Below the pieces are notes generated by a model, which saw nothing but the letters and a program-made list of their open reading frames with translations, was not told the DNA's origin and searched no databases. Of a DNA stretch of 64,000 nucleotides, positions 1 to 64,000 are shown in pieces (within the stretch, counting starts at the first letter, position 1; every line of letters begins with the position of its first letter). A program made the position numbers and the translations under genes. The DNA comes from Serratia rubidaea. Its GTDB lineage: Bacteria > Pseudomonadota > Gammaproteobacteria > Enterobacterales > Enterobacteriaceae. Location of the stretch: the NCBI GenBank assembly GCA_901472405.1, contig LR590463.1, positions 1,922,001 to 1,986,000 on the forward strand. The letters run 5' to 3'.

Positions 1-170
1 TAACAGCGAATTAGCATGGTCCGTTGCCCTAATGGACGCTGTGCACGCGTATCATTTTCTGCCGGTAATGACGGTTATTGTGGCATTTTCTGGCGTGACA
101 GGAAAATCCTCAATTAGGTTATGGTGCGCTCAGCGGCGGATTTTTTCCGGCGTGAGGGAGAAGAGAAGGC

Positions 171-192
171 GGGTCATTCGGTTGAATGACCC
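171..192 (-). terminator. Terminator of the flavin oxidoreductase gene
   Basis: A perfect 9-bp stem with a 4-base loop (GGGTCATTC, loop GGTT, GAATGACCC) lies about 40 bases past the stop codon of the minus-strand oxidoreductase. Read on the minus strand it is followed by a pyrimidine-rich stretch (gccttctctt). No convincing gene is visible in 1-230 on either strand. Confidence 0.65.
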
Positions 193-230
193 GGGAAGCA
201 TGTTGTTGCAGTCAGCCCGGCGCCGGGCGT

Positions 231-1409
<1,179 letters not shown>

Positions 1410-1531
1410 TCAGGCTGGCCGGGCAGTTCATGATGTGCTGCCTGATATTTTCAGGTATGATGTGCGCCGCGCGCCGTTCCGGGGGCGGCGCGCGGCGATT
1501 ATTTACCTCAGAAAGAACAGGAACGTACACC

Positions 1532-2587
1532 ATGCCAGTGTTACATAACCGAATCTCCAATGAGGAACTGAAGGCGCGCATGCTGGCTGAAACCGAGCCG
1601 CGCACCACGGTTTCTTTTTATAAATACTTCACCATCGACGATCCTAAAGCCTTTCGCGACAGCCTGTATATTCAGTTTGAAAAACTGAAGGTGTTCGGCC
1701 GTATTTATGTGGCGAAAGAGGGCATCAACGCGCAGATCAGCGTGCCGCAGAGCCATTTTGAGGCGTTTAAAACGGCGCTGTTTGCCTCACACCCGGCGCT
1801 GGATCAGGTGCGTTTGAACATCGCGCTGGAAGATGACGGTAAGTCCTTCTGGGTGCTGCGCCTTAAGGTGCGCGAGCGTATTGTCGCCGACGGTATCGAC
1901 GATGACAGCTTCGATCCTTCTAACGTGGGCGAGTATCTGAAGGCCGATCGGGTCAATGCCATGATCGACGATCCGAACACGCTGTTTGTCGATATGCGCA
2001 ACCACTATGAGTACGAAGTGGGGCATTTTGAAAACGCCATTGAAGTGCCTTCCGACACCTTCCGCGACCAGCTGCCGATGGCGGTGGAAATGCTGCAGGA
2101 TCAGAAAGACAAGAATATTGTCATGTACTGCACCGGTGGCATCCGCTGTGAAAAGGCCAGCGCTTACATGCTGCATAACGGCTTCAAAAACATTTATCAC
2201 GTGGAAGGCGGCATTATTGAATATACCCGTCGTGCTAAAGAGCAGGGGCTGCCGCTGAAGTTTATCGGCAAGAACTTCGTGTTTGACGAGCGGATGGGCG
2301 AGCGGATTTCGGACGATGTTATCGCCCACTGTCACCAGTGCGGCGCGCCGTGCGACAGCCATACCAACTGCAAGAATGACGGCTGCCACCTGCTGTTTAT
2401 CCAGTGCCCGAGCTGCGCCGCCAAGTTTGAAGGCTGCTGCAGCGAAATCTGTCGTGAAGAGCTGAAACTGCCGCGCGAAGAGCAGCGTGCGCGTCGCGCC
2501 GGGCGGGAGAACGGCGTGAAGATCTTCAACAAGTCAAAAGGGCTGTTGCAGACCACCATGCATATTCCGGATCCGGAAGATAAATAA
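1532..2587 (+). CDS. trhO: tRNA uridine(34) hydroxylase TrhO (YceA), rhodanese domain
   Basis: Oxygen-dependent hydroxylation of U34 in certain tRNA anticodons, the first step to 5-carboxymethoxyuridine. The 351-residue product is colinear with E. coli YceA: an N-terminal acylphosphatase-like domain ([16 protein letters not shown]), a rhodanese domain centred near residues 130-225 with active-site loop [11 protein letters not shown], and a C-terminal Cys-rich zinc-binding-like segment ([15 protein letters not shown]). I chose the ATG giving MPVLHNRIS because the homologue starts there; an in-frame ATG about 100 bases upstream adds residues with no family match. Single-gene unit ending in a bidirectional terminator. 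Confidence 0.96.
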
Positions 2588-2611
2588 TCGTTGCCGAAGG
2601 GCGATGATGAC

Positions 2612-2640
2612 ACAAGGGCGCGGCAGAACCGCGCCCTTGT
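2612..2640. terminator. Bidirectional terminator between trhO and yceI
   Basis: A perfect 12-bp inverted repeat ACAAGGGCGCGG / CCGCGCCCTTGT with a 5-base loop sits between the converging trhO and yceI genes. It is followed by T-rich sequence on the plus strand (TTGTTGTTAGTT). Confidence 0.8.
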
Positions 2641-2646
2641 TGTTAG

Positions 2647-3225
2647 TTACTTCTCACGTACGCCTTCGACGGAGATGATCAGCTCAACCTCTTGTGAGGC
2701 CGGGCCGAGATCGGTGGTGATGCCGAAGTCTTTCAGCTTGATTTTACCGTTGGCTTCAAAGCCGGCACGGTAGCCGCCCCATGGGTCATTGCCCTGGCCA
2801 ATCAGCTTGGCGTCCAGCGTAACCGGCTTGGTGACGCCGTTGAGCGTCAGGTTGCCGACCACGGCGTAGCCGTCACCGTCTTTTTTCACTTCGGTGGATT
2901 CAAACTTCGCCTGCTTGTTCTTTTCCACGTTGAGGAATTCGGCGCTGCGCAGGTGCTTGTCACGCTCCGCGTGGTTAGTGTCGACGCTGGCGGTGTTGAT
3001 GGTGACGTTGACCTTATCCTTGGACGGATCTTTCTCATCGAACGTAAAGCCGCCGTCAAAATCCTTGAAGCTGCCGTACAGCCAGCTGTAGCCAAGGTGC
3101 TGGATGCGGAACTCAATAAAGGCGTGCTGCCCCTGCTTGTCGATTTTGTAGTTGGCGGCCAGCGCGGAACCGGCGCTCAGCAGCAGAGCGCCTGCGGTCA
3201 GGCCTAATACGGTCTTTTTCAACAT
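2647..3225 (-). CDS. yceI: YceI family periplasmic lipocalin-like protein
   Basis: Secreted beta-barrel protein of the YceI family, whose members bind isoprenoid-type lipids; in E. coli it is induced by base and osmotic stress. The 192-residue product has a signal peptide ([17 protein letters not shown], cleavage after SALA), then conserved blocks [42 protein letters not shown] and a C-terminal [16 protein letters not shown]. The start is set by the RBS GGAGATAACC directly before ATG. It is the distal gene of a yceJ-yceI pair with a 25-base gap. Confidence 0.95.
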
Positions 3226-3250
3226 GGTTATCTCCATTATTCCAAGTAGG

Positions 3251-3805
3251 TTAATCGGCGCTGCGACCCAGCATCCGTTTCAAAGTGACATCACGATCCA
3301 CAAAGTGATGCTTAAGTGCGGCCAAAGCGTGCAGTACCGACAGCACGACGACGCTCCAGGCCAGATAAAGGTGAATCGTCCCGGCGGTATCGGCCTGAGC
3401 GCCCATGCCGGTGACGCTGGCGGGAACCTCGAACCAGCCGAACACGCTGATCGCCTGACCGTCGGCGGTAGAAATCAGATAGCCGCTGATCAGAATAGCG
3501 AACAGAATGACATACAGCGCCAGGTGCGCCAGCACGGCGCCGACGCGGGTAACGCGGGAATAGCTGGCCAGCGGTTTCGGCGGCGGAGAGATCAGGCGCC
3601 AGATGACGCGCACCACCATAACGATAAACAGCAGCACGCCGATACTCTTATGGATCTCCGGCGCCTGGTGATACCACACGTCGTAATAGCCCAGCGTGAC
3701 CATCCATAGGCCAAGCGCAAACATGCCGTACACCACAAGGGCGACCAGCCAGTGGATCAAGATAAACAGATGACCGAAACGGTCGGGGGTATTTTTCCAA
3801 AGCAT
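3251..3805 (-). CDS. yceJ: Cytochrome b561 family protein YceJ
   Basis: Inner-membrane di-heme cytochrome b561 of 184 residues with four predicted helices. Candidate heme ligands are histidines in [11 protein letters not shown] (helix 1), the [11 protein letters not shown] segment (helix 2), [11 protein letters not shown] (helix 3) and [16 protein letters not shown] (helix 4). It probably moves electrons between the quinone pool and a periplasmic partner, though no partner is proven. Promoter-proximal to yceI, the same pairing seen in E. coli. RBS GGAAG lies a few bases before the ATG. Confidence 0.92.
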
Positions 3806-4231
3806 CGGACTTCCTTAATTCCTTATTGCCGATTGCAATAATTAACAGGAAAAAACATAAAATCAATAATAAATTTAACTATGTTGCGACTTAATAATAT
3901 TAGTCAGTGGATTTGCACAAGATCGGAAAAATTAATCAAAGTAATCGTTGAAGAGATAAGGGAAAAAGACGGCCATGGCCTACGTTGTAAATTGAAATAA
4001 AACGAATTTCTATTTTACTGTCAATTTTTGTCATGTTGCGTAAATCCGGTCGCCAGCGTTCGGCAATGCGTCTTGTTGACCGGAAAAGGATGGTCGTCAC
4101 CGGCCGGCATCTGCTGATTTTCCACGCGGATGAGTTATAAAAACTGATGATTAACCCACAGTCCTGCGGCAGAGTTTGTTAAAATAACTGTTTCATTAGT
4201 TTGCCTATTATCGGGAAAAAAGGATGTTATC
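3806..4231. other. Divergent intergenic region yceJ / tqsA
   Basis: 426 bases without a coding region. It is markedly AT-rich compared with the flanking genes (3830-4030 especially) and must hold the promoters of both divergent units. I could not place a convincing -35/-10 pair or a known operator, and no RNA gene is evident. Confidence 0.6.
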
Positions 4232-5290
4232 TTGAGCCGAAATCTATTCATCGATCGCCCGCTGCGGCTGGCGATTATGCTGGCGACGATCGTGGTGATC
4301 CTTGCCGGGATTAAAATGTCCTCGGAAATTGTGGTGCCGTTTTTGCTGGCGGTATTTTTAACCATCGTGCTAAACCCGTTGGTTGCCCGTCTGGAACGCT
4401 GGCGGGTGCCGCGTATGCTGGGCGTGATGCTGTTAGTGACGCTGGTGGTGATCGTACTGGTGATGTTTATCGGCATGATGGGGGCATCGCTGAATGAGTT
4501 TGCCCGTTCGCTGCCGCAGTATCGCGGCATGATGACGGAAAAAATGCATGAGCTGCAGCGCTATGCGGATCGCTTCAATATCGTCATCTCGGCGGAGGCG
4601 ATCGTGCATTATATTGATCCCAGCGCCACGATGAATCTGGTGACGCGCCTGCTGAGCCACCTCTCCGGCGCGATGACCAATATTTTCCTGCTGCTGATGA
4701 CGGTGGTCTTTATGCTGTTTGAGGTGCAGCTGCTGCCAGCGAAGCTGCGCCAGGTATTGAGCAGGCCGACCCAGGGCATTGCCAACCTGCAGCGGGCAGT
4801 GCAGGGGGTGACGCACTATCTGGTGATCAAAACGGCGATTAGCCTGGCGACCGGCATGATTGTCTGGATCTTTTTGGCGATTATCGACGTGCGTTTTGCC
4901 TTTATCTGGGGGCTGCTGGCTTTCCTGCTCAATTTTATTCCCAATATCGGTTCGGTGATCGCCGCCGTTCCACCGTTGATCACCGCGCTGTTATTTAACG
5001 GCTTTGGCGATGCATTGGTGGTGGCCGGCGGCTTTGTACTGATCAACCTGGTGATTGGCAATATCCTCGAACCGCGGGTGATGGGGCGCGGTCTTGGCCT
5101 GTCGACGCTGGTGGTCTTTCTCTCGCTGATTTTCTGGGGGTGGTTGCTGGGGCCGGTGGGGATGCTGCTGTCGGTGCCGCTCACCATCATTGCGCGCATC
5201 GCGCTGGAAGCCAGTGAAAACGGCAGGAAAATAGCGGTAATTCTGGGCGATGGCCGCGACGAAAGGGCGGCGGAACGCCAGGCGGAATAA
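4232..5290 (+). CDS. tqsA: AI-2E family transporter, TqsA-type autoinducer-2 exporter
   Basis: Inner-membrane protein of the AI-2E (UPF0118) family. The match to E. coli TqsA (YdgG), which exports autoinducer-2, runs along the whole 352 residues: PFLLAVFLTIVLNPLV, HYIDPSATMNLVTRLL, RFAFIWGLLAFLLNFIPNIGSV, GNILEPRVMGRGLGLSTL, LSLIFWGWLLGPVGMLLS. About 7-8 hydrophobic segments are visible in the usual two clusters. The start is a TTG preceded by AAGGA with a 7-base spacer; the first in-frame ATG (residue 16) would cut into helix 1. The position next to yceIJ differs from E. coli, where tqsA lies elsewhere. Confidence 0.85.
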   Translation: MSRNLFIDRPLRLAIMLATIVVILAGIKMSSEIVVPFLLAVFLTIVLNPLVARLERWRVPRMLGVMLLVTLVVIVLVMFIGMMGASLNEFARSLPQYRGMMTEKMHELQRYADRFNIVISAEAIVHYIDPSATMNLVTRLLSHLSGAMTNIFLLLMTVVFMLFEVQLLPAKLRQVLSRPTQGIANLQRAVQGVTHYLVIKTAISLATGMIVWIFLAIIDVRFAFIWGLLAFLLNFIPNIGSVIAAVPPLITALLFNGFGDALVVAGGFVLINLVIGNILEPRVMGRGLGLSTLVVFLSLIFWGWLLGPVGMLLSVPLTIIARIALEASENGRKIAVILGDGRDERAAERQAE

Positions 5291-5313
5291 CGCGACGCTA
5301 ACGCATTTGGCGC

Positions 5314-5336
5314 GGCTGACACCCTGTCGTTCAGCC
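5314..5336. terminator. Weak hairpin between convergent tqsA and regulator gene
   Basis: GGCTGA and TCAGCC form a 6-bp stem around an 11-base loop just past the tqsA stop and overlapping the end of the minus-strand regulator. There is no U tract on either side, so its role in termination is uncertain. Confidence 0.3.
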
Positions 5337-5939
5337 CGCCATGCGCACTGCGGGGGCATCGGGCGGATAAAAATATCGCAGGATGTTGTACAGCGAATAA
5401 AACTCCAGCCGGTTACGGGCGTTAATCTTCTCCGTGATATGCCGCTTATGCACATAAACGGTATGCGAACTGATCTGCAGTTTACGGGCGATGCGGTAGT
5501 TCGGCACTTCCGCCATCCAGTGCTTCATGACCGTCAGCTCCTGCGGGCTGAACAGCGAATGCAGGCTGTTTTCCATCAAGGAATGCGGCGTATCGCGCAG
5601 GATACGCAGCGCTTTGGGCAATGCGGCCTTATTGAACAGGAAGGCGTTATCGGCGATGCGCATCGGTCGGTCGCCGTAAGGGTAAGGAGCATCCAGGTAG
5701 ATAAACAGCACCGCGTTATTACTGCTGTCGATCAGCGTCTGTAACCAGGGATTGTCTAGATTTGGCCGGCAGTAGTGGGTCAGGTTCAGCAGGATATGCG
5801 AGGGGTTATCGCTGGACAGGTGCTGCACCGCGGCGCTGAGCGTATCACAACCGGTTACGGTATTGGCGGCGTTGTCGGCCAGATAGCTGGCGATACCGAG
5901 GCGGGTATAACCGCATTCGTCCACGACGAGTAGTTTCAT
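5331..5939 (-). CDS. LuxR-type transcriptional regulator with atypical receiver (RcsA/BglJ-like)
   Basis: DNA-binding regulator of 202 residues. The N-terminal half begins MKLLVVDECGYTRLGIASYL, matching the start of the RcsA/BglJ group, and has a receiver-like fold without the usual phospho-acceptor Asp: the expected site reads HILLNLTHY. The C-terminal LuxR/GerE helix-turn-helix spans about residues 128-190 (FSPQELTVMKHWMAE, NYRIARKLQISSHTVYVHKRHI). Members of this group act by pairing with RcsB or by themselves rather than through phosphorylation; that is inference here. The start is set by RBS AAGGATG before ATG. It is convergent with tqsA and upstream of solA on the same strand. The target is unknown. 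Confidence 0.78.
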   Translation of the reverse strand: MKLLVVDECGYTRLGIASYLADNAANTVTGCDTLSAAVQHLSSDNPSHILLNLTHYCRPNLDNPWLQTLIDSSNNAVLFIYLDAPYPYGDRPMRIADNAFLFNKAALPKALRILRDTPHSLMENSLHSLFSPQELTVMKHWMAEVPNYRIARKLQISSHTVYVHKRHITEKINARNRLEFYSLYNILRYFYPPDAPAVRMAG

Positions 5940-6123
5940 GCTGACATCCTTGTGATCGGGCAAATAATACCAAGCATAGGTAAAATAGGGGGGAGCCCGA
6001 TGCCAATCAATTCGGAAATCTGGATTGTTGCGCCAGCTTTTTCCGTGGATAGATGCCGAAGGGATGCCAACGTCAGGGGGAATGTCGCAGCCGAGGCGGG
6101 CAACGGCTGCGATTGCGTTACGG

Positions 6124-7239
6124 TTAGTTAAAACGCTGCAGCGAGAACGGCGTCAGATCGAACGGAATGGCTTTGTCCTGCGCAAACAGCGAGGCGATTT
6201 CACCCAGTACGCTGGCAAACTTAAAGCCGTGACCGCTTAGCCCGGTAATCACCATCATATTCTCACTACCGGGAACGGTATCAATAATAAAGTCCTCGTC
6301 CGGACTCATATCATAGGTACAGACTTTGCCGTGCAGGCACACGCCGACGCCGGGCAGATGCTGGCGCAGGAAGTTAAACACTTCGCTGCCGTCGCTGGCA
6401 ACGCTGCCGAAGGACCGGCGCTGCTCCGGTGTTTCAATCGGCTGGCCGCCGTTGTGTTTGCCGACTTTCAGGCCGTCGTTATCGGCAGGGAAGCCGTAAT
6501 AGTGGCAGCCGTCCTGCGCCTCAACGGTAAAGGCCGGGAAGCGGTTGGGTTCGCTGTAGCGCCCGTCGGCCTGGTGCCAGGAAAAGACTTTACGCAGCGG
6601 CGTGACCGGCAGCTGCGGCAACAGCGCTTTTACCCAGGTGCCGGCGGCGACCAGGGCTTTTTTCGCCTGATAGCGGCCTTCCGCCGTGGTGACTTCTACG
6701 CCGCCGTCAATGGCGTTAACCGCCGTGACCGGACAGTTAAACAGCTGGCTGCAACCGGCCTCTTGCGCCAGGCGGATATATTGCGCGATGGCCCGTTCGG
6801 AGCGCAGAAAGCCGGCGTCCGGCTCGAAGACGCCGACGTAGTGCGCCGGCGCGTTGAATTCAGGCCAGCGCTGTTGCACGTCGTCGGCGCTCAGCAGTTG
6901 GGTGTTCAGGCGGAAAGTGCGCGCGCTTTGTTGGGCGTTGGCAATAAACTCGGCGTCTTTGGGGCCCAGGTTGAGCACGCCGCAGGCGTGGAACAGCTGC
7001 TCGCCGCAGTCCCGCGTCAGGCCGTTCCACAGGGCCTGCGCGCGCAGCAATAACGGAACATATCGTTCACCTTCGCCGTAGGCATGGCGAATAATACGCG
7101 TATCGCCGTGGTGGCTGCCGTTGCTGTGCGGGGGGATTTCGCTGTCGATCATCAGCACTTTCAACCCTGCCTGCGTGGCGTAGTAGCCAGCGGCGGTGCC
7201 AACGGAACCGCTGCCGACGACGATTAAATCATATTCCAC
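6124..7239 (-). CDS. solA: N-methyl-L-tryptophan oxidase SolA (sarcosine oxidase family)
   Basis: Soluble FAD enzyme oxidising N-methyl amino acids (N-methyltryptophan, sarcosine) to the amino acid, formaldehyde and H2O2. The 371 residues are colinear with E. coli SolA: Rossmann motif [15 protein letters not shown], the [18 protein letters not shown] block, GFLRSERAI, and [15 protein letters not shown], whose Cys is the covalent FAD-attachment residue in the family. A GTG start (VEYDLIVVG) with RBS GAGGATAGG is supported by homology; a longer upstream frame adds about 37 unrelated residues. It lies between the RcsA-like gene and bssS. Confidence 0.94.
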
Positions 7240-7331
7240 GTAACCTATCCTCACTGTTGCGCTTTGCTGAACCCAGCATGATAAAAGGTTGGGCGCGCCA
7301 ATGCACCCGTTGTCGGCGGCAGATAAAGAAA

Positions 7332-7358
7332 AAGCGCCGGGAATGTTCACCGGCGCTT
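7332..7358 (-). terminator. Terminator of bssS
   Basis: A 9-bp stem AAGCGCCGG / CCGGCGCTT with a 9-base loop lies 20 bases past the bssS stop on the minus strand. It is followed there by TTTCTTTATCT. Confidence 0.75.
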
Positions 7359-7378
7359 AGGACGTTTGGCTTAATGAA

Positions 7379-7633
7379 TCAGTGTTTTTTACGATCAAGA
7401 TCCTGGTATTCCGTCGATTCGATTTTTGCGATGCCCGCCTCTAGGATATTTATCAATTGTCGGGCGACATCTGTGGTTAACCAAAGCGTTCTGTCTACTT
7501 GGGCTTCCTCGGGCGTTTGGTCTAGCGAAGACAGGTAATGAAGGCGTATCATCATGGCGTCGTAAACGTCAACGGTGCTGATATCCCATCCAACAAGCGG
7601 GTGTGTCTGAATAACTTCATCATTTCTGTCCAT
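7379..7633 (-). CDS. bssS: Biofilm regulator BssS
   Basis: Small cytosolic protein of 84 residues nearly identical in layout to E. coli BssS (YceP): VIQTHPLVGWDISTVDVYDAM, then LWLTTDVARQLINILEAGIAKIES. E. coli BssS affects biofilm formation through indole and AI-2 signalling by an unknown mechanism. It has its own terminator, and the 215 bases upstream (7634-7848) presumably carry its promoter. Its closeness to tqsA and the RcsA-like gene puts several biofilm-linked genes together, but no shared control is visible. Confidence 0.95.
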   Translation of the reverse strand: MDRNDEVIQTHPLVGWDISTVDVYDAMMIRLHYLSSLDQTPEEAQVDRTLWLTTDVARQLINILEAGIAKIESTEYQDLDRKKH

Positions 7634-7848
7634 AAAGACCCCTTATTGAGTAGTAACTAACGCGAGTGACTAACGAGGATCGATGCGGCTCATCTTCATG
7701 AGGAGCCTTTATAGTATACGCTTCGTGGTTGTCTGATGCGGCTTTTCCGATGAAAATTTGTTAAATAATGACGTGTTTGCGCAATAATTCAGCAAAAGAG
7801 AGGGGGCAGCTTGCCGTTTCTCGGAACGACAAGCCGTAGAACGACGGT

Positions 7849-8127
7849 TTACTCTGCCGCAGGGGAAGCGGCGGGGGGCTGAAGATGCTTTTCCAGTTCG
7901 CCGGCCAGCTGGGCGAAGTGTTGTTGCGTTTCCGCATCGCGGTTCTGGTTTTGCGCTTCCAGCTTCAGGCTGTGGATCAGCAGTTGATTCGCCTTGTCAT
8001 CCAGCCCAAAGGCCAGATAGGAGAAGGCGACTTCCAGCACGTTAAGGCGCCGTTTTTGATCGGCGATAACCGTCAGCAGTTCGCCGAAGGTCATTGCTTC
8101 TTCTGATTTTTCTTTGTCCAGGGCCAT
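7849..8127 (-). CDS. Small conserved protein of unknown function
   Basis: 92 residues, soluble and mostly helical by composition: charged N-terminus (ALDKEKSEEAM), a central segment FGELLTVIADQKRRLNVLEVAFSYLAFGLD resembling a coiled coil or oligomerisation helix, and a C-terminal Pro/Ala-rich tail. A strong RBS (AGGAGG, 10 bases before ATG) and reading-frame quality support a real gene. I do not recognise the family; it is not present at this place in E. coli K-12. It lies between bssS and dinI on the same strand. Confidence 0.75.
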   Translation of the reverse strand: MALDKEKSEEAMTFGELLTVIADQKRRLNVLEVAFSYLAFGLDDKANQLLIHSLKLEAQNQNRDAETQQHFAQLAGELEKHLQPPAASPAAE

Positions 8128-8239
8128 GGAAAGAGACCTCCTGTTGTAATAGCGCCCGCACCCATCCTTTATTACAGATCAGATGGCGTTTTTATTCCAG
8201 CTAATTTCATCCCGGTTGGCGGGTTACAGGCATAAAAAA

Positions 8240-8259
8240 GCCGGAGAGCGACCCCCGGC
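8240..8259 (-). terminator. Terminator of dinI
   Basis: Stem GCCGG / CCGGC around a 10-base loop, followed on the minus strand by TTTTTTATG, about 20 bases beyond the dinI stop codon. Confidence 0.7.
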
Positions 8260-8277
8260 AAAAACAGCATTGCAGTA

Positions 8278-8517
8278 TTATTCGGCACTGAACCAATCGT
8301 CGGCGCTTTCCCAGGTTTCCTGGAGAATCTCGGCGATCAGATCCTTATCTGTCTTGAGGCCGCCGAGAACGGAAAGCCCGTTGGCGCCGGAATACCTGAC
8401 CTGAACCACCGTATCCGGGAACTGACGGTTAATCCGTTTGCTTAATTCACCGTTAAGGGCTTCTATCGCCCCCGGCGGCAGCGGCCTGGTCTTGTCTATG
8501 GTTACTTCAACACGCAT
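8278..8517 (-). CDS. dinI: DNA damage-inducible protein I
   Basis: 79-residue SOS protein that binds RecA filaments and stabilises them, limiting LexA and UmuD cleavage. The sequence matches the DinI family: MRVEVTIDKTRPLPPGAIEAL, RINRQFPDTVVQVRYSGANGL, and an acidic C-terminal helix ending WESADDWFSAE that mimics DNA to contact RecA. A perfect LexA operator sits 22 bases upstream, and a terminator follows, so it is a single-gene SOS unit. Confidence 0.96.
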   Translation of the reverse strand: MRVEVTIDKTRPLPPGAIEALNGELSKRINRQFPDTVVQVRYSGANGLSVLGGLKTDKDLIAEILQETWESADDWFSAE

Positions 8518-8538
8518 TATTGCCCCCGAAGTTATTCA

Positions 8539-8554
8539 CTGTTTATTTATACAG
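8539..8554 (-). promoter_or_regulatory. LexA operator (SOS box) of dinI
   Basis: CTGTTTATTTATACAG fits the enterobacterial SOS consensus CTGT-N8-ACAG exactly, with an AT-rich centre, and lies 22 bases upstream of the dinI start. LexA bound here would block dinI transcription until DNA damage. Confidence 0.92.
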
Positions 8555-8597
8555 TTAATCCGCATCGGGAGCAAGAGGGCGTGATAAATAAAAAAGA

Positions 8598-9647
8598 TTA
8601 GCTGGCGGTTACCGTCCAGTTAACGCTTTCGCCGGCCAGGAACGGCACGATGGACTCGTTGCCCAGCGCAATCTCTTCCGGCTGCACGCTAGGGACGCGC
8701 TGCAGTTCGATAAAGTCTTCGTTGACCGGTAAGCCGTAGAAGCGCGGTCCGTTGAGTGAACAGAAGGCTTCCAGGTGTTCCAGCGCGCCTAACTGTTCAA
8801 ACACCGTGGCGTAGGCCGGCATGGCGCTTGGCGCATTGAACACCCCGGCGCAGCCGCAGCTGGATTCTTTGCGGTGCTTGGCGTGCGGCGCGGAATCGGT
8901 ACCGAGGAAGAAACGGTCGGAGCCGCTGGCTACCGCCTTGCGCAGCGCTTCCTGGTGGATATTGCGCTTGAGGATCGGCAGGCAGAACAGGTGCGGACGG
9001 ATGCCGCCCACCAGCATATGGTTACGGTTGAACATCAGGTGTTGCGGCGTGATGGTGGCGCCGAGGAAGCGGTCGCCGGCCAGGACGTATTCAGCCGCCT
9101 CTTTGGTGGTGATGTGCTCAAAGACGATCTTCAGCTCCGGGAACTGACGGCGGATCGGCTCCATCACCTGGGCGATAAAGCGGGCTTCGCGGTCGAAGAT
9201 ATCCACGCCGGCGTCGGTCACTTCACCGTGGATCAGCAGCGGCATGCCGATTTTCTGCATCTGCTCAAACAGCGGGTAGATACCCGTTACGTCGCTGACG
9301 CCGTGGTTAGAGTTGGTGGTGGCGTTAGCGGGGTAGAGTTTGGCGGCGGTGAAAATACCTTGCTTGAACCCTTCCGTCAGCACGTCGGTCGACAGAGAGT
9401 CGGTCAGGTAGCAGGTCATCAGCGGGGTGAAATTGTGTTCCGCCGGCACTGCCGCCAGGATGCGGTCGCGATAACGCTGTGCGGCTTCAAGCGTGGTGAT
9501 CGGCGGAGCCAGGTTCGGCATTACAATCGCGCGGCCGAATACCTGACTGGTATAGGGCAGGACCGTTTTCAACATCTCATCATCACGCAGATGGATGTGC
9601 CAGTCGTCAGGGCGGCGAATTTTCATGGCTTGAGGTTGTGCTGTCAT
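8598..9647 (-). CDS. pyrC: Dihydroorotase
   Basis: Zinc enzyme of pyrimidine synthesis: reversible cyclisation of N-carbamoyl-L-aspartate to dihydroorotate. The 349 residues are colinear with E. coli PyrC. Metal-binding HIHLRD is near residue 17. The carboxylated Lys is in [18 protein letters not shown]; further ligands are in PLLIHGEV and [10 protein letters not shown]; the catalytic Asp region is [23 protein letters not shown]. coli pyrC is controlled by CTP-dependent start-site choice and a leader hairpin; I could not verify that hairpin or a PurR box in the 60 bases upstream. Confidence 0.97.
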
Positions 9648-9844
9648 GGTGCAAGGCTCCGGCGGTCAGAAATACGTCTAAGTAAAAGCGAATAATGGGG
9701 GTTATTCACGCCGGGGTGTAAGCATAAGCGGAAAGCGCTCTTGATGCATCTGTTTGTTAACCAAAGTTGAAAACAATAGATAAACGGGCGCATAGTAATC
9801 GTCTTGACGATGACTTTTGCTACTTATTCCTACAGGAGGATGAA

Positions 9845-10132
9845 ATGGAAATTCGCGTGGTGGCCACTTTGCAGGCCAAAGAGGAGTTTATTGATGATGT
9901 TAATGACGCAGTGCATCAGATTATCGACGCCAGCCGTCAGGAGTTGGGAAACCTGCAGTACGATCTGCACCGTGAGCTGGATAAGCCCGGCACCTTTGTG
10001 TTCTTCGAGCGCTGGGCCAGCGCTGAGGCGTTGGATAAGCATAATGCCACCGAACACTTCCAACACTTTGTCCGCCAGATTGACGGCAAGCTGGACTCGC
10101 TGGATATCAAACAGCTGAAAAAAGTAGCCTGA
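9845..10132 (+). CDS. Antibiotic biosynthesis monooxygenase (ABM) domain protein, YgiN-like
   Basis: 95-residue single ABM domain (dimeric alpha-beta barrel), a fold used by cofactor-free quinol monooxygenases and heme-degrading enzymes. Visible signs are the N-terminal strand EIRVVATLQAKEEFIDDVNDAVHQII, the family blocks LGNLQYDLHRELDKPGTFVFFERWAS and HNATEHFQHFVRQI. The substrate is unknown; quinol oxidation by analogy with YgiN is a guess. The start at 9845 follows AGGAGG; an overlapping ATG five bases upstream is out of frame. It is divergent from pyrC and convergent with rne. Confidence 0.82.
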   Translation: MEIRVVATLQAKEEFIDDVNDAVHQIIDASRQELGNLQYDLHRELDKPGTFVFFERWASAEALDKHNATEHFQHFVRQIDGKLDSLDIKQLKKVA

Positions 10133-10146
10133 ATGCCGTGCAATAA

Positions 10147-10170
10147 AAAACCCGCCGATTGGCGGGTTTT
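10147..10170. terminator. Bidirectional terminator, ABM gene / rne
   Basis: AAAACCCGCC-GATT-GGCGGGTTTT is a 10-bp perfect stem with a tetraloop, followed by more T residues on the plus strand and preceded by an A run that reads as U on the minus strand. It serves both converging genes. Confidence 0.88.
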
Positions 10171-10186
10171 TTTTTCACGGTTTAAC

Positions 10187-13100
10187 TTAGTCGTTAACCG
10201 GCTGCGGCTTGGTGGCCGGGGCGGTAGCCTGGCTTACTGCCGAGTGGCCGCCGGCGCTGCCTTTGCCGTCGAAATTAAACGCCGGGCGCTGCCAGTCGCT
10301 GTGCTTCGGTGCTTCCGGCTGGTAAGCCGGTGCCGGTGCTTTGGTCATCGGCGCGCTGGCGATGTGCTTGTAGCGCGTCTCTGCCGGCTGGGCCACGATG
10401 GCTGGCGCAGGGGTTGCCGCCGTCTCATCGCTTACCGGCTGCGGAGCAGGCTCGGTGACGACCGCTTCGGCTGGTGCCGCAATGGTCGGTTCCTCAACGG
10501 CCTGTTCTGTCACCGCTTGTTCTTCAGCAGCAGCGTTGTCGGCTGCCGGCGCAACGGCGACAGGCGCAGCCGGCTGCTCTTCAGGCTGAGACGGTGCGGC
10601 TTCAGCGACAGGTTCTGCATCGCTGGCGACGTCGGCCGGTGCTTCTACGGCTGCTGGCTGAGGCGCTTTGACCTCTTCCTGCGGCAGAGCGGCGGCTGGC
10701 GTGCTTTCCTCCGGCTCGACGCTGGCGGCGGCCGCAGCAGCGGCTGGTGCCTGAACCTCATCCTGAGCAGCGGCGATGACAGGCGCGGCAACGCTGGCGG
10801 CGGTTTCCGCTGCCGGCTGCTGCTCAACGATGTCGGCGGATGGCGATTTAACTTCTGTCTCTTCAACCGGTTGCGCAGCTGTTGTGACAGGGTAACCGAT
10901 CCATACCTTGCCAGAGGCCATTTCCGGCGAAGCAAAGGCTGCCGTCAGCGGCATCGGCGACTGGGTTGGGTAACGCTCGTCGCGGTAACGAACGGCGACG
11001 TTGACCGCTCACGCGCAGATGGCGCGGTGAACGACGTGAGCGACGCGCATGCCGTTTTCACCGTTACGGTTTTCCTGCGCTTCTTCCTCACCGTCACGGC
11101 GACGGTTTCCGGCAGCAGCTTGATGCTGTCGTCCGCCGCTGGCGCTTTGCTTTCCTCAGCGGTTGCCGCCGGCGCTTTTGGCGCCAACAGTTCTTCTGCA
11201 GCGCGCTGCAGTTCTTCTTCCGCGGACAGGATACGCACCTTCTGCGACAGCTGGCGGCGTTGACGACGCTGCGCCGGCTGCTGATGGCGGTCTTCCTTAT
11301 CCTCTTCAGCGGCCGCTACCGGTTCGACTGCGGCTTTCTCCAGCTGCTGCACTTCTTGCTGCGCCTGACGCTTCTCTTCCTGGCGACGACGCTGACGCTC
11401 TGCGCGCTGCTCGCGGCGCTGCTGCTGTTGCTCTTCGCGCTGCGCTTTAGCGGCTTCATCAACAACGGGCGCATCGGCGCTCGCCTGCGCATTATTCGCG
11501 GCGTTACGACGGTTGCGGCGCTGCTCGTCACGCGACTCCGCGGTTATCGCGATCGCGTCCTTCACGGTTGTCACGCTCACGGCCTTCGCCGCGTTCTTTA
11601 CGCTCGCTGCGTTCTTTACGCTCGCCGCGCTCATTGCGCTCGCTACGTTCACCACGCTCGCCGCGTTCTTTACGGCCGGAACCCTGACGACGCTGGCTGC
11701 GAACGATCCTGACGGCGGTTTTCGCGCTGCTGCTCTTCGCGGTTTCAGCCGGTTTTTCCTCCGACTGCCGGCTGCGGTTCTTCACCGGCGAACAGCGATT
11801 TCAGACCGCTGAAGAAGCGGCTCAGCAGGCCAGGCGCTGCGGCGGCTGCCGGCGCGCTCGGCTGGCTGGCGGCCGGTTTTTTCACCGGGGCGGATTCAGC
11901 CGCCGGCGGCGGTGCGTCGGCGCCGAGAGAGAAGGAGGCCAGCGCCGGTTGCTCAGGACGCTTGCGCTCCATCGGCGTTTCTTCCAACGGCTGCACCATC
12001 TCTTCTTCATGCAGCTTCGGCAGCAGATAGCTCAGGGTTGACGTTTCTTCGCCTTTGCGCACGCGCAGTACCGAGTAATGCGGCGTTTGCATCTGATCGT
12101 TCGGCACGATCACGGCTTTCACGCCGGCCTGGCGTTTTTCAATGGCGCTGACGGATTCACGCTTTTCGTTCAGCAGGTAAGAGGCGACCTGTAACCGGCA
12201 CAATGGCGTGAACTTCTTTGGTGTTTTCCTTCAGCGCTTCTTCTTCAATCAGACGCAGGATGGACAGCGCCAGCGATTCGTTGTCCGCGCACGGTGCCGG
12301 TGCCGTTACAGCGCGGGCAGACGTGGTGGCTGGATTCGCCCAGCGACGGGCTGAGGCGCTGGCGGGACATCTCCAGCAGGCCGAAGCGGGAAATACGACC
12401 GATCTGAATGCGCGCACGGTCCTGACGCACCGCATCACGCAGGCGGTTTTCCACCTCGCGCTGGTGGCGCACCGGCGTCATATCGATAAAATCGATGACG
12501 ATCAGGCCGCCGAGGTCGCGCAGGCGCAGCTGGCGGGCAATTTCATCCGCCGCTTCCAGGTTGGTGTTGAACGCGGTCTCTTCGATATCGCCGCCGCGGG
12601 TGGCGCGTGCGGAGTTGATGTCGATCGCGGTCAGCGCTTCGGTCGTGTCGATAACGATGGAGCCGCCGAAGGCAGGCGCACTTCACGCTGGAAGGCGGAT
12701 TCGATCTGCGACTCAATCTGGTAGTGGCTGAACAGCGGGATTTCGCCGCTGTACATTTTAATTTTGCTGCTGAAGTCCGGACGGCCCAGCGCAGCGATAT
12801 GCTCTTTCGCCAGATCGAGAATTTTCGGGTTATCGATCAGGATTTCGCCGATATCAGGACGCAGGTAATCGCGGAAGGCGCGCACGATAACGTTGCTTTC
12901 CTGGTGAATCAGGAACGGCGCAGGGCGGCCTTCGGCGGCTTTCTTGATGGCTTCCCAATGCTTGAGGCGGAACGACAGGTCCCACTGCAGCGCTTCGGCG
13001 GATTTGCCGACGCCGGCGGTGCGGACGATCAGGCCCATGCCGTCAGGCAGTTGCAGCGAGGAGAGCGCTTCTTTCAGTTCGGTGCGGTCGTCGCCCTCGA

Positions 13101-13527
13101 TGCGGCGGGAAATGCCGCCGGCGCGCGGGTTGTTCGGCATCAGCACCAGATAGCTGCCGGCCAGGCTAATAAAGGTGGTCAGGGCGGCGCCTTTGTTGCC
13201 GCGCTCTTCTTTATCAACCTGTACGATCACTTCCTGGCCTTCGCGCAGCACATCTTTGATGTTGGGGCGGCCATGGGAGGAATAGCTGTTAGGGAAGTAT
13301 TCGCGGGCGATTTCTTTAAGAGGAAGGAAACCATGTCGTTCTGCGCCGTAGTCAACAAACGCTGCTTCAAGACTTGGTTCAATACGGGTGATTTTGCCTT
13401 TGTAAATGTTCGCTTTTTTCTGCTCATGACCCGGGCTTTCGATATCCAAATCGTACAGCCGCTGTCCATCTACAAGGGCAACACGCAACTCTTCCTGCTG
13501 AGTTGCGTTAATCAACATTCTTTTCAT
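10187..13527 (-). CDS. rne: Ribonuclease E (frame broken at about six places)
   Basis: Essential endoribonuclease and scaffold of the RNA degradosome at the inner membrane. The catalytic half begins [17 protein letters not shown] and shows the S1 domain, the RNase H-like/5'-sensor region ([20 protein letters not shown]), the DNase I-like site ([11 protein letters not shown]) and the Zn-link [10 protein letters not shown]. The C-terminal half has the amphipathic membrane segment ([14 protein letters not shown]), an Arg/Glu-rich RNA-binding region, and Ala/Pro/Glu-rich stretches, ending with [14 protein letters not shown], like the PNPase-binding tail of E. coli. Frame breaks lie near 12670, 12280, 12195, 11765, 11545 and 10980; joining frames restores the whole protein. 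Because rne is essential, errors in the sequence are the likely cause. It is autoregulated through its long leader in E. coli. Confidence 0.93.
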
Positions 13528-14192
13528 CTTAACTTACTCGTTATTTTTTACATTATCGACAGAGCTGCGGGCAATATATCCGTCATCGTTCAGGTTGCCT
13601 TGCGTCGCGGCCTTCTCTCGCGCCCGTCCATGTTGCCGAACGTGCGCGCGGTCGCCGCTTTAGCGCCACCTGAATTATTTGGGCATAACCTCTATGGCCG
13701 GGTTAAAACCGAAAACCCCGTGTCTTCTCGCAAAGCCGTCAACCTCCCGGTTGTCGCCTGCATAGGGGCGCATTATCTCGGTAAGCCTGTTTTTCTTTGT
13801 GAAAAACAGCACTTTTACTCGGGGAATAGCCTCTGATTTACGTCGACAGATCACATTCCATTTGCCGGCCAAGCTGCAACCCGCAGCCCGCTAATTGTTT
13901 GATATCGCATTACGTCTTACGCCATTGCTGCGTTTTTGCGTTATCAGACAAACCTTGGTAATTCCGCATTTTACTCTGCTTTAACGAGAATCAACGCGGA
14001 AAGCGAACTCATTATTCCACTGCTGATACCGTTATAGCAAGGTGACTTTGCCTTAACTGCGGAAGAAATCGCAAACGATCAAACCGGCTTGCTGCCTTAT
14101 TGTTCACTGCGACGACTTCCGCACTCAGACTGACAGTTAAGCATATAAAAAGAGGTGGCGCTATTTACCTGCTGTATTTAGAATCCCGCCCC
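13528..14192. other. Divergent rne / rluC intergenic region with probable long rne leader
   Basis: 665 bases with no supported gene. In E. coli the same interval carries rne promoters and a roughly 360-base rne 5' UTR whose hairpins let RNase E cleave its own message. The GC-rich part at about 13560-13680 (many CG-rich inverted segments on the minus strand) is where such hairpins would lie, but I did not fold it. The AT-rich part at 13880-14100 probably holds the promoters of both genes. Confidence 0.5.
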
Positions 14193-15152
14193 ATGAAAAC
14201 GAACAATCCTGCAGTACAATTCATCACGGTTTCTGACGACGAAGCGGGTCAGAGAATCGACAATTTTCTGCTGGCCCGCCTGAAAGGCGTGCCGAAGAGC
14301 ATGATCTACCGCATCGTGCGCAAGGGCGAGGTGCGGGTCAATAAAGGGCGCATCAAGGCGGAATACAAGCTGGCGGCCGGCGACGTGGTGCGCGTACCGC
14401 CGGTGCGGGTGGCCGAACGCGAAGAGGCGCCGGTGTCCGCCAAGCTGGATAAAGTGGCGGCGCTGGCCGACTGCATCCTGTATGAAGACGACCATGTGCT
14501 GCTGCTGAACAAACCGTCCGGCACGGCGGTGCACGGCGGCAGCGGCCTGAGCTTCGGCGTGATCGAAGGGCTGCGCGCGCTGCGTCCGGAGGCGCGCTTC
14601 CTGGAGCTGGTGCACCGGCTGGACCGCGATACCTCCGGCGTGCTGCTGGTGGCGAAAAAACGCTCGGCGCTGCGGGCGCTGCATGAACAGCTGCGGCTGA
14701 AAACCATGCAGAAGGATTACCTGGCGCTGGTGCGCGGCCAGTGGCAGTCCCACTGCAAGGCGGTGCAGGCGCCGCTGCTGAAGAATATTCTGCAAAGCGG
14801 CGAGCGGGTGGTGCGGGTGAGCAGCGAAGGCAAACCGTCCGAAACCCGTTTCAAGGTTGAGGAGCGTTTTGCGTTCGCCACGCTGGTCAAGGCCAGCCCG
14901 ATTACCGGGCGCACCCACCAGATCCGCGTTCATACGCTGCATGCCGGCCATCCGATCGCCTTTGACGACCGTTACGGCGACCGGGAGTTCGACCGTCAGC
15001 TGGCGCCGACCGGTCTGAAACGGCTGTTCCTGCATGCGGCGGCGCTGCGTTTCGAGCATCCGGGCACTGGCGAAACGCTGCGTATTGAAGCGCCGATGGA
15101 TGACCAACTGCGTCACTGCCTGAAGCAGCTGCGCCAACAGGCGCAGAAGTAA
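14193..15152 (+). CDS. rluC: 23S rRNA pseudouridine(955/2504/2580) synthase RluC
   Basis: Makes three pseudouridines in 23S rRNA. The 319-residue product has an N-terminal S4 domain ([35 protein letters not shown]) and the RluA-type catalytic domain with [16 protein letters not shown], where the first Asp of LDRD is the catalytic residue. Further conserved blocks are [10 protein letters not shown] and [11 protein letters not shown]. The start is placed at MKTNNPAVQ by homology; the upstream open frame (from 14100) has no family match. Divergent from rne as in E. coli. Confidence 0.96.
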
Positions 15153-15154
15153 CG

Positions 15155-15736
15155 CTATGCCAGCGGGCTGACCCCTTCGGCCCGCAACATCTCCAACAGT
15201 GCGATCAGCGGCAGCCCGACCAGCGCGTTGGGGTCGCGGCCCGTCAGCTTGTCGAACAGGGCAATGCCCAGCCCCTCGCTTTTGAAACTGCCCGCGCAGT
15301 TCAGCGGCTGCTCCAGACGCACGTAGTGGGCGATCTCCTGCGCGCCGAGAGGGCGGAAATGCACCTGATACGGCTCGCAGACCGCCTGCAGATGCTGCGT
15401 ACGGCTGTTGTACAGCGCCAGTCCGGTATAGAAGGTAACGACATTGCCGCTGGCCTGGCGCAGCTGTTCGCAGGCCTGCGCCTCGCTGTGCGGCTTGCCC
15501 GTTATCTGCCCGTTTAACACGCATACCTGATCGGAGCCGATGATCAGGTGGTCGGGGTAGGCGTTCGCCAGCGCCTGCGCCTTGGCGGCGGCCAACCGCA
15601 GCACCAGCGCTTCGGCGCTTTCGCCCGGCAGCGGCGCTTCATCAACCTGCGGCGCGGCGGTGATAAACGGCAAATGCAGTTTTTCCAGCAGCATTTTGCG
15701 GTAAGGGGAGGTGGAGGCCAAAAGAAGTTGTTGCAT
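15155..15736 (-). CDS. yceF: 7-methyl-GTP pyrophosphatase, Maf-like YceF
   Basis: Nucleotide house-cleaning pyrophosphatase of the Maf family, 193 residues. It has the N-terminal P-loop-like [17 protein letters not shown], the central [12 protein letters not shown] with the catalytic Asp, [10 protein letters not shown] and the C-terminal [30 protein letters not shown]. This matches the YceF subgroup, which prefers m7GTP. The start at MQQLLLAS follows the homologue; a GTG about 93 bases upstream would add an unmatched extension. It is convergent with rluC, the stops nearly touching. Confidence 0.93.
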
Positions 15737-15878
15737 AATTTTTTTCGTAAACCGTAGCGTAAATGGTGTCAGCATTTTAAACTGTCGGCCGCTGCGGAAG
15801 CGAATATTGGTGAAAGGTGCCGTTTTCACGGCCTTTTTCTTTGACTCTATGTCGTTACAAAGTTAATATGCGCGCCCT

Positions 15879-16400
15879 ATGCAAAAGGTAAAATTACCCT
15901 TGACCATTGATGCGGTACGTACCGCTCAGAAACGCCTGGACTATGTTGGTGTCTATGCGCCTGAGCTGGTTACCCGTGTTGCCGAGTCCGTGGTCAGTGT
16001 GGACAGCGACGTTGTCGCTGAATTGTCATTTAATATCGACAACCAGCGTTTGGCGGTTATCACCGGTCAGGCGGATGTCACGGTCACGTTATCGTGTCAG
16101 CGCTGCGGCGAGCCGTTCCAGCATCATGTGCACACAACATATTGTTTTAGCCCGGTCGTCAATGATGAGCAGGCTGAGGCATTACCGGAAGCGTACGAAC
16201 CGATCGAAGTTGACGAGTTTGGCGAAGTCGATCTGTTGGCAATGATTGAAGACGAAATTATTCTTTCACTGCCGGTCGTTCCGGTACATGAATCTGAACA
16301 CTGTGAAGTGTCCGAAGCGGACATGGTATTTGGCAAACTGCCTGCAGAGGCGGAGAAACCGAATCCGTTTGCCGTATTAGCCAGTTTAAAGCGTAAGTAA
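15879..16400 (+). CDS. yceD: 23S rRNA accumulation protein YceD (DUF177)
   Basis: 173-residue member of the YceD/DUF177 family, which is needed for normal 23S rRNA levels. It has a Cys pair in [10 protein letters not shown], an acidic middle ([29 protein letters not shown]) and the C-terminal [12 protein letters not shown]. First gene of the yceD-rpmF-plsX-fab string, 16 bases before rpmF. Divergent from yceF, so the promoter should lie in 15737-15878. Confidence 0.95.
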
Positions 16401-16416
16401 TCGAGGAGTAAGGTCC

Positions 16417-16584
16417 ATGGCCGTACAACAGAACAAACCAACCCGTTCCAAGCGTGGCATGCGTCGTTCACACGATGCTCTGACTACGACTACCCTGTCT
16501 GTAGACAAAGCATCCGGTGAAACCCACCGTCGTCACCACATCACTGCCGACGGTTTCTACCGCGGTCGCAAGGTTATCGGCTAA
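16417..16584 (+). CDS. rpmF: 50S ribosomal protein L32
   Basis: 55 residues beginning [21 protein letters not shown] and ending FYRGRKVIG. It is a structural protein of the large ribosomal subunit, assembled near the exit of the tunnel. It is two residues shorter at the C-terminus than the E. coli protein, a form I associate with Yersiniaceae. The RBS GAGGAGTAAGG precedes the ATG. It links ribosome and lipid synthesis operons in the order yceD-rpmF-plsX. Confidence 0.97.
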
Positions 16585-16595
16585 GTAGCGATACC

Positions 16596-17630
16596 TTGAC
16601 TCGTCTAACCCTGGCGTTAGATGCAATGGGCGGGGACTTCGGTCCCTGCGTCACAGTGCCTGCTTCATTGCAGGCACTGGCCTCTAATTTACAGCTCCAT
16701 CTTCTGCTCGTCGGCGACCCCGACGCCATCTCCCCCTTACTTGCCAAAGCCGATCCGCATTTGCTGGAGCGTCTGCAAGTCGTGCCCGCTGCATCGGTCA
16801 TTGCCGACGACGCCAAGCTCTCTCAGGCGATCCGCGCCAGCCGCGGCACCTCGATGCGCGTGGCGCTGGAGCAGGTAAACAACGGCGCAGCGCAGGCGTG
16901 CATCAGCGCCGGCAATACCGGCGCGCTGATGGGGCTGGCGAAACTGTTGCTCAAGCCGCTGGACGGCATCGAGCGCCCGGCGCTGATGACGGTGCTGCCG
17001 AATCAGCAGCGCAGTAAAACGGTGGTGCTCGATCTGGGCGCGAATGTGGAATGCGACAGCACGATGCTGGTGCAGTTCGCCGTGATGGGCGCGGTGATGG
17101 CGGAAGAGGTGGTCGGTATCGCGCAGCCGCGCGTGGCGCTGCTCAATATTGGCGAAGAAGAGAGCAAAGGTTTAGATAATATTCGCGAAGCCGCCGCCAT
17201 ATTAAGAAAAACTCCGACAATCAACTATATTGGTTATCTGGAAGGCAATGATCTGCTCACAGGTAAAACCGATGTTATGGTCTGCGACGGCTTTGTCGGC
17301 AATGTTACGCTGAAAACCATGGAAGGCGTAATAAGGCTATTTTTATCGCTGCTGAAATCGTCAGGCGACGGTGGCAAGCAGGCGTGGTGGTTAAAATGGT
17401 TGGGCCGTTGGCTGCAAAAACGGGTGGCAGGACGCTTCGGCCACCTGAACCCCGACCAGTATAATGGTGCATGTCTGTTAGGATTGCGGGGCACCGTAAT
17501 CAAGAGCCACGGCGCTGCGAACCAGAAGGCGTTTGCGGTAGCTATTGAACAGGCTGTGCAGGCGGTGCAGCGGCAAATCCCCAACCGGATTGCGGCGCGC
17601 CTTGAGGCTGTATTACCCAAGAGTGACTGA
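16596..17630 (+). CDS. plsX: Phosphate acyltransferase PlsX
   Basis: Converts acyl-ACP plus phosphate to acyl-phosphate for glycerolipid synthesis, acting peripherally at the membrane. 344 residues: [14 protein letters not shown] at the N-terminus, [75 protein letters not shown] and IVKSHG-like [13 protein letters not shown]. The start is a TTG 11 bases after rpmF, as in E. coli. It ends about ten residues earlier than E. coli PlsX, with a natural stop six bases before fabH. Confidence 0.96.
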
Positions 17631-17636
17631 TCGTAC

Positions 17637-18590
17637 ATGTATACAAAGATTCTCGGTACGGGGAGTTATTTACCCGTACAAGTGCGCACCAATGCTGATT
17701 TAGAAAAAATGGTGGATACCTCGGACGAGTGGATCGTAACGCGTACCGGTATCCGTGAACGTCGTATCGCCGCTGCGGATGAAAGCGTGGCGACCATGGG
17801 ATTCCAGGCGGCGTCCAACGCGCTGGCGATGGCCGGCGTGGCCAAGGAAGACGTCGGCCTGATTATTGTGGCGACCACCACATCCAGCCACGCCTTCCCA
17901 AGCTCGGCCTGTCAGATTCAGAACATGCTGGGCATCAAAGACTGCGCGGCGTTCGATCTGGCGGCGGCCTGCGCCGGGTTTACCTATGCGCTGAGCGTGG
18001 CTGACCAATACATTAAAAACGGCGCGGTGAAGCATGCGCTGGTGATCGGCGCCGACGTGCTGTCGCGCACGCTGGATCCGGAAGACCGCGGCACCATCAT
18101 CCTGTTTGGCGATGGTGCGGGCGCGGTGGTGCTGGGCGCTTCCGAGCAGCCGGGCATTCTGTCCACCCATCTGCACGCGGACGGCCACTACGGCGATCTG
18201 TTGACGCTGGCGTACAAAGACCGTCAGGATAAAGACAAGCCGGCGTATGTCACCATGGCGGGCAATGAAGTCTTTAAAGTGGCGGTGACCGAGCTGGCGC
18301 ATATCGTCGATGAAACGCTGAGCGCCAACAACCTGGACCGCAGCGAGCTGGACTGGCTGGTGCCGCATCAGGCCAACCTGCGCATCATCAGCGCGACGGC
18401 GAAGAAGCTGGGTATGGGGATGGACAAAGTGGTGGTGACGCTCGACAGACACGGCAACACCTCCGCCGCCTCGGTACCGGCGGCGCTCGATGAAGCCGTA
18501 CGCGACGGACGCATTCAGCGCGGTCAACTGGTACTGCTCGAAGCCTTTGGCGGCGGCTTTACCTGGGGCTCGGCGCTGGTTCGTTTCTGA
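17637..18590 (+). CDS. fabH: Beta-ketoacyl-ACP synthase III
   Basis: Starts fatty acid synthesis by condensing acetyl-CoA with malonyl-ACP. 317 residues; the Cys-His-Asn triad is visible in [15 protein letters not shown] (Cys about 112), [10 protein letters not shown] (His about 244) and [12 protein letters not shown] (Asn about 274). [10 protein letters not shown] and the C-terminal [14 protein letters not shown] are conserved. Six bases after plsX, in the plsX-fabH-fabD-fabG operon. Confidence 0.97.
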
Positions 18591-18606
18591 TTGACAGGAA
18601 ATAAAA

Positions 18607-19536
18607 ATGACGCAATTTGCTTTTGTTTTTCCGGGCCAGGGGTCGCAGACCGTTGGCATGCTGGCCGAACTGGCTGCTGAATTCCCGGTGGTTGAACAGA
18701 CGTTTGGCGAGGCATCCGCCGCGCTGGGCTACGATCTGTGGCAGCTGGTGCAGCAGGGGCCGGCCGAAGAGCTGAATAAAACCTGGCAGACGCAGCCTGC
18801 GCTGCTGGCCGCCTCGGTGGCGATTTTCCGCGTATGGCAGCAGCAGGGCGGCAACGCGCCGGCGCTGATGGCTGGCCATAGCCTGGGTGAATACTCCGCG
18901 CTGGTGTGCGCCGGCGTGCTGGATTTCCAGGAGGCGGTACGCCTGGTTGAGCTGCGCGGCAAACTGATGCAGGAAGCGGTGCCGGCGGGAACCGGTGCGA
19001 TGTACGCGATTATCGGTCTGGACAATGAGTCCATCGCCAAAGCCTGCGCCGACGCGGCGGAAGGCCAGGTGGTCTCTCCGGTCAACTTCAACTCCCCGGG
19101 CCAGGTAGTGATTGCCGGCAACAAAGAAGCCGTTGAGCGCGCAGGCGCGGCCTGTAAAGCGGCCGGCGCCAAGCGCGCGCTGCCGCTGCCGGTCAGCGTA
19201 CCTTCCCACTGTGCGCTGATGAAGCCGGCGGCCGACAAACTGGCCGTTGCGCTGGAGGCGGTGACCTTCAATGCGCCGCAGATCCCGGTGGTGAACAACG
19301 TCGACGTGAAGATCGAAAACGATCCTCAGGCGATCCGCAGCGCGCTGGTGCGTCAGCTGTACAGCCCGGTGCGTTGGACGGAAAGCGTAGAATTTATCTC
19401 AGCGCAGGGCGTCAGCTCTCTGCTGGAAGTCGGCCCGGGCAAGGTGCTCACCGGCCTGACCAAGCGTATCGTTGATACCATGACGGCGGCGGCGGTCAAT
19501 GACCCTGCTACCCTGTCGACGGCGCTTGCACAATAA
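18607..19536 (+). CDS. fabD: Malonyl-CoA:ACP transacylase
   Basis: Moves malonyl from CoA to the carrier protein for chain elongation. 309 residues with N-terminal FVFPGQGSQTVGML, nucleophile motif GHSLGEYSAL (Ser about 92), a conserved Arg in RLVELRGKLMQEA, and the catalytic His in VSVPSHCALM. The C-terminal block is VGPGKVLTGLTKRI. It follows fabH by 16 bases with RBS ACAGGA. A possible extra role in this window is to load malonyl on a carrier of the right-hand biosynthetic locus, which is speculation. Confidence 0.97.
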   Translation: MTQFAFVFPGQGSQTVGMLAELAAEFPVVEQTFGEASAALGYDLWQLVQQGPAEELNKTWQTQPALLAASVAIFRVWQQQGGNAPALMAGHSLGEYSALVCAGVLDFQEAVRLVELRGKLMQEAVPAGTGAMYAIIGLDNESIAKACADAAEGQVVSPVNFNSPGQVVIAGNKEAVERAGAACKAAGAKRALPLPVSVPSHCALMKPAADKLAVALEAVTFNAPQIPVVNNVDVKIENDPQAIRSALVRQLYSPVRWTESVEFISAQGVSSLLEVGPGKVLTGLTKRIVDTMTAAAVNDPATLSTALAQ

Positions 19537-19547
19537 AGAGGAAAACA

Positions 19548-20282
19548 ATGAGCTTCGAAGGAAAAGTTGTTCTGGTCACCGGCGCCAGCCGTGGTATTGG
19601 CCGCGCGGTGGCGGAATCGTTTGTTGCGCGCGGCGCCAAGGTGATTGGCACGGCGACCAGTGAAAAAGGCGCTGAAGCGATCAGCGACTATCTGGGCGCA
19701 AGCGGTAAAGGGTTCATGCTGAACGTGGTCGATGCGCAATCTATCGACAGCGTTTTAGAATCTATTCGCGCAGAATTTGGCGAAATCGACATTTTAGTGA
19801 ATAATGCCGGTATTACGCGTGATAATCTGCTGATGCGTATGAAGGAAGACGAGTGGCAGGATATCCTGGACACCAACCTGACTTCCGTATTCCGTCTGTC
19901 AAAAGCGGTAATGCGAGCTATGATGAAAAAGCGTTTTGGCCGTATCATCACCATCGGTTCCGTGGTTGGTACCATGGGGAACGCAGGGCAGGCAAACTAT
20001 GCGGCGGCTAAAGCCGGCCTGATTGGCTTTAGCAAGTCCTTGGCACGTGAAGTTGCTTCTCGTGGCATTACGGTCAACGTCGTGGCGCCCGGTTTTATTG
20101 AAACGGACATGACACGGGCGTTGACAGAAGAACAGCGTGCAGGCATTTTGGCATCTGTACCGGCCAACCGGCTTGGGGATGCTAAAGAAATCGCCAGCGC
20201 TGTTGCATTTTTAGCCTCTGATGAGGCTGGCTATATCACCGGTGAGACCTTACATGTCAATGGCGGCATGTACATGGTCTAA
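19548..20282 (+). CDS. fabG: 3-oxoacyl-ACP reductase
   Basis: NADPH-dependent ketoreductase of fatty acid elongation, SDR fold, 244 residues. The cofactor motif is VTGASRGIGRAV, followed by NNAGITRDNLLMRMK, the Ser/Tyr/Lys catalytic set in IGSVVGTMGNAGQANYAAAKAG and APGFIETDMT. The C-terminus ETLHVNGGMYMV is typical. It lies 11 bases after fabD. Confidence 0.97.
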   Translation: MSFEGKVVLVTGASRGIGRAVAESFVARGAKVIGTATSEKGAEAISDYLGASGKGFMLNVVDAQSIDSVLESIRAEFGEIDILVNNAGITRDNLLMRMKEDEWQDILDTNLTSVFRLSKAVMRAMMKKRFGRIITIGSVVGTMGNAGQANYAAAKAGLIGFSKSLAREVASRGITVNVVAPGFIETDMTRALTEEQRAGILASVPANRLGDAKEIASAVAFLASDEAGYITGETLHVNGGMYMV

Positions 20283-20363
20283 AAAATGCGAAAACCATTT
20301 GCGTTATTTGAGGTAAAAACCGCAAAATAGCGTAAAATCGTGGTTTGACCAGCCGGGATTTAG

Positions 20364-20391
20364 TTGCATCTTTTTCAACATTTTATACACT
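20364..20391 (+). promoter_or_regulatory. Candidate acpP promoter
   Basis: TTGCAT and TACACT are separated by 16 bases in the 154-base AT-rich gap before acpP. In E. coli acpP has its own strong promoter here. The match is moderate and the -10 could be shifted. Confidence 0.35.
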
Positions 20392-20436
20392 ACGAAAACC
20401 ATCGCGAAAGCGAGTTTTGATAGGAAATTTAAGAGT

Positions 20437-20673
20437 ATGAGCACTATCGAAGAACGCGTTAAGAAAATCATTGTTGAGCAACTGGGTGTTAAAGAGGACG
20501 AAGTGGTAAATAGCGCTTCTTTCGTTGAAGACCTGGGCGCCGATTCTCTTGACACCGTTGAACTGGTAATGGCACTGGAAGAAGAATTCGACACCGAGAT
20601 TCCAGACGAAGAAGCTGAGAAAATCACTACTGTTCAGGCAGCTATTGATTTCATCAACGCTAGCCAGCAGTAA
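20437..20673 (+). CDS. acpP: Acyl carrier protein
   Basis: 78-residue acidic carrier of fatty acid synthesis. The phosphopantetheine attachment Ser is in the DSL motif of [20 protein letters not shown]. It is nearly identical to E. coli AcpP, with changes only at the N-terminal helix and the last residues (FINASQQ). It has its own leader and a terminator before fabF, which allows high acpP expression independent of fabF. It is a potential off-target or partner for the EntD-type transferase at 55.1 kb. Confidence 0.98.
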
Positions 20674-20684
20674 GCGAACATATC

Positions 20685-20706
20685 TAGGCGGTCACTCGAC
20701 CGCCTA
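20685..20706 (+). terminator. Terminator/attenuator between acpP and fabF
   Basis: TAGGCGGTC-ACTC-GACCGCCTA forms a 9-bp perfect stem followed by AGTTTTTC. It ends 46 bases before fabF, so fabF is either read through or has a promoter in that short gap. Confidence 0.8.
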
Positions 20707-20752
20707 AGTTTTTCTATCCTAGTGTCATATTATCCCTCCTTGGAGGACAAAC

Positions 20753-21992
<1,240 letters not shown>

Positions 21993-22011
21993 CGTTGCTG
22001 CGTCACAGATT

Positions 22012-22039
22012 AAAAGCCCGGTTCTTACCGGGCTTTTTT
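22012..22039 (+). terminator. Terminator of fabF
   Basis: AAAAGCCCGG-TTCTTA-CCGGGCTTTTTT is a 10-bp stem with a strong U tract, 20 bases after the fabF stop and just outside the left end of the IS200-type element. Confidence 0.88.
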
Positions 22040-22053
22040 ATCCCTGAATGAAC

Positions 22054-22074
22054 ACCACCTCCTATGGAGGTGGT
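22054..22074 (+). repeat. Left-end subterminal hairpin of the IS200-type element
   Basis: Perfect 9-bp stem ACCACCTCC / GGAGGTGGT with loop TAT. Subterminal hairpins like this are bound by the TnpA dimer. Its stem strongly resembles that of the right-end hairpin (same loop, CCACCT/AGGTGG core). Confidence 0.8.
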
Positions 22075-22156
22075 CAGCAACAAGTTGGCTCTGCCAGTAA
22101 TGCTACTCATGGGAAAATCCGAATCTGTTATCCCCATAACTGATAAGGATTTAACC

Positions 22157-22594
22157 ATGAGTAGATTCCAGAAAGCATCTCATGTGCTCTGGTGTTGTCA
22201 ATATCATATTGTATGGACACCCAAGTACCGATTTCGCATCCTTAGGAATAATGTTGGCAAAGAGGTCTACAAGCAGATAAGGATCTCAAGTGAGCAACTC
22301 GGGATAGAAGTGGTAGAGCTGAATGTTCAGATAGATCATGTCCATTTACTGGTAAAAGTCCCGCCACGTCTTTCTATTTCACATGTGATAGGTCATTTGA
22401 AAGGTAAAACAGCCCTTAGGCTGTTCAGCAAATTTCCCTATCTGCGGAAGAACAAGTTGTGGGGAAATCACTTCTGGGCGCGGGGTTACTGCGTAGATAC
22501 CGTAGGTATAAATGAAGAAATGATAAGAAAGTACGTGAAGTATCAGGAAAAGCATGAAGTTGAAGAGAGCCAGCTTCCACTAAAAGAGGTGTGA
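22157..22594 (+). CDS. tnpA: IS200/IS605 family transposase TnpA (Y1 HUH)
   Basis: 145-residue HUH single-strand transposase. It has the segment QYHIVWTPKYRFRIL near the N-terminus, the metal-binding HUH motif HVH in NVQIDHVHLLVKVPP (about residues 66-70), IGHLKGKTALRLF, the W-G-NHFWARGYCVDTVG block and the catalytic Tyr in RKYVKYQEKHE. All key residues are present, so it may be active. The start MSRFQKAS follows RBS AAGGA; an upstream open frame is leader. No TnpB accompanies it. Confidence 0.92.
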   Translation: MSRFQKASHVLWCCQYHIVWTPKYRFRILRNNVGKEVYKQIRISSEQLGIEVVELNVQIDHVHLLVKVPPRLSISHVIGHLKGKTALRLFSKFPYLRKNKLWGNHFWARGYCVDTVGINEEMIRKYVKYQEKHEVEESQLPLKEV

Positions 22595-22624
22595 AGCGAA
22601 GGCTCTCAGAGTCTGAGCTAAGTA

Positions 22625-22667
22625 CGCCCCTCTGGGGCGCTATCAATGCCACCTGCTATGCAGGTGG
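22625..22667 (+). repeat. Right-end double hairpin of the IS200-type element
   Basis: Two adjacent hairpins: CGCCCC-TCT-GGGGCG at 22625-22639 and CCACCTGC-TAT-GCAGGTGG at 22649-22667. The second is followed by TTTTTT, so besides being a transposition end it could act as a terminator ahead of pabC. Confidence 0.75.
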
Positions 22668-22746
22668 TTTTTTACGTCCGTCGTTCAGGATTTGGCGTCA
22701 TGCCTGTTATCCTGTAGGCCGCAAGATGAGAGGCGGGGGAAGAGCC

Positions 22747-23544
22747 ATGTACTGGATTAATGGGAAGCAGAGCGACACGCTGGCGGCCGGCGATCGCGGC
22801 ATACAGTTCGGCGACGGCTGCTTTACCACCGCGCGTGCGGTCGATGGTCGGGTGGAACTGTTGCCCTGGCATCTTGAACGCCTGCAGCAGGGGGCGCAGC
22901 GTCTGCTGCTGCCGCCGTTGGACTGGGCGACGCTGGAGCAGGAAATGCGTCAGGCGGCAGAATCAATCCGCTTTGGCGTGGTCAAAACCATCGTGACGCG
23001 GGGCAGCGGCGGGCGCGGCTATAGCCCCGCAGGCTGTGAGCAGCCCACCCGCATCGTGTCATGCGGCGCGTATCCGCAGCACTATCTGTCATGGCGCGAG
23101 CAGGGCGTCAGCCTGGCGTTAAGCCCGGTGCCGCTGGCGCGTAACCCGCTGCTGGCGGGGATTAAACATCTGAACCGGCTGGAGCAGGTGTTGATCCGTG
23201 CGCATCTTGAGCAGACTGACGCCGACGAGGCGCTGGTGCTTGACACCGCAGGGCTGCTGGTGGAATGCTGTGCGGCTAATTTATTCTGGCGTAAGGGAAA
23301 GCGGTATATACCCCCGGATTTAAGCCAGTCTGGCGTGGCTGGCCTGATGCGCCGCCGGGTGATTGAGTTACTGACAGACAGCGAATATACGCTGCATTAC
23401 GTCGCCGAACCGCCGGAAACGCTGGCGACGGCGGAAGAGGTATTGATCAGTAACGCGCTGATGCCGTTATTGCCGGTCAATGCCGCCCATTTATGGCGCT
23501 ATGATTCGCGCCGGCTGTATGAGTTTTTACGACACCAAATTTAA
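22747..23544 (+). CDS. pabC: Aminodeoxychorismate lyase
   Basis: PLP enzyme releasing pyruvate from 4-amino-4-deoxychorismate to give p-aminobenzoate for folate. 265 residues of fold-type IV: GDRGIQFGDGCFTTARAVDG near the N-terminus, KTIVTRGSGGRGY, and the PLP Lys in LLAGIKHLNRLEQVL. The start at MYWINGK follows a G-rich RBS (GGCGGGGGAAGAGCC). It now lies directly downstream of the IS200-type element, and the next gene mltG follows by 12 bases, so any read-through from fabF is probably cut. Confidence 0.94.
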   Translation: MYWINGKQSDTLAAGDRGIQFGDGCFTTARAVDGRVELLPWHLERLQQGAQRLLLPPLDWATLEQEMRQAAESIRFGVVKTIVTRGSGGRGYSPAGCEQPTRIVSCGAYPQHYLSWREQGVSLALSPVPLARNPLLAGIKHLNRLEQVLIRAHLEQTDADEALVLDTAGLLVECCAANLFWRKGKRYIPPDLSQSGVAGLMRRRVIELLTDSEYTLHYVAEPPETLATAEEVLISNALMPLLPVNAAHLWRYDSRRLYEFLRHQI

Positions 23545-23556
23545 CCAGGCCGATTA

Positions 23557-24575
23557 ATGAAGAAAGTAAAGTTTGTTGCACTGCTCGTCGTCGTGATTTT
23601 GGCCCTGCTGTTCTGGGGCTATCAGAAGGTTGAACGCTTTGCCGATACGCCGCTGGCGATCCAGCAGGAAGCGATCTTTAAACTGCCGGCGGGCACCGGG
23701 CGGGTGGCGCTGGAAGGGCTGCTGGTGCGCGATAAGCTGATCCGCAATGGAAAATGGTTCCCGTGGTTGCTGAAAATTGAGCCTAAGCTGGCGGCATTTA
23801 AAGCCGGCACCTACCGTTTCACTCCGGGCATGACGGTGCGCCAGATGCTGGAACTGCTGGCCAGCGGCAAAGAGGCGCAGTTCAACGCGCGGTTTATTGA
23901 AGGTTCGCGCCTGAGCGATTGGATGAGCATTCTGCAGCAGGCCAAGTACCTGAAGCATACGCTGGCGGTAAAAGCGAGGCGGAAATCGCCGCTGCGCTGG
24001 GCATGCCGGCAGGCACGCACCCGGAAGGGCGTCTGTACCCGGATACCTATTCCTATACCGCCGGCATGAGCGATATCGCTCTGCTCAAGCGCGCCCATAC
24101 GCGGATGGAAAAGGCGCTGGATGAGGCCTGGCAGCAGCGTGACAAGGCGCTGCCGTATAAAACGCCGGAACAGCTGTTGACCATGGCTTCCATTATCGAG
24201 AAAGAGACCGCGGTGGCGGCCGAGCGCGGCAAAGTGGCGTCGGTATTCGTCAACCGCCTGCGCATCGGTATGCGGCTGCAGACCGATCCGACGGTGATCT
24301 ACGGCATGGGCGCACGCTATACTGGCACCATTACCCGTAAGGATCTGGATACGCCGACCGCCTATAACACCTATACCATCAGCGGGCTGCCGCCGACGCC
24401 GATCGCCATGCCGAGCCAGGCGTCGCTGACGGCGGCGTCGCAGCCGGAAAAAACGCCTTATCTCTATTTTGTTGCTGACGGCAAGGGTGGACACACCTTT
24501 ACCACCAATCTGGCCAGCCATAATAAGGCGGTGCGGGTTTACCGCCAGCTAGTGAAGGAAAAGAATGAAAAGTAA
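23557..24575 (+). CDS. mltG: Endolytic murein transglycosylase MltG (one frame break)
   Basis: Inner-membrane lytic transglycosylase that cuts nascent peptidoglycan and sets glycan chain length. One N-terminal membrane helix ([17 protein letters not shown]), then a LysM-like region ([25 protein letters not shown]) and the YceG catalytic domain with the key Glu in [22 protein letters not shown], and [25 protein letters not shown]. The frame breaks near 23960-23970, between KYLKHTL and the next frame's [10 protein letters not shown]; one base error restores about 340 residues. The stop overlaps the tmk start. Confidence 0.93.
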
Positions 24576-25203
24576 ATTCGTGGTTATTGAAGGGCTGGAA
24601 GGCGCGGGAAAAACCACCGCGCGTGATACGGTCGTCAGCGTATTGCGCGAACACGGTATCGAGGACATCGTTTTCACCCGTGAGCCGGGCGGTACGCCGC
24701 TGGCGGAAAAACTGCGCGATCTGTTTAAGCGCGGCCATGAAGGCGAGCTGCCCACCATCAAGGCGGAAGTGCTGATGCTGTATGCGGCGCGGGTGCAGCT
24801 GGTTGAAACGGTGATTAAACCGGCGTTGGCGCGCGGCGCCTGGGTGGTCGGCGACCGTCATGACCTGTCGTCTCAGGCCTATCAGGGCGGCGGGCGCGGC
24901 GTCGACCCGCAGCTGATGGTGTCGCTGCGGGATACCGTTCTGGGTGATTTCCGCCCCGATCTGACCTTGTATCTCGATCTGCCGCCGCTGGTCGGGCTGC
25001 AGCGTGCGCAGGCGCGCGGCGCGCTGGATCGCATTGAGCAAGAGGCGCTGCCGTTCTTTGAACGTACGCGCGAGCGCTATCTGCAGCTGGCGGCGGCGGA
25101 CGACGCGATCGTGACCGTCGATGCGGCGCAGACGCTGGAACAGGTCACCGCCGACATTCGTCAATGCGTCAGCGCGTGGCTGCTGCAACAGGAAACGGCC
25201 TGA
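24565..25203 (+). CDS. tmk: Thymidylate kinase
   Basis: Phosphorylates dTMP to dTDP. 212 residues with P-loop [12 protein letters not shown], the DR(H/Y) motif in [18 protein letters not shown], the dTMP-binding FTREPGG and the LID region [12 protein letters not shown]. The ATG lies inside the last codons of mltG (11-base overlap), a sign of translational coupling. The gene is followed by holB with an overlapping TGATG. Confidence 0.97.
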
Positions 25204-26213
25204 TGAATTGGTATCCGTGGCTGAATATGCCTTATCGTCAACTCGTCGGGCAGTATGCCGGCGGGCGCGGTCACCATGCGCTGCTGCTGCACGCGGCGGC
25301 CGGCAACGGCGACGACGCGCTGATTTACGCCATCAGCCGCTGGCTGATTTGCCAGCGCCGCAACGGAGAAAAAAGCTGCGGCGAGTGCCACAGTTGCCGC
25401 CTGATGCTGGCGGGCAGCCATCCGGATTACCACGTGCTGGCGGCGGAGAAGGGCAAAAGCAGCCTGGGTATCGAGCCGGTGCGCCAGCTGAGCGAAACCC
25501 TGTATGCCCATGCGCAGCAGGGCGGCGCCAAAGTGGTGTGGCTGCCGCAGGCGGAGCAGCTGACCGAAGCGGCGGCCAATGCGCTGCTCAAAACGCTGGA
25601 AGAGCCGCCGGCGCACACCTATTTTCTGTTGAGCTGCCGCGAACCCTCCAACCTGCTGGCGACGCTGCGCAGCCGCTGCCTGTACTGGCACCTGTCCAGC
25701 CCTGAGGAAGCGTTGAGCCTGCAATGGCTGGAGCGCCAGGGCGTTGCCGGCGCCCGGACGGATTGGCTGACGGCGCTGCGCCTGCATGACGGTGCGCCGC
25801 TGGCCGCCGAACGCCTGCTGCAGCCGGAGCGCTGGCAGCAGCGCAGTGCGCTGTGTGCGGCGCTCGCTAAGGCGCTGCAGTCGCAGGATATGCTGCAGCT
25901 GTTGCCGCAGCTGAATCACGATGACGTCGCCGAGCGGCTGCACTGGCTGTGCGCGCTGCTGATGGACGCGATGAAGTGGCAGCAGGGCGCCGCGGCCTTT
26001 GTGCTCAATCAGGATCAGCAGCCGTTGGTGCAGCTGTTGGCCGCGCGGCTGAGCAGCAGCTCGCTGCAGCATAGTGTGCAGCAGTGGCTGCACTGCCGGC
26101 ATCAATTACTCAGCGTGGTGGGCGTTAACCGCGAACTGCTGCTGACCGAACGCCTGCTGGGCTGGGAACAGATGTTCGCAGCCGCCGGCTATTCTCACCC
26201 TCATTCGCTGTAA
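25203..26213 (+). CDS. holB: DNA polymerase III subunit delta'
   Basis: Clamp-loader subunit, 336 residues. AAA+-like fold with the degenerate nucleotide site typical of delta' (HAAAGNGDDALIYA in place of a full P-loop), the zinc module CGECHSC, the conserved KVVWLPQAEQLTEAAANALLKTLEEPP and SRC motif in LRSRCLYW. The ATG shares bases with the tmk stop (TGATG), so it is translationally coupled. Confidence 0.95.
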   Translation: MNWYPWLNMPYRQLVGQYAGGRGHHALLLHAAAGNGDDALIYAISRWLICQRRNGEKSCGECHSCRLMLAGSHPDYHVLAAEKGKSSLGIEPVRQLSETLYAHAQQGGAKVVWLPQAEQLTEAAANALLKTLEEPPAHTYFLLSCREPSNLLATLRSRCLYWHLSSPEEALSLQWLERQGVAGARTDWLTALRLHDGAPLAAERLLQPERWQQRSALCAALAKALQSQDMLQLLPQLNHDDVAERLHWLCALLMDAMKWQQGAAAFVLNQDQQPLVQLLAARLSSSSLQHSVQQWLHCRHQLLSVVGVNRELLLTERLLGWEQMFAAAGYSHPHSL

Positions 26214-26227
26214 AAGAGTTAAACATT

Positions 26228-27004
26228 ATGTTGTTAGTCGATTCTCACTGTCACCTCGACAGCCTGGACTACCAGGCATTACACCAGAACGTGGACGACG
26301 CGCTGGCGAAAGCCAAGGCGCGCGACGTGGGCTATGTGCTGGCGGTGGCCACCACTCTGCCGGGCTTCCGTTCGATGACGGCGCTGATTGGCGATCGTCC
26401 CGACGTGGCGTTCTCCTGCGGCGTGCACCCGTTAAACCTGGAAGGCGGCTATGACTATGCCGAGCTGCGCCAGCTGGCGGCGGCGGAGCAGGTGGTGGCG
26501 CTGGGGGAGACCGGGCTGGACTATTTCTACCAGAAGGATAACTGGGCGCTGCAGCAGGAGTCGTTCCGCCAGCATATCCGCATCGGCCGCGAGCTGAACA
26601 AGCCGGTGATCGTGCATACCCGCGATGCGCGGGAAGACACGCTGGCGATCCTGCGCGAAGAGCAGGTGCAGGAGTGCGGCGGCGTGCTGCACTGCTTTAC
26701 CGAAGACCGGGCGACCGCAGAGGTGCTGCTGGACCTGGGCTTTTATATCTCTTTCTCCGGCATTGTCACTTTCCGCAACGCCGAGCAGTTGCGCGACGTG
26801 GCGCGCTATGTGCCGCTGGACCGCATGCTGGTGGAAACCGACTCGCCTTATCTGGCTCCGGTGCCGCACCGTGGCAAAGAGAATCAACCCGCTTACGTGC
26901 GCGACGTGGCTGAATACATGGCCGTACTGAAAGGCGTAAGCCTGGAAGAACTGGCCGCCGCCACGACTGCCAATTTTTCTCGCTTATTTCACATCAAATT
27001 CTGA
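26228..27004 (+). CDS. ycfH: TatD family metal-dependent hydrolase YcfH
   Basis: 258-residue TIM-barrel metal hydrolase of the TatD DNase family. Metal ligands are visible in VDSHCHLD (residues 5-10), ALGETGLDYFY, PVIVHTRDA, LHCFTE and LVETDSPYLAPVPHRG. It is the last gene of pabC-mltG-tmk-holB-ycfH. The YcfH subfamily is probably a nuclease, but its cellular job is not fixed. 14 bases separate it from holB. Confidence 0.95.
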   Translation: MLLVDSHCHLDSLDYQALHQNVDDALAKAKARDVGYVLAVATTLPGFRSMTALIGDRPDVAFSCGVHPLNLEGGYDYAELRQLAAAEQVVALGETGLDYFYQKDNWALQQESFRQHIRIGRELNKPVIVHTRDAREDTLAILREEQVQECGGVLHCFTEDRATAEVLLDLGFYISFSGIVTFRNAEQLRDVARYVPLDRMLVETDSPYLAPVPHRGKENQPAYVRDVAEYMAVLKGVSLEELAAATTANFSRLFHIKF

Positions 27005-27343
27005 TTCATGACCTAGTCTTAGGTTGCCAGCGTTGCACACGTAATTATTTTAAATCTCGTAATTAATCGGCTGAACGGGTAAGGTTCCACCCCCGTTCGG
27101 CCCGTTAACGGATGTGCTTTCATCATTTTTTACAAAAAAACACCAATTTCAGAAATAGTAGCAGGGTTATTGATTGAAACGTGACTGCCATCAAACAATG
27201 TTTGGGGTATTTATTTTACTCTTCGTAAAAATTCAAGGGGTGCTCAGACACCCTGAATTGTAGAGGGTTTTTGTTCCCCTCTGCAGCGCAAAAAGCGCGC
27301 AACAAGAAGTCGCTAAGCCTATTACTCAGGAGCACACTCAACT
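27005..27343 (+). promoter_or_regulatory. ptsG upstream region and leader
   Basis: 339 bases without a gene. It contains a hairpin soon after ycfH (GAACGGG 27073-27079 with CCCGTTC 27092-27098, no U tract), an imperfect dyad that may be an Mlc operator, a leader hairpin (27231-27258, GGGTG/CACCC) and the SgrS pairing site at the start codon. I could not place the -35/-10 or a CRP site with confidence. Confidence 0.55.
27214..27230 (+). promoter_or_regulatory. Possible Mlc/NagC-type operator upstream of ptsG
   Basis: TTTTAC-TCTTC-GTAAAA is a dyad with a 5-base centre, 114 bases before the ptsG start. Mlc represses E. coli ptsG through AT-rich dyads of this general type. The assignment rests on position and shape only. 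Confidence 0.4.
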
Positions 27344-27346
27344 ATG
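27321..27346 (+). promoter_or_regulatory. SgrS sRNA pairing site over the ptsG start
   Basis: ATTACTCAGGAGCACACTCA followed by the ATG is almost the same as the E. coli ptsG segment paired by the sRNA SgrS (ACTCAGGAGCACTCTCAATTATG). Pairing here hides the RBS (CAGGAG) and triggers RNase E decay under glucose-phosphate stress. Conservation of the block implies an SgrS gene elsewhere in this genome. Confidence 0.8.
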
Positions 27347-28776
27347 TTCAAGAATGCATTCGCAAACCTACAAAAAGTAGGTAAATCGCTGATGCTGCCG
27401 GTATCCGTACTGCCTATTGCAGGTATCCTGCTGGGCGTCGGTTCTGCCAACTTTAGCTGGCTGCCGGCGGTAGTCTCGCATGTGATGGCGGAGGCGGGCG
27501 GTTCCGTGTTTGCCAATATGCCGCTGATTTTCGCCATCGGCGTGGCGCTGGGCTTCACCAATAACGACGGCGTTTCCGCGCTGGCGGCGGTAGTGGCTTA
27601 CGGCATCATGGTAAAAACCATGGCGGTGGTGGCGCCGCTGGTGCTGCATCTGCCGGCCGAAGAGATTGCCGCCAAACACCTGGCGGATACCGGCGTGCTC
27701 GGGGGATTATCTCCGGCGCCATTGCGGCCTATATGTTTAACCGCTTCTTCCGCATTCAGCTGCCGGAATACCTCGGCTTCTTCGCCGGTAAACGCTTTGT
27801 GCCGATTATCTCCGGCCTGGCGGCGATCGTGCTGGGCGTGCTGCTCTCCTTTATCTGGCCGCCAATCGGCAGCGCCATTCAGACCTTCTCGCAGTGGGCT
27901 GCCTATCAGAACCCGGTAGTGGCGTTCGGCATCTACGGCGTCGTTGAGCGTTCTCTGGTGCCGTTCGGTCTGCACCATATCTGGAACGTGCCGTTCCAGA
28001 TGCAAATCGGCGAGTTCACCAACGCAGCAGGCCAGGTGTTCCACGGCGATATCCCGCGCTATATGGCGGGCGACCCGACCGCGGGCAAACTGTCCGGCGG
28101 CTTCCTGTTCAAAATGTACGGCCTGCCGGCGGCGGCTATCGCCATCTGGCACTCGGCGAAGCCTGAGAACCGCGCGAAAGTGGGCGGCATCATGATCTCC
28201 GCGGCGCTGACCTCGTTCCTGACCGGGATTACCGAGCCAATCGAATTCTCCTTCATGTTCGTGGCGCCGGTGCTGTATGCCATCCACGCTATTCTGGCCG
28301 GCCTGGCGTTCCCGATCTGTATCCTGCTCGGCATGCGCGACGGCACCAGCTTCTCACACGGTCTGATCGACTTTATCGTACTGAGCGGCAACAGCAGCAA
28401 AATCTGGCTGTTCCCGATTGTCGGCATCATTTACGGTCTGGTGTACTACACCATCTTCCGCGTACTGATTGCCAAGCTGGATCTGAAGACCCCGGGTCGT
28501 GAAGACAGCGCCGCCGACCAAAGCGCGCAGGGCGGCACGGAAATGTCCGCGGCGCTGGTGCAGGCGTTCGGCGGTAAAGACAACATCACCAACCTGGATG
28601 CCTGCATCACCCGTCTGCGCGTCAGCGTGGCCGACGTGTCCAAGGTTGACCAGGCCGGGCTGAAGAAACTGGGCGCCGCCGGCGTGGTGGTTGCCGGTTC
28701 CGGCGTACAGGCTATCTTCGGCACCAAGTCCGATAACCTGAAAACCGATATGGATGAATATATCCGTAATCACTGA
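27344..28776 (+). CDS. ptsG: PTS glucose transporter subunit IIBC (one frame break)
   Basis: Glucose-specific EIICB that imports and phosphorylates glucose, 477 residues expected. It has the N-terminal EIIC domain with about ten membrane segments, the conserved [12 protein letters not shown], and the C-terminal EIIB domain with the phosphorylation Cys in [16 protein letters not shown]. The frame breaks near 27703 (read CTCGGGGGATTATC; LGGIISGA is expected), one base wrong. The linker ([16 protein letters not shown]) is typical. Monocistronic, with a good terminator. Confidence 0.95.
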
Positions 28777-28796
28777 TTCAGATAGGCATTAACGGA

Positions 28797-28814
28797 GGGA
28801 GGCGCAAGCCTCCC
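28797..28814 (+). terminator. Terminator of ptsG
   Basis: GGGAGGC-GCAA-GCCTCCC with a following TTTTTT, 20 bases after the ptsG stop. Confidence 0.9.
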
Positions 28815-28947
28815 TTTTTTATGGGTAATGTATTCTGAAAGCTTTTAAATCACGACAGATAAGATGGAGAAATAGGGAGAAGCACAAGGGAAAGCTAAGC
28901 ACAGGCATTATTGCCGGCTCGGCGGCGGGCCGAACCGGCGTTAACCT

Positions 28948-29600
28948 TTAGTGATGCAGCATTTCGTCCACCACCTGTTTGGCGTCCAGCTGATACGGGT
29001 AATAGGTCGGCCAGTTATCCATCTCCTTCAGCAGCGCCTCCTGAGAGGTATTACCCATAAAGATATGGTAGTGGGCCGATTTACGCGGGCCGATAGTATG
29101 GTCGCTGAACTGCACGTATTTCGGCGCCTGGCTGCCGGCATCCGGGCACTCAAACAGGTAGCGTACGCCTTTTTTACCGGAGGCGTAGGTCAGGATTTTA
29201 TGCCCGGCATAGTCGTATTTACAGCTGCTGACTTTGTCGCCGCGGTGAAACTCCATCACGCGCCGTTTTCAATGCCGATGGTGTCCACGTCGGTGGCATA
29301 GCCCTGGCGGTAATAGGCCTTCAGCTCGGCAACGGTTTTACTCTTGTCCTTTTCCGCTTTCTGCTTAAATACCGGGTCGAGATCGCCGCTGAGCAGATAA
29401 GGATATACCGACTGCCAGACGCCATCCCAGTCGCTTAACGCTCTGTCCTGCACCTGTTTATCGTCGAATACGCCTGCGGCGGCCCTCTGCTCGGCTTCCG
29501 TCATCGGTTTGCCATGTGAATGATGGGCATGGGCCAGCGCCTGGCTGCTGATAAGCAGCGTTCCCAGCGCAAGCGCCAGTTTGCCAAAATGAATCGTCAC
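28948..29600 (-). CDS. zinT: Periplasmic metal-binding protein ZinT (one frame break)
   Basis: Periplasmic zinc/cadmium-binding lipocalin-like protein that helps ZnuABC take up zinc. Signal peptide [22 protein letters not shown], then the His-rich metal segment [37 protein letters not shown], and the C-terminal HYHIFMGN with two metal-site His and [10 protein letters not shown]. The start is a GTG after RBS AGGGAG; longer upstream starts pass the RBS. The frame breaks near 29256 between GIENG and MEFHRG; fixing it gives a protein of family length. A Zur-type box lies upstream. Confidence 0.92.
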
Positions 29601-29634
29601 CGTATATCTCCCTGCTGATAGAAACAAATAAAAA

Positions 29635-29652
29635 GTTACAATATAACATAAC
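29635..29652 (-). promoter_or_regulatory. Zur-type operator upstream of zinT
   Basis: GTTACAATATAACATAAC, 35 bases before the zinT start, is close to the enterobacterial Zur site (GTTATAATATAACATTTC type) and forms an imperfect dyad. It would repress zinT when zinc is plentiful. Confidence 0.72.
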
Positions 29653-29705
29653 AATTAATAGCGCAACGGTGACGCATAAAATTGGACGGGCAGGGGGAAT
29701 GCAGA

Positions 29706-30451
29706 CTACAAATTCCTTACGCCGCCATCCATCAACAGCTCGGTGCCGACCATAAACGCCGACTCGTCCGAGGCGAGGAATACCGCCCCCTGGCCAGCTC
29801 ATGGCTGGTGCCCATCCGGCCGATTGGCACCAGCGCGCGGATCTCGTCCTTCAGCATTTGCTCATCCTTATCCTGCAACCCCAGCTTGCCGAAGGCCGGC
29901 GTCTCCGTTGGCCCGGGGCTGAGGCTGTTCACGCGGATACCACGGGAATGCAGCTCGCCGGACAGGGTGCGAGCCAGCGACAGCAGGGCGGCTTTGCTGG
30001 CGGCGTAGACATTGCTCTGCGGCAGACCGATATGGGCGCTGACCGAACCACACAGAATAATCGACGCTGGATTGGCCAGCAGCGGCAGCAGCGCCTGGAT
30101 CAGGAAAAACGGCCCCTTGAGGTTGGTATGCATCAGACGGTCGTAACGTTGCTCATCCCACAGTTCCAGCGGCTGGTGGGTGACGTCGCCGGCGTTGATA
30201 TACAGCACGTCCAGCCGTGGCCAGCGTTGGGCCAACTGCTGCGCCAGCTGGCGCTGTTGGGCAATATCTCCGGCGTCATTTTGCAGGGCGATCGCCTTGC
30301 CCAGCTGCCGTTGCGCCTCCTCCAGGCCGTGTGACGAACGGCCGGTTATCGCCACGTTGGCGCCTTCGGCAATAAACTGACGGGCGGTTTCCAACCCGAT
30401 GCCGCTGGTTGCGCCGGTAATCAGCGCGTATTTGTCTGTTAATCGTGTCAT
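29706..30451 (-). CDS. SDR family oxidoreductase (one frame break near the C-terminus)
   Basis: Classical short-chain dehydrogenase of about 248 residues. Cofactor motif ITGATSGIGLETARQF, then LYINAGD in place of NNAG, catalytic Ser/Tyr/Lys in GSVSAHIGLPQSNVYAASKAAL and SPGPTETPAF. The frame breaks near 29794 in a G run; restoring one G gives the canonical ending VFLASDESAFMVGTELLMDGG and a stop at 29706. The ORF without correction runs past into nonsense (RGRYSSPRTSRR). It is divergent from an HxlR regulator that probably controls it. The substrate is unknown; such pairs often deal with quinones or aldehydes. Confidence 0.85.
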
Positions 30452-30508
30452 TACGGTTTCCTCCTGCTGAGCTTGCTGGCATTATTTACGGCAAAACTAT
30501 CCTTTGCA

Positions 30509-30531
30509 TAGTAGGTACCGAATGGATACTA
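30509..30531. promoter_or_regulatory. Candidate HxlR operator between SDR and regulator genes
   Basis: TAGTA and TACTA flank a 13-base centre (GGTACCGAATGGA) in the 99-base divergent gap. HxlR dimers bind dyads of this size next to their own promoter and that of the paired gene. Based on position and symmetry only. Confidence 0.35.
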
Positions 30532-30550
30532 AGGCGCCGGGAGGTATGAA

Positions 30551-30934
30551 ATGACGGGTTCCGCGCATAGCGAGCAGGAAAAAAATTTGGCGGCGCTGCC
30601 GGCGGCGGGGCAGCCGTGCCCGATGGTGGATTTTGTCAATCTGTTGTCCGGCAAGTGGGCGATACCGATTTTGTACCGCCTGATCCTGATGGATGCGCCG
30701 GTGCGCTTTGGTGAACTGCAGCGCGCCGTGGCGCCGATTGCACAAAAGGAGCTGACGCGTCAGCTGCGCCAGTTCGAACGACGCGGTCTGGTGACGCGGC
30801 AAATATTTCCGCAGGTGCCGCCGCGGGTGGAATACCAGATTACCCCGCTGGGCAAGACGCTGCGCCCGACGCTGGATTCGCTGGCCGACTGGATGCGCAG
30901 CCATGCGCCGCAGTTAATTACGGATAAGAAATAG
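30551..30934 (+). CDS. HxlR family winged-helix transcriptional regulator
   Basis: 127 residues with the HxlR/DUF24 layout: Cys in GQPCPMVDFVNLLSGKWAIPILYRL, the recognition region RFGELQRAVAPIAQKELTRQLRQFERRGLVTRQIFPQVPPRVEYQITPLGKTL. The N-terminal Cys (residue 23) is the redox sensor in several relatives such as YodB and HypR, so sensing of electrophiles or disulfide stress is plausible. Divergent from the SDR gene. RBS GGGAGG lies ahead of the ATG. Confidence 0.88.
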   Translation: MTGSAHSEQEKNLAALPAAGQPCPMVDFVNLLSGKWAIPILYRLILMDAPVRFGELQRAVAPIAQKELTRQLRQFERRGLVTRQIFPQVPPRVEYQITPLGKTLRPTLDSLADWMRSHAPQLITDKK

Positions 30935-31111
30935 CTTATTTATATGGGTATTAATTGGCGATAGAGGGTAAATAGCCTTTTATATAACATGAAACCCTAA
31001 CTTGACGGCCTATTTATTTGTTTGAAAAATAGGCATATTATCCCCTTTTTCCGTATCCCGCTTGTGGAGATGATCCTTGGGACCAGTATTGGATTCAACA
31101 AGGAATTAATT

Positions 31112-31558
31112 ATGCAAACCGGCATGGTTATTAAATGGGGACATCGGCTACTGACAGTCGTTTTGCTAATACTGGTCACCGCGCTGGGCGGTTATCTCTA
31201 TGTTACGACTGCATCGTATGATGACATCCTGTATAGCAAAAAACAGCTGACGGACGAAATGTGGCTCTATATTACCCAGTATCAGCGGGCGGGGGCGACT
31301 GACAGCGAGGTTTACCGCTACTATTTGAACCGGGACATTCGTGAGGCGCCGCTGGCGATTCTGGAGCAGAGCGCGCCATTTTTGACAGCCGATCGTCCTG
31401 ATGCGGTGGTGAAGGGCGACGGAAACCGGGTAAGCATCAACTTCACCGGTAAAGTGTATTCTTTCACCAATTCGGCATTCTTCTATGGTGAGAACAATGC
31501 GGTGCCGATGATGCCTACCCTCGACTTTTTGGCGCAGGGGGTGAACGCCTGGCGTTAA
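31112..31558 (+). CDS. Membrane-anchored protein of unknown function
   Basis: 148 residues: a short cytosolic start, one hydrophobic helix (LLTVVLLILVTALGGYLYV, about residues 13-33) acting as uncleaved signal anchor, and a soluble domain likely in the periplasm (YDDILYSKKQLTDEMWLYI, ITPYQ-like region, YYLNRDIREAPLAILEQ, FTGKVYSFTNSAFFYGENN). No Cys outside and no motif I recognise. The start follows AAGGAATTAATT. It lies between the HxlR gene and hinT, where E. coli has nothing similar. Confidence 0.72.
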   Translation: MQTGMVIKWGHRLLTVVLLILVTALGGYLYVTTASYDDILYSKKQLTDEMWLYITQYQRAGATDSEVYRYYLNRDIREAPLAILEQSAPFLTADRPDAVVKGDGNRVSINFTGKVYSFTNSAFFYGENNAVPMMPTLDFLAQGVNAWR

Positions 31559-31711
31559 AAAGGGAAAAAGGATGCGCCGCTACCTTATGGGGACAGGATT
31601 GTCTGATTCTGCGCCACTCGATGTAGAAAGTGCGCAATCAGGTTGAAAGCGGTAGAATTTGTCACTCATACTGCGTATACCTTTTTCTTTAACGCTAACA
31701 AGGAATTCCAG

Positions 31712-32062
31712 ATGGCCGAAGAAACGATTTTCAGTAAAATTATCCGCCGTGAAATCCCTGCCGATGTGGTGTATCAGGATGAGCTGGTGACCGCTTTCCG
31801 CGATATCGCGCCGAAAGCGCCGACGCACATCCTGATCGTGCCGAACGTGCTGATCCCGACGGTGAACGACGTGACCAGCGAGCATGAGGCGGCGCTGGGG
31901 CGGATGATGACCGTGGCGGCGAAAATTGCCGAGCAGGAAGGCATCGCCGAGGATGGCTACCGCCTGATCGTCAACTGCAATCGCCACGGCGGCCAGGAGG
32001 TCTATCATATTCATATGCACCTGGTGGGCGGTCATGCCCTCGGCCCTATGCTGTCACACTGA
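31712..32062 (+). CDS. hinT: Purine nucleoside phosphoramidase HinT
   Basis: 116-residue HIT protein hydrolysing adenosine 5'-phosphoramidates. The histidine triad is visible in [11 protein letters not shown], with the N-terminal [18 protein letters not shown] and C-terminal [10 protein letters not shown]. The start at MAEETIF follows AAGGAATTCC. First gene of hinT-ycfL-lpoB-thiK-nagZ-ycfP, with short gaps throughout. Confidence 0.96.
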
Positions 32063-32076
32063 TTGAGGAAGCCGCC

Positions 32077-32466
32077 ATGCGCTATCACAAACCGCTGCGT
32101 TGCCTAATGGCGCTGGCGCTGTCCGCCGCGATACTGACGGGCTGCAGCAGCCCGCAGGGGATCGCGGTTAATGAACGACAGACGGTGGTGATGGAGCCGT
32201 CGGTGCTGACCGCCGGCATTTTGGCCGACAGGCCGGTGGTTAACGACGCCTCCGGCCGGGTGATAGCCACCGCGGTGCTCAGCAACACGCAGCCGACCTC
32301 GGTAACCCTGCGCTACCGCTTCTATTGGTATGACGAACAGGGTCTGGATATTCGTCCGTTTGAAAAACCGCGCGCCATTACCCTGGCGCCAAATGCGACG
32401 GCGCAGGTTTATTCCATTAATGGCAACTTTGACGCCAAGCGCGCGCGCCTGTATCTATTCTTATAA
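32077..32466 (+). CDS. ycfL: YcfL family lipoprotein
   Basis: 129-residue lipoprotein: signal peptide MRYHKPLRCLMALALSAAI with lipobox LTGC, then a DUF1425 domain (LRYRFYWYDEQGLDI, LAPNATAQVYSINGNFDAKRARLYLFL). The residues after Cys are Ser-Ser, so it should be sorted to the outer membrane. Function unknown. Next to lpoB, as in E. coli. Confidence 0.92.
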   Translation: MRYHKPLRCLMALALSAAILTGCSSPQGIAVNERQTVVMEPSVLTAGILADRPVVNDASGRVIATAVLSNTQPTSVTLRYRFYWYDEQGLDIRPFEKPRAITLAPNATAQVYSINGNFDAKRARLYLFL

Positions 32467-32490
32467 TCCTCGGGCCAGTTGGAGAAAATA

Positions 32491-33084
32491 ATGAAAAAGT
32501 ATCTGTTTGTGGCAGCGGCCGCGTTGGTATTGACCGGTTGTCCACAGCGTCCGCCTGAACAGCCGGAAGCGCCGGTGACGATCACGCCGGTGACGCCGGA
32601 AGAGACGACGCCGGTGCCGCATCAGCCGGAGCCGCCGACTTCCGAGCCGGTGCCGCAGCCGCCGAAGATTCAGAGTTTTAACTGGCTGGGCAGCGTACAG
32701 CCGCTGATCGCACAGATGCTGAAGGCCGATGGCGTGACGCCGGGCAGCGTGCTGCTGCTCGACAGCGTGAAAAACAACACCAACGGTTCGTTGCAGACCG
32801 GCAAGGCGACCGCGGCGCTGCACAAAGCGCTGGGCGCCAACCAGACCTTCACCGTAGTGCCGCAGGCGCAGTTGACCAGCGCCAAGCAGACGCTGGGGCT
32901 GTCGGCGGAAGACAGCCTGGGTTCACGCAGCAAGGCGATTGGCCTGGCGCGTATCGTCAACGCGCAATACGTGCTGTATAGCGACGCCAGCGGCGATGTG
33001 AAGTCACCGCAGCTGGATATGCAGCTGATGCTGGTGCAGACCGGCGAAATCATCTGGTCGGGCAATGGCGCGGTTAAGCGCTGA
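32491..33084 (+). CDS. lpoB: Penicillin-binding protein activator LpoB
   Basis: Outer-membrane lipoprotein that reaches through the periplasm to activate PBP1B. 197 residues: lipobox LTGC at residue 17-20, a long Pro/Glu/Thr-rich linker (about residues 22-60), and a globular domain (FNWLGSVQPLIAQMLKADGV, SVLLLDSVKNNTNG, LGLARIVNAQYVLYSDASGD). The start MKKYLF follows GGAGAAAATA. The 3' end overlaps thiK by 20 bases. Confidence 0.94.
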   Translation: MKKYLFVAAAALVLTGCPQRPPEQPEAPVTITPVTPEETTPVPHQPEPPTSEPVPQPPKIQSFNWLGSVQPLIAQMLKADGVTPGSVLLLDSVKNNTNGSLQTGKATAALHKALGANQTFTVVPQAQLTSAKQTLGLSAEDSLGSRSKAIGLARIVNAQYVLYSDASGDVKSPQLDMQLMLVQTGEIIWSGNGAVKR

Positions 33085-33919
33085 GGCCGAACTGCAGCGA
33101 CTCTTGCAACACAAACTGCCGGCGGTGAAAACCGCCGGTAGTCGTTTCAGCCCGGTAGCCGGGCTGACCGGCGAAAGCTGGCGCATTGAGAGCGCTGACG
33201 GCGTTGTGCTGCTGGCGCGTCAGCAGGGGGCGGAAAAAGCGGCGCTGGGGGTGAACCGCCGGCGCGAGGCGCGCGTACTGCGCCGCAGCGCAGGCGCGCT
33301 GGGGCCGCGGCCGCTCGCGCAGGACCGGCGCTGGCTGGTGGTGGAATGGCTTGACGGCGCCAGCGTCAGCCCGCAGGCGTTTGAACGCTACCGGCAGGGG
33401 GGCGAGCTGGCGGCGCTGATTGCCGCGCTGCACCGCCGACCGCGCAGCGGCTACCGGCTGAACCTGCCGGCGCAATATCTGCGCTATTGGCAGCAGCTGG
33501 ACCGGCGGCGCATCACCCCGGCCTGGCTGCGCCTGCAGCGCTATTTTCTGCAGACGCCGCCGCCGCGGCCGCTGAAGCTGGCGCCGCTGCATATGGATAT
33601 TCACCCGGAAAATCTGATTGAACAGCAGACGCGGCTGCGGCTGATTGACTGGGAATACGCCGGCGACGGCGATGTGGCGCTTGAACTGGCGGCCCTGTTT
33701 CGTTTCAACCAGTGGTCCGCCGCGGCGCAGTGGGAATTTTTGCAGCAGTACGCCGGCCAGGGCTACCGGGACCCGGCGGCGCTGAGTCGTCAGGTGCGCC
33801 GCTGGCTGCCATGGGTTGATTACCTGATGCTGATGTGGTTTGAAGTCCGCTGGCAGCAGAGCGGCGATGCGCAATTTTTGCGTTGCGCCGCAGCGCTGCG
33901 CCGGCGTTTTTGTTTATGA
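33065..33919 (+). CDS. thiK: Thiamine kinase
   Basis: Aminoglycoside phosphotransferase-fold kinase, thiamine to thiamine phosphate in salvage. 284 residues; Brenner motif APLHMDIHPENL gives the catalytic Asp and Asn, followed by LIDWEYAGDGDVALELAALF with the metal-binding Asp. An Arg-rich composition is typical of this gene. ATG overlaps the end of lpoB. The assignment rests on the lpoB-thiK-nagZ order plus motifs. Confidence 0.9.
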   Translation: MARLSAEAELQRLLQHKLPAVKTAGSRFSPVAGLTGESWRIESADGVVLLARQQGAEKAALGVNRRREARVLRRSAGALGPRPLAQDRRWLVVEWLDGASVSPQAFERYRQGGELAALIAALHRRPRSGYRLNLPAQYLRYWQQLDRRRITPAWLRLQRYFLQTPPPRPLKLAPLHMDIHPENLIEQQTRLRLIDWEYAGDGDVALELAALFRFNQWSAAAQWEFLQQYAGQGYRDPAALSRQVRRWLPWVDYLMLMWFEVRWQQSGDAQFLRCAAALRRRFCL

Positions 33920-33956
33920 TCCCTGTTTCTGTATGAATTGATGAAGTGAGGTGGCC

Positions 33957-34994
33957 GTGGGCCCAGTAATGTTAGACGTCGCCGGCTATGAGCTGGATGC
34001 CGAAGAGCGCGAAATTTTACAGCATCCGCTGGTGGGCGGTTTGATTCTGTTTACCCGCAACTTCCACGATGCGCAGCAGCTGCGTGAGTTGGTGCGGCAG
34101 ATCCGCGCGGCGTCCCACGATCGGTTGGTGGTGGCGGTCGATCAGGAAGGCGGCCGCGTACAGCGCTTCCGCGAAGGTTTTACCCGCCTGCCGGCGGCGC
34201 AGTCGTTCGCCGCCCTCAATGACGCGGCGGAAGCGGGGCGACTGGCGCAGGAGGCCGGCTGGCTGATGGCGGCGGAGATGATCGCGCAGGATATCGATAT
34301 CAGCTTTGCGCCGGTGTTGGATATCGGCCACGTCAGCGCGGCGATTGGCGAGCGCTCTTTCCACCAGGATCCGACGCAGGCGCTGGCGATGGCGGAACGC
34401 TTTATACAGGGGATGCACAGCGCCGGCATGCGCACCACCGGCAAACATTTCCCGGGGCACGGCGCGGTCAGCGCCGACTCGCATAAAGAAACCCCGCGCG
34501 ACCCGCGTCCGCTGGCGACCATCCGCAATCACGACATGTCGATTTTCCGCGCGCTGATTGAGCGCCGGCTGCTGGACGCGGTGATGCCGGCCCACGTTAT
34601 CTATACTGAGGCTGACCCGCGTCCGGCCAGCGGCTCGCCGTACTGGCTGCAGCAAATTCTGCGTCAGGAGCTGGGTTTTGACGGCATCATCTTCTCTGAC
34701 GATCTGTCGATGGAAGGCGCGGCGGTGATGGGCAGCTACGCTGAACGCGGCCAGGCGGCGCTGGATGCCGGCTGCGATATGATTCTGGTGTGCAACAACC
34801 GCGCCGGCGCGGTCAGCGTGCTGGATAACCTGTCCCCGGTCAAAGTTGACAAGCTTAAGCGGCTGTATCATCAGGGGCAGTTTACCCGTCAGGCGCTGCG
34901 CGATTCCGAACGCTGGAAGCTGGCGCATCAGCAGTTGAGCGCGCTGAGCGAGCGCTGGGAAGAGTACAAACAGCGCGGCGAGGTCAACCAATAA
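33957..34994 (+). CDS. nagZ: Beta-N-acetylhexosaminidase NagZ
   Basis: Cytosolic GH3 enzyme removing GlcNAc from anhydro-muropeptides in cell-wall recycling; its products can induce AmpC. 345 residues with [21 protein letters not shown], the dyad loop [16 protein letters not shown] carrying the catalytic Asp-His pair, and the nucleophile in [13 protein letters not shown]. Start GTG at 33957 (MGPVMLD) after GTGAGGTGG is preferred by homology; a GTG two codons upstream is possible. Confidence 0.95.
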
Positions 34995-35061
34995 CGGCGT
35001 CGTCCTGCGGCGCTGCCGGTGAGGGTCGTGATCCGGCCCTCCGTTTATTGCGAGGATCCAC

Positions 35062-35604
35062 ATGATTATCTATTTGCATGGTTTTGATTCCACCAGTCCC
35101 GGCAATCATGAGAAAGTGCTGCAGCTGCAGTTTATCGATCCGGACGTACGCTTTATCAGCTACAGCACTCTGCACCCACGTCATGATATGCAGTATCTGC
35201 TGAAAGAGGTCGATAAGGCGGTGCAGCAGGAAGGGGACCGCCAGCCGTTGATCTGCGGCGTCGGACTGGGGGGATTCTGGGCGGAGCGCATCGGCTTTTT
35301 GTGCGGCATACGGCAGGTGGCGTTCAACCCGAACCTGTTCCCGCAGGAGCATATGCACGGCAAGATTGACCGGCCGGAAGAGTACCTGGATATTGCCACC
35401 AAGTGCGTGGCGGACTTCCGCGAAAAGAACCGCGACCGCTGCCTGGTGGTGCTGTCGCGCCATGACGAAGTGCTGGATAGCCAGCGCAGCGCCGATCTGC
35501 TGCACAAGTACTACGAAATTGTCTGGGACGAGCAGCAGACGCACAAGTTCAAAAACATCTCCCCGCATCTGCAGCGCATCAAAGCCTTCAAGACCCTCGC
35601 GTAA
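35062..35604 (+). CDS. ycfP: YcfP family esterase-like protein
   Basis: 180-residue alpha/beta-hydrolase-fold protein: [20 protein letters not shown] at the N-terminus with the oxyanion region, and [14 protein letters not shown] where the usual GxSxG nucleophile Ser is replaced by Leu, as in E. coli YcfP. Catalytic activity is therefore doubtful. Follows nagZ by 67 bases and ends with a terminator. Confidence 0.93.
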
Positions 35605-35626
35605 CAGTTTTATAACGCGCCGCACC

Positions 35627-35663
35627 GCCGCGACTATTGCTCTGAACGAGGGTAATGCGCGGC
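35627..35663 (+). terminator. Terminator after ycfP
   Basis: GCCGCG and CGCGGC bracket a longer imperfect stem and are followed by TTTTTTTATT, 23 bases after the ycfP stop. Confidence 0.75.
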
Positions 35664-35787
35664 TTTTTTTATTGCTCTGGCAAAGATGTTGGCAGTCAGC
35701 GGCTGGGCAAAAAAATGTGACCTGACGCTAACTATTTGAATCGCAATCGTCAAAAAAGCCCCGCGTCCAGCCTTTAAGTAAAAAACT

Positions 35788-35801
35788 TTGATATGCGTCA
35801 A
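35788..35801 (+). promoter_or_regulatory. FNR box upstream of ndh
   Basis: TTGAT-ATGC-GTCAA matches the FNR consensus TTGAT-N4-ATCAA at nine of ten positions, 136 bases before the ndh start. E. coli ndh is repressed by FNR without oxygen through sites in the same region. The surrounding 35664-35936 is AT-rich promoter DNA. Confidence 0.72.
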
Positions 35802-35936
35802 TTTTGGTATGACCAAATAACCTCACATGCTATTCTGGCCGCAGATTGCAGGTTTATTTTACGCGAACCCCATGTATTCTAAGGATATTATTTCTTTACC
35901 CTTAGATAACAATTGGTTCACATTTAGAGGGTTATT

Positions 35937-37241
35937 TTGACAATGCCAATCAAGAAAATCGTCATTGTGGGCGGCGGCGCCGGAGGCCTGGAGCTGGCGA
36001 CCAGCCTGGGTCACAAGCTCGGTCGTAAAAACAAGGCTGAGGTGACGCTGGTCGACCGTAACCACAGCCACTTGTGGAAACCGTTGCTGCACGAAGTGGC
36101 GACCGGTTCTCTGGATGACGGCGTCGATGCGCTGAGCTACCTGGCCCACGCCCGTAATCACCACTTTAGTTTCCAACTGGGTTCGCTGACCAATATCGAC
36201 CGGGACAACAAGACCGTACAGCTGGCGCAGATCTGTGATGAGCAGGGCGACGAGCTGGTGCCTGAACGTGAGCTGTCTTACGACATCCTGGTGATGGCCC
36301 TGGGCAGTACCTCGAATGATTTCGGCACGCCGGGCGTGAAGGATAACTGCATCTTCCTGGATAACCCGCATCAGGCGCGGCGCTTCCACAACGAAATGCT
36401 CAACCTGTTCCTGAAGTTCTCGGCGCAGCCGGGGCAGAAAGAGAGCGTCAATATCGCCATCGTCGGCGGCGGCGCCACCGGGGTTGAACTGTCGGCGGAG
36501 CTGCACAACGCGGTGAAACAGCTGCACAGCTACGGCTTTGAAGGGCTGGATAACAGCGCGCTGAACGTGACGCTGGTGGAAGCCGGCGAGCGCATCCTGC
36601 CGGCGCTGCCGCCGCGGATTTCCGCCGCTGCGCATCAGGAGTTGAACAAACTGGGCGTGCGGGTACTGACCAATACCATGGTCACCAGCGCGGAGCACAA
36701 CGGCCTCAATACCAAAGGCGGCGAATTTATTCAGGCCGATCTGATGGTGTGGGCGGCGGGCATTAAAGCGCCGGACTTTATGAAAGAGATCGCCGGGCTG
36801 GAAACCAACCGCATCAATCAGCTGGTGGTCGAGCCGACGTTACAGACCACGCGCGATCCGAACATCTTCGCCATCGGCGACTGCGCCTCCTGCCCGAAAG
36901 AGGGCGGTGGTTTCGTGCCGCCGCGCGCCCAGTCGGCGCACCAGATGGCGTCACGCTGCGGCAGCAACATTCTGGCGCTGCTTAACGGCCAGACGCTGAA
37001 GCCTTACGTCTATAAAGATCACGGCTCGCTGGTTTCCCTGTCCCGCTTCAGCACCGTCGGCAGCCTGATGGGCAACCTGATGCGCGGTTCGATGATGGTG
37101 GAAGGGCGTATTGCGCGCTTTGTCTATATCTCGCTGTACCGTATGCACCAGGTGGCGCTGCACGGCTATATCAAAACCGGCCTGATGATGCTGGTGGGCG
37201 GCATCAACCGCGTGATTCGTCCGCGTTTGAAAATGCACTGA
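35937..37241 (+). CDS. ndh: NADH:quinone oxidoreductase type II (NDH-2)
   Basis: Non-proton-pumping NADH dehydrogenase on the inner face of the membrane. 434 residues with FAD-binding [22 protein letters not shown]-binding [46 protein letters not shown] and the C-terminal membrane-binding stretch ending [12 protein letters not shown]. The start is the TTG at 35937, as in E. coli, after GAGGG; the next ATG is two codons later. Probably FNR-repressed. Confidence 0.96.
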
Positions 37242-37262
37242 TTCTGCCGTATCGCGTTATCC

Positions 37263-37292
37263 AACCCACGCCGTTTTGCGACCGCGTGGGTT
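37263..37292 (+). terminator. Terminator of ndh
   Basis: AACCCACGC / GCGTGGGTT, a 9-bp stem with a 12-base loop, then TTTTATTG, about 20 bases past the ndh stop. Confidence 0.8.
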
Positions 37293-37604
37293 TTTTATTG
37301 GCGCCGGCAGGCCGATGTATGTCATGTCGCCGCGGGCGCAGCATAAAATCGGGCTTTTTCCCGTCCGCATGTTCGGATTTCTCCTAAACACGCGTAATTT
37401 ACGCATTTTCCCGCATCTTTGGTCACTTCGTCTTATTGCAGCAACAATAAGGATTGTGCAGACTTTGACGTGTTTACAGACGGCGCAGCACGCACGCCGT
37501 AAACCGGGAGGCCCGTGCCGCCAATGCGCAAAATAATAAGCGCGGTGCAACGTTGGCAACGTACCCGGTGCAAATGCGTGGTAACAATTTCAGGAGGATT
37601 TCCT

Positions 37605-38156
37605 GTGAACAAGTCAATGTTAGCCGGTGTGGGTATCGGTATCGCAGCTGCTCTGGGTGTTGCTGCCGTTGCCAGCCTGGACGTATTTTCTTCCGGCCCA
37701 CAATACGCGCAGGTTCTCAACGCCAAGCCGATTAATGAAACCATCAAAACCCCGCGGCGTGAATGCCGCAACGTGACGGTCACCCACCGTGCGCCGGTGC
37801 AGGATGAGAACCGCATTGCCGGTTCCGTGCTGGGCGCCGTAGCCGGCGGGGTTATCGGCCACCAGTTCGGCGGCGGTCGCGGTCGCGACGTGGCGACGGT
37901 GGTTGGCGCGCTGGGCGGCGGCTATGCCGGCAACCAGATCCAGGGCTCGATGCAGAACAACGACACCACCACCAGCGTGCAACAGCGCTGTAAAACGGTG
38001 TACGACAAATCGCAGAAGCTGCTGGGTTATGACGTGACCTACAAGATCGGCGACCAGCAGGGCAAAATCCGCATGGATCACGATCCGGGCACTCAGATCC
38101 CGCTGGACAAGAGCGGTCAGCTGATTCTGAACCGTACCAACAGCACGCAGGCCTGA
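37605..38156 (+). CDS. ycfJ: Glycine-zipper family protein YcfJ
   Basis: 183 residues. N-terminal hydrophobic segment (MLAGVGIGIAAALGVAAVAS), then VTVTHRAPVQDENRIAGSVLGAVAGGVIGHQFGGGRG, a glycine-zipper two-helix domain, and KTVYDKSQKLLGYDVTYKIGDQQGKIRMDHDPG. Similar to E. coli YcfJ and to the outer-membrane lipoprotein SlyB/YmgG group, role in the envelope not known. GTG start directly after AGGAGG. Confidence 0.94.
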   Translation: MNKSMLAGVGIGIAAALGVAAVASLDVFSSGPQYAQVLNAKPINETIKTPRRECRNVTVTHRAPVQDENRIAGSVLGAVAGGVIGHQFGGGRGRDVATVVGALGGGYAGNQIQGSMQNNDTTTSVQQRCKTVYDKSQKLLGYDVTYKIGDQQGKIRMDHDPGTQIPLDKSGQLILNRTNSTQA

Positions 38157-38186
38157 TGCCTTAACGCCTTCCCGGCGTTAAAAATA

Positions 38187-38220
38187 AACCCGCAGCCAAC
38201 TTCAACGTCGGCTGCGGGTT
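38187..38220. terminator. Terminator between convergent ycfJ and mfd
   Basis: AACCCGCAGCC / GGCTGCGGGTT, an 11-bp stem with a 12-base loop, followed by TTTG on the plus strand and A residues on the other side. A small extra hairpin (TAACGCC / GGCGTTA, 38162-38180) precedes it. Confidence 0.82.
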
Positions 38221-38249
38221 TTTGTTTGCCTGCGTGTCAGGCGATGGCG

Positions 38250-41200
38250 CTAGGCCAGCGTATGTTCACGGCAGGCGCTCAGCAGATCCTCAATAAACTT
38301 CAGCCGTTTTGCCCGGTCGCCGAGGTCGAGCGTAAACTTCAGCTTGGTGGGGCCGTCCAGCCGGTAGATCTGCGGCTGGCTCTGCAGCAGGCCGATCAGG
38401 TAACCCGGATCGACGCGGTTTTTCTCGCCGAACTCGACAAAGCCGCCGCGCTCGTTAACCTCAATCCGCTTGATGCCCAGCGTCTGCGCATGCTGACGCA
38501 GCGCGGCGCTGTGCAGCAGGTTGCGGGTGGCGTCCGGCAGTTTGCCGAAGCGGTCGATCAGCTCGACCTTCAGCTCTTCCAGTTCGCCTTCGCGTTTGGC
38601 GCTGGCGATGCGTTTGTATAGCGACAGCCGGGTGTTGACGTCCGGGATAAAGTCGTCCGGCAGCAGCGCCGGCATGCGCAGCTCCACCTCGGTCTGGCTG
38701 CTGGTCAGATCTTCCAGCGACGGTTCGCGCCCCTGTTTCAGCGCATCCACCGCGCTTTCCAGCAGCTCCATATACAGCGAGAAGCCGATGGTGGTCATCT
38801 GTCCGCTCTGGTCTTCCCCCAGCAGCTCGCCGGCGCCGCGGATCTCCAGATCGTGCGTCGCCAGGGCGAAACCGGCGCCCAGATCCTCCAGCGTGGCGAT
38901 CGCCTCCAGACGTTTGTGGGCATCGCTGCTCATCGCTTTCGGATTCGGCGTCAGCAGGTAGGCGTAAGCCTGATGGTGTGAACGACCGACGCGGCCGCGC
39001 AGCTGGTGCAGCTGCGCCAGGCCGAAGCGGTCGGCCCGTTCGATAATGATGGTGTTAGCGCTGGGAATATCGATGCCGGTTTCGACAATGGTGGTGCAGA
39101 CCAGCACGTTGAAGCGCTGGTGGTGGAAATCGTTCATCACCCGCTCCAGATCGCGCTCGCGCATCTGACCGTGACCGATGGCGATGCGCGCCTCCGGCAC
39201 CAGCTCCGCCAGCCGCTCGGCCGCTTTTTCGATGTTTTCCACGTCGTTATACAGGTAGTAGACCTGGCCGCCGCGCAGCGTCTCACGCAGGATGGCTTCG
39301 CGCACCACCAGGCTGTCGTATTCGCGCACGAAGGTTTTCACCGCCAGGCGGCGCGCCGGCGGGGGTGGCGATAATCGACAGATCGCGCATGCCGCTCATG
39401 GCCATATTCAGCGTGCGCGGAATCGGCGTTGCGGTCAGCGTCAGGATATCCACGTCGGCGCGCATCGCCTTGATGCGCTCTTTGTGGCGCACGCCGAAGC
39501 GGTGCTCTTCGTCGACGATCAGCAGCCCCAGATCTTTCCAGCGCAGATCGCTCTGTAGCAGCTTGGTGGGTGCCGATCACGATGTCGACCTTGCCGTCCG
39601 CCGCGTCGTCCAGCACCTGCTGCTGCTCTTTGGCGCTGCGGAAGCGCGACATCATCTCAATGCGGATCGGCCAGGTGGCGAATCGGTCGCGGAAGTTGTC
39701 GAAGTGCTGCTGCGCCAGCAGGGTGGTCGGCACCAGCACCGCCACCTGCTTGCCGTTTTCCACCGCCAGGAAGGCGGCGCGCATCGCCACTTCGGTTTTG
39801 CCGAAGCCCACGTCGCCGCACACCAGACGATCCATCGCCAGCGGCTGGCACATATCGCTCAGCACCGCATTGATCGCCTGCTCCTGGTCGGGAGTGGTCT
39901 CAAACGGGAAGGACTGGCAGAACAGCTGATACTGTTCGCGATCGTGTTTAAAGGCGAAGCCGGCCTTGGCCGCGCGCTGCGCATAGATATCCAGCAGTTC
40001 GGCGGCGACGTCGCGCACCTTCTCCGCCGCTTTTTGTCGCGCCCGCGACCAGGCGTCGCCGCCGAGCTTGTGCAGCGGGGCGTTTTCATCGGCGCCGCCG
40101 GCATAGCGGCTGATAAGATGCAGCGAGGAGACCGGCACGTACAGCTTGTCTTCGCCGGCATAGGACAGAATCAGATACTCCGCCTTGATGCCGCCGGCCT
40201 CCAGCGTGGTCAGGCCGACGTAGCGGCCGACGCCGTGCTCCAGGTGCACCACCGGCTGGCCGGGATGCAGCTCCGCCAGGTTTGCGGATCAGGGTGTCGG
40301 TATTGATGGTGCGGCGGTTATCCTGCCGGCGGCGGCTGACGCGCTCGCCCAGCAGGTCGCTTTCGCAAATCAGCGCCCGCTGGCGCGGCGCGTCGAGGAA
40401 ACCGCGTTCGGCGGCGCCGACCATCATATAATGGCCGCCGGCTTCGGCCTGATCCAGCCGCTGAATCAGGCTGGTGCCCAGCTTGATGCGGCCGAGCAGG
40501 TCCTGCAGCGTTTCGCGTCGGCCCTCACTCTCCACCGAGAAGATCACGCTGCCGTCAAAGCCTTCGATAAAGCGGCGCAGGTTATCCAGCGGCGCCTTTT
40601 GCTGCGCCTGTACCGCCAGCTCAGGCAGGCCGCGGTAGGCGAGATTGGTATTGCCCGCTTTGGCCGGCAGATCCTCGGTGCTCAGCGCCACGCGCGGCCA
40701 GGCTTTCAGCTCGGCGAACAGCGCGTCGACGCGCAGCCACAGGGTATCCGGCGCCAGCAGCGGGCGCATCGGATCGACGCGGCGGCTCTCATAGCGCTGA
40801 TTGACATCCTGCCAGAAGCGCTCGGCGGCGTTTTTCCAGATGGCCGGTATTGACCAGCAGGGTGTTGGCCGGCAGATAGCTGAACAGCGACGGCAGCGGC
40901 TGGCTGAAAAACAGCGGCTGCCAGTATTCAATACCGGCGGGCCAGCTGCTTTTGCTGACCTGCTGATAAACATGTTCGGCGTCGCGACGTACTTCAAACT
41001 GTTCACGCCACTGGCTGCGGAACAGCTCAATGGCGTTTTTGTCGGTCGGGAATTCGTGCGCCGGCAGCAGGTTGATCGACTCGACTTCGCTCAGCGTGCG
41101 CTGGCTGTCGACGTCGAAAATACGCAGGCTGTCGATTTCATCATCAAAGAAATCGATGCGGTAGGGCTCGTCGCTGCCCATCGGGTAGAGATCGAGCAGG

Positions 41201-41729
41201 GCGCCGCGGGTGGCGAACTCACCGTGCTCCATCACCTGATCGACGCTGCGGTAGCCGGCCTGCTCCAACTGGGCGCGCAGTTTGTCGCGCGACAGCCGTT
41301 GCCCTTATTCATCACCAGCGCATGGCCGTGCAGGAACTCATGCGGGCAGACGCGCTGCATCAGCGTGTTGACCGGCAGAATAATGATGCCGCGCGCCATG
41401 GTCGGCAGATGGTACAGGCTGGAGAGGCGGGCGGAGATAATCTCCTGATGCGGCGAGAAGCTGTCGTAAGGCAGCGTTTCCCAGTCCGACAGCGTGGTGA
41501 CCATCTGGTCGGTAAACTGTTGGATCTCATCGCGCAGCCGCAGGGCGTTTTGCATATCCGGCGCGATCAGCATAATCGGCCCGTCGTGGCGTTCGGCGAT
41601 CTCGGCGCATTCGACGGCGCAGGCCGCACCTGTCAGCTGACCCAGCTGGCGTAAATCCCCTGCGCGGCTCGGCAGGTCATAACGGGAAGAGGAGGCGGCG
41701 GAACGACTACGGTTATCGGCAATGCTCAT
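38250..41729 (-). CDS. mfd: Transcription-repair coupling factor Mfd (five frame breaks)
   Basis: ATP-driven translocase that removes stalled RNA polymerase and recruits UvrA. About 1160 residues expected. N-terminal UvrB-like module ([36 protein letters not shown]), the polymerase-interaction domain ([21 protein letters not shown]), the helicase Walker A region ([21 protein letters not shown]), [32 protein letters not shown], and the C-terminal autoinhibitory domain. Breaks lie near 41304, 40835, 40278, 39570 and 39358; each is cured by adding or removing one base, four of them in short C or A runs. The start MSIADNRSR adds about 13 residues relative to E. coli. Confidence 0.93.
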
Positions 41730-41931
41730 CAGGTATCTTTTGGTCTGTAAAGTGATGGTGATCCGGCGTCGGCGGGCGGCGCTTTTGTTTGCTTTATACT
41801 AGCCCACTGGCCGGCAAACTGACATAGGCAAATCGGCTTAGTGGTGGTTAATTAACCGCATGCGCCCGCGTTGGCAGAATAAAAGCCGTCGAACGGTTCC
41901 CTAATCGGCGCAGAGCCTTTATTATCCATGA

Positions 41932-43161
<1,230 letters not shown>

Positions 43162-43169
<8 letters not shown>

Positions 43170-43866
43170 CCATCCATTGTTGCAGTGTGACAACCTGTGC
43201 AAGACCTATCAGGAAGGCAATCTGCATACCGACGTGCTGCGTAATGTCAGCTTTGCCATGCAGCCCGGCGAGATGATGGCGATTGTCGGCAGCTCGGGCT
43301 CGGGGAAAAGCACCCTGTTGCACCTGCTGGGCGGGCTGGACTCACCAACCTCCGGCAGCGTGGTGTTCAAAGGGCAGGCGATGAACGCGCTGTCGTCCGC
43401 CGCCAAGGCGGAGCTGCGTAACCGCGAGCTGGGCTTTATCTACCAGTTTCACCATCTGCTGCCGGATTTTACCGCATTGGAAAATGCCGCGATGCCGCTG
43501 CTGATCGGCGGCGTCAAGCCGGCGCAGGCGCAGGAGAAGGCGCTGGAGATGCTGGCGGCGGTCGGGCTGGATAAGCGCAGCAAACACCGTCCTGCCGAAC
43601 TGTCCGGCGGCGAACGCCAGCGGGTGGCGATCGCCCGTGCGCTGGTGAACAATCCGTCGCTGGTGCTGGCGGATGAACCGACCGGCAACCTGGACCAGCG
43701 CACCGCCGACAGCATCTTTGATCTGCTGGGCGAGCTGAACGTGCGTCAGGGCACCGCGTTTTTGGTGGTGACCCACGATCTGCAGCTGGCCAAACGCCTT
43801 AACCGTCAGCTGGAAATGCGCGACGGCCATCTGCAGGCGCAGCTGACGCTGCTGGGGGCCGAGTAA
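43162..43866 (+). CDS. lolD: Lipoprotein-releasing ABC transporter ATPase LolD
   Basis: 234-residue ATPase of LolCDE. Walker [15 protein letters not shown]-loop [22 protein letters not shown], signature [15 protein letters not shown], Walker [13 protein letters not shown], switch His in [10 protein letters not shown]. Overlaps lolC, and its TAATG links to lolE. Confidence 0.97.
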
Positions 43867-45112
43867 TGCGCGCATTGCCTCTCTCACTGCTGACGGCGCT
43901 GCGTTTCAGCCGCGGTCGGCGGCGCGGCGGCATGGTGTCGCTGATTTCGGTGATCTCCACCATCGGCATTGCGCTGGGGGTGGCGGTGCTGATCGTCGGC
44001 CTGAGCGCGATGAACGGTTTTGAGCGCGAGCTGCAAAACCGCGTGCTGTCGGTGGTGCCGCACGGGGAAATCGAGCCGGTCAATCAGCCGTTTAACGGCT
44101 GGCCGGCGATGATGCAGCGGGTGGAGAAGGTGCCGGGCATTCTGGCCGCCGCGCCGTACATCAATTTCACCGGCCTGATGGAAAACGGCGCCCAGCTGCG
44201 CGCGGTGCAGCTGAAAGGGGTTGACCCGGCGCAGGAAGCGGATCTCAGCGCGCTGCCGAAATATGTGCAGGGCGACGCCTGGGCCAACTTCAAGGGCGGC
44301 GAACAGCAGGTGATTCTGGGCAAAGGCGTTGCCGATGCGCTCGGCGTTAAGCAGGGCTCTTTTGTCACGGTGATGATCCCCAACAGCGACCCGGAAATGA
44401 AACTGCTGCAGCCGAAGCGTATCCGCCTGCACGTCAGCGGCATTTTGCAGCTCAGCGGCCAGCTGGATCACAGCCTGGCGATGGTGCCGCTGGCCGATGC
44501 GCAGCGCTATCTGGACATGGGTGACAGTGTCACTGGCATCGCCATCAAGGTGAATGACGTATTCGCCGCCAATAAGCTGGTGCGCGACGCCGGCGAGGTG
44601 ACCAACGCCTACGTCTATATCAAGAGCTGGATCGGCAAGTACGGCTATATGTACCGCGATATTCAGATGATCCGCGCCATTATGTATCTGGCGATGGTGC
44701 TGGTGATCGGCGTGGCCTGCTTTAACATCGTCTCCACGCTGGTGATGGCGGTGAAGGACAAGAGTGGCGATATCGCCGTGCTGCGTACGCTGGGGCCAAA
44801 GACGGCTTTATCCGGGCGATATTTGTCTGGTACGGCCTGCTGGCGGGGCTGGTGGGTAGCCTGAGCGGCGTGGTGGCCGGCGTGTTTGCCTCGCTGCAGC
44901 TGACAAATATCATTAAGCTGATTGAAAAAATGGTCGGACATTCGTTTTTGTCCGGCGATATTTACTTTATCGACTTTTTACCGTCGGAGCTGCACTGGCT
45001 GGACGTACTGATCGTCCTGGCGACCGCCATCGTACTCAGCCTGCTGGCCAGCTGGTACCCGGCGCGTCGCGCCAGCCGTATCGATCCGGCGCGGGTGCTA
45101 AGCGGTCAGTGA
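43866..45112 (+). CDS. lolE: Lipoprotein-releasing ABC transporter permease LolE (one frame break)
   Basis: Second permease of LolCDE, about 415 residues, that takes the lipoprotein from the membrane. [39 protein letters not shown] is the first helix and lipoprotein-contact region. The frame breaks near 44803; one missing G in the run of CTGGGGCC restores [20 protein letters not shown] and leads into [15 protein letters not shown] and the final [19 protein letters not shown]. Start ATG overlaps the lolD stop. Confidence 0.95.
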
Positions 45113-45120
45113 CCGGATTA

Positions 45121-45151
45121 AAAATGGGGCGCAGTGATGCAGCCCCATTTT
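45121..45151 (+). terminator. Terminator between lolE and nagK
   Basis: AAAATGGGGC / GCCCCATTTT, a 10-bp stem with an 11-base loop followed by TTT. It ends only 17 bases before the nagK start, so nagK depends on read-through or on a promoter inside lolE. Confidence 0.82.
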
Positions 45152-45168
45152 TTTGCGTGAGGTAACGG

Positions 45169-46083
45169 ATGTTCTACGGTTTTGATATGGGCGGCAGCAA
45201 AATTGAGCTGGGCGTGTTTGACGCCAAGCTGCAGCGTATCTGGCAAAAGCGGGTGGCGACCCCGCGGGACGACTATCGCCAACTGCTGGCGACGCTGCGC
45301 GATATGACGCTGGAGGCGGACGCCGTCTGCGGCGCGCCCGGACAGGTGGGCATCGGCATCCCCGGCCTGCCGAACGATGATGACGGCACGCTGTTTACCG
45401 CCAACGTGCCGGCGGCGATGGGGCAGCCGCTGCCGCGCGATCTGGCGGCGCTGATCGGCCGGGAAGTACGGGTGGAAAACGACGCCAACTGCTTCGCGCT
45501 GTCGGAGGCCTGGGATGAGGAGTTCCGCCGCTATCCGGTGGTGTTCGGGCTGATTCTCGGCACCGGCGTCGGCGGCGGCCTGATCGTCGACGGTAAGGTG
45601 GTGTCGGGCCGCAATCATATTGCCGGCGAATTCGGCCACCTGCGGCTGCCGGTCGACGCGCTGGAGGTGCTGGGGCGTGACATACCTCGCGTTGCCTGCG
45701 GCTGCGGCCACCATGGTTGCATTGAAAATTACATATCAGGCCGCGGATTTGAGTGGCTGTACGCGCATTTTTATCAGCAGCGCTTGTCTGCACCGCAAAT
45801 TATTGCGCATTATCAGGCCGGTGAGCCGCAGGCGCAGGCTCACGTTGAGCGTTTTCTCGATCTGCTGGCGATTTGCCTGGGCAATTTACTGACCGTCATC
45901 GATCCGCATCTGGTGGTGATTGGCGGGGGACTTTCGAATTTTGCAGCGATCTATCAGGCGCTGCCGTCGCGTCTGCCGCGCAGCCTGTTGCGCGTGGCGA
46001 AGATGCCAAGGATCGAGCCGGCGCGCTATGGCGATGCCGGCGGCGTACGCGGGGCGGCGTTCCTCAACCTGGTGGATAATTGA
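45169..46083 (+). CDS. nagK: N-acetylglucosamine kinase
   Basis: ROK-family sugar kinase phosphorylating GlcNAc released in cell-wall recycling. 304 residues: [51 protein letters not shown], and the ROK zinc motif GEFGHLRL plus [17 protein letters not shown]. Followed 13 bases later by cobB. Confidence 0.95.
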
Positions 46084-46096
46084 ATAAGGAGTAGTT

Positions 46097-46933
46097 ATGC
46101 GTACGCGCCATCGGCTGTGTCAGTTTCGCAAGAGCAAACATGTGTTGCACCAACGTTTCCGTTCGCGGATTTTTCACCGCGATACCATGGCGGCGGCGGA
46201 GTTGAAAAAGCCGTTTGTGGTGGTGTTGACCGGCGCCGGCATTTCTGCGGAGTCCGGCATTCGCACCTTCCGTGCGGCGGACGGCCTGTGGGAAGAGCAT
46301 AAGGTGGAGGACGTGGCGACGCCGGAAGGCTTCCAGCGCGATCCGGAGCTGGTGCAGGCGTTTTACAATGCGCGCCGCCGCCAGCTGCAGCAGGATGATA
46401 TCGCGCCGAACGCCGCGCACCGCGCGCTGGCCAGTCTGGAAGAGTGGCTGGGGGACAATTTCCTGCTGATTACGCAAAATATCGACAACCTGCACGAGCG
46501 TGCCGGCAACCGCCGGGTGGTGCATATGCATGGCGAACTGCTGAAGGCGCGCTGTACGCAGTCCGGCCAGGTGGTAGACTGGCCCGGCGATCTGAACGTC
46601 GACGACCGTTGCCACTGCTGCCAGTTCCCGGCGCCGCTGCGCCCGCACGTGGTGTGGTTCGGCGAAATGCCGATCGGCATGGACGATATCTATCAGGCGC
46701 TGGAAAGCGCGGACTTCTTCGTCGCTATCGGCACCTCCGGCCATGTGTATCCGGCGGCCGGGTTTGTGCACGAGGCGCGGCTGGGCGGCGCGCACACCAT
46801 GGAGCTGAACCTGGAGCCGAGCCAGGTGGAAAGCCAGTTTGCCGAGAAGCACTACGGCCCGGCCAGCGAAGTGGTGCCGCGCTTTGTGCATAAGTTTCTG
46901 ATGGGGAAAATTGAACGCGCCGACCGGCCGTAA
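46097..46933 (+). CDS. cobB: NAD-dependent protein deacylase CobB (sirtuin)
   Basis: Class III sirtuin that removes acetyl and succinyl groups from lysines such as that of acetyl-CoA synthetase. 278 residues with the N-terminal Arg-rich extension seen in the long enterobacterial form, then [34 protein letters not shown], catalytic [11 protein letters not shown] and the Zn Cys set (C...CHCC), and [22 protein letters not shown]. Confidence 0.96.
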
Positions 46934-47025
46934 CCCGCAGAACTCGCCGCGGCCTGCGCGCCGCGGCGGCAATGAAATCCGTTATCACGTGGCATGATAA
47001 TGAAACTTTGCTTTACTAAAACATG

Positions 47026-47045
47026 GCTCTTTCGGCCGAAAGAGC
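47026..47045. promoter_or_regulatory. Perfect 20-bp palindrome between cobB and the P450 gene
   Basis: GCTCTTTCGGCCGAAAGAGC is its own reverse complement, and the flanks add partial symmetry (AACAT on the left, GTGTTT on the right). It is 29 bases before the P450 start. It could be an operator for a dimeric repressor overlapping the P450 promoter, or a hairpin in the leader; it lacks a U tract for termination. Confidence 0.6.
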
Positions 47046-47074
47046 GTGTTTAGTCAAAAAGAGGTTTCATATTC

Positions 47075-48301
47075 ATGAATAACTCTGATGATAGAACCCT
47101 GCGTTTTAACCCGGCCTCTCCCTTATTTAATCAGCATATTTATCAGATTTATCAGCGAATGCGCCGGCAGCAGCCGCTGCTGCGCATCGGCAGAACCTGG
47201 GTGCTGACGCGTTATCAGGATGTCAGCGCGGCGCTGCGCGCCCCGCAGCTCAGCTGCAGCGGTATTCCGCGGCATCTGAGCGCGGAGTTCGCGCGCCTGC
47301 AAGGCGGGCTGGCGCCTGAATTGGCGATGTTGGTGCAGGAGATGGCGCTGTTTCAGGATAACGGTACGCACCGGCAGCACCGTAAGCCGCTGATGGCGCT
47401 GTTCAGCCGCGAGCCGCTGGCGCAGCTCAGGCGGCTGGTCGTCGATGAAATTAACCGGTCGATCGCCGCTCTGGCGAAGACGGATCGCCTGGATGTGATC
47501 GTGCAGCTGGCGCGGCCGCTGTGGCCGCGTTTGTTTGCCCGCTGGCTGAATCTTTCACCGCAGCAGAGCCAGGTGATTGAGCAGGAGAAGGAGAGTATTC
47601 GTCTGCTGCTCGATCCCAGCGCCATCGATCGGGCCGGCCTTGAGCGGCTGGCGTCAGCGCTGCGGCGTCTGGACACGTTGTTCAGCCAGCTCTACCAGGA
47701 GTGCGCCGACGGCCGTCCTTCACTGTTCTTTGCTGCGCTGGCGCAGGGCTATGGCGACCAGCAGGCTCTGATGCAACGCTACTTCAGCGCCGACTGCGTC
47801 ACCATTCTGATTGGCGGCAGCGAAACCACCGAGGCGCTGATCGGCAACCTGATGCAGGTTGTGGCGCAGGATGAACCGCTCCAGCAGCAGCTGCGGCAGC
47901 ACCCGCAGTGGATTGCGCAGGCGGTGCAGGAAACGCTGCGCTATGAGTCACCGCTGCAGATGGCGCGGCGTACCGTTATCCAGCCGTGGACGCTGCATGG
48001 CCGCACGCTGCGTGAGCAGGATGCGGTGTTGCTGTGTCTGGGGGCGGCTAATCGTGATGAAACACAGTTTTGTGGCGCGCAGCAGTTCGATTTGCACCGT
48101 GAAAATAACTCTCGGCATCTGGGGTTCGGCGGCAGCGCACATTTGTGTGCGGGGCAACTGCTGGCAAGGTTTCAGGCGGAAAGCGTCTGTGCCGCGCTGC
48201 TGCAGCACTTTCCGCGCCTCAGGCCGCTGGAGCAGGCGCAGTGGCAGACGGACAGTCTGATTTTACGTTCGCTGAAGTCGCTGCCGTTGGCGTTGGGCTA
48301 G
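47075..48301 (+). CDS. Cytochrome P450
   Basis: Soluble class I bacterial P450 of 408 residues. The I-helix oxygen-binding motif reads IGGSETTEALIG, the ExxR pair is ETLRYESPLQMARR, and the heme-ligand loop is LGFGGSAHLCAGQLLARFQ. The substrate is unknown and no ferredoxin or reductase gene is adjacent. It lies between cobB and potD, a place with only small genes in E. coli, so it is probably an acquired gene. It could in principle serve the biosynthetic locus 7 kb away, without evidence for that. Confidence 0.93.
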   Translation: MNNSDDRTLRFNPASPLFNQHIYQIYQRMRRQQPLLRIGRTWVLTRYQDVSAALRAPQLSCSGIPRHLSAEFARLQGGLAPELAMLVQEMALFQDNGTHRQHRKPLMALFSREPLAQLRRLVVDEINRSIAALAKTDRLDVIVQLARPLWPRLFARWLNLSPQQSQVIEQEKESIRLLLDPSAIDRAGLERLASALRRLDTLFSQLYQECADGRPSLFFAALAQGYGDQQALMQRYFSADCVTILIGGSETTEALIGNLMQVVAQDEPLQQQLRQHPQWIAQAVQETLRYESPLQMARRTVIQPWTLHGRTLREQDAVLLCLGAANRDETQFCGAQQFDLHRENNSRHLGFGGSAHLCAGQLLARFQAESVCAALLQHFPRLRPLEQAQWQTDSLILRSLKSLPLALG

Positions 48302-48317
48302 GCGGGGAAGGGAACAG

Positions 48318-48338
48318 GGCCGGGCAGTGCGCCCGGCC
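48318..48338. terminator. GC-rich hairpin between P450 and potD
   Basis: GGCCGGGC / GCCCGGCC with a 5-base loop lies between the converging P450 and potD genes. No U tract on either strand, so termination would be Rho-linked or partial. Confidence 0.45.
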
Positions 48339-48358
48339 TGACAGGAGTGAGGCTGGCG

Positions 48359-49405
48359 TTAACGGCCGGCCTTCAGCTTCTGGAACTGGGTTTCGTACAG
48401 CGTGCTGGCGTCGCCGACGTCGTTCTGCCATTCGCCGTTTTTGATCACCGCGTCGTCCGGATACAGGGATTTGTCGTTGGCGATCTCCGGCGGCAGCAGC
48501 TTTTTCGCCTCCAGGTTCGGCGTCGGATAGCCGATGGTTTTCGCCACCTGCACCGCAATTTCCGGCCGCAGCAGGAAGTTAATCAGCTTCAGCGCGCCGT
48601 CGACGTTCTTGGCGTTTGCCGGGATCGCCAGGCTGTCCATCCAGAAGATGCCGCCTTCTTTCGGCCAGACGATCTCCAGCGGCGTGCCGGCCTGACGGGC
48701 GACAAAGGCTGAGCCGTTCCACACCATCCCCAGATTGACTTCCCCTTCCATAAACGGGTTGCCTGGGTTGTCGGAGTTAAAGGCCAGCACGTTCGGCATC
48801 AGCTTTTTCAGCTCGTTATAGGCGGCCTCAATCTCCTGCGGATTGGTGGTATTGCCGGAATAGCCCAGTTTACGCAGCGCCATCTGGAACACTTCACGCG
48901 CGTCGTCGGTCAGCAGCAGGCTGCTTTTGTATTCCGGCTTCCACAGGTCGGCCCATGAGGTGATGGTTTTCGGATCGATCTCGTCGCTGTTGACGCCGAT
49001 GGCGGTGGCGCCCCAGATATAGGGGATCGAGTAGTCGTTATTCGGATCGAACGGCTTGTTCAGCAGGTTGGGATCGAGATCCTTAAAGTTGCTAAGCTTG
49101 CTTTTGTCGATCTTCTGCAGCATGCCTTCCTTGCTCATCTTGGCGATGAAATAGGTGGAAGGCACCACCAGGTCGTACGCGCCGTCTTTATAGGTTTTCA
49201 GTTTGGCGTACATGCTTTCATTGGATTCATAGGTGGAATAGATCACCTTAATCCCGGTTTCTTTGGTGAACTGATCGAGCAGGCCTGGCGGCACATATTC
49301 AGTCCAGTTATAGAAATAGAGGGTTTTGCCGTCATCGGCGGCGGTTGCAGAGCCGATGCTCAGTGCCATCATCCCGGCTGCGAGCAGGTGTGACCACTTT
49401 TTCAT
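48359..49405 (-). CDS. potD: Spermidine/putrescine ABC transporter substrate-binding protein PotD
   Basis: 348-residue periplasmic polyamine receptor. Signal peptide MKKWSHLLAAGMMALSIGSATA, then TLYFYNWTEYVPPGLLDQFTKETGIKVIYSTYESNE, VPSTYFIAKMSKEGML, and IPYIWGATAIGVN with polyamine-contact aromatic and acidic residues. RBS AAGGATACG. Unlike E. coli, where potC and potD are contiguous, 206 bases with a strong terminator separate them here. Confidence 0.95.
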   Translation of the reverse strand: MKKWSHLLAAGMMALSIGSATAADDGKTLYFYNWTEYVPPGLLDQFTKETGIKVIYSTYESNESMYAKLKTYKDGAYDLVVPSTYFIAKMSKEGMLQKIDKSKLSNFKDLDPNLLNKPFDPNNDYSIPYIWGATAIGVNSDEIDPKTITSWADLWKPEYKSSLLLTDDAREVFQMALRKLGYSGNTTNPQEIEAAYNELKKLMPNVLAFNSDNPGNPFMEGEVNLGMVWNGSAFVARQAGTPLEIVWPKEGGIFWMDSLAIPANAKNVDGALKLINFLLRPEIAVQVAKTIGYPTPNLEAKKLLPPEIANDKSLYPDDAVIKNGEWQNDVGDASTLYETQFQKLKAGR

Positions 49406-49577
49406 GCAGCGTATCCTTCAGCAGTTATCGCGTTTAACAGTATAGGCCGAATAGCGGCGCGGCGGCCCTATACCCCAGAAAGCGGCCATTATAGGCGGCG
49501 TGCGACGCGGGGTAAAGGCGGTTATCTTCTTGGCAAATAGCGGTTTTTTAGCCAAAAACAGGATAGCAGAATAAAAA

Positions 49578-49606
49578 TGGGCACATTCACAAAATGAATG
49601 TGCCCA
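49578..49606 (-). terminator. Terminator between potC and potD
   Basis: TGGGCACATTCA / TGAATGTGCCCA is a perfect 12-bp stem with a 5-base loop, followed on the minus strand by TTTTTATT. It lies five bases beyond the potC stop and about 170 bases ahead of potD. Confidence 0.88.
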
Positions 49607-49611
49607 CCTGA

Positions 49612-50388
49612 TTATTTGACATTGCGATCGCGCATTACCCACTGACTGGCGAGCACCAGCACCAGCGACATCAGCAGCAGGATGGTGGCCAGGGCGTTCA
49701 CCTCCGGCGAGACGCCGACTTTGACCATTGAGTAGATCTTCAGCGGCAGGATCTCATAGCTTGGCCCGGTGACGAACGAGGACACCACCACATCATCCAT
49801 CGACAGGGTAAAGCTCAGCAGCCAGCCGGCGGCGACCGCCGGCATCGCCAGCGGCAGGATGATTTTACGCAGAATCGTCACCTCGCCGGCGCCGAGGTCG
49901 CGCGCCGCTTCCAGCATCTTGACGTCGAAGCCCTTCAGGCGCGAGTAGACGGTCACCACCACAAACGGCAGGCAGAAGGTGATATGCGAAAACAGCAGCG
50001 ACCAGAAGCCCAGCGAGATGCCCAGCAGCATAAACAGCACCAGCAGGGAGATCGCCATCACGATATCCGGCGACATCATCACCACAAACAGCATGCCGCT
50101 GACGAACGGCTTGCCGCGGAAGCGGTAGCGGTACAGCGCCACCGCGGTCAGCGAGCCGATAACCGTGGCGAAGGTGGCCGACAGCACCGCCATGGTCAGC
50201 GAGTGGCCCGCCGCCTGCAGCAGGCTGTCGTTGTTGAGCAGGGTCGAGTACCAGTCGACGGTAAAGCCCTGCCAGTTAATGCCGAAGCGCGACGCGTTGA
50301 ACGAGTTGACGATCAGAATCACGATCGGAATATACAAATAGGCGTAAATGATGGTCATAAAACCACCGCGTAGCAGGCGTCCGATCAT
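49612..50388 (-). CDS. potC: Spermidine/putrescine ABC transporter permease PotC
   Basis: 258-residue inner-membrane permease with six predicted helices and the EAA loop ([27 protein letters not shown]) that touches the ATPase. Start ATG overlaps the potB stop by four bases. Follows potA and potB in a potABC string. Confidence 0.96.
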   Translation of the reverse strand: MIGRLLRGGFMTIIYAYLYIPIVILIVNSFNASRFGINWQGFTVDWYSTLLNNDSLLQAAGHSLTMAVLSATFATVIGSLTAVALYRYRFRGKPFVSGMLFVVMMSPDIVMAISLLVLFMLLGISLGFWSLLFSHITFCLPFVVVTVYSRLKGFDVKMLEAARDLGAGEVTILRKIILPLAMPAVAAGWLLSFTLSMDDVVVSSFVTGPSYEILPLKIYSMVKVGVSPEVNALATILLLMSLVLVLASQWVMRDRNVK

Positions 50389-51245
50389 TCCAGTTCCACC
50401 TTCTTGTTCAGCAGTTTCGCCGCGCGGTAATACACCAGCAGCATCAGGCCCATCACCAGCGTCAGGCAGATGCTGGTGGCGGCGCCGAACGGCCAGTCGC
50501 GAATATTCAGGAACTGGCTCTTGATCACGTTGCCGATCAGCAGGTTTTTCGCGCCGCCCATCAGGTCCGCGACGAAGAACAGCCCCATCGCCGGCAGGAT
50601 CACCAGCAGGCAGCCGGCGATAATGCCCGGCATGGTCAGCGGCACGATGATGCGGATAAAGGTCTGCAGCTTGCTGGCGCCGAGATCGCGCGCCGCCTCC
50701 AGGCAGGATTTATCCAGCTTCTCGATGCTGGAATAGAGCGGCATCACCATAAACGGCAGCAGAATATAGATCAGGCCCAGCACCACCGCCTCGGAGGTGT
50801 ACATGATGCGAAACGGCTTATCGATCACCCCCAGCCACAGCAGGAAATCGTTCAGGTAGCCGCGGGTGCTGAGAAACAGCTTCAGGCCGTAGATGCGGAT
50901 CAGCGAGTTGGTCCAGAAGGGGACGATCAGCAGAAACAGCAGCAGCGGCCGCACCTTCTGCGGCAGGCGCGCCAGAATAAAGGCGAACGGATAGCCGATC
51001 GCCAGGCAGCACAGGGTGGCGATCACCGCCATATTCAGCGAGTGCAGCAGCACTTCGGCGTACAGCGGATCGAACAGCCGGGTGTAGTTATCCAGCGTGA
51101 ACACCATCTGAATCAGGTTGGCGTCGTCGCGGGTCAGGAAGCTGGTGCCGATGATCATCAGGTTCGGCATAAAGACGAACAGCACCAGCCAGGCCACCAC
51201 CCCGGTAATCACCACATTCTGGAACAGTTTACGCGAGGTCTTCAT
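50385..51245 (-). CDS. potB: Spermidine/putrescine ABC transporter permease PotB
   Basis: 286-residue permease partner of PotC: first helix [26 protein letters not shown], periplasmic [15 protein letters not shown]-like segment, EAA loop [27 protein letters not shown], and C-terminal [13 protein letters not shown]. The ATG is inside the last codons of potA (17-base overlap), which argues for coupled translation. Confidence 0.95.
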
Positions 51246-52344
51246 CGGCCAGCACCACCTCCCAGCTTTCAACCCAGGTCACCGCCATTTTCTGATTCAG
51301 CGAATGGTCGACGTCCGGATCGTCTTCGTTGAAGAATTCGCTGACCATCACCATCTTGCCGTTTTCCAGCTCGACGACCGAATCCAGCGTCATCCCCTTG
51401 TAGTTACGCTCGCGCACGTAGCCGATCAGGCCGTCGACCTGCTCGGCGCCGTTGATCTCCTCAACGCGCAGATCTTCCGGCCGCAGCAGCACTTTCAGGC
51501 GCTGGCCGGCGCTGACCGGCAGGCTGGCGTAGATATCGCACTCGCGCCCTTCGACGTTGGCGCGCACCCGCTGTGCGTCGATGCGCTGCAGCACGGTGGC
51601 GTCGAAGATATTGATCTCGCCGATAAAGCTGGCGACGAACAGGTTGCGCGGCTCTTCGTAGATCTCGCGCGGCGTGCCGTCCTGCTCAATGCGGCCTTCA
51701 CGCATCACCACGATGCGGTCGGACATGGTCAGCGCCTCTTCCTGATCGTGGGTGACGAAGACAAAGGTGATGCCGAGCTTGCGCTGCAGCGCTTTCAGCT
51801 CGTTCTGCATCTGCTTGCGCAGCTTATAGTCCAGCGCCGACAGCGACTCATCCAGCAGCAGAACTTTCGGTTTGTTCACCACCGCGCGGGCGATGGCGAC
51901 GCGCTGCTGCTGGCCGCCGGACAGCTGGCTGGGGCGTCGCTGGGCGAAGGCCTCCAACTGCACCATGCGCAGCGCCTCTTCCACCCGCGGGGTAATCTCC
52001 GCCGCCGGCGTTTTCTGCATCCGCAGGCCGAAGGCGACGTTATCAAACACCGTCATATGCGGAAACAGCGCGTAGCTTTGGAAGACGGTATTAACGTGGC
52101 GCTGTTCGGCCGGAATGGCGGTAATATCCAGACCGTCGAGCACGATCTGGCCGCTGTCGGCATCTTCCAGGCCGGCGATCAGGCGCAATACGGTGGTCTT
52201 GCCGCAGCCGGAGGGGCCGAGGATCGTCAAAAACTCGCCGTTATTAATGGTGAGTTCAAGATCGCTGATGATAGTTTTGCCGTCGAACCCTTTGCTTAAC
52301 GCTTTTAATTCAACCAGTGGCTTTAGAGAGGATGTCTCAGTCAT
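51229..52344 (-). CDS. potA: Spermidine/putrescine ABC transporter ATPase PotA
   Basis: 371-residue ATPase with Walker [19 protein letters not shown]-loop [21 protein letters not shown], signature [15 protein letters not shown], Walker [13 protein letters not shown], switch His in [10 protein letters not shown], and a C-terminal regulatory TOBE-like domain (about 250-371). First gene of the pot string; its promoter is in the 353-base gap shared with pepT. Confidence 0.96.
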
Positions 52345-52697
52345 TTATGGTGTCACTCTATCCCGTGAACTCTTGCAGATAGAACCGCCGCTGGAAAAGA
52401 CTGCGAGAGCTGGCGAAATACCCCGCCGTACAAAAGCTCAAAACCAGTGGCGCCGCTCGAAATTTTTAGAGCGCGCATGATAGACGCTGTGGCAGTGAAT
52501 TGAAAGCCGAACCACCGGCAACGCGCTGATTTTTACCATTATAGCCGCACTATGCGACAGTTTAACGCATTCATTTAATCAATAAATCATTACTGCCGGT
52601 AATGATTCCCGCTAATTCTGGTTAAAAATGACCTGACGCAATATTTCCCTTCAGGCGCTTTTGCATAATGACTTGCGATAATTTGAAGGGCGCCATC
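52345..52697. promoter_or_regulatory. Divergent potA / pepT promoter region with a 9-5-9 dyad
   Basis: 353 bases without a gene. The most regular element is AATCATTAC-TGCCG-GTAATGATT at 52585-52607, a perfect 9-bp inverted repeat with a 5-base spacer, about 90 bases upstream of pepT. Salmonella pepT is FNR-activated, but I found no convincing FNR box here. No RNA gene is evident. Confidence 0.5.
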
Positions 52698-53930
52698 ATG
52701 GATAAACTACTCGATCGTTTTTTTAACTACGTCACCTTTGATACGCAATCTAAAGCGAACGTTAAACATGTGCCAAGTACCGACGGGCAGCTGAAACTGG
52801 CGCGCGCGTTACAGCAGGAGCTGCTGGAACTGGGTTTTGCGCAGGTGATGCAGAGTGAACAGGGCTGCGTCACGGCGACCCTGCCATCCAACGTCGCCTG
52901 GCCGGTGCCCGCCATCGGCTTTATCTCCCACCTTGATACCTCGCCGGACGTCAGCGGCAAGCAGGTAAACCCGCAAATTGTGGAAAATTACCGCGGCGGT
53001 GATATTGCGCTGGGTATCGGCGATGAGGTGCTGTCGCCGGTGCGTTTCCCGGTGCTGCACCAGCTGCTGGGGCAGACGCTGATCACCACCGACGGCAAAA
53101 CGCTGCTTGGCGCGGACGATAAGGCCGGCATTGCCGAAATCATGACCGCCATGGTGCGTCTGCGGCAGCAGCAGATCCCGCACGGCGATATCCGCATCGC
53201 CTTTACGCCGGATGAAGAGGTCGGCAAGGGCGCCCGTTATTTTGACGTCGAAAGCTTTAACGCCGCCTGGGCCTATACCGTTGACGGCGGCGGCGTGGGG
53301 GAGCTGGAGTGCGAGAATTTCAACGCCGCTTCGGCGGTGGTGAAAATCGTCGGCAACAATGCGCATCCCGGCAGCGCCAAGGGCGTGATGGTCAACGCGC
53401 TGACGCTGGCAACCCGTTTCCACCAATGCCTGCCGGCGGAGGAAACGCCGGAAAACACCGCGGATTATCAGGGGTTCTATCATCTGAGCAGCATCAAGGG
53501 GCAGGTCGACCGCGCCGAGATGCACTATATTCTGCGCGACTTTGAACGCGACGGCTTTGCCGCCCGCAAACGTAAGCTGATGGCGGCGGCGGAGCACGTG
53601 GGCAAAGGGCTGCCGCGCGAGTGCCGCATCGACGTCACCATTGAGGACAGCTACTACAATATGCGCGAGCAGGTGGCCGAGCATCCGCACGTGGTTGAAC
53701 TGGCGCAGCGGGCGATGCTCGACTGCGGGATTGAACCGGTGCTCAAGCCGATCCGCGGCGGCACCGACGGCGCACAGCTCTCTTTCAAGGGGCTGCCGTG
53801 CCCTAATCTGTTTACCGGCGGCTACAACTTCCACAGCAAACACGAGTTTATTACGCTGGAGGGCATGGAGCAGGCGGTGGCGGTGATCATGCGTATCGCA
53901 ACCCTGACGGCGGAGCGCGCCAAACAGTGA
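52698..53930 (+). CDS. pepT: Peptidase T (tripeptide aminopeptidase)
   Basis: Di-zinc M20 aminopeptidase of 410 residues releasing the N-terminal residue of tripeptides. First metal His in [10 protein letters not shown], bridging Asp in [14 protein letters not shown], catalytic Glu pair in [28 protein letters not shown], and the last His in [12 protein letters not shown]. Start MDKLLDRFF preferred by homology over an ATG ten codons upstream. Confidence 0.96.
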
Positions 53931-54001
53931 GTTACTCACTTGCCGCAATGACTTTTTGTGCTTAGGGTGGAAAGACATTCACGCACAAGGAGATTCGCGG
54001 C

Positions 54002-55084
54002 ATGAGTTCTGAGTATCGTATCGACAGCCAGCGGTTAGGGCAGTTTGTTCAGGCTATCTGGCGTCATACCGGCAGTTCCGCCCGTGAGGCCGAGCTGGTG
54101 GCAGAGCATCTGGTGCAGGCCAATCTGGCCGGGCACGATTCGCACGGCGTCGGCATGATCCCGCGCTATATGTCATCGCTGGCGCAGGGGCATCTGCAGC
54201 TGAATACCCATGCCCGGGTGGTGAAGGATGCCGGAGCGGTGCTGACGCTGGACGGCGGCAAAGGTTTTGGCCAGGTGGTCGCCTGCGAGGCCATGGAGCG
54301 CGGCATTGAACGCGCGCGCCAGCTGGGGATCGCCGCCGTGGCGCTGCACAACGCCCACCATATCGGTCGCATTGGCCATTGGGCGGAGCAGTGCGCGCGC
54401 GCCGGCCTGGTTTCCATCCACTTCGTCAACGTGATGGGCGATCCGATGGTGGCGCCGTTTGGCGGCAGCGATCGCCGCTTCGGCACCAACCCTTTCTGCG
54501 TTGTTTTCCCTCGTCCCGGCCAGGCGCCGCTGCTGTTGGATTTTGCCACCAGCGGCATTGCCTATGGCAAAACGCGCGTCGCGTACAACAAAGGCCTGAC
54601 GGTGGCGCCCGGCTATCTGATCGATGAGCAGGGACGGCCGACCAATGAACCGAAGGTGATGCATGAAGCGCCGTTTGGTTCGCTGCTGCCGTTCGGCGCC
54701 CATAAGGGCTATGCGCTGGCGACGCTGTGCGAGATCCTGGGCGGCGCGCTCTCCGGCGGACAGACCACCCATGACGACACGCTGCAGGTGACCAACGACG
54801 CGATCATCAACTGCATGACCACCATTATCCTCAGCCCGGACGCCTTTGAGGCGCCGGCGATGCAGGCCGAGGCCGAAGCTTTTGTCGACTGGGTGAAGGC
54901 CTCGCCGGAAAGCGGCGACGAGCCGATTCAGGTGCCGGGAGAGTGGGAAGAGATGAACCGCGCACTGCGCCTGCAGGACGGCATCCCGATTGACGGCAAT
55001 ACCTGGCAGCAGATTTGCGCCGCGGCGCAGGCGGCCGGTATGCCGCCGGCCGAGCTTGAGGGGTATCGCGCGCTGGCGCGCTGA
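54002..55084 (+). CDS. hcxB: Ldh family NAD(P)-dependent oxidoreductase HcxB (YbiC)
   Basis: 360-residue member of the malate/L-sulfolactate/ureidoglycolate dehydrogenase family, colinear with E. coli YbiC (HcxB, hydroxycarboxylate dehydrogenase B): NLAGHDSHGVGMIPRY, LDGGKGFGQVVACEAME, LHNAHHIGRIGHWAEQCARAG, FGTNPFCVVFPR, DFATSGIAYGKTRVA and GYALATLCEILGGALSGG. It reduces 2-oxo acids such as hydroxyphenylpyruvate or acts in reverse. RBS AAGGAG. It may supply or drain 2-hydroxy/2-oxo acids used by the neighbouring locus, which is speculation. Confidence 0.92.
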   Translation: MSSEYRIDSQRLGQFVQAIWRHTGSSAREAELVAEHLVQANLAGHDSHGVGMIPRYMSSLAQGHLQLNTHARVVKDAGAVLTLDGGKGFGQVVACEAMERGIERARQLGIAAVALHNAHHIGRIGHWAEQCARAGLVSIHFVNVMGDPMVAPFGGSDRRFGTNPFCVVFPRPGQAPLLLDFATSGIAYGKTRVAYNKGLTVAPGYLIDEQGRPTNEPKVMHEAPFGSLLPFGAHKGYALATLCEILGGALSGGQTTHDDTLQVTNDAIINCMTTIILSPDAFEAPAMQAEAEAFVDWVKASPESGDEPIQVPGEWEEMNRALRLQDGIPIDGNTWQQICAAAQAAGMPPAELEGYRALAR

Positions 55085-55102
55085 GGCGTTTGAACCGGGC
55101 GA

Positions 55103-55841
55103 TTATTGCCTGACGACCACCAGCGTCGTCAGGTGGTCGCCGTCTTCGCTGAAGTAACCGTCAAAGCAATCGCCTGCCTTAAAGTGTGCGGACAGCGTTA
55201 CGGTCAGGCGCAGCGTGAAGCGTCGCTCAGCCGGAGCCAGCGCGGCCAGCTCCGCCGCCATAAAATCAAAATCGCGTTGCAGGGCCGGATATAGCGCCTT
55301 GAACAAACTCTCTTTGGCTGAAAACAGCAGCGTCAGCACCCATTCACGCGCTAGCGGCAAACGGGCGATGTACTGCGCTTCCGCGTGCGAGGCCAGCATT
55401 TCTGCAATTTCCCGCATCGCCTCCGGTTGATGACGTTCGGTATCGACCCCCAGATGGCGGATCCTGGCGTCATTGGTCGCCAGCGCGATCGCACGTTTGG
55501 CTGAATGGCTGATGGAGCCGATAAAGCCTTCCGGCCAGCGGGGAACCCGCCCCAGGTGGACGCCGACGTCGGTAACGTGAGCGCCCAAGCACATTAACGC
55601 GCGCCGCGCGCAGTAACGCCCCGCCAGATAGTCCGCCTTACGCGCAGTGGGCATCCCGCTCAGCCAGGTTGGCAACGGGATACGGCAGCGGGTGAACTGC
55701 CGGTCATGGTAGTACGCTGCGTCAAACGTCAGCCGGCAGTAGGTAATCGTCGGCAGGGCGGCAATGTACCCCTCTTCGCACCAGGGAAAGCAGAGCGTGG
55801 GCCGGTGGGCGCCACGAGCGGCAAAAAAAACGGTGAGTCAT
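55103..55841 (-). CDS. EntD-type 4'-phosphopantetheinyl transferase (one frame break at the N-terminus)
   Basis: Activates carrier proteins by adding phosphopantetheine from CoA. About 245 residues if read from the ATG at 55841: MTHRFFAARGAHRP, then CFPWCEEGYIAALP, LAGRYCARRALMCLG, the CoA-binding SISHSAKRAIAL, metal motif GVDTERHQPEA, and FSAKESLFKALYP with the catalytic Lys-Glu. The frame breaks in a run of eight A (about 55822-55830 plus strand); seven would join the start to the rest. The run gives an extra base, so an error is likely. Divergent from the NRPS-like genes, so it presumably serves their carriers; it may also make a siderophore synthetase active elsewhere. Confidence 0.85.
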
Positions 55842-56090
55842 TTAATTGTCCCTCTCGTAACTGAAAACGTCTGCTTTTTTATTTTTATATCAAAATATTA
55901 GCCTGCGTTTTTCGTCGACGTATTGATAACCTGCGTGAAAGTTCGTCGCCTAACGGCATGTTAATCAATACCTTTTACATTGTTAATGTTTATTTACATA
56001 TTTAATTTACATTAAATTTACAAAACGGCAATGGCATTAACTACGCTTAGTCGGTGCTTGGGAAAAAACGGCTGGCGGTGGTGTCATTGT
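55842..56090. promoter_or_regulatory. AT-rich divergent region of the biosynthetic locus
   Basis: A sharply AT-rich block (about 55860-56030, full of TTTA/ATTT) in a GC-rich context, separating the PPTase gene from the first NRPS-like gene. It should hold both promoters. The composition is what one expects of an H-NS-silenced, horizontally acquired region. No clear RBS precedes any candidate start on the plus side. Confidence 0.5.
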
Positions 56091-57882
56091 ATGAATTTAA
56101 GTGATTGTAATTCAATTAATTATAAATTCATTTTCGCCATGGGAAAACATGCTTCCTCGTTGGCGGCTGTGGATGAGCATATCTCGCTGAATTACCAGCA
56201 ACTTGGCTGTGCGGCACGCAATGTGAGTAAAACATTAATTAATGATGATGTTTTCGATGAGTGCGTGGGGATCTCTGGCCCGCCAAGCGTGCGGACGCTG
56301 GCGGCGCTGCTTGGCGTGGTGCTGTCAGGCAATCATTATCTGTATGTTGACGTCAGTCAGCCCGCCGACTGGCTGGGTGACCATCTGCGCCACGTTGGCT
56401 GTCGGCGCGTGCTGCACTGCGGCGATACGCTGCCCGACATTGTGCTTGCGGGGGTGGCGTTTCTTCCCGTCACGCTCGATACCCGTGAATCCGCGGTGGC
56501 GCTGCCTGAGCTTTCCGCGCAGCACGCGGCCTACATCAATTTTTCCTCCGGCAGCACCGGCCAGCCCAAAGCGATCGTTTGTACCCATGCGGGCGTGACC
56601 CGGCTGTGCCAGCAGCAGGATTTCCTGCCGTTCGGCGCCGCGCTGACTTTCCTGTTTCACTCCCCGCTCTCATTTGACGCCGCGACGCTGGAGATATGGG
56701 GGGCGCTGCTGAACGGCGGCTGCTGTGTGGTTAACGCCGGCGGTATGTTGACGCCGGAAAAACTGCGCGCGCATATCCGGCAGCGCGGCGTGAATACGCT
56801 GTGGCTGACCGCGTCATTGTTCAACACCTTTGTTGATGTGGATCTCGCCTGTCTGAGCGGGATACAACACCTGCTGACCGGCGGCGACGCGCTGTCGACG
56901 TCCCATGTGCGGCGGGCGTTGGCGGCCCATAAGGCAACCCGCTTTATCAACGGCTATGGGCCGACGGAAAACACCACCTTTACCTGCTGCCATGTTATTC
57001 GTCCGCAGGATGCGGCCGCGCAGGATATTCCTATCGGCCGGGCAATCAACGGCACTGAGGTTGGGTTGTACGATGCGGCGGGTGCGCCGGTTACCTGCGC
57101 CGGGGAAACGGGGGAGATTTATGCGTTCGGCGCCGGTCTGGCGCGGGGCTATCACCGTTCACCGGACAGAAACGCACGGGCATTTGTCACGGTGGAGCTG
57201 CGGGGAAGGCGCATGCGCGCCTATCGCACTGGCGACCTCGCCCGCTATGACGACGACGGTTATTTGCACTTTGTCGGCCGCGTCGACAGTCAGGTCAAAA
57301 TCAACGGCTACCGCCTGAACCTGGCGGCGCTGGAGGCCTATTTTCGTCAGGTGAATGCGATACAGGATTGTGCGCTGCTGGTGGTTGAACAACAGGGCAG
57401 CAAACGTCTGGTCGCCGTCTTACTGGCGCAGGATGATGGCCCGGCGCGTGATGCGGCGCTGGCGCTGGCCTCCTGGGAGCGACCAGGCGCCTATCTTTGC
57501 CTCCGCCGCTTCCCGCTGACGCCGCATGGCAAAACCGATCGGCGGCGCTGCTGGCCGAGTGGCAGGCGCATCAACGCCGGCATACCGAGGTCGAGGAGCC
57601 GCTGACGCCGATGCAAACGCTGTGCGCGGCCTGGTGGGCCCAGATTCTGGGGCAGCCGGTGGTTGATCCTGAGCTGGATTTTTTTCCAGGCGGGAGGGAA
57701 TTCGCTGCTCGCGCTGCGGCTGCTGGCCATCACTCAGGCTGACGGCGGAGAGGCCGACATTTTCGCTCAACGAGCTGTATGACCACTCTACGTTGGCCGC
57801 TTTCGCCCGCCTGCTGAGCGCCAAAGGCCGCTCGGCGACGTCGCGTCATACCGCAATCCCGGAACAGCCGCTGGTGCTATGA
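56091..57882 (+). CDS. NRPS adenylation-thiolation didomain protein (frame broken three times)
   Basis: Activates one amino acid and loads it on its own carrier domain. About 597 residues. A-domain motifs: A3 INFSSGSTGQPK (about 149-160), A4 region LSFDAATLEIWG, A5 NGYGPTENTTF (287-297), A7 YRTGDLARYDDDGY (378-391), A8 GRVDSQVKINGYRLNL (unusual Asn for the common Glu) and A10 with the catalytic Lys in TPHGKTDR. The Asp of SFDAATLE is the residue that usually binds the alpha-amine. The thiolation domain follows with AGGNSLLALRLLA. Frame breaks near 57540, 57678 (T run too long) and 57755 are needed to reach it; the last frame ends NELYDHSTLAAFARLL...PLVL. Starts at 56031 or 56139 are also possible. 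Confidence 0.85.
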
Positions 57883-57887
57883 GAGAG

Positions 57888-59155
57888 ATGATGAACGATC
57901 TGAGCAAACGGGATATTTATTGTCAGCCGTTGCATGGCGGCTGGTGGTGTTCGGACAATGGCAGCGTCTGACCGTTCAGGAACGCGCCGCGCTGGCGCAG
58001 CAGAAGCGGCCGCTGCTGGCGCAGGCCGATAACGAATGGCGTACGCCGCTGCCCGCCTGGCTTAACGCCATCGTGCTGGGAGAGATGATGAGCGGCGACC
58101 TGACGCAGTACGGCCTGTTTTTTTTGGCCGTCGGCGGAGCGCCGGAGGATGAACAGCGGTTGACGCAGCTTGGCGCGGCGCTGTATCGCGCTTTTCCGCT
58201 GTTAGCGAGTAACGTGGCGTGGGACGGCGAGCAGCCGGAATGGTGCGTCAGCACCCGGCCGGCGGCCTATTTGCCGGAAGAGGCCGGGGAATATGCCGAC
58301 GATGAGGCGTTTATTCAGGCGCAGCTCGTCCGTCCGCACTCGGTGTTCCAGCGCGGCATGCTGCGTATCGTAACGGCGCGCTGCGCCGGCGAACGGCGCT
58401 GGGGGATTTGGCTGCATCACCTGGTGGCCGACGCTGATTTTATACGCGTGCTGCTGCCGCTGGCGCAGCGTTGGCTGCAGGACGGCGAAATGACCGCTCC
58501 GGATTTTTCCTTTATCCAGCTGCAGTGGCGTCTTGGACGTACGCTGGCGCTGCAGCATTCGCGTTTACAGCGTTTCTGGCGCGGGCAGGCAGCGCTATTC
58601 GCCGCGTTGACGCCGTGGGAGGAAACGTTGCCGGCGGTAACGCCGACGACGACCGGTCAGACTTTTGATCTGCCCGCCGGCCGCGGCGGCGCGACATTGG
58701 TGGCGCAGGCGTTGGCGCAGGCGCTGCGGCAACAGGGCATCGGCGGGCCGTTGCTGGCGGTCGCGCCGGTAACGCTGCGGCGCGGCGACGGCGGGGCGGC
58801 GGCCAGCGGTTGCTATATCAATCTTATTCCTTTGGTACTGGATGCCGGCTGCAGCGCGGCGGAATTCGAGTCTCGCCGACGCAGCTGGTTGGAACATGCG
58901 CTGTTGCCGCAAGAGGAGATTGCCGAGGCGGCCGGGGTGAATTACCGCCGGGCGCTGGTGATGCTGAACATTATCGACCGTCCGGCGACGCCGCCGGCAT
59001 TTCGTCATAGCCCGGAGCAGCGCAGCCGCAAACCGATCACCCTGACGCTGACCGGCATCGAACAGGGCGGCTGGCGCGTGGCGCTGACCACACGGCTGGG
59101 TGAGGCGTTCAGCCAGGCGCTGGGGGGCGCGCTACGGCGGGCATTGGGCGCATGA
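57888..59155 (+). CDS. Stand-alone condensation-domain-like protein
   Basis: About 420 residues resembling an NRPS condensation domain of the chloramphenicol acetyltransferase fold. The active-site motif reads HHLVADAD, so HHxxxDA in place of HHxxxDG. Further signs are GCYINLIPLVLD (cf. the usual GxFxNxxPLR) and a DFVWG-like C-terminal half that is degenerate. A start at 57888/57891 (ATGATGAACGATCTGAGCAAACG) gives an N-terminus like other C domains, but the frame must shift near 57918 to join it to LSAVAWRLVVFGQWQRLT; without that the reading starts at a TTG at 57920. Its stop overlaps the next start. Probably joins an acyl or aminoacyl group from one carrier to another. Confidence 0.75.
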
Positions 59156-59760
59156 TTTGGCTGCTGCCGGATTTTATCGGCCACCCTGGCTGTTTTCGCG
59201 CGTTGTTGCCGCATCTGCCGGCGGCGACCCGCAGCATCGATTATCACCGTCTGCCGCTGTGTGGCAGCCTGGCCGCGTTGGCGCAGCACCTGGCCGACAA
59301 CGCCGCGGAACCGCCGTCCATCATCGTCGGTTACTCGTTTGGCGGTGCGCTGGGTTTTGAGTTATTGCAGCGTTTACCCGGCGCGCCGCGGCTAATTATG
59401 GTGGACAGTCATCTTCCCCGCGCCGAATTTCGTCGTACGCCGGCCGAGCAACAGTTTGCGCGCTGGCTGACGACGGAAACGCGCGACTGGATCGCGCTGA
59501 TGGAACAGCTGGGGGAGATTCGGCAGGCGGTGATTTTGCACAACATCGCACTGTTCAGCGACTGGCGACCGCAGGGGCGGATCGTGCAGGCGGACTGGAT
59601 ATGCTGCCGGGGCGAAAATGGCGCGCCGGCCGGCGACTGGCGTGAACAGGTCAGGGAGTTGCGGCGTTTCGACAGCGACGCCGCCCACCATACCGTGATG
59701 ACGGATCGGGACGTTATCGTTCATATATCGCAACTGATCAATGGGGGAGCTATGTCATGA
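59152..59760 (+). CDS. Thioesterase-like alpha/beta hydrolase
   Basis: 202 residues, alpha/beta-hydrolase fold with nucleophile motif GYSFGG (Ser about 62) after LADNAAEPPSIIV, and a short C-terminal region with His in DAAHHTVMTDRD that could be the catalytic base. The N-terminus IWLLPDFIGHPGCFRALLPHLP has the oxyanion-hole layout of NRPS type I/II thioesterases. It could release the final product from the carrier or edit stalled groups. ATG overlaps the stop of the condensation gene (ATGA), and its own end overlaps the next gene. Confidence 0.82.
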   Translation: MIWLLPDFIGHPGCFRALLPHLPAATRSIDYHRLPLCGSLAALAQHLADNAAEPPSIIVGYSFGGALGFELLQRLPGAPRLIMVDSHLPRAEFRRTPAEQQFARWLTTETRDWIALMEQLGEIRQAVILHNIALFSDWRPQGRIVQADWICCRGENGAPAGDWREQVRELRRFDSDAAHHTVMTDRDVIVHISQLINGGAMS

Positions 59761-60410
59761 AGCATTTTCAGCAGGTGATTACCTCGCATTACCAGCAGCA
59801 GGCCCTGACGTGGATCCTGTCCGCGTCGGAGGCGCCGCAGCCGTTGTTGGAGCCGGAGTTCGATATTACCGATGACGACGGGCGCTATGCGAAAAAGATC
59901 CGTAATCTGAGTGAGGCCGATCCGTCCTTCTGGCAGCAGTGGTTTCAGCTGTCCGGCCTCAATGCGTTGGTCGGCGACCATTTGTCGCGGCCGAAGCTGC
60001 TGCGTCATGCCGCCTTTATCAAACGCCACGCCGATGAATCTTATATTCCGCTGCATCAGGATATTGCGCTGTGGGAAAAAGCCTATGAAAGCGCCGTGAC
60101 GTTTTGGATTGCGTTGACCCCATCCCGCAATGAAAACGGCGGCATGTTCTATTGCCGATCGGCTGAGACCATCTATCCGCATGAATTCAATCTGCAATAC
60201 CCGATGTTCAAATGCATTGACGTTGAAAAAAATCGCATTCCGCCGGAAAGCATCGTCGATGCGCCGCTGGAGGCGGGTGATGTTCTGGTCTGGCCGGCGC
60301 GCACGCCGCACGGCAGTTATATGAATACCAGCGGACAGTTACGCATCGGTATGCCCGTGGTGTTTGTTGATGAAAGTGAATATCAGAAACTTAATGTGAG
60401 GTCACAATGA
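59757..60410 (+). CDS. Phytanoyl-CoA dioxygenase-like Fe(II)/2-oxoglutarate enzyme
   Basis: 217 residues of the PhyH family. The metal facial triad is HQD (His100, Asp102) and His185 in RTPHGSY, with Arg196 in GQLRIGMP binding 2-oxoglutarate. The family segment FIKRHADESYIPLHQDIALWE is typical for PhyH hydroxylases acting on carrier-tethered or free acyl substrates, including SyrB2-type relatives. The HxD carboxylate is present, so it should be a hydroxylase rather than a halogenase. Overlaps both neighbours by four bases. Confidence 0.85.
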   Translation: MKHFQQVITSHYQQQALTWILSASEAPQPLLEPEFDITDDDGRYAKKIRNLSEADPSFWQQWFQLSGLNALVGDHLSRPKLLRHAAFIKRHADESYIPLHQDIALWEKAYESAVTFWIALTPSRNENGGMFYCRSAETIYPHEFNLQYPMFKCIDVEKNRIPPESIVDAPLEAGDVLVWPARTPHGSYMNTSGQLRIGMPVVFVDESEYQKLNVRSQ

Positions 60411-60631
60411 AAAATTGGATCGTAAGTCATTTGCAAACGGTATTCCCCAACGAAGACATTGCCGAAGAGAATATTGATGTTTACCTGCCGCAGCTTTGTC
60501 AGCACTCGCTGAAAATGGTGACCTTCCTGGCGCGTTTTTCCCGTCAGTTCGGCCGGGCGCCGAAGATTATGGAGTTTATCGCCAAACCGAACTTTGCAAC
60601 GCTGGCCGATAGCGGGGAGGCGCAGCGATGA
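60407..60631 (+). CDS. Discrete acyl/peptidyl carrier protein (His before the pantetheine Ser)
   Basis: 74-residue carrier-like protein: N-terminal helix (IVSHLQTVFP), then LPQLCQHSLKMVTFLARFSRQFGRAP, where Ser34 sits at the attachment place, but the usual Asp before Ser is His. The C-terminal FIAKPNFATLAD is like the last helix of PCP domains (FEHPTIAxLA). So the fold and the Ser are kept while the recognition Asp is lost. Probable partner of the second AMP ligase (62760) or of the homocitrate-synthase-like enzyme. Translationally coupled by ATGA overlaps. Confidence 0.75.
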   Translation: MKNWIVSHLQTVFPNEDIAEENIDVYLPQLCQHSLKMVTFLARFSRQFGRAPKIMEFIAKPNFATLADSGEAQR

Positions 60632-62005
60632 TTAAGGTGATCGATTGTACCCTGCGCGAAGGCGTACAGGCGCGGCAATGCAGTTTTACTGCCCAGCAGT
60701 CGGCGTTGCTGGCGCAAGAGATCGGCGCATTGGGCGTGGACATGATTGAGTGCGGCCACCCGTTTATTTCTGCGCAGGAAGTCGAGCGGGTGCGCAGCGT
60801 GGTTGCGGTTTCCCCGGTGCCGGTGCTGGCGCACGCCCGGGCGCGCTCGGAAGATATCGACGCCGTGGCGCGCAGCGGCGCGCAGTGGGTAGGGCTGTTT
60901 GCCTCCATCAACGCTATTTCGCTGACGACCAAGTTCAAAGGGATGACGCGCGAAGACATTCTCACCATGTTCGGCGACGCGATTCGCTACGCCCGCGGCC
61001 TGGGACTGCAGGTCCGGGCGACGGTGGAAGACGCCGGGCGCACCTCGGTATCCGATCTGGTCAGTATGGTGGCCGCCGCGCGGGACGCGGGGGCCGACCG
61101 CATCTGTTTTGCGGACAGCGTAGGTATCCTGCTGCCGGATGAAACTTTTGATGTGCTGTCGCTGCTGCGTCAGGAATTTTATGACGTCGAGTTTGAGTAT
61201 CACGTCCATAACGACCGGGGGCTGGCGTTGGCGAATACGCTGGCGGCGATTCAGGCCGGGGTGAAGTGGCAGTCAATCAGCTGCAACGGCATCGGCGAGC
61301 GGGCGGGGATCACGGATACCTTCCAACTGCTGACCCTGCTGCATACGCGCTTTCAGCAGGAGCGGTTCAACCTGAAAAACATGATGGCGCTCTCCGAGCT
61401 GGTGGAGGCTTACAGCCGCATTCCGTTGTCACCGATGCAGCCGGTGGTGGGGAAAAACGCCTTTGTGCACGTAGCCCGGCTGCATCAGCTTGCGATGCAG
61501 GAGGACAGCGCTGCCTACAGCGTGTTTGACCCCCGAGCTGATCAACGGTCGGGTGTCGCTGGAACGCTTCCAGCCGATGCACCAGCAGGCGCTGTTCCTG
61601 GCGCCGTTCGAGAAATCGGCAACCGAGCTGAAATATCATCGCCACGGACCGGGCAAGCGTTTTGTTATGCTGGATAAGCGGCTGGTGGACGGCTCGCCGT
61701 TCTACTTTATCGCCCGCCAGTTTGCTGACGCGGATGCCGACGATTCGGCGGTCAGCGGCCATGTGGACAGCCATATCCATAACTGCGATTCCGTATTTTT
61801 ATTCCTGGGTGATGGCGCGGATTACGCCGGTCTGGAAGTCGAGGTGGATCTCGGGGGGACGCGGAGGCGTTTGACTTCGCCCGCCAGCGTATTTATTCCG
61901 GCCGGCGTGGCGCACTCTTACCGCTTTATCCGCGGCTGCGGCACCTATATCAATTTTGTGCATAAAGGCGATTACCACGACAGCTTACTGGAGATAACTC
62001 AATGA
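60628..62005 (+). CDS. Homocitrate/isopropylmalate synthase-like enzyme fused to a cupin domain (one frame break)
   Basis: A two-domain protein of about 458 residues. Residues 1-300 are a DRE-TIM metallolyase domain: DCTLREGVQ (6-14), IECGHP, metal site HVHND (192-196), GIGERAG (221-227), and the C-terminal pattern VVGKNAFVHVARLHQLAMQ known from homocitrate synthases. No LeuA regulatory domain. From about residue 310 on follows a cupin-like domain: HVDSHIHNCDSVFLFLGDG and SPASVFIPAGVAHSYRF provide likely metal His. The frame breaks near 61531 (five C, four expected), which splits the reading; the corrected join is VFDPELINGRVSLERF. The role may be aldol addition of an acyl thioester to a 2-oxo acid plus a cupin-catalysed step. 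Product unknown. Confidence 0.8.
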
Positions 62006-62749
62006 AACAGTTCAATAAAAATGCTCAGGCCTATAACGCGGTGCGCGGCAAGATCGCCTATCCCGATGCGCTGTACGCCTCGCTGGCGGCCAGAGCGCCG
62101 GCCCATAACGCCGCATTGGATATTGGCTGCGGCAACGGCGTCTCCACGGTGCGTCTGCAGGGGCTGTTTCAACATGTGGAAGGCTGCGATATTGGCGAGG
62201 CGTTGATTGAAAAGGCCCGCCAAAAACTACCCGGATCTGACTTTCAGCGTCTCTCCTGCCGAAGATTTCGTCCCGCAGCGCCGTTTCGATCTGATCACCA
62301 GCGCCACCTCGTTCTACTGGATGGATCGTAAAGCGGTGCTGATGAAGATGGCGCAGTGGCTGGAACCCGGCGGGCTGTTTTGTGCGTACAAATATGATTT
62401 TCCGGTGGCGTATGGTCCACTGCGCGATTTTATCGAACATGAACTGGTTACCAAGTGGTCACGCCACCGCGACCCGCGTCTGACCCAGTACGACGACACG
62501 CTGGAGGTGATGCAGAGTTGCGACCATTTGCGTCAGGCGCGCCGCGAAGTGTTCGCCAATATTATTTTCCTGACGCCGCAAGAGGTGGCGCTGTTTTTCC
62601 TGTCTACCAGCTACGTGACGCGCTATATCGAAGAGGAGGGCGGGCAGGACTATATCGATCAGTTCGCCGCCGCCGTGTTGGATATTGAGCGGGCGCCGCA
62701 GGTGGCGATGAATTTCGATATCCATGCGTTTACCGCTGTCAACGGCTAA
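62002..62749 (+). CDS. Class I SAM-dependent methyltransferase (one frame break)
   Basis: About 248 residues. SAM-binding motif ALDIGCGNGVSTVRLQG (motif I), CDIGEALIEKAR, then PAEDFVPQRRFDLITSATSFYWMD and LEPGGLFCAYKYDFPVAYGP. The frame breaks near 62225, in an A run that is one base too long; removing it joins EKARQNYPDLTFSV. Overlaps the fusion gene by four bases. It could make an O- or N-methyl group or a methyl ester on the product. Confidence 0.82.
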
Positions 62750-62759
62750 GGATCCCGGC

Positions 62760-64000
62760 ATGGTGCAAACACCCGCAACGCTGGATGCCACGCTGCGTCG
62801 TATGGCGTCAGAGCAGCCGCAGCGTATTTTACTGACCGATGCACGCGACCCCGATGCGCCGATGGACTATCGCTGGGGCGAGACCGATCAGCTGGTTAAC
62901 GGTCTGGCCAGGCAACTGGCGCAGCAGCCTGGTGATGCCGTAGGCGTGTTACTGGATAACTCATACCGCTGCATCTGTCTGATCTATGCCGTGATGCGTG
63001 CCGGCAAGGATCTGGTGCTGATCGATCCGGAATGGGGGCAGGCGGCCAAACGCGCGATTATCGATGAAATGTCGCTTCGCGTGTTGGCGGGCAACATCAC
63101 GTTGCACGATGAATTCGCCGGGTTGCAGGCGCCTCTCGACTTCGCGCCGTTGCCAGCAGGCGAGCAGGCGCCGGATCGCGCGGCGCAGAGCCGGATGATC
63201 CTGTTTACCTCGGGCACTACCGGTAAGCGAAGGGCATTGTGCTCAGCCAGCAGGCGATGGTCAGCGCTTATGCCATCGGCCAACGCTGTCTGCAGATCGG
63301 CGAGCACACCCGCGCCGGCTGCTTTTACCGGGTCAGCGGGCTGGGGATCCTCGGCATTAATTTTCTGTTCCCGTTGCTGTATGGCGGCAGCGTCGTCTTG
63401 TTGCCGCTGCACTGTTGGGCTGAAAGCGACGACTTTTGGCGTTTATGTGGATCGGTTTCGCCATTACGTTTTTGTATATGGTGCCGCCGATCGTCAATTT
63501 TATGGTGAAAGAGGGCACGCCGCCGCCGCATCCTTACCGGCTTGAGCGCTTGCTGTGCGTTGCCGGATCGGCGCGGCTGGATGCCGAAGCGCAGCGGCTG
63601 TTCCAGCAGCACTTCGCGCCGCTGGCCAATATTTATGGTTTGAGCGAGTGCGGCTTTGCATTTCTGTTCGGCCGGCGTCAGGGCGAACTGTTCGACAATT
63701 TCGGTCGGCCCGGCGGTCGGATTGTCGCTGCGTTTAACCGATGAGAGCGGCGCGCCGTTGAACCGGCCTGGGGCGCGCGGACGCCTGTGGGTAAAAACCC
63801 CAGCCTGTTTTCCGGGTTATATCAATCAGCCGGCGCTCACCGCGCAGGTGTTTGCAGGACGGCTGGCTGGATACGCAGGATGTCGCTTTCTTTGACGCGC
63901 AGGGCGGGGTCCACGTGCTGGGGCGCGCCGATGGCACGATCAATAAAGGCGGCAATCTGTTTCATCTCAATGAGTGCGAACAGCTGCTCAACGGGCGGGA
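62760..64000 (+). CDS. AMP-dependent acid:CoA/carrier ligase, 3' truncated at the window edge, several frame breaks
   Basis: Second adenylating enzyme of the locus, incomplete because the window ends. It begins MVQTPATLDATLRRMASEQP after TAAGGAT overlapping the methyltransferase stop. Motifs in order: LDNSYRCICLIYAVMRAGKDLVLID (A2-like), MILFTSGTTGK (A3), NIYGLSECGF (A5), PGYINQPALT, and FFDAQGGVHVLGRADGTINKGG (A7-A8). Frame breaks near 63228, 63435, 63720 and 63865. The chain is closer to acyl-CoA/aryl ligases than to NRPS A domains, so it likely activates an acyl group for the small carrier at 60407. The missing end would show the A10 Lys. Confidence 0.82.

Follow-up and report, generated by a model that had tools for sequence, protein, structure and literature searches.

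In the 64,000-nt stretch of Serratia rubidaea DNA analysed here (the window), a cytochrome P450 gene is preceded by a perfect 20-bp palindrome, which an initial annotation took as a possible repressor operator answering to a small ligand. We have asked whether the palindrome acts as such an operator or belongs to a larger structure of the P450 leader, and what this would mean for the expression of the enzyme.

The P450 gene and its setting

The P450 reading frame was intact (408 aa, Pfam p450 E-value of 1.1e-19) and lay between cobB and potD (Table 1), as initially annotated. The hallmarks of the family were found in the protein, namely FGGSAHLCAG with Cys358, E286/R289 and GGSET at 247-251, and an alignment of five P450 sequences showed residues G247 to T251, E286, R289, H356, C358 and G360 to be invariant. 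None of the NCBIfam P450 models reached its cut-off (the best scored 119 of 343 bits). The closest solved structures were BioI (PDB 3ejb, 5.3e-35) and PksS (4yzr, 2.8e-31), matched over nearly the full length. The similarity to these two best structure matches was distant, however, and biotin or polyketide genes were absent among the flanking genes scanned. The earlier remark that no redox partner is encoded nearby was borne out, with no redox partner or ferredoxin found when 10 flanking proteins, from about 41.9 to 53.9 kb of the window, were scanned; no regulator was found among these proteins either. The same genome carries a second P450 gene (L004 1429-2628, corresponding to G000:C1 near 3140556), the product of which is 26% identical; the frame next to it resembles an MFS-type transporter.

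Table 1. Features of the P450 locus (window coordinates)
Feature	Position	Strand	Evidence or remark
cobB (Sir2-family deacetylase), upstream gene	46097..46933	+	NCBIfam NF001755, 8.9e-166
Full extent of the leader dyad, an imperfect inverted repeat predicted to form an RNA hairpin over Shine-Dalgarno and start codon	46993..47077	+	self-match, fold, pair list
GATAAT, -10-like, outer edge of left arm; candidate promoter 1, expected start near 47008	46996..47001	+	promoter-like, 9 of 12
Left arm: 25-nt element in common with the Photorhabdus thracensis P450	47000..47024	+	22/25 match, 0/2000 shuffles
TGC-TTTACT in left arm; candidate extended -10 (promoter 2), expected start near 47024	47009..47017	+	conserved part; promoter role inferred
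Perfect 20-bp palindrome, apical stem-loop of the predicted hairpin	47026..47045	.	stem kept, loop changed in sister
Right arm, which overlaps the ribosome site: left-arm element in diverged, inverted form	47046..47070	+	arm alignment, pairs
Shine-Dalgarno AAAGAGG, partly paired with left arm in the full hairpin	47058..47064	+	pair list
Cytochrome P450, 408 aa; GGSETT 247-252, ExxR 286-289, heme Cys358	47075..48301	+	Pfam PF00067
potD, convergent gene downstream	48359..49405	-	NCBIfam NF007048, 1e-220

We have compared 24 cobB loci, and the P450 was present in two of them, our own and that of a sister species. The cobB and potD genes adjoined without a P450 in 7/24 loci (L083, L085, L086, L090 and L092 within the family, L094 and L102 outside it), potD was 976 nt away in one, and no potD was nearby in 14. 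From the adjoining pairs we infer that the P450 gene was inserted between cobB and potD in this genus, behind genes whose transcripts could read into it. A plasmid origin was considered and rejected, as no near DNA match was present in the plasmid collection; at the protein level, 1177 plasmid records matched the P450, each with less than 60% identity.

Directly 3' of cobB there is a G+C-rich stem-loop (46945-46969); the sister has, by eye, another sequence with a similar stem, followed by a T-rich stretch. This stem-loop is possibly the cobB terminator, and it was absent from the listing of the terminator scan. Beyond the P450 gene, a sub-threshold Rfam match to SorX at 48312-48378 (23.2 vs 46.6 bits) was dismissed.

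The leader dyad and its counterpart in the sister species

The 20-mer GCTCTTTCGGCCGAAAGAGC occurred at a single place in the 4,996,579-base genome, also when allowing three mismatches, which left without a match the further copies that the initial annotation had proposed to look for. A reversed control pattern likewise had one place, and 100 shuffles gave no match at up to three mismatches. The palindrome is thus real, but it forms only the centre of an imperfect inverted repeat of ~85 nt. A genome search with 46985-47080 returned this repeat as a match on the opposite strand (77% self-complementary, E-value of 1.5e-6), with the dyad extending from the -10-like hexamer, across the Shine-Dalgarno sequence and up to the start codon. 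The RNA fold of 46990-47080 had a predicted energy of -35.3 kcal/mol, compared with -15.3 (sd 3.4) in 200 shuffles (z -5.9), and the predicted pairs, from 46993/47077 inward, took in part of the Shine-Dalgarno sequence as well as the start codon. Reading the palindrome as the strongest dyad outside terminators could not be maintained, since the P450 leader was the fifth distinct place by composition-corrected folding (8523 window positions, both strands) and a dyad with longer arms was present at 22103-22164 (29-nt arms, 83% complementary).

In its own genome, the leader matched its own place only (both strands), plus scraps of 14 and 16 nt, and no Rfam family matched it above the gathering score. 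A dispersed repeat such as ERIC was rejected on the grounds that the leader is single-locus. An IS200 or other IS element was also rejected, given the lack of further leader copies and that the gene is a P450 without a transposase. A terminator or attenuator was not retained either: the 20-mer is terminator-like on both strands, but three such sites were found versus 2.0 expected and the tail is weak. A small dyad (TTATCA-N7-TGATAA, 46982-47000), which by eye is not kept in the sister, lies just upstream of the hairpin.

The genus-level comparison involved one other species, the sister, whose P450 is 83% identical and occupies the same cobB-potD position. The two leaders were 91% identical (73/80), as compared with 72% at fourfold codon sites (126/175) and 57% in the cobB-side spacer (36/63). 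A fold covering the start codon and the ribosome site was likewise predicted for the sister leader (z -4.8). Out of the 35 pairs of our leader, 31 were unchanged in the sister, one was changed on both sides and three were broken, with loss of mid-stem pairs. The double-sided change concerned the pair 46995-47075 (T-A to C-G), with the start codon going from ATG to GTG in the sister. The changes between the two leaders fell on 5/70 paired and 5/22 unpaired columns, and when they were placed at random (3,000 trials in each direction) an equally good fold was obtained in 7.8% of the trials from our leader to the sister and in 0.2% from the sister to ours. The single compensatory pair is thin support for selection on the fold, and the full hairpin was found in only two of the eight P450-bearing genomes; quasi-palindrome template switching can create matching pairs without selection. 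A covariance model built from the two leaders matched those two alone among the eight genomes (E-values up to 10).

The palindrome centre, GGCC, is GCTC in the sister, and hence the exact palindrome is not conserved. A kept stem with a changed loop suits an RNA hairpin and ill suits a perfect DNA palindrome. The operator proposal survived in part: the P450 is an orphan and its dyad seems to be of importance, as judged from the leader conservation, whereas a perfect-palindrome operator is at odds with the changed centre, the lack of a second copy, the absence of a regulator among the 10 flanking proteins scanned and the wider element being in no excess over control in other genomes. The condition that the initial annotation had named against itself, a hairpin of the cobB mRNA without effect on the P450, does not describe the locus either, since the ribosome site and start codon covered by the hairpin are those of the P450 itself.

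Elsewhere in the window, genes that we take from their translations to be fabF (20753-21992) and mltG (23557-24575) look split into overlapping frames, and the presumed LolE (43866-44864) looks truncated. This suggests indel errors in the assembly (one contig, reported as 91.24% complete), and single-base indels separating the two leaders might thus be errors as well.

The left-arm element in P450 relatives and candidate promoters

A first contig scan with the single P450 protein found no relative. In the wider searches, a P450 at E <= 1e-40 was found in 5/392 family genomes, and a named set comprised 11 P450 loci, six at 46-53% identity and the other five at 25-36%, with three loci (L005-L007) common to both sets. 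The six closer P450s, from Photorhabdus thracensis, P. khanii, Cedecea sulfonylureivorans, C. davisae, Enterobacter chuandaensis and Enterobacter sp. Cy-643, are Enterobacterales relatives of the same lineage as ours. Where scanned, their neighbours (an HhH-GPD glycosylase with an HsdM-type methylase, an aldehyde-dehydrogenase-family protein taken as proA, a tRNA-Arg and a chemoreceptor) were unlike the cobB-potD setting. None of their leaders matched the hairpin model, with fold z-scores ranging from -1.6 to +0.5 in 6/6, and by eye the palindrome was absent from the 150 nt preceding these six genes. When 394 relatives were searched at the DNA level with the leader plus gene, 17 matched and, beyond our own genome, G001 and G138, the matches were pieces of about 24-50 nt.

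The left arm of the dyad could be followed further. Positions 47000-47024 aligned without gaps to the region upstream of the P. thracensis P450, and none of the shuffles scored as high (Table 1). The match was weaker in E. chuandaensis (0.026), non-significant in each of the two Cedecea when taken alone (0.139 and 0.612) and absent in Enterobacter sp. (0.893); that of P. khanii was at TGATAATGA only, outside the conserved core (0.041). In pooled counts of 10-, 12- and 16-mers at the left-arm site, in which the Cedecea and Enterobacter sequences are mutually related, the values were 47 vs at most 46, 55 vs 53 and 67 vs 63, above all 60 shuffled sets. The pattern TGAAACN{3,10}CTTWACTNAA, derived from these same sequences, was present in 7/8 P450-bearing genomes, six times at the P450. 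Over the 392 family genomes it occurred, by table count, in 38 (three at a P450) versus 36 for the reversed control, while the 25-mer with up to three mismatches occurred in 9/198 genomes (two at a P450) versus 10 for the control. The element is thus associated with the P450 gene, and no regulon marked by it could be detected in these searches. A P. khanii match outside the P450 (L045), upstream of a 151-aa frame, was rejected as being at chance level, with the control having two places in the same eight genomes.

Some features of the individual relatives were observed by eye. In P. khanii (L016) the left-arm element is missing, with the P450 almost directly adjoining the glycosylase gene; the bases near the start capable of pairing with this element likewise differ from those of P. 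thracensis (L012), which would be one anecdotal sign of relaxed constraint. Upstream of the C. davisae P450 there is a CRP-like TGTGA-N6-TCAC; the sites of OmpR, PhoP, Fur, mar-box and CRP were weighed by eye against their consensus. In E. chuandaensis (L014 4824-4900), the P450 start lies 88 nt beyond a tRNA-Arg gene. tRNA genes are a common kind of integration site.

Two candidate promoters lie within the 5' arm of the predicted hairpin, GATAAT and/or TGC-TTTACT, as suggested by their sequence. The promoter-like match at GATAAT (9 of 12) was the one found, versus a mean of 0.1 in 50 shuffles. The hexamer is kept in the sister, its -35 is not conserved, and in the other genera, by eye, the TGAAAC motif has no GATAAT directly before it. 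TGC-TTTACT resembles an extended -10 with sigma-S features, as read from GCTTTACTAAA against the sigma-S consensus, a reading on which the open-access literature searched gave no useful information; -10 hexamers normally have A where TTTACT has T.

A proposed ribosome-site-hiding leader

These data led us to a model in which the palindrome would be the apical stem of a ~85-nt hairpin in the P450 mRNA leader. In a transcript initiated upstream of the dyad, for instance by read-through from nagK-cobB, pairing between the two arms would hide both the Shine-Dalgarno sequence and the start codon, and the P450 would be poorly translated. A left-arm promoter, either GATAAT (46996) or the conserved TGC-TTTACT (47009) or both, would instead yield transcripts without the outer left arm, so that the ribosome site would be freer and the P450 would be translated mainly off its own promoter. 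The hairpin would in this way insulate a laterally acquired P450 from any operon ahead of it. We give an even chance to this leader, in which read-through mRNA is blocked and the left-arm promoter produces the translatable mRNA. Its transcription starts, translational repression and insulating role, like the gene insertion, are what we infer beside the observed dyad, its predicted fold, its retention in the sister and the conservation of the left arm.

For our leader at 37 C, opening the segment that runs from ribosome site to start codon was predicted to cost 15-16 kcal/mol in transcripts starting 6-20 nt before GATAAT. The cost was 4-5 when transcripts began 10-20 nt beyond the first base of this hexamer, and 8 at 25 nt. 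With shorter transcripts, the cost was 14.1-16.7 for upstream starts versus 6.7-10.7 for starts at 47004-47028; a start near 47025 required 10.4, a modest gain. The drop was smaller in the sister (11.4-14.5 upstream versus 7.8-8.9), and homologues without the hairpin had costs of 8.0-13.5 with 100 nt upstream, not far below our own. The P450 gene, at 16.7, ranked 5th of 54 rule-picked genes of the window (median 8.65), a list that left out an IS200-type gene with a cost of about 23; this gene is missing from the top because it was not picked by the rule.

Three other readings of the leader were weighed. In an enlarged form of the initial operator proposal, a dimeric regulator whose gene lies elsewhere would bind a ~25-bp site, present in the arms as two inverted copies (47000-47024 and 47046-47070), and would control the P450 promoter. 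The right arm read backwards does resemble both the left-arm element and the Photorhabdus element, and the element stands upstream of P450s in differing gene contexts. In the sister, however, the core ACTAAAC of the right copy is altered, with one change in the left copy, and the perfect centre is not conserved; the element is not in excess elsewhere and the 10 flanking proteins include no regulator, all of which makes a DNA operator unlikely. We regard as slightly more doubtful a fold devoid of function, in which the left arm is a promoter, the right arm an inverted template-switch (quasi-palindrome) copy and the hairpin a by-product. It would agree with the left-arm element alone being common to other genera, whose six leaders fold ordinarily, and template switching could also yield the paired change 46995/47075. 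Against it, the sister keeps the fold despite 10 changed columns, which random placement rarely achieved, and the changes are scarcer in paired than in unpaired columns.

The hairpin could also be a signal-responsive translational switch, opened by a cue (a ribosome stalled on a short frame further upstream, a ligand, an sRNA or Hfq/CsrA) for post-transcriptional P450 induction, as in translational attenuators and riboswitches. A 17-codon frame runs from an ATG at 47000 through the hairpin, the left arm is conserved as sequence, and frames at the matching place begin with ATG in the sister and in P. thracensis and with GTG in two Cedecea, although any NTGAAA yields such a start. By eye, the ATG at 47000 is not preceded by a Shine-Dalgarno sequence. 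The length of the frame varies (27 codons in the sister, 6 codons in P. thracensis) and E. chuandaensis has CTG; a leader peptide was rejected on account of this non-conserved frame without a ribosome site. No Rfam family matches the leader, and the hairpin is predicted to stay closed at 42 C, for which reason it is not a simple RNA thermometer. Taken together, a switch of this kind seems quite improbable. A further reading would have a mobile, stand-alone Enterobacterales P450 lineage carry a gene-specific 25-nt control element, made in this genus into a start-site-selective or signal-responsive translational switch, with enzyme production restricted to a particular cue at any site of insertion. 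We consider this improbable; such control of a bacterial P450 was not found in the open-access literature searched.

If the ribosome-site-hiding leader is correct, a laterally acquired bacterial P450 would bring its own translation lock, of the type known for the late genes of phages and for insertion sequences. This would account for the ability of a potentially costly oxidase to follow any operon without read-through expression. Short perfect palindromes taken for operators may then be the tips of longer RNA structures. The mechanism itself is ordinary, being a known kind of leader, and it is the gene that follows it that is unusual. No description of a P450 leader hairpin was found in the titles, abstract beginnings and passages of the open-access literature searched.

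The arrangement resembles that of T4 gene e, for which passages of the published accounts describe long early transcripts that form an inhibitory structure and late transcripts that start inside its 5' arm and do not (PMC3014915, PMC2988022). I-TevI is described there as having the same leader arrangement. As in these genes, according to the same passages, long transcripts of the P450 would fold over the ribosome site, with a promoter in the DNA of the 5' arm, the fold and promoter being predicted in the case of the P450. T4 gene e and I-TevI are phage genes with late promoters, whereas ours is a bacterial chromosomal P450 known from its predicted fold and promoter. In IS200, a stem-loop in the tnpA leader occludes the ribosome site of a mobile gene, and another one terminates impinging transcripts, as stated in the portions consulted of PMC3196728. 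The ribosome site would be hidden in the P450 leader as in tnpA, but the P450 gene has no transposase and is not an IS.

The window itself holds an IS200-type transposase gene (22064-22594, Pfam Y1_Tnp 5.8e-38), just after the apparent fabF. The longer dyad mentioned above (22103-22164) corresponds to a hairpin of this gene and covers its ribosome site and ATG at 22157, with the opening cost of about 23 kcal/mol. An RNase E 5' UTR element, rne5, is also present on the minus strand at 13671-14003 (Rfam RF00040, 272.1 bits).
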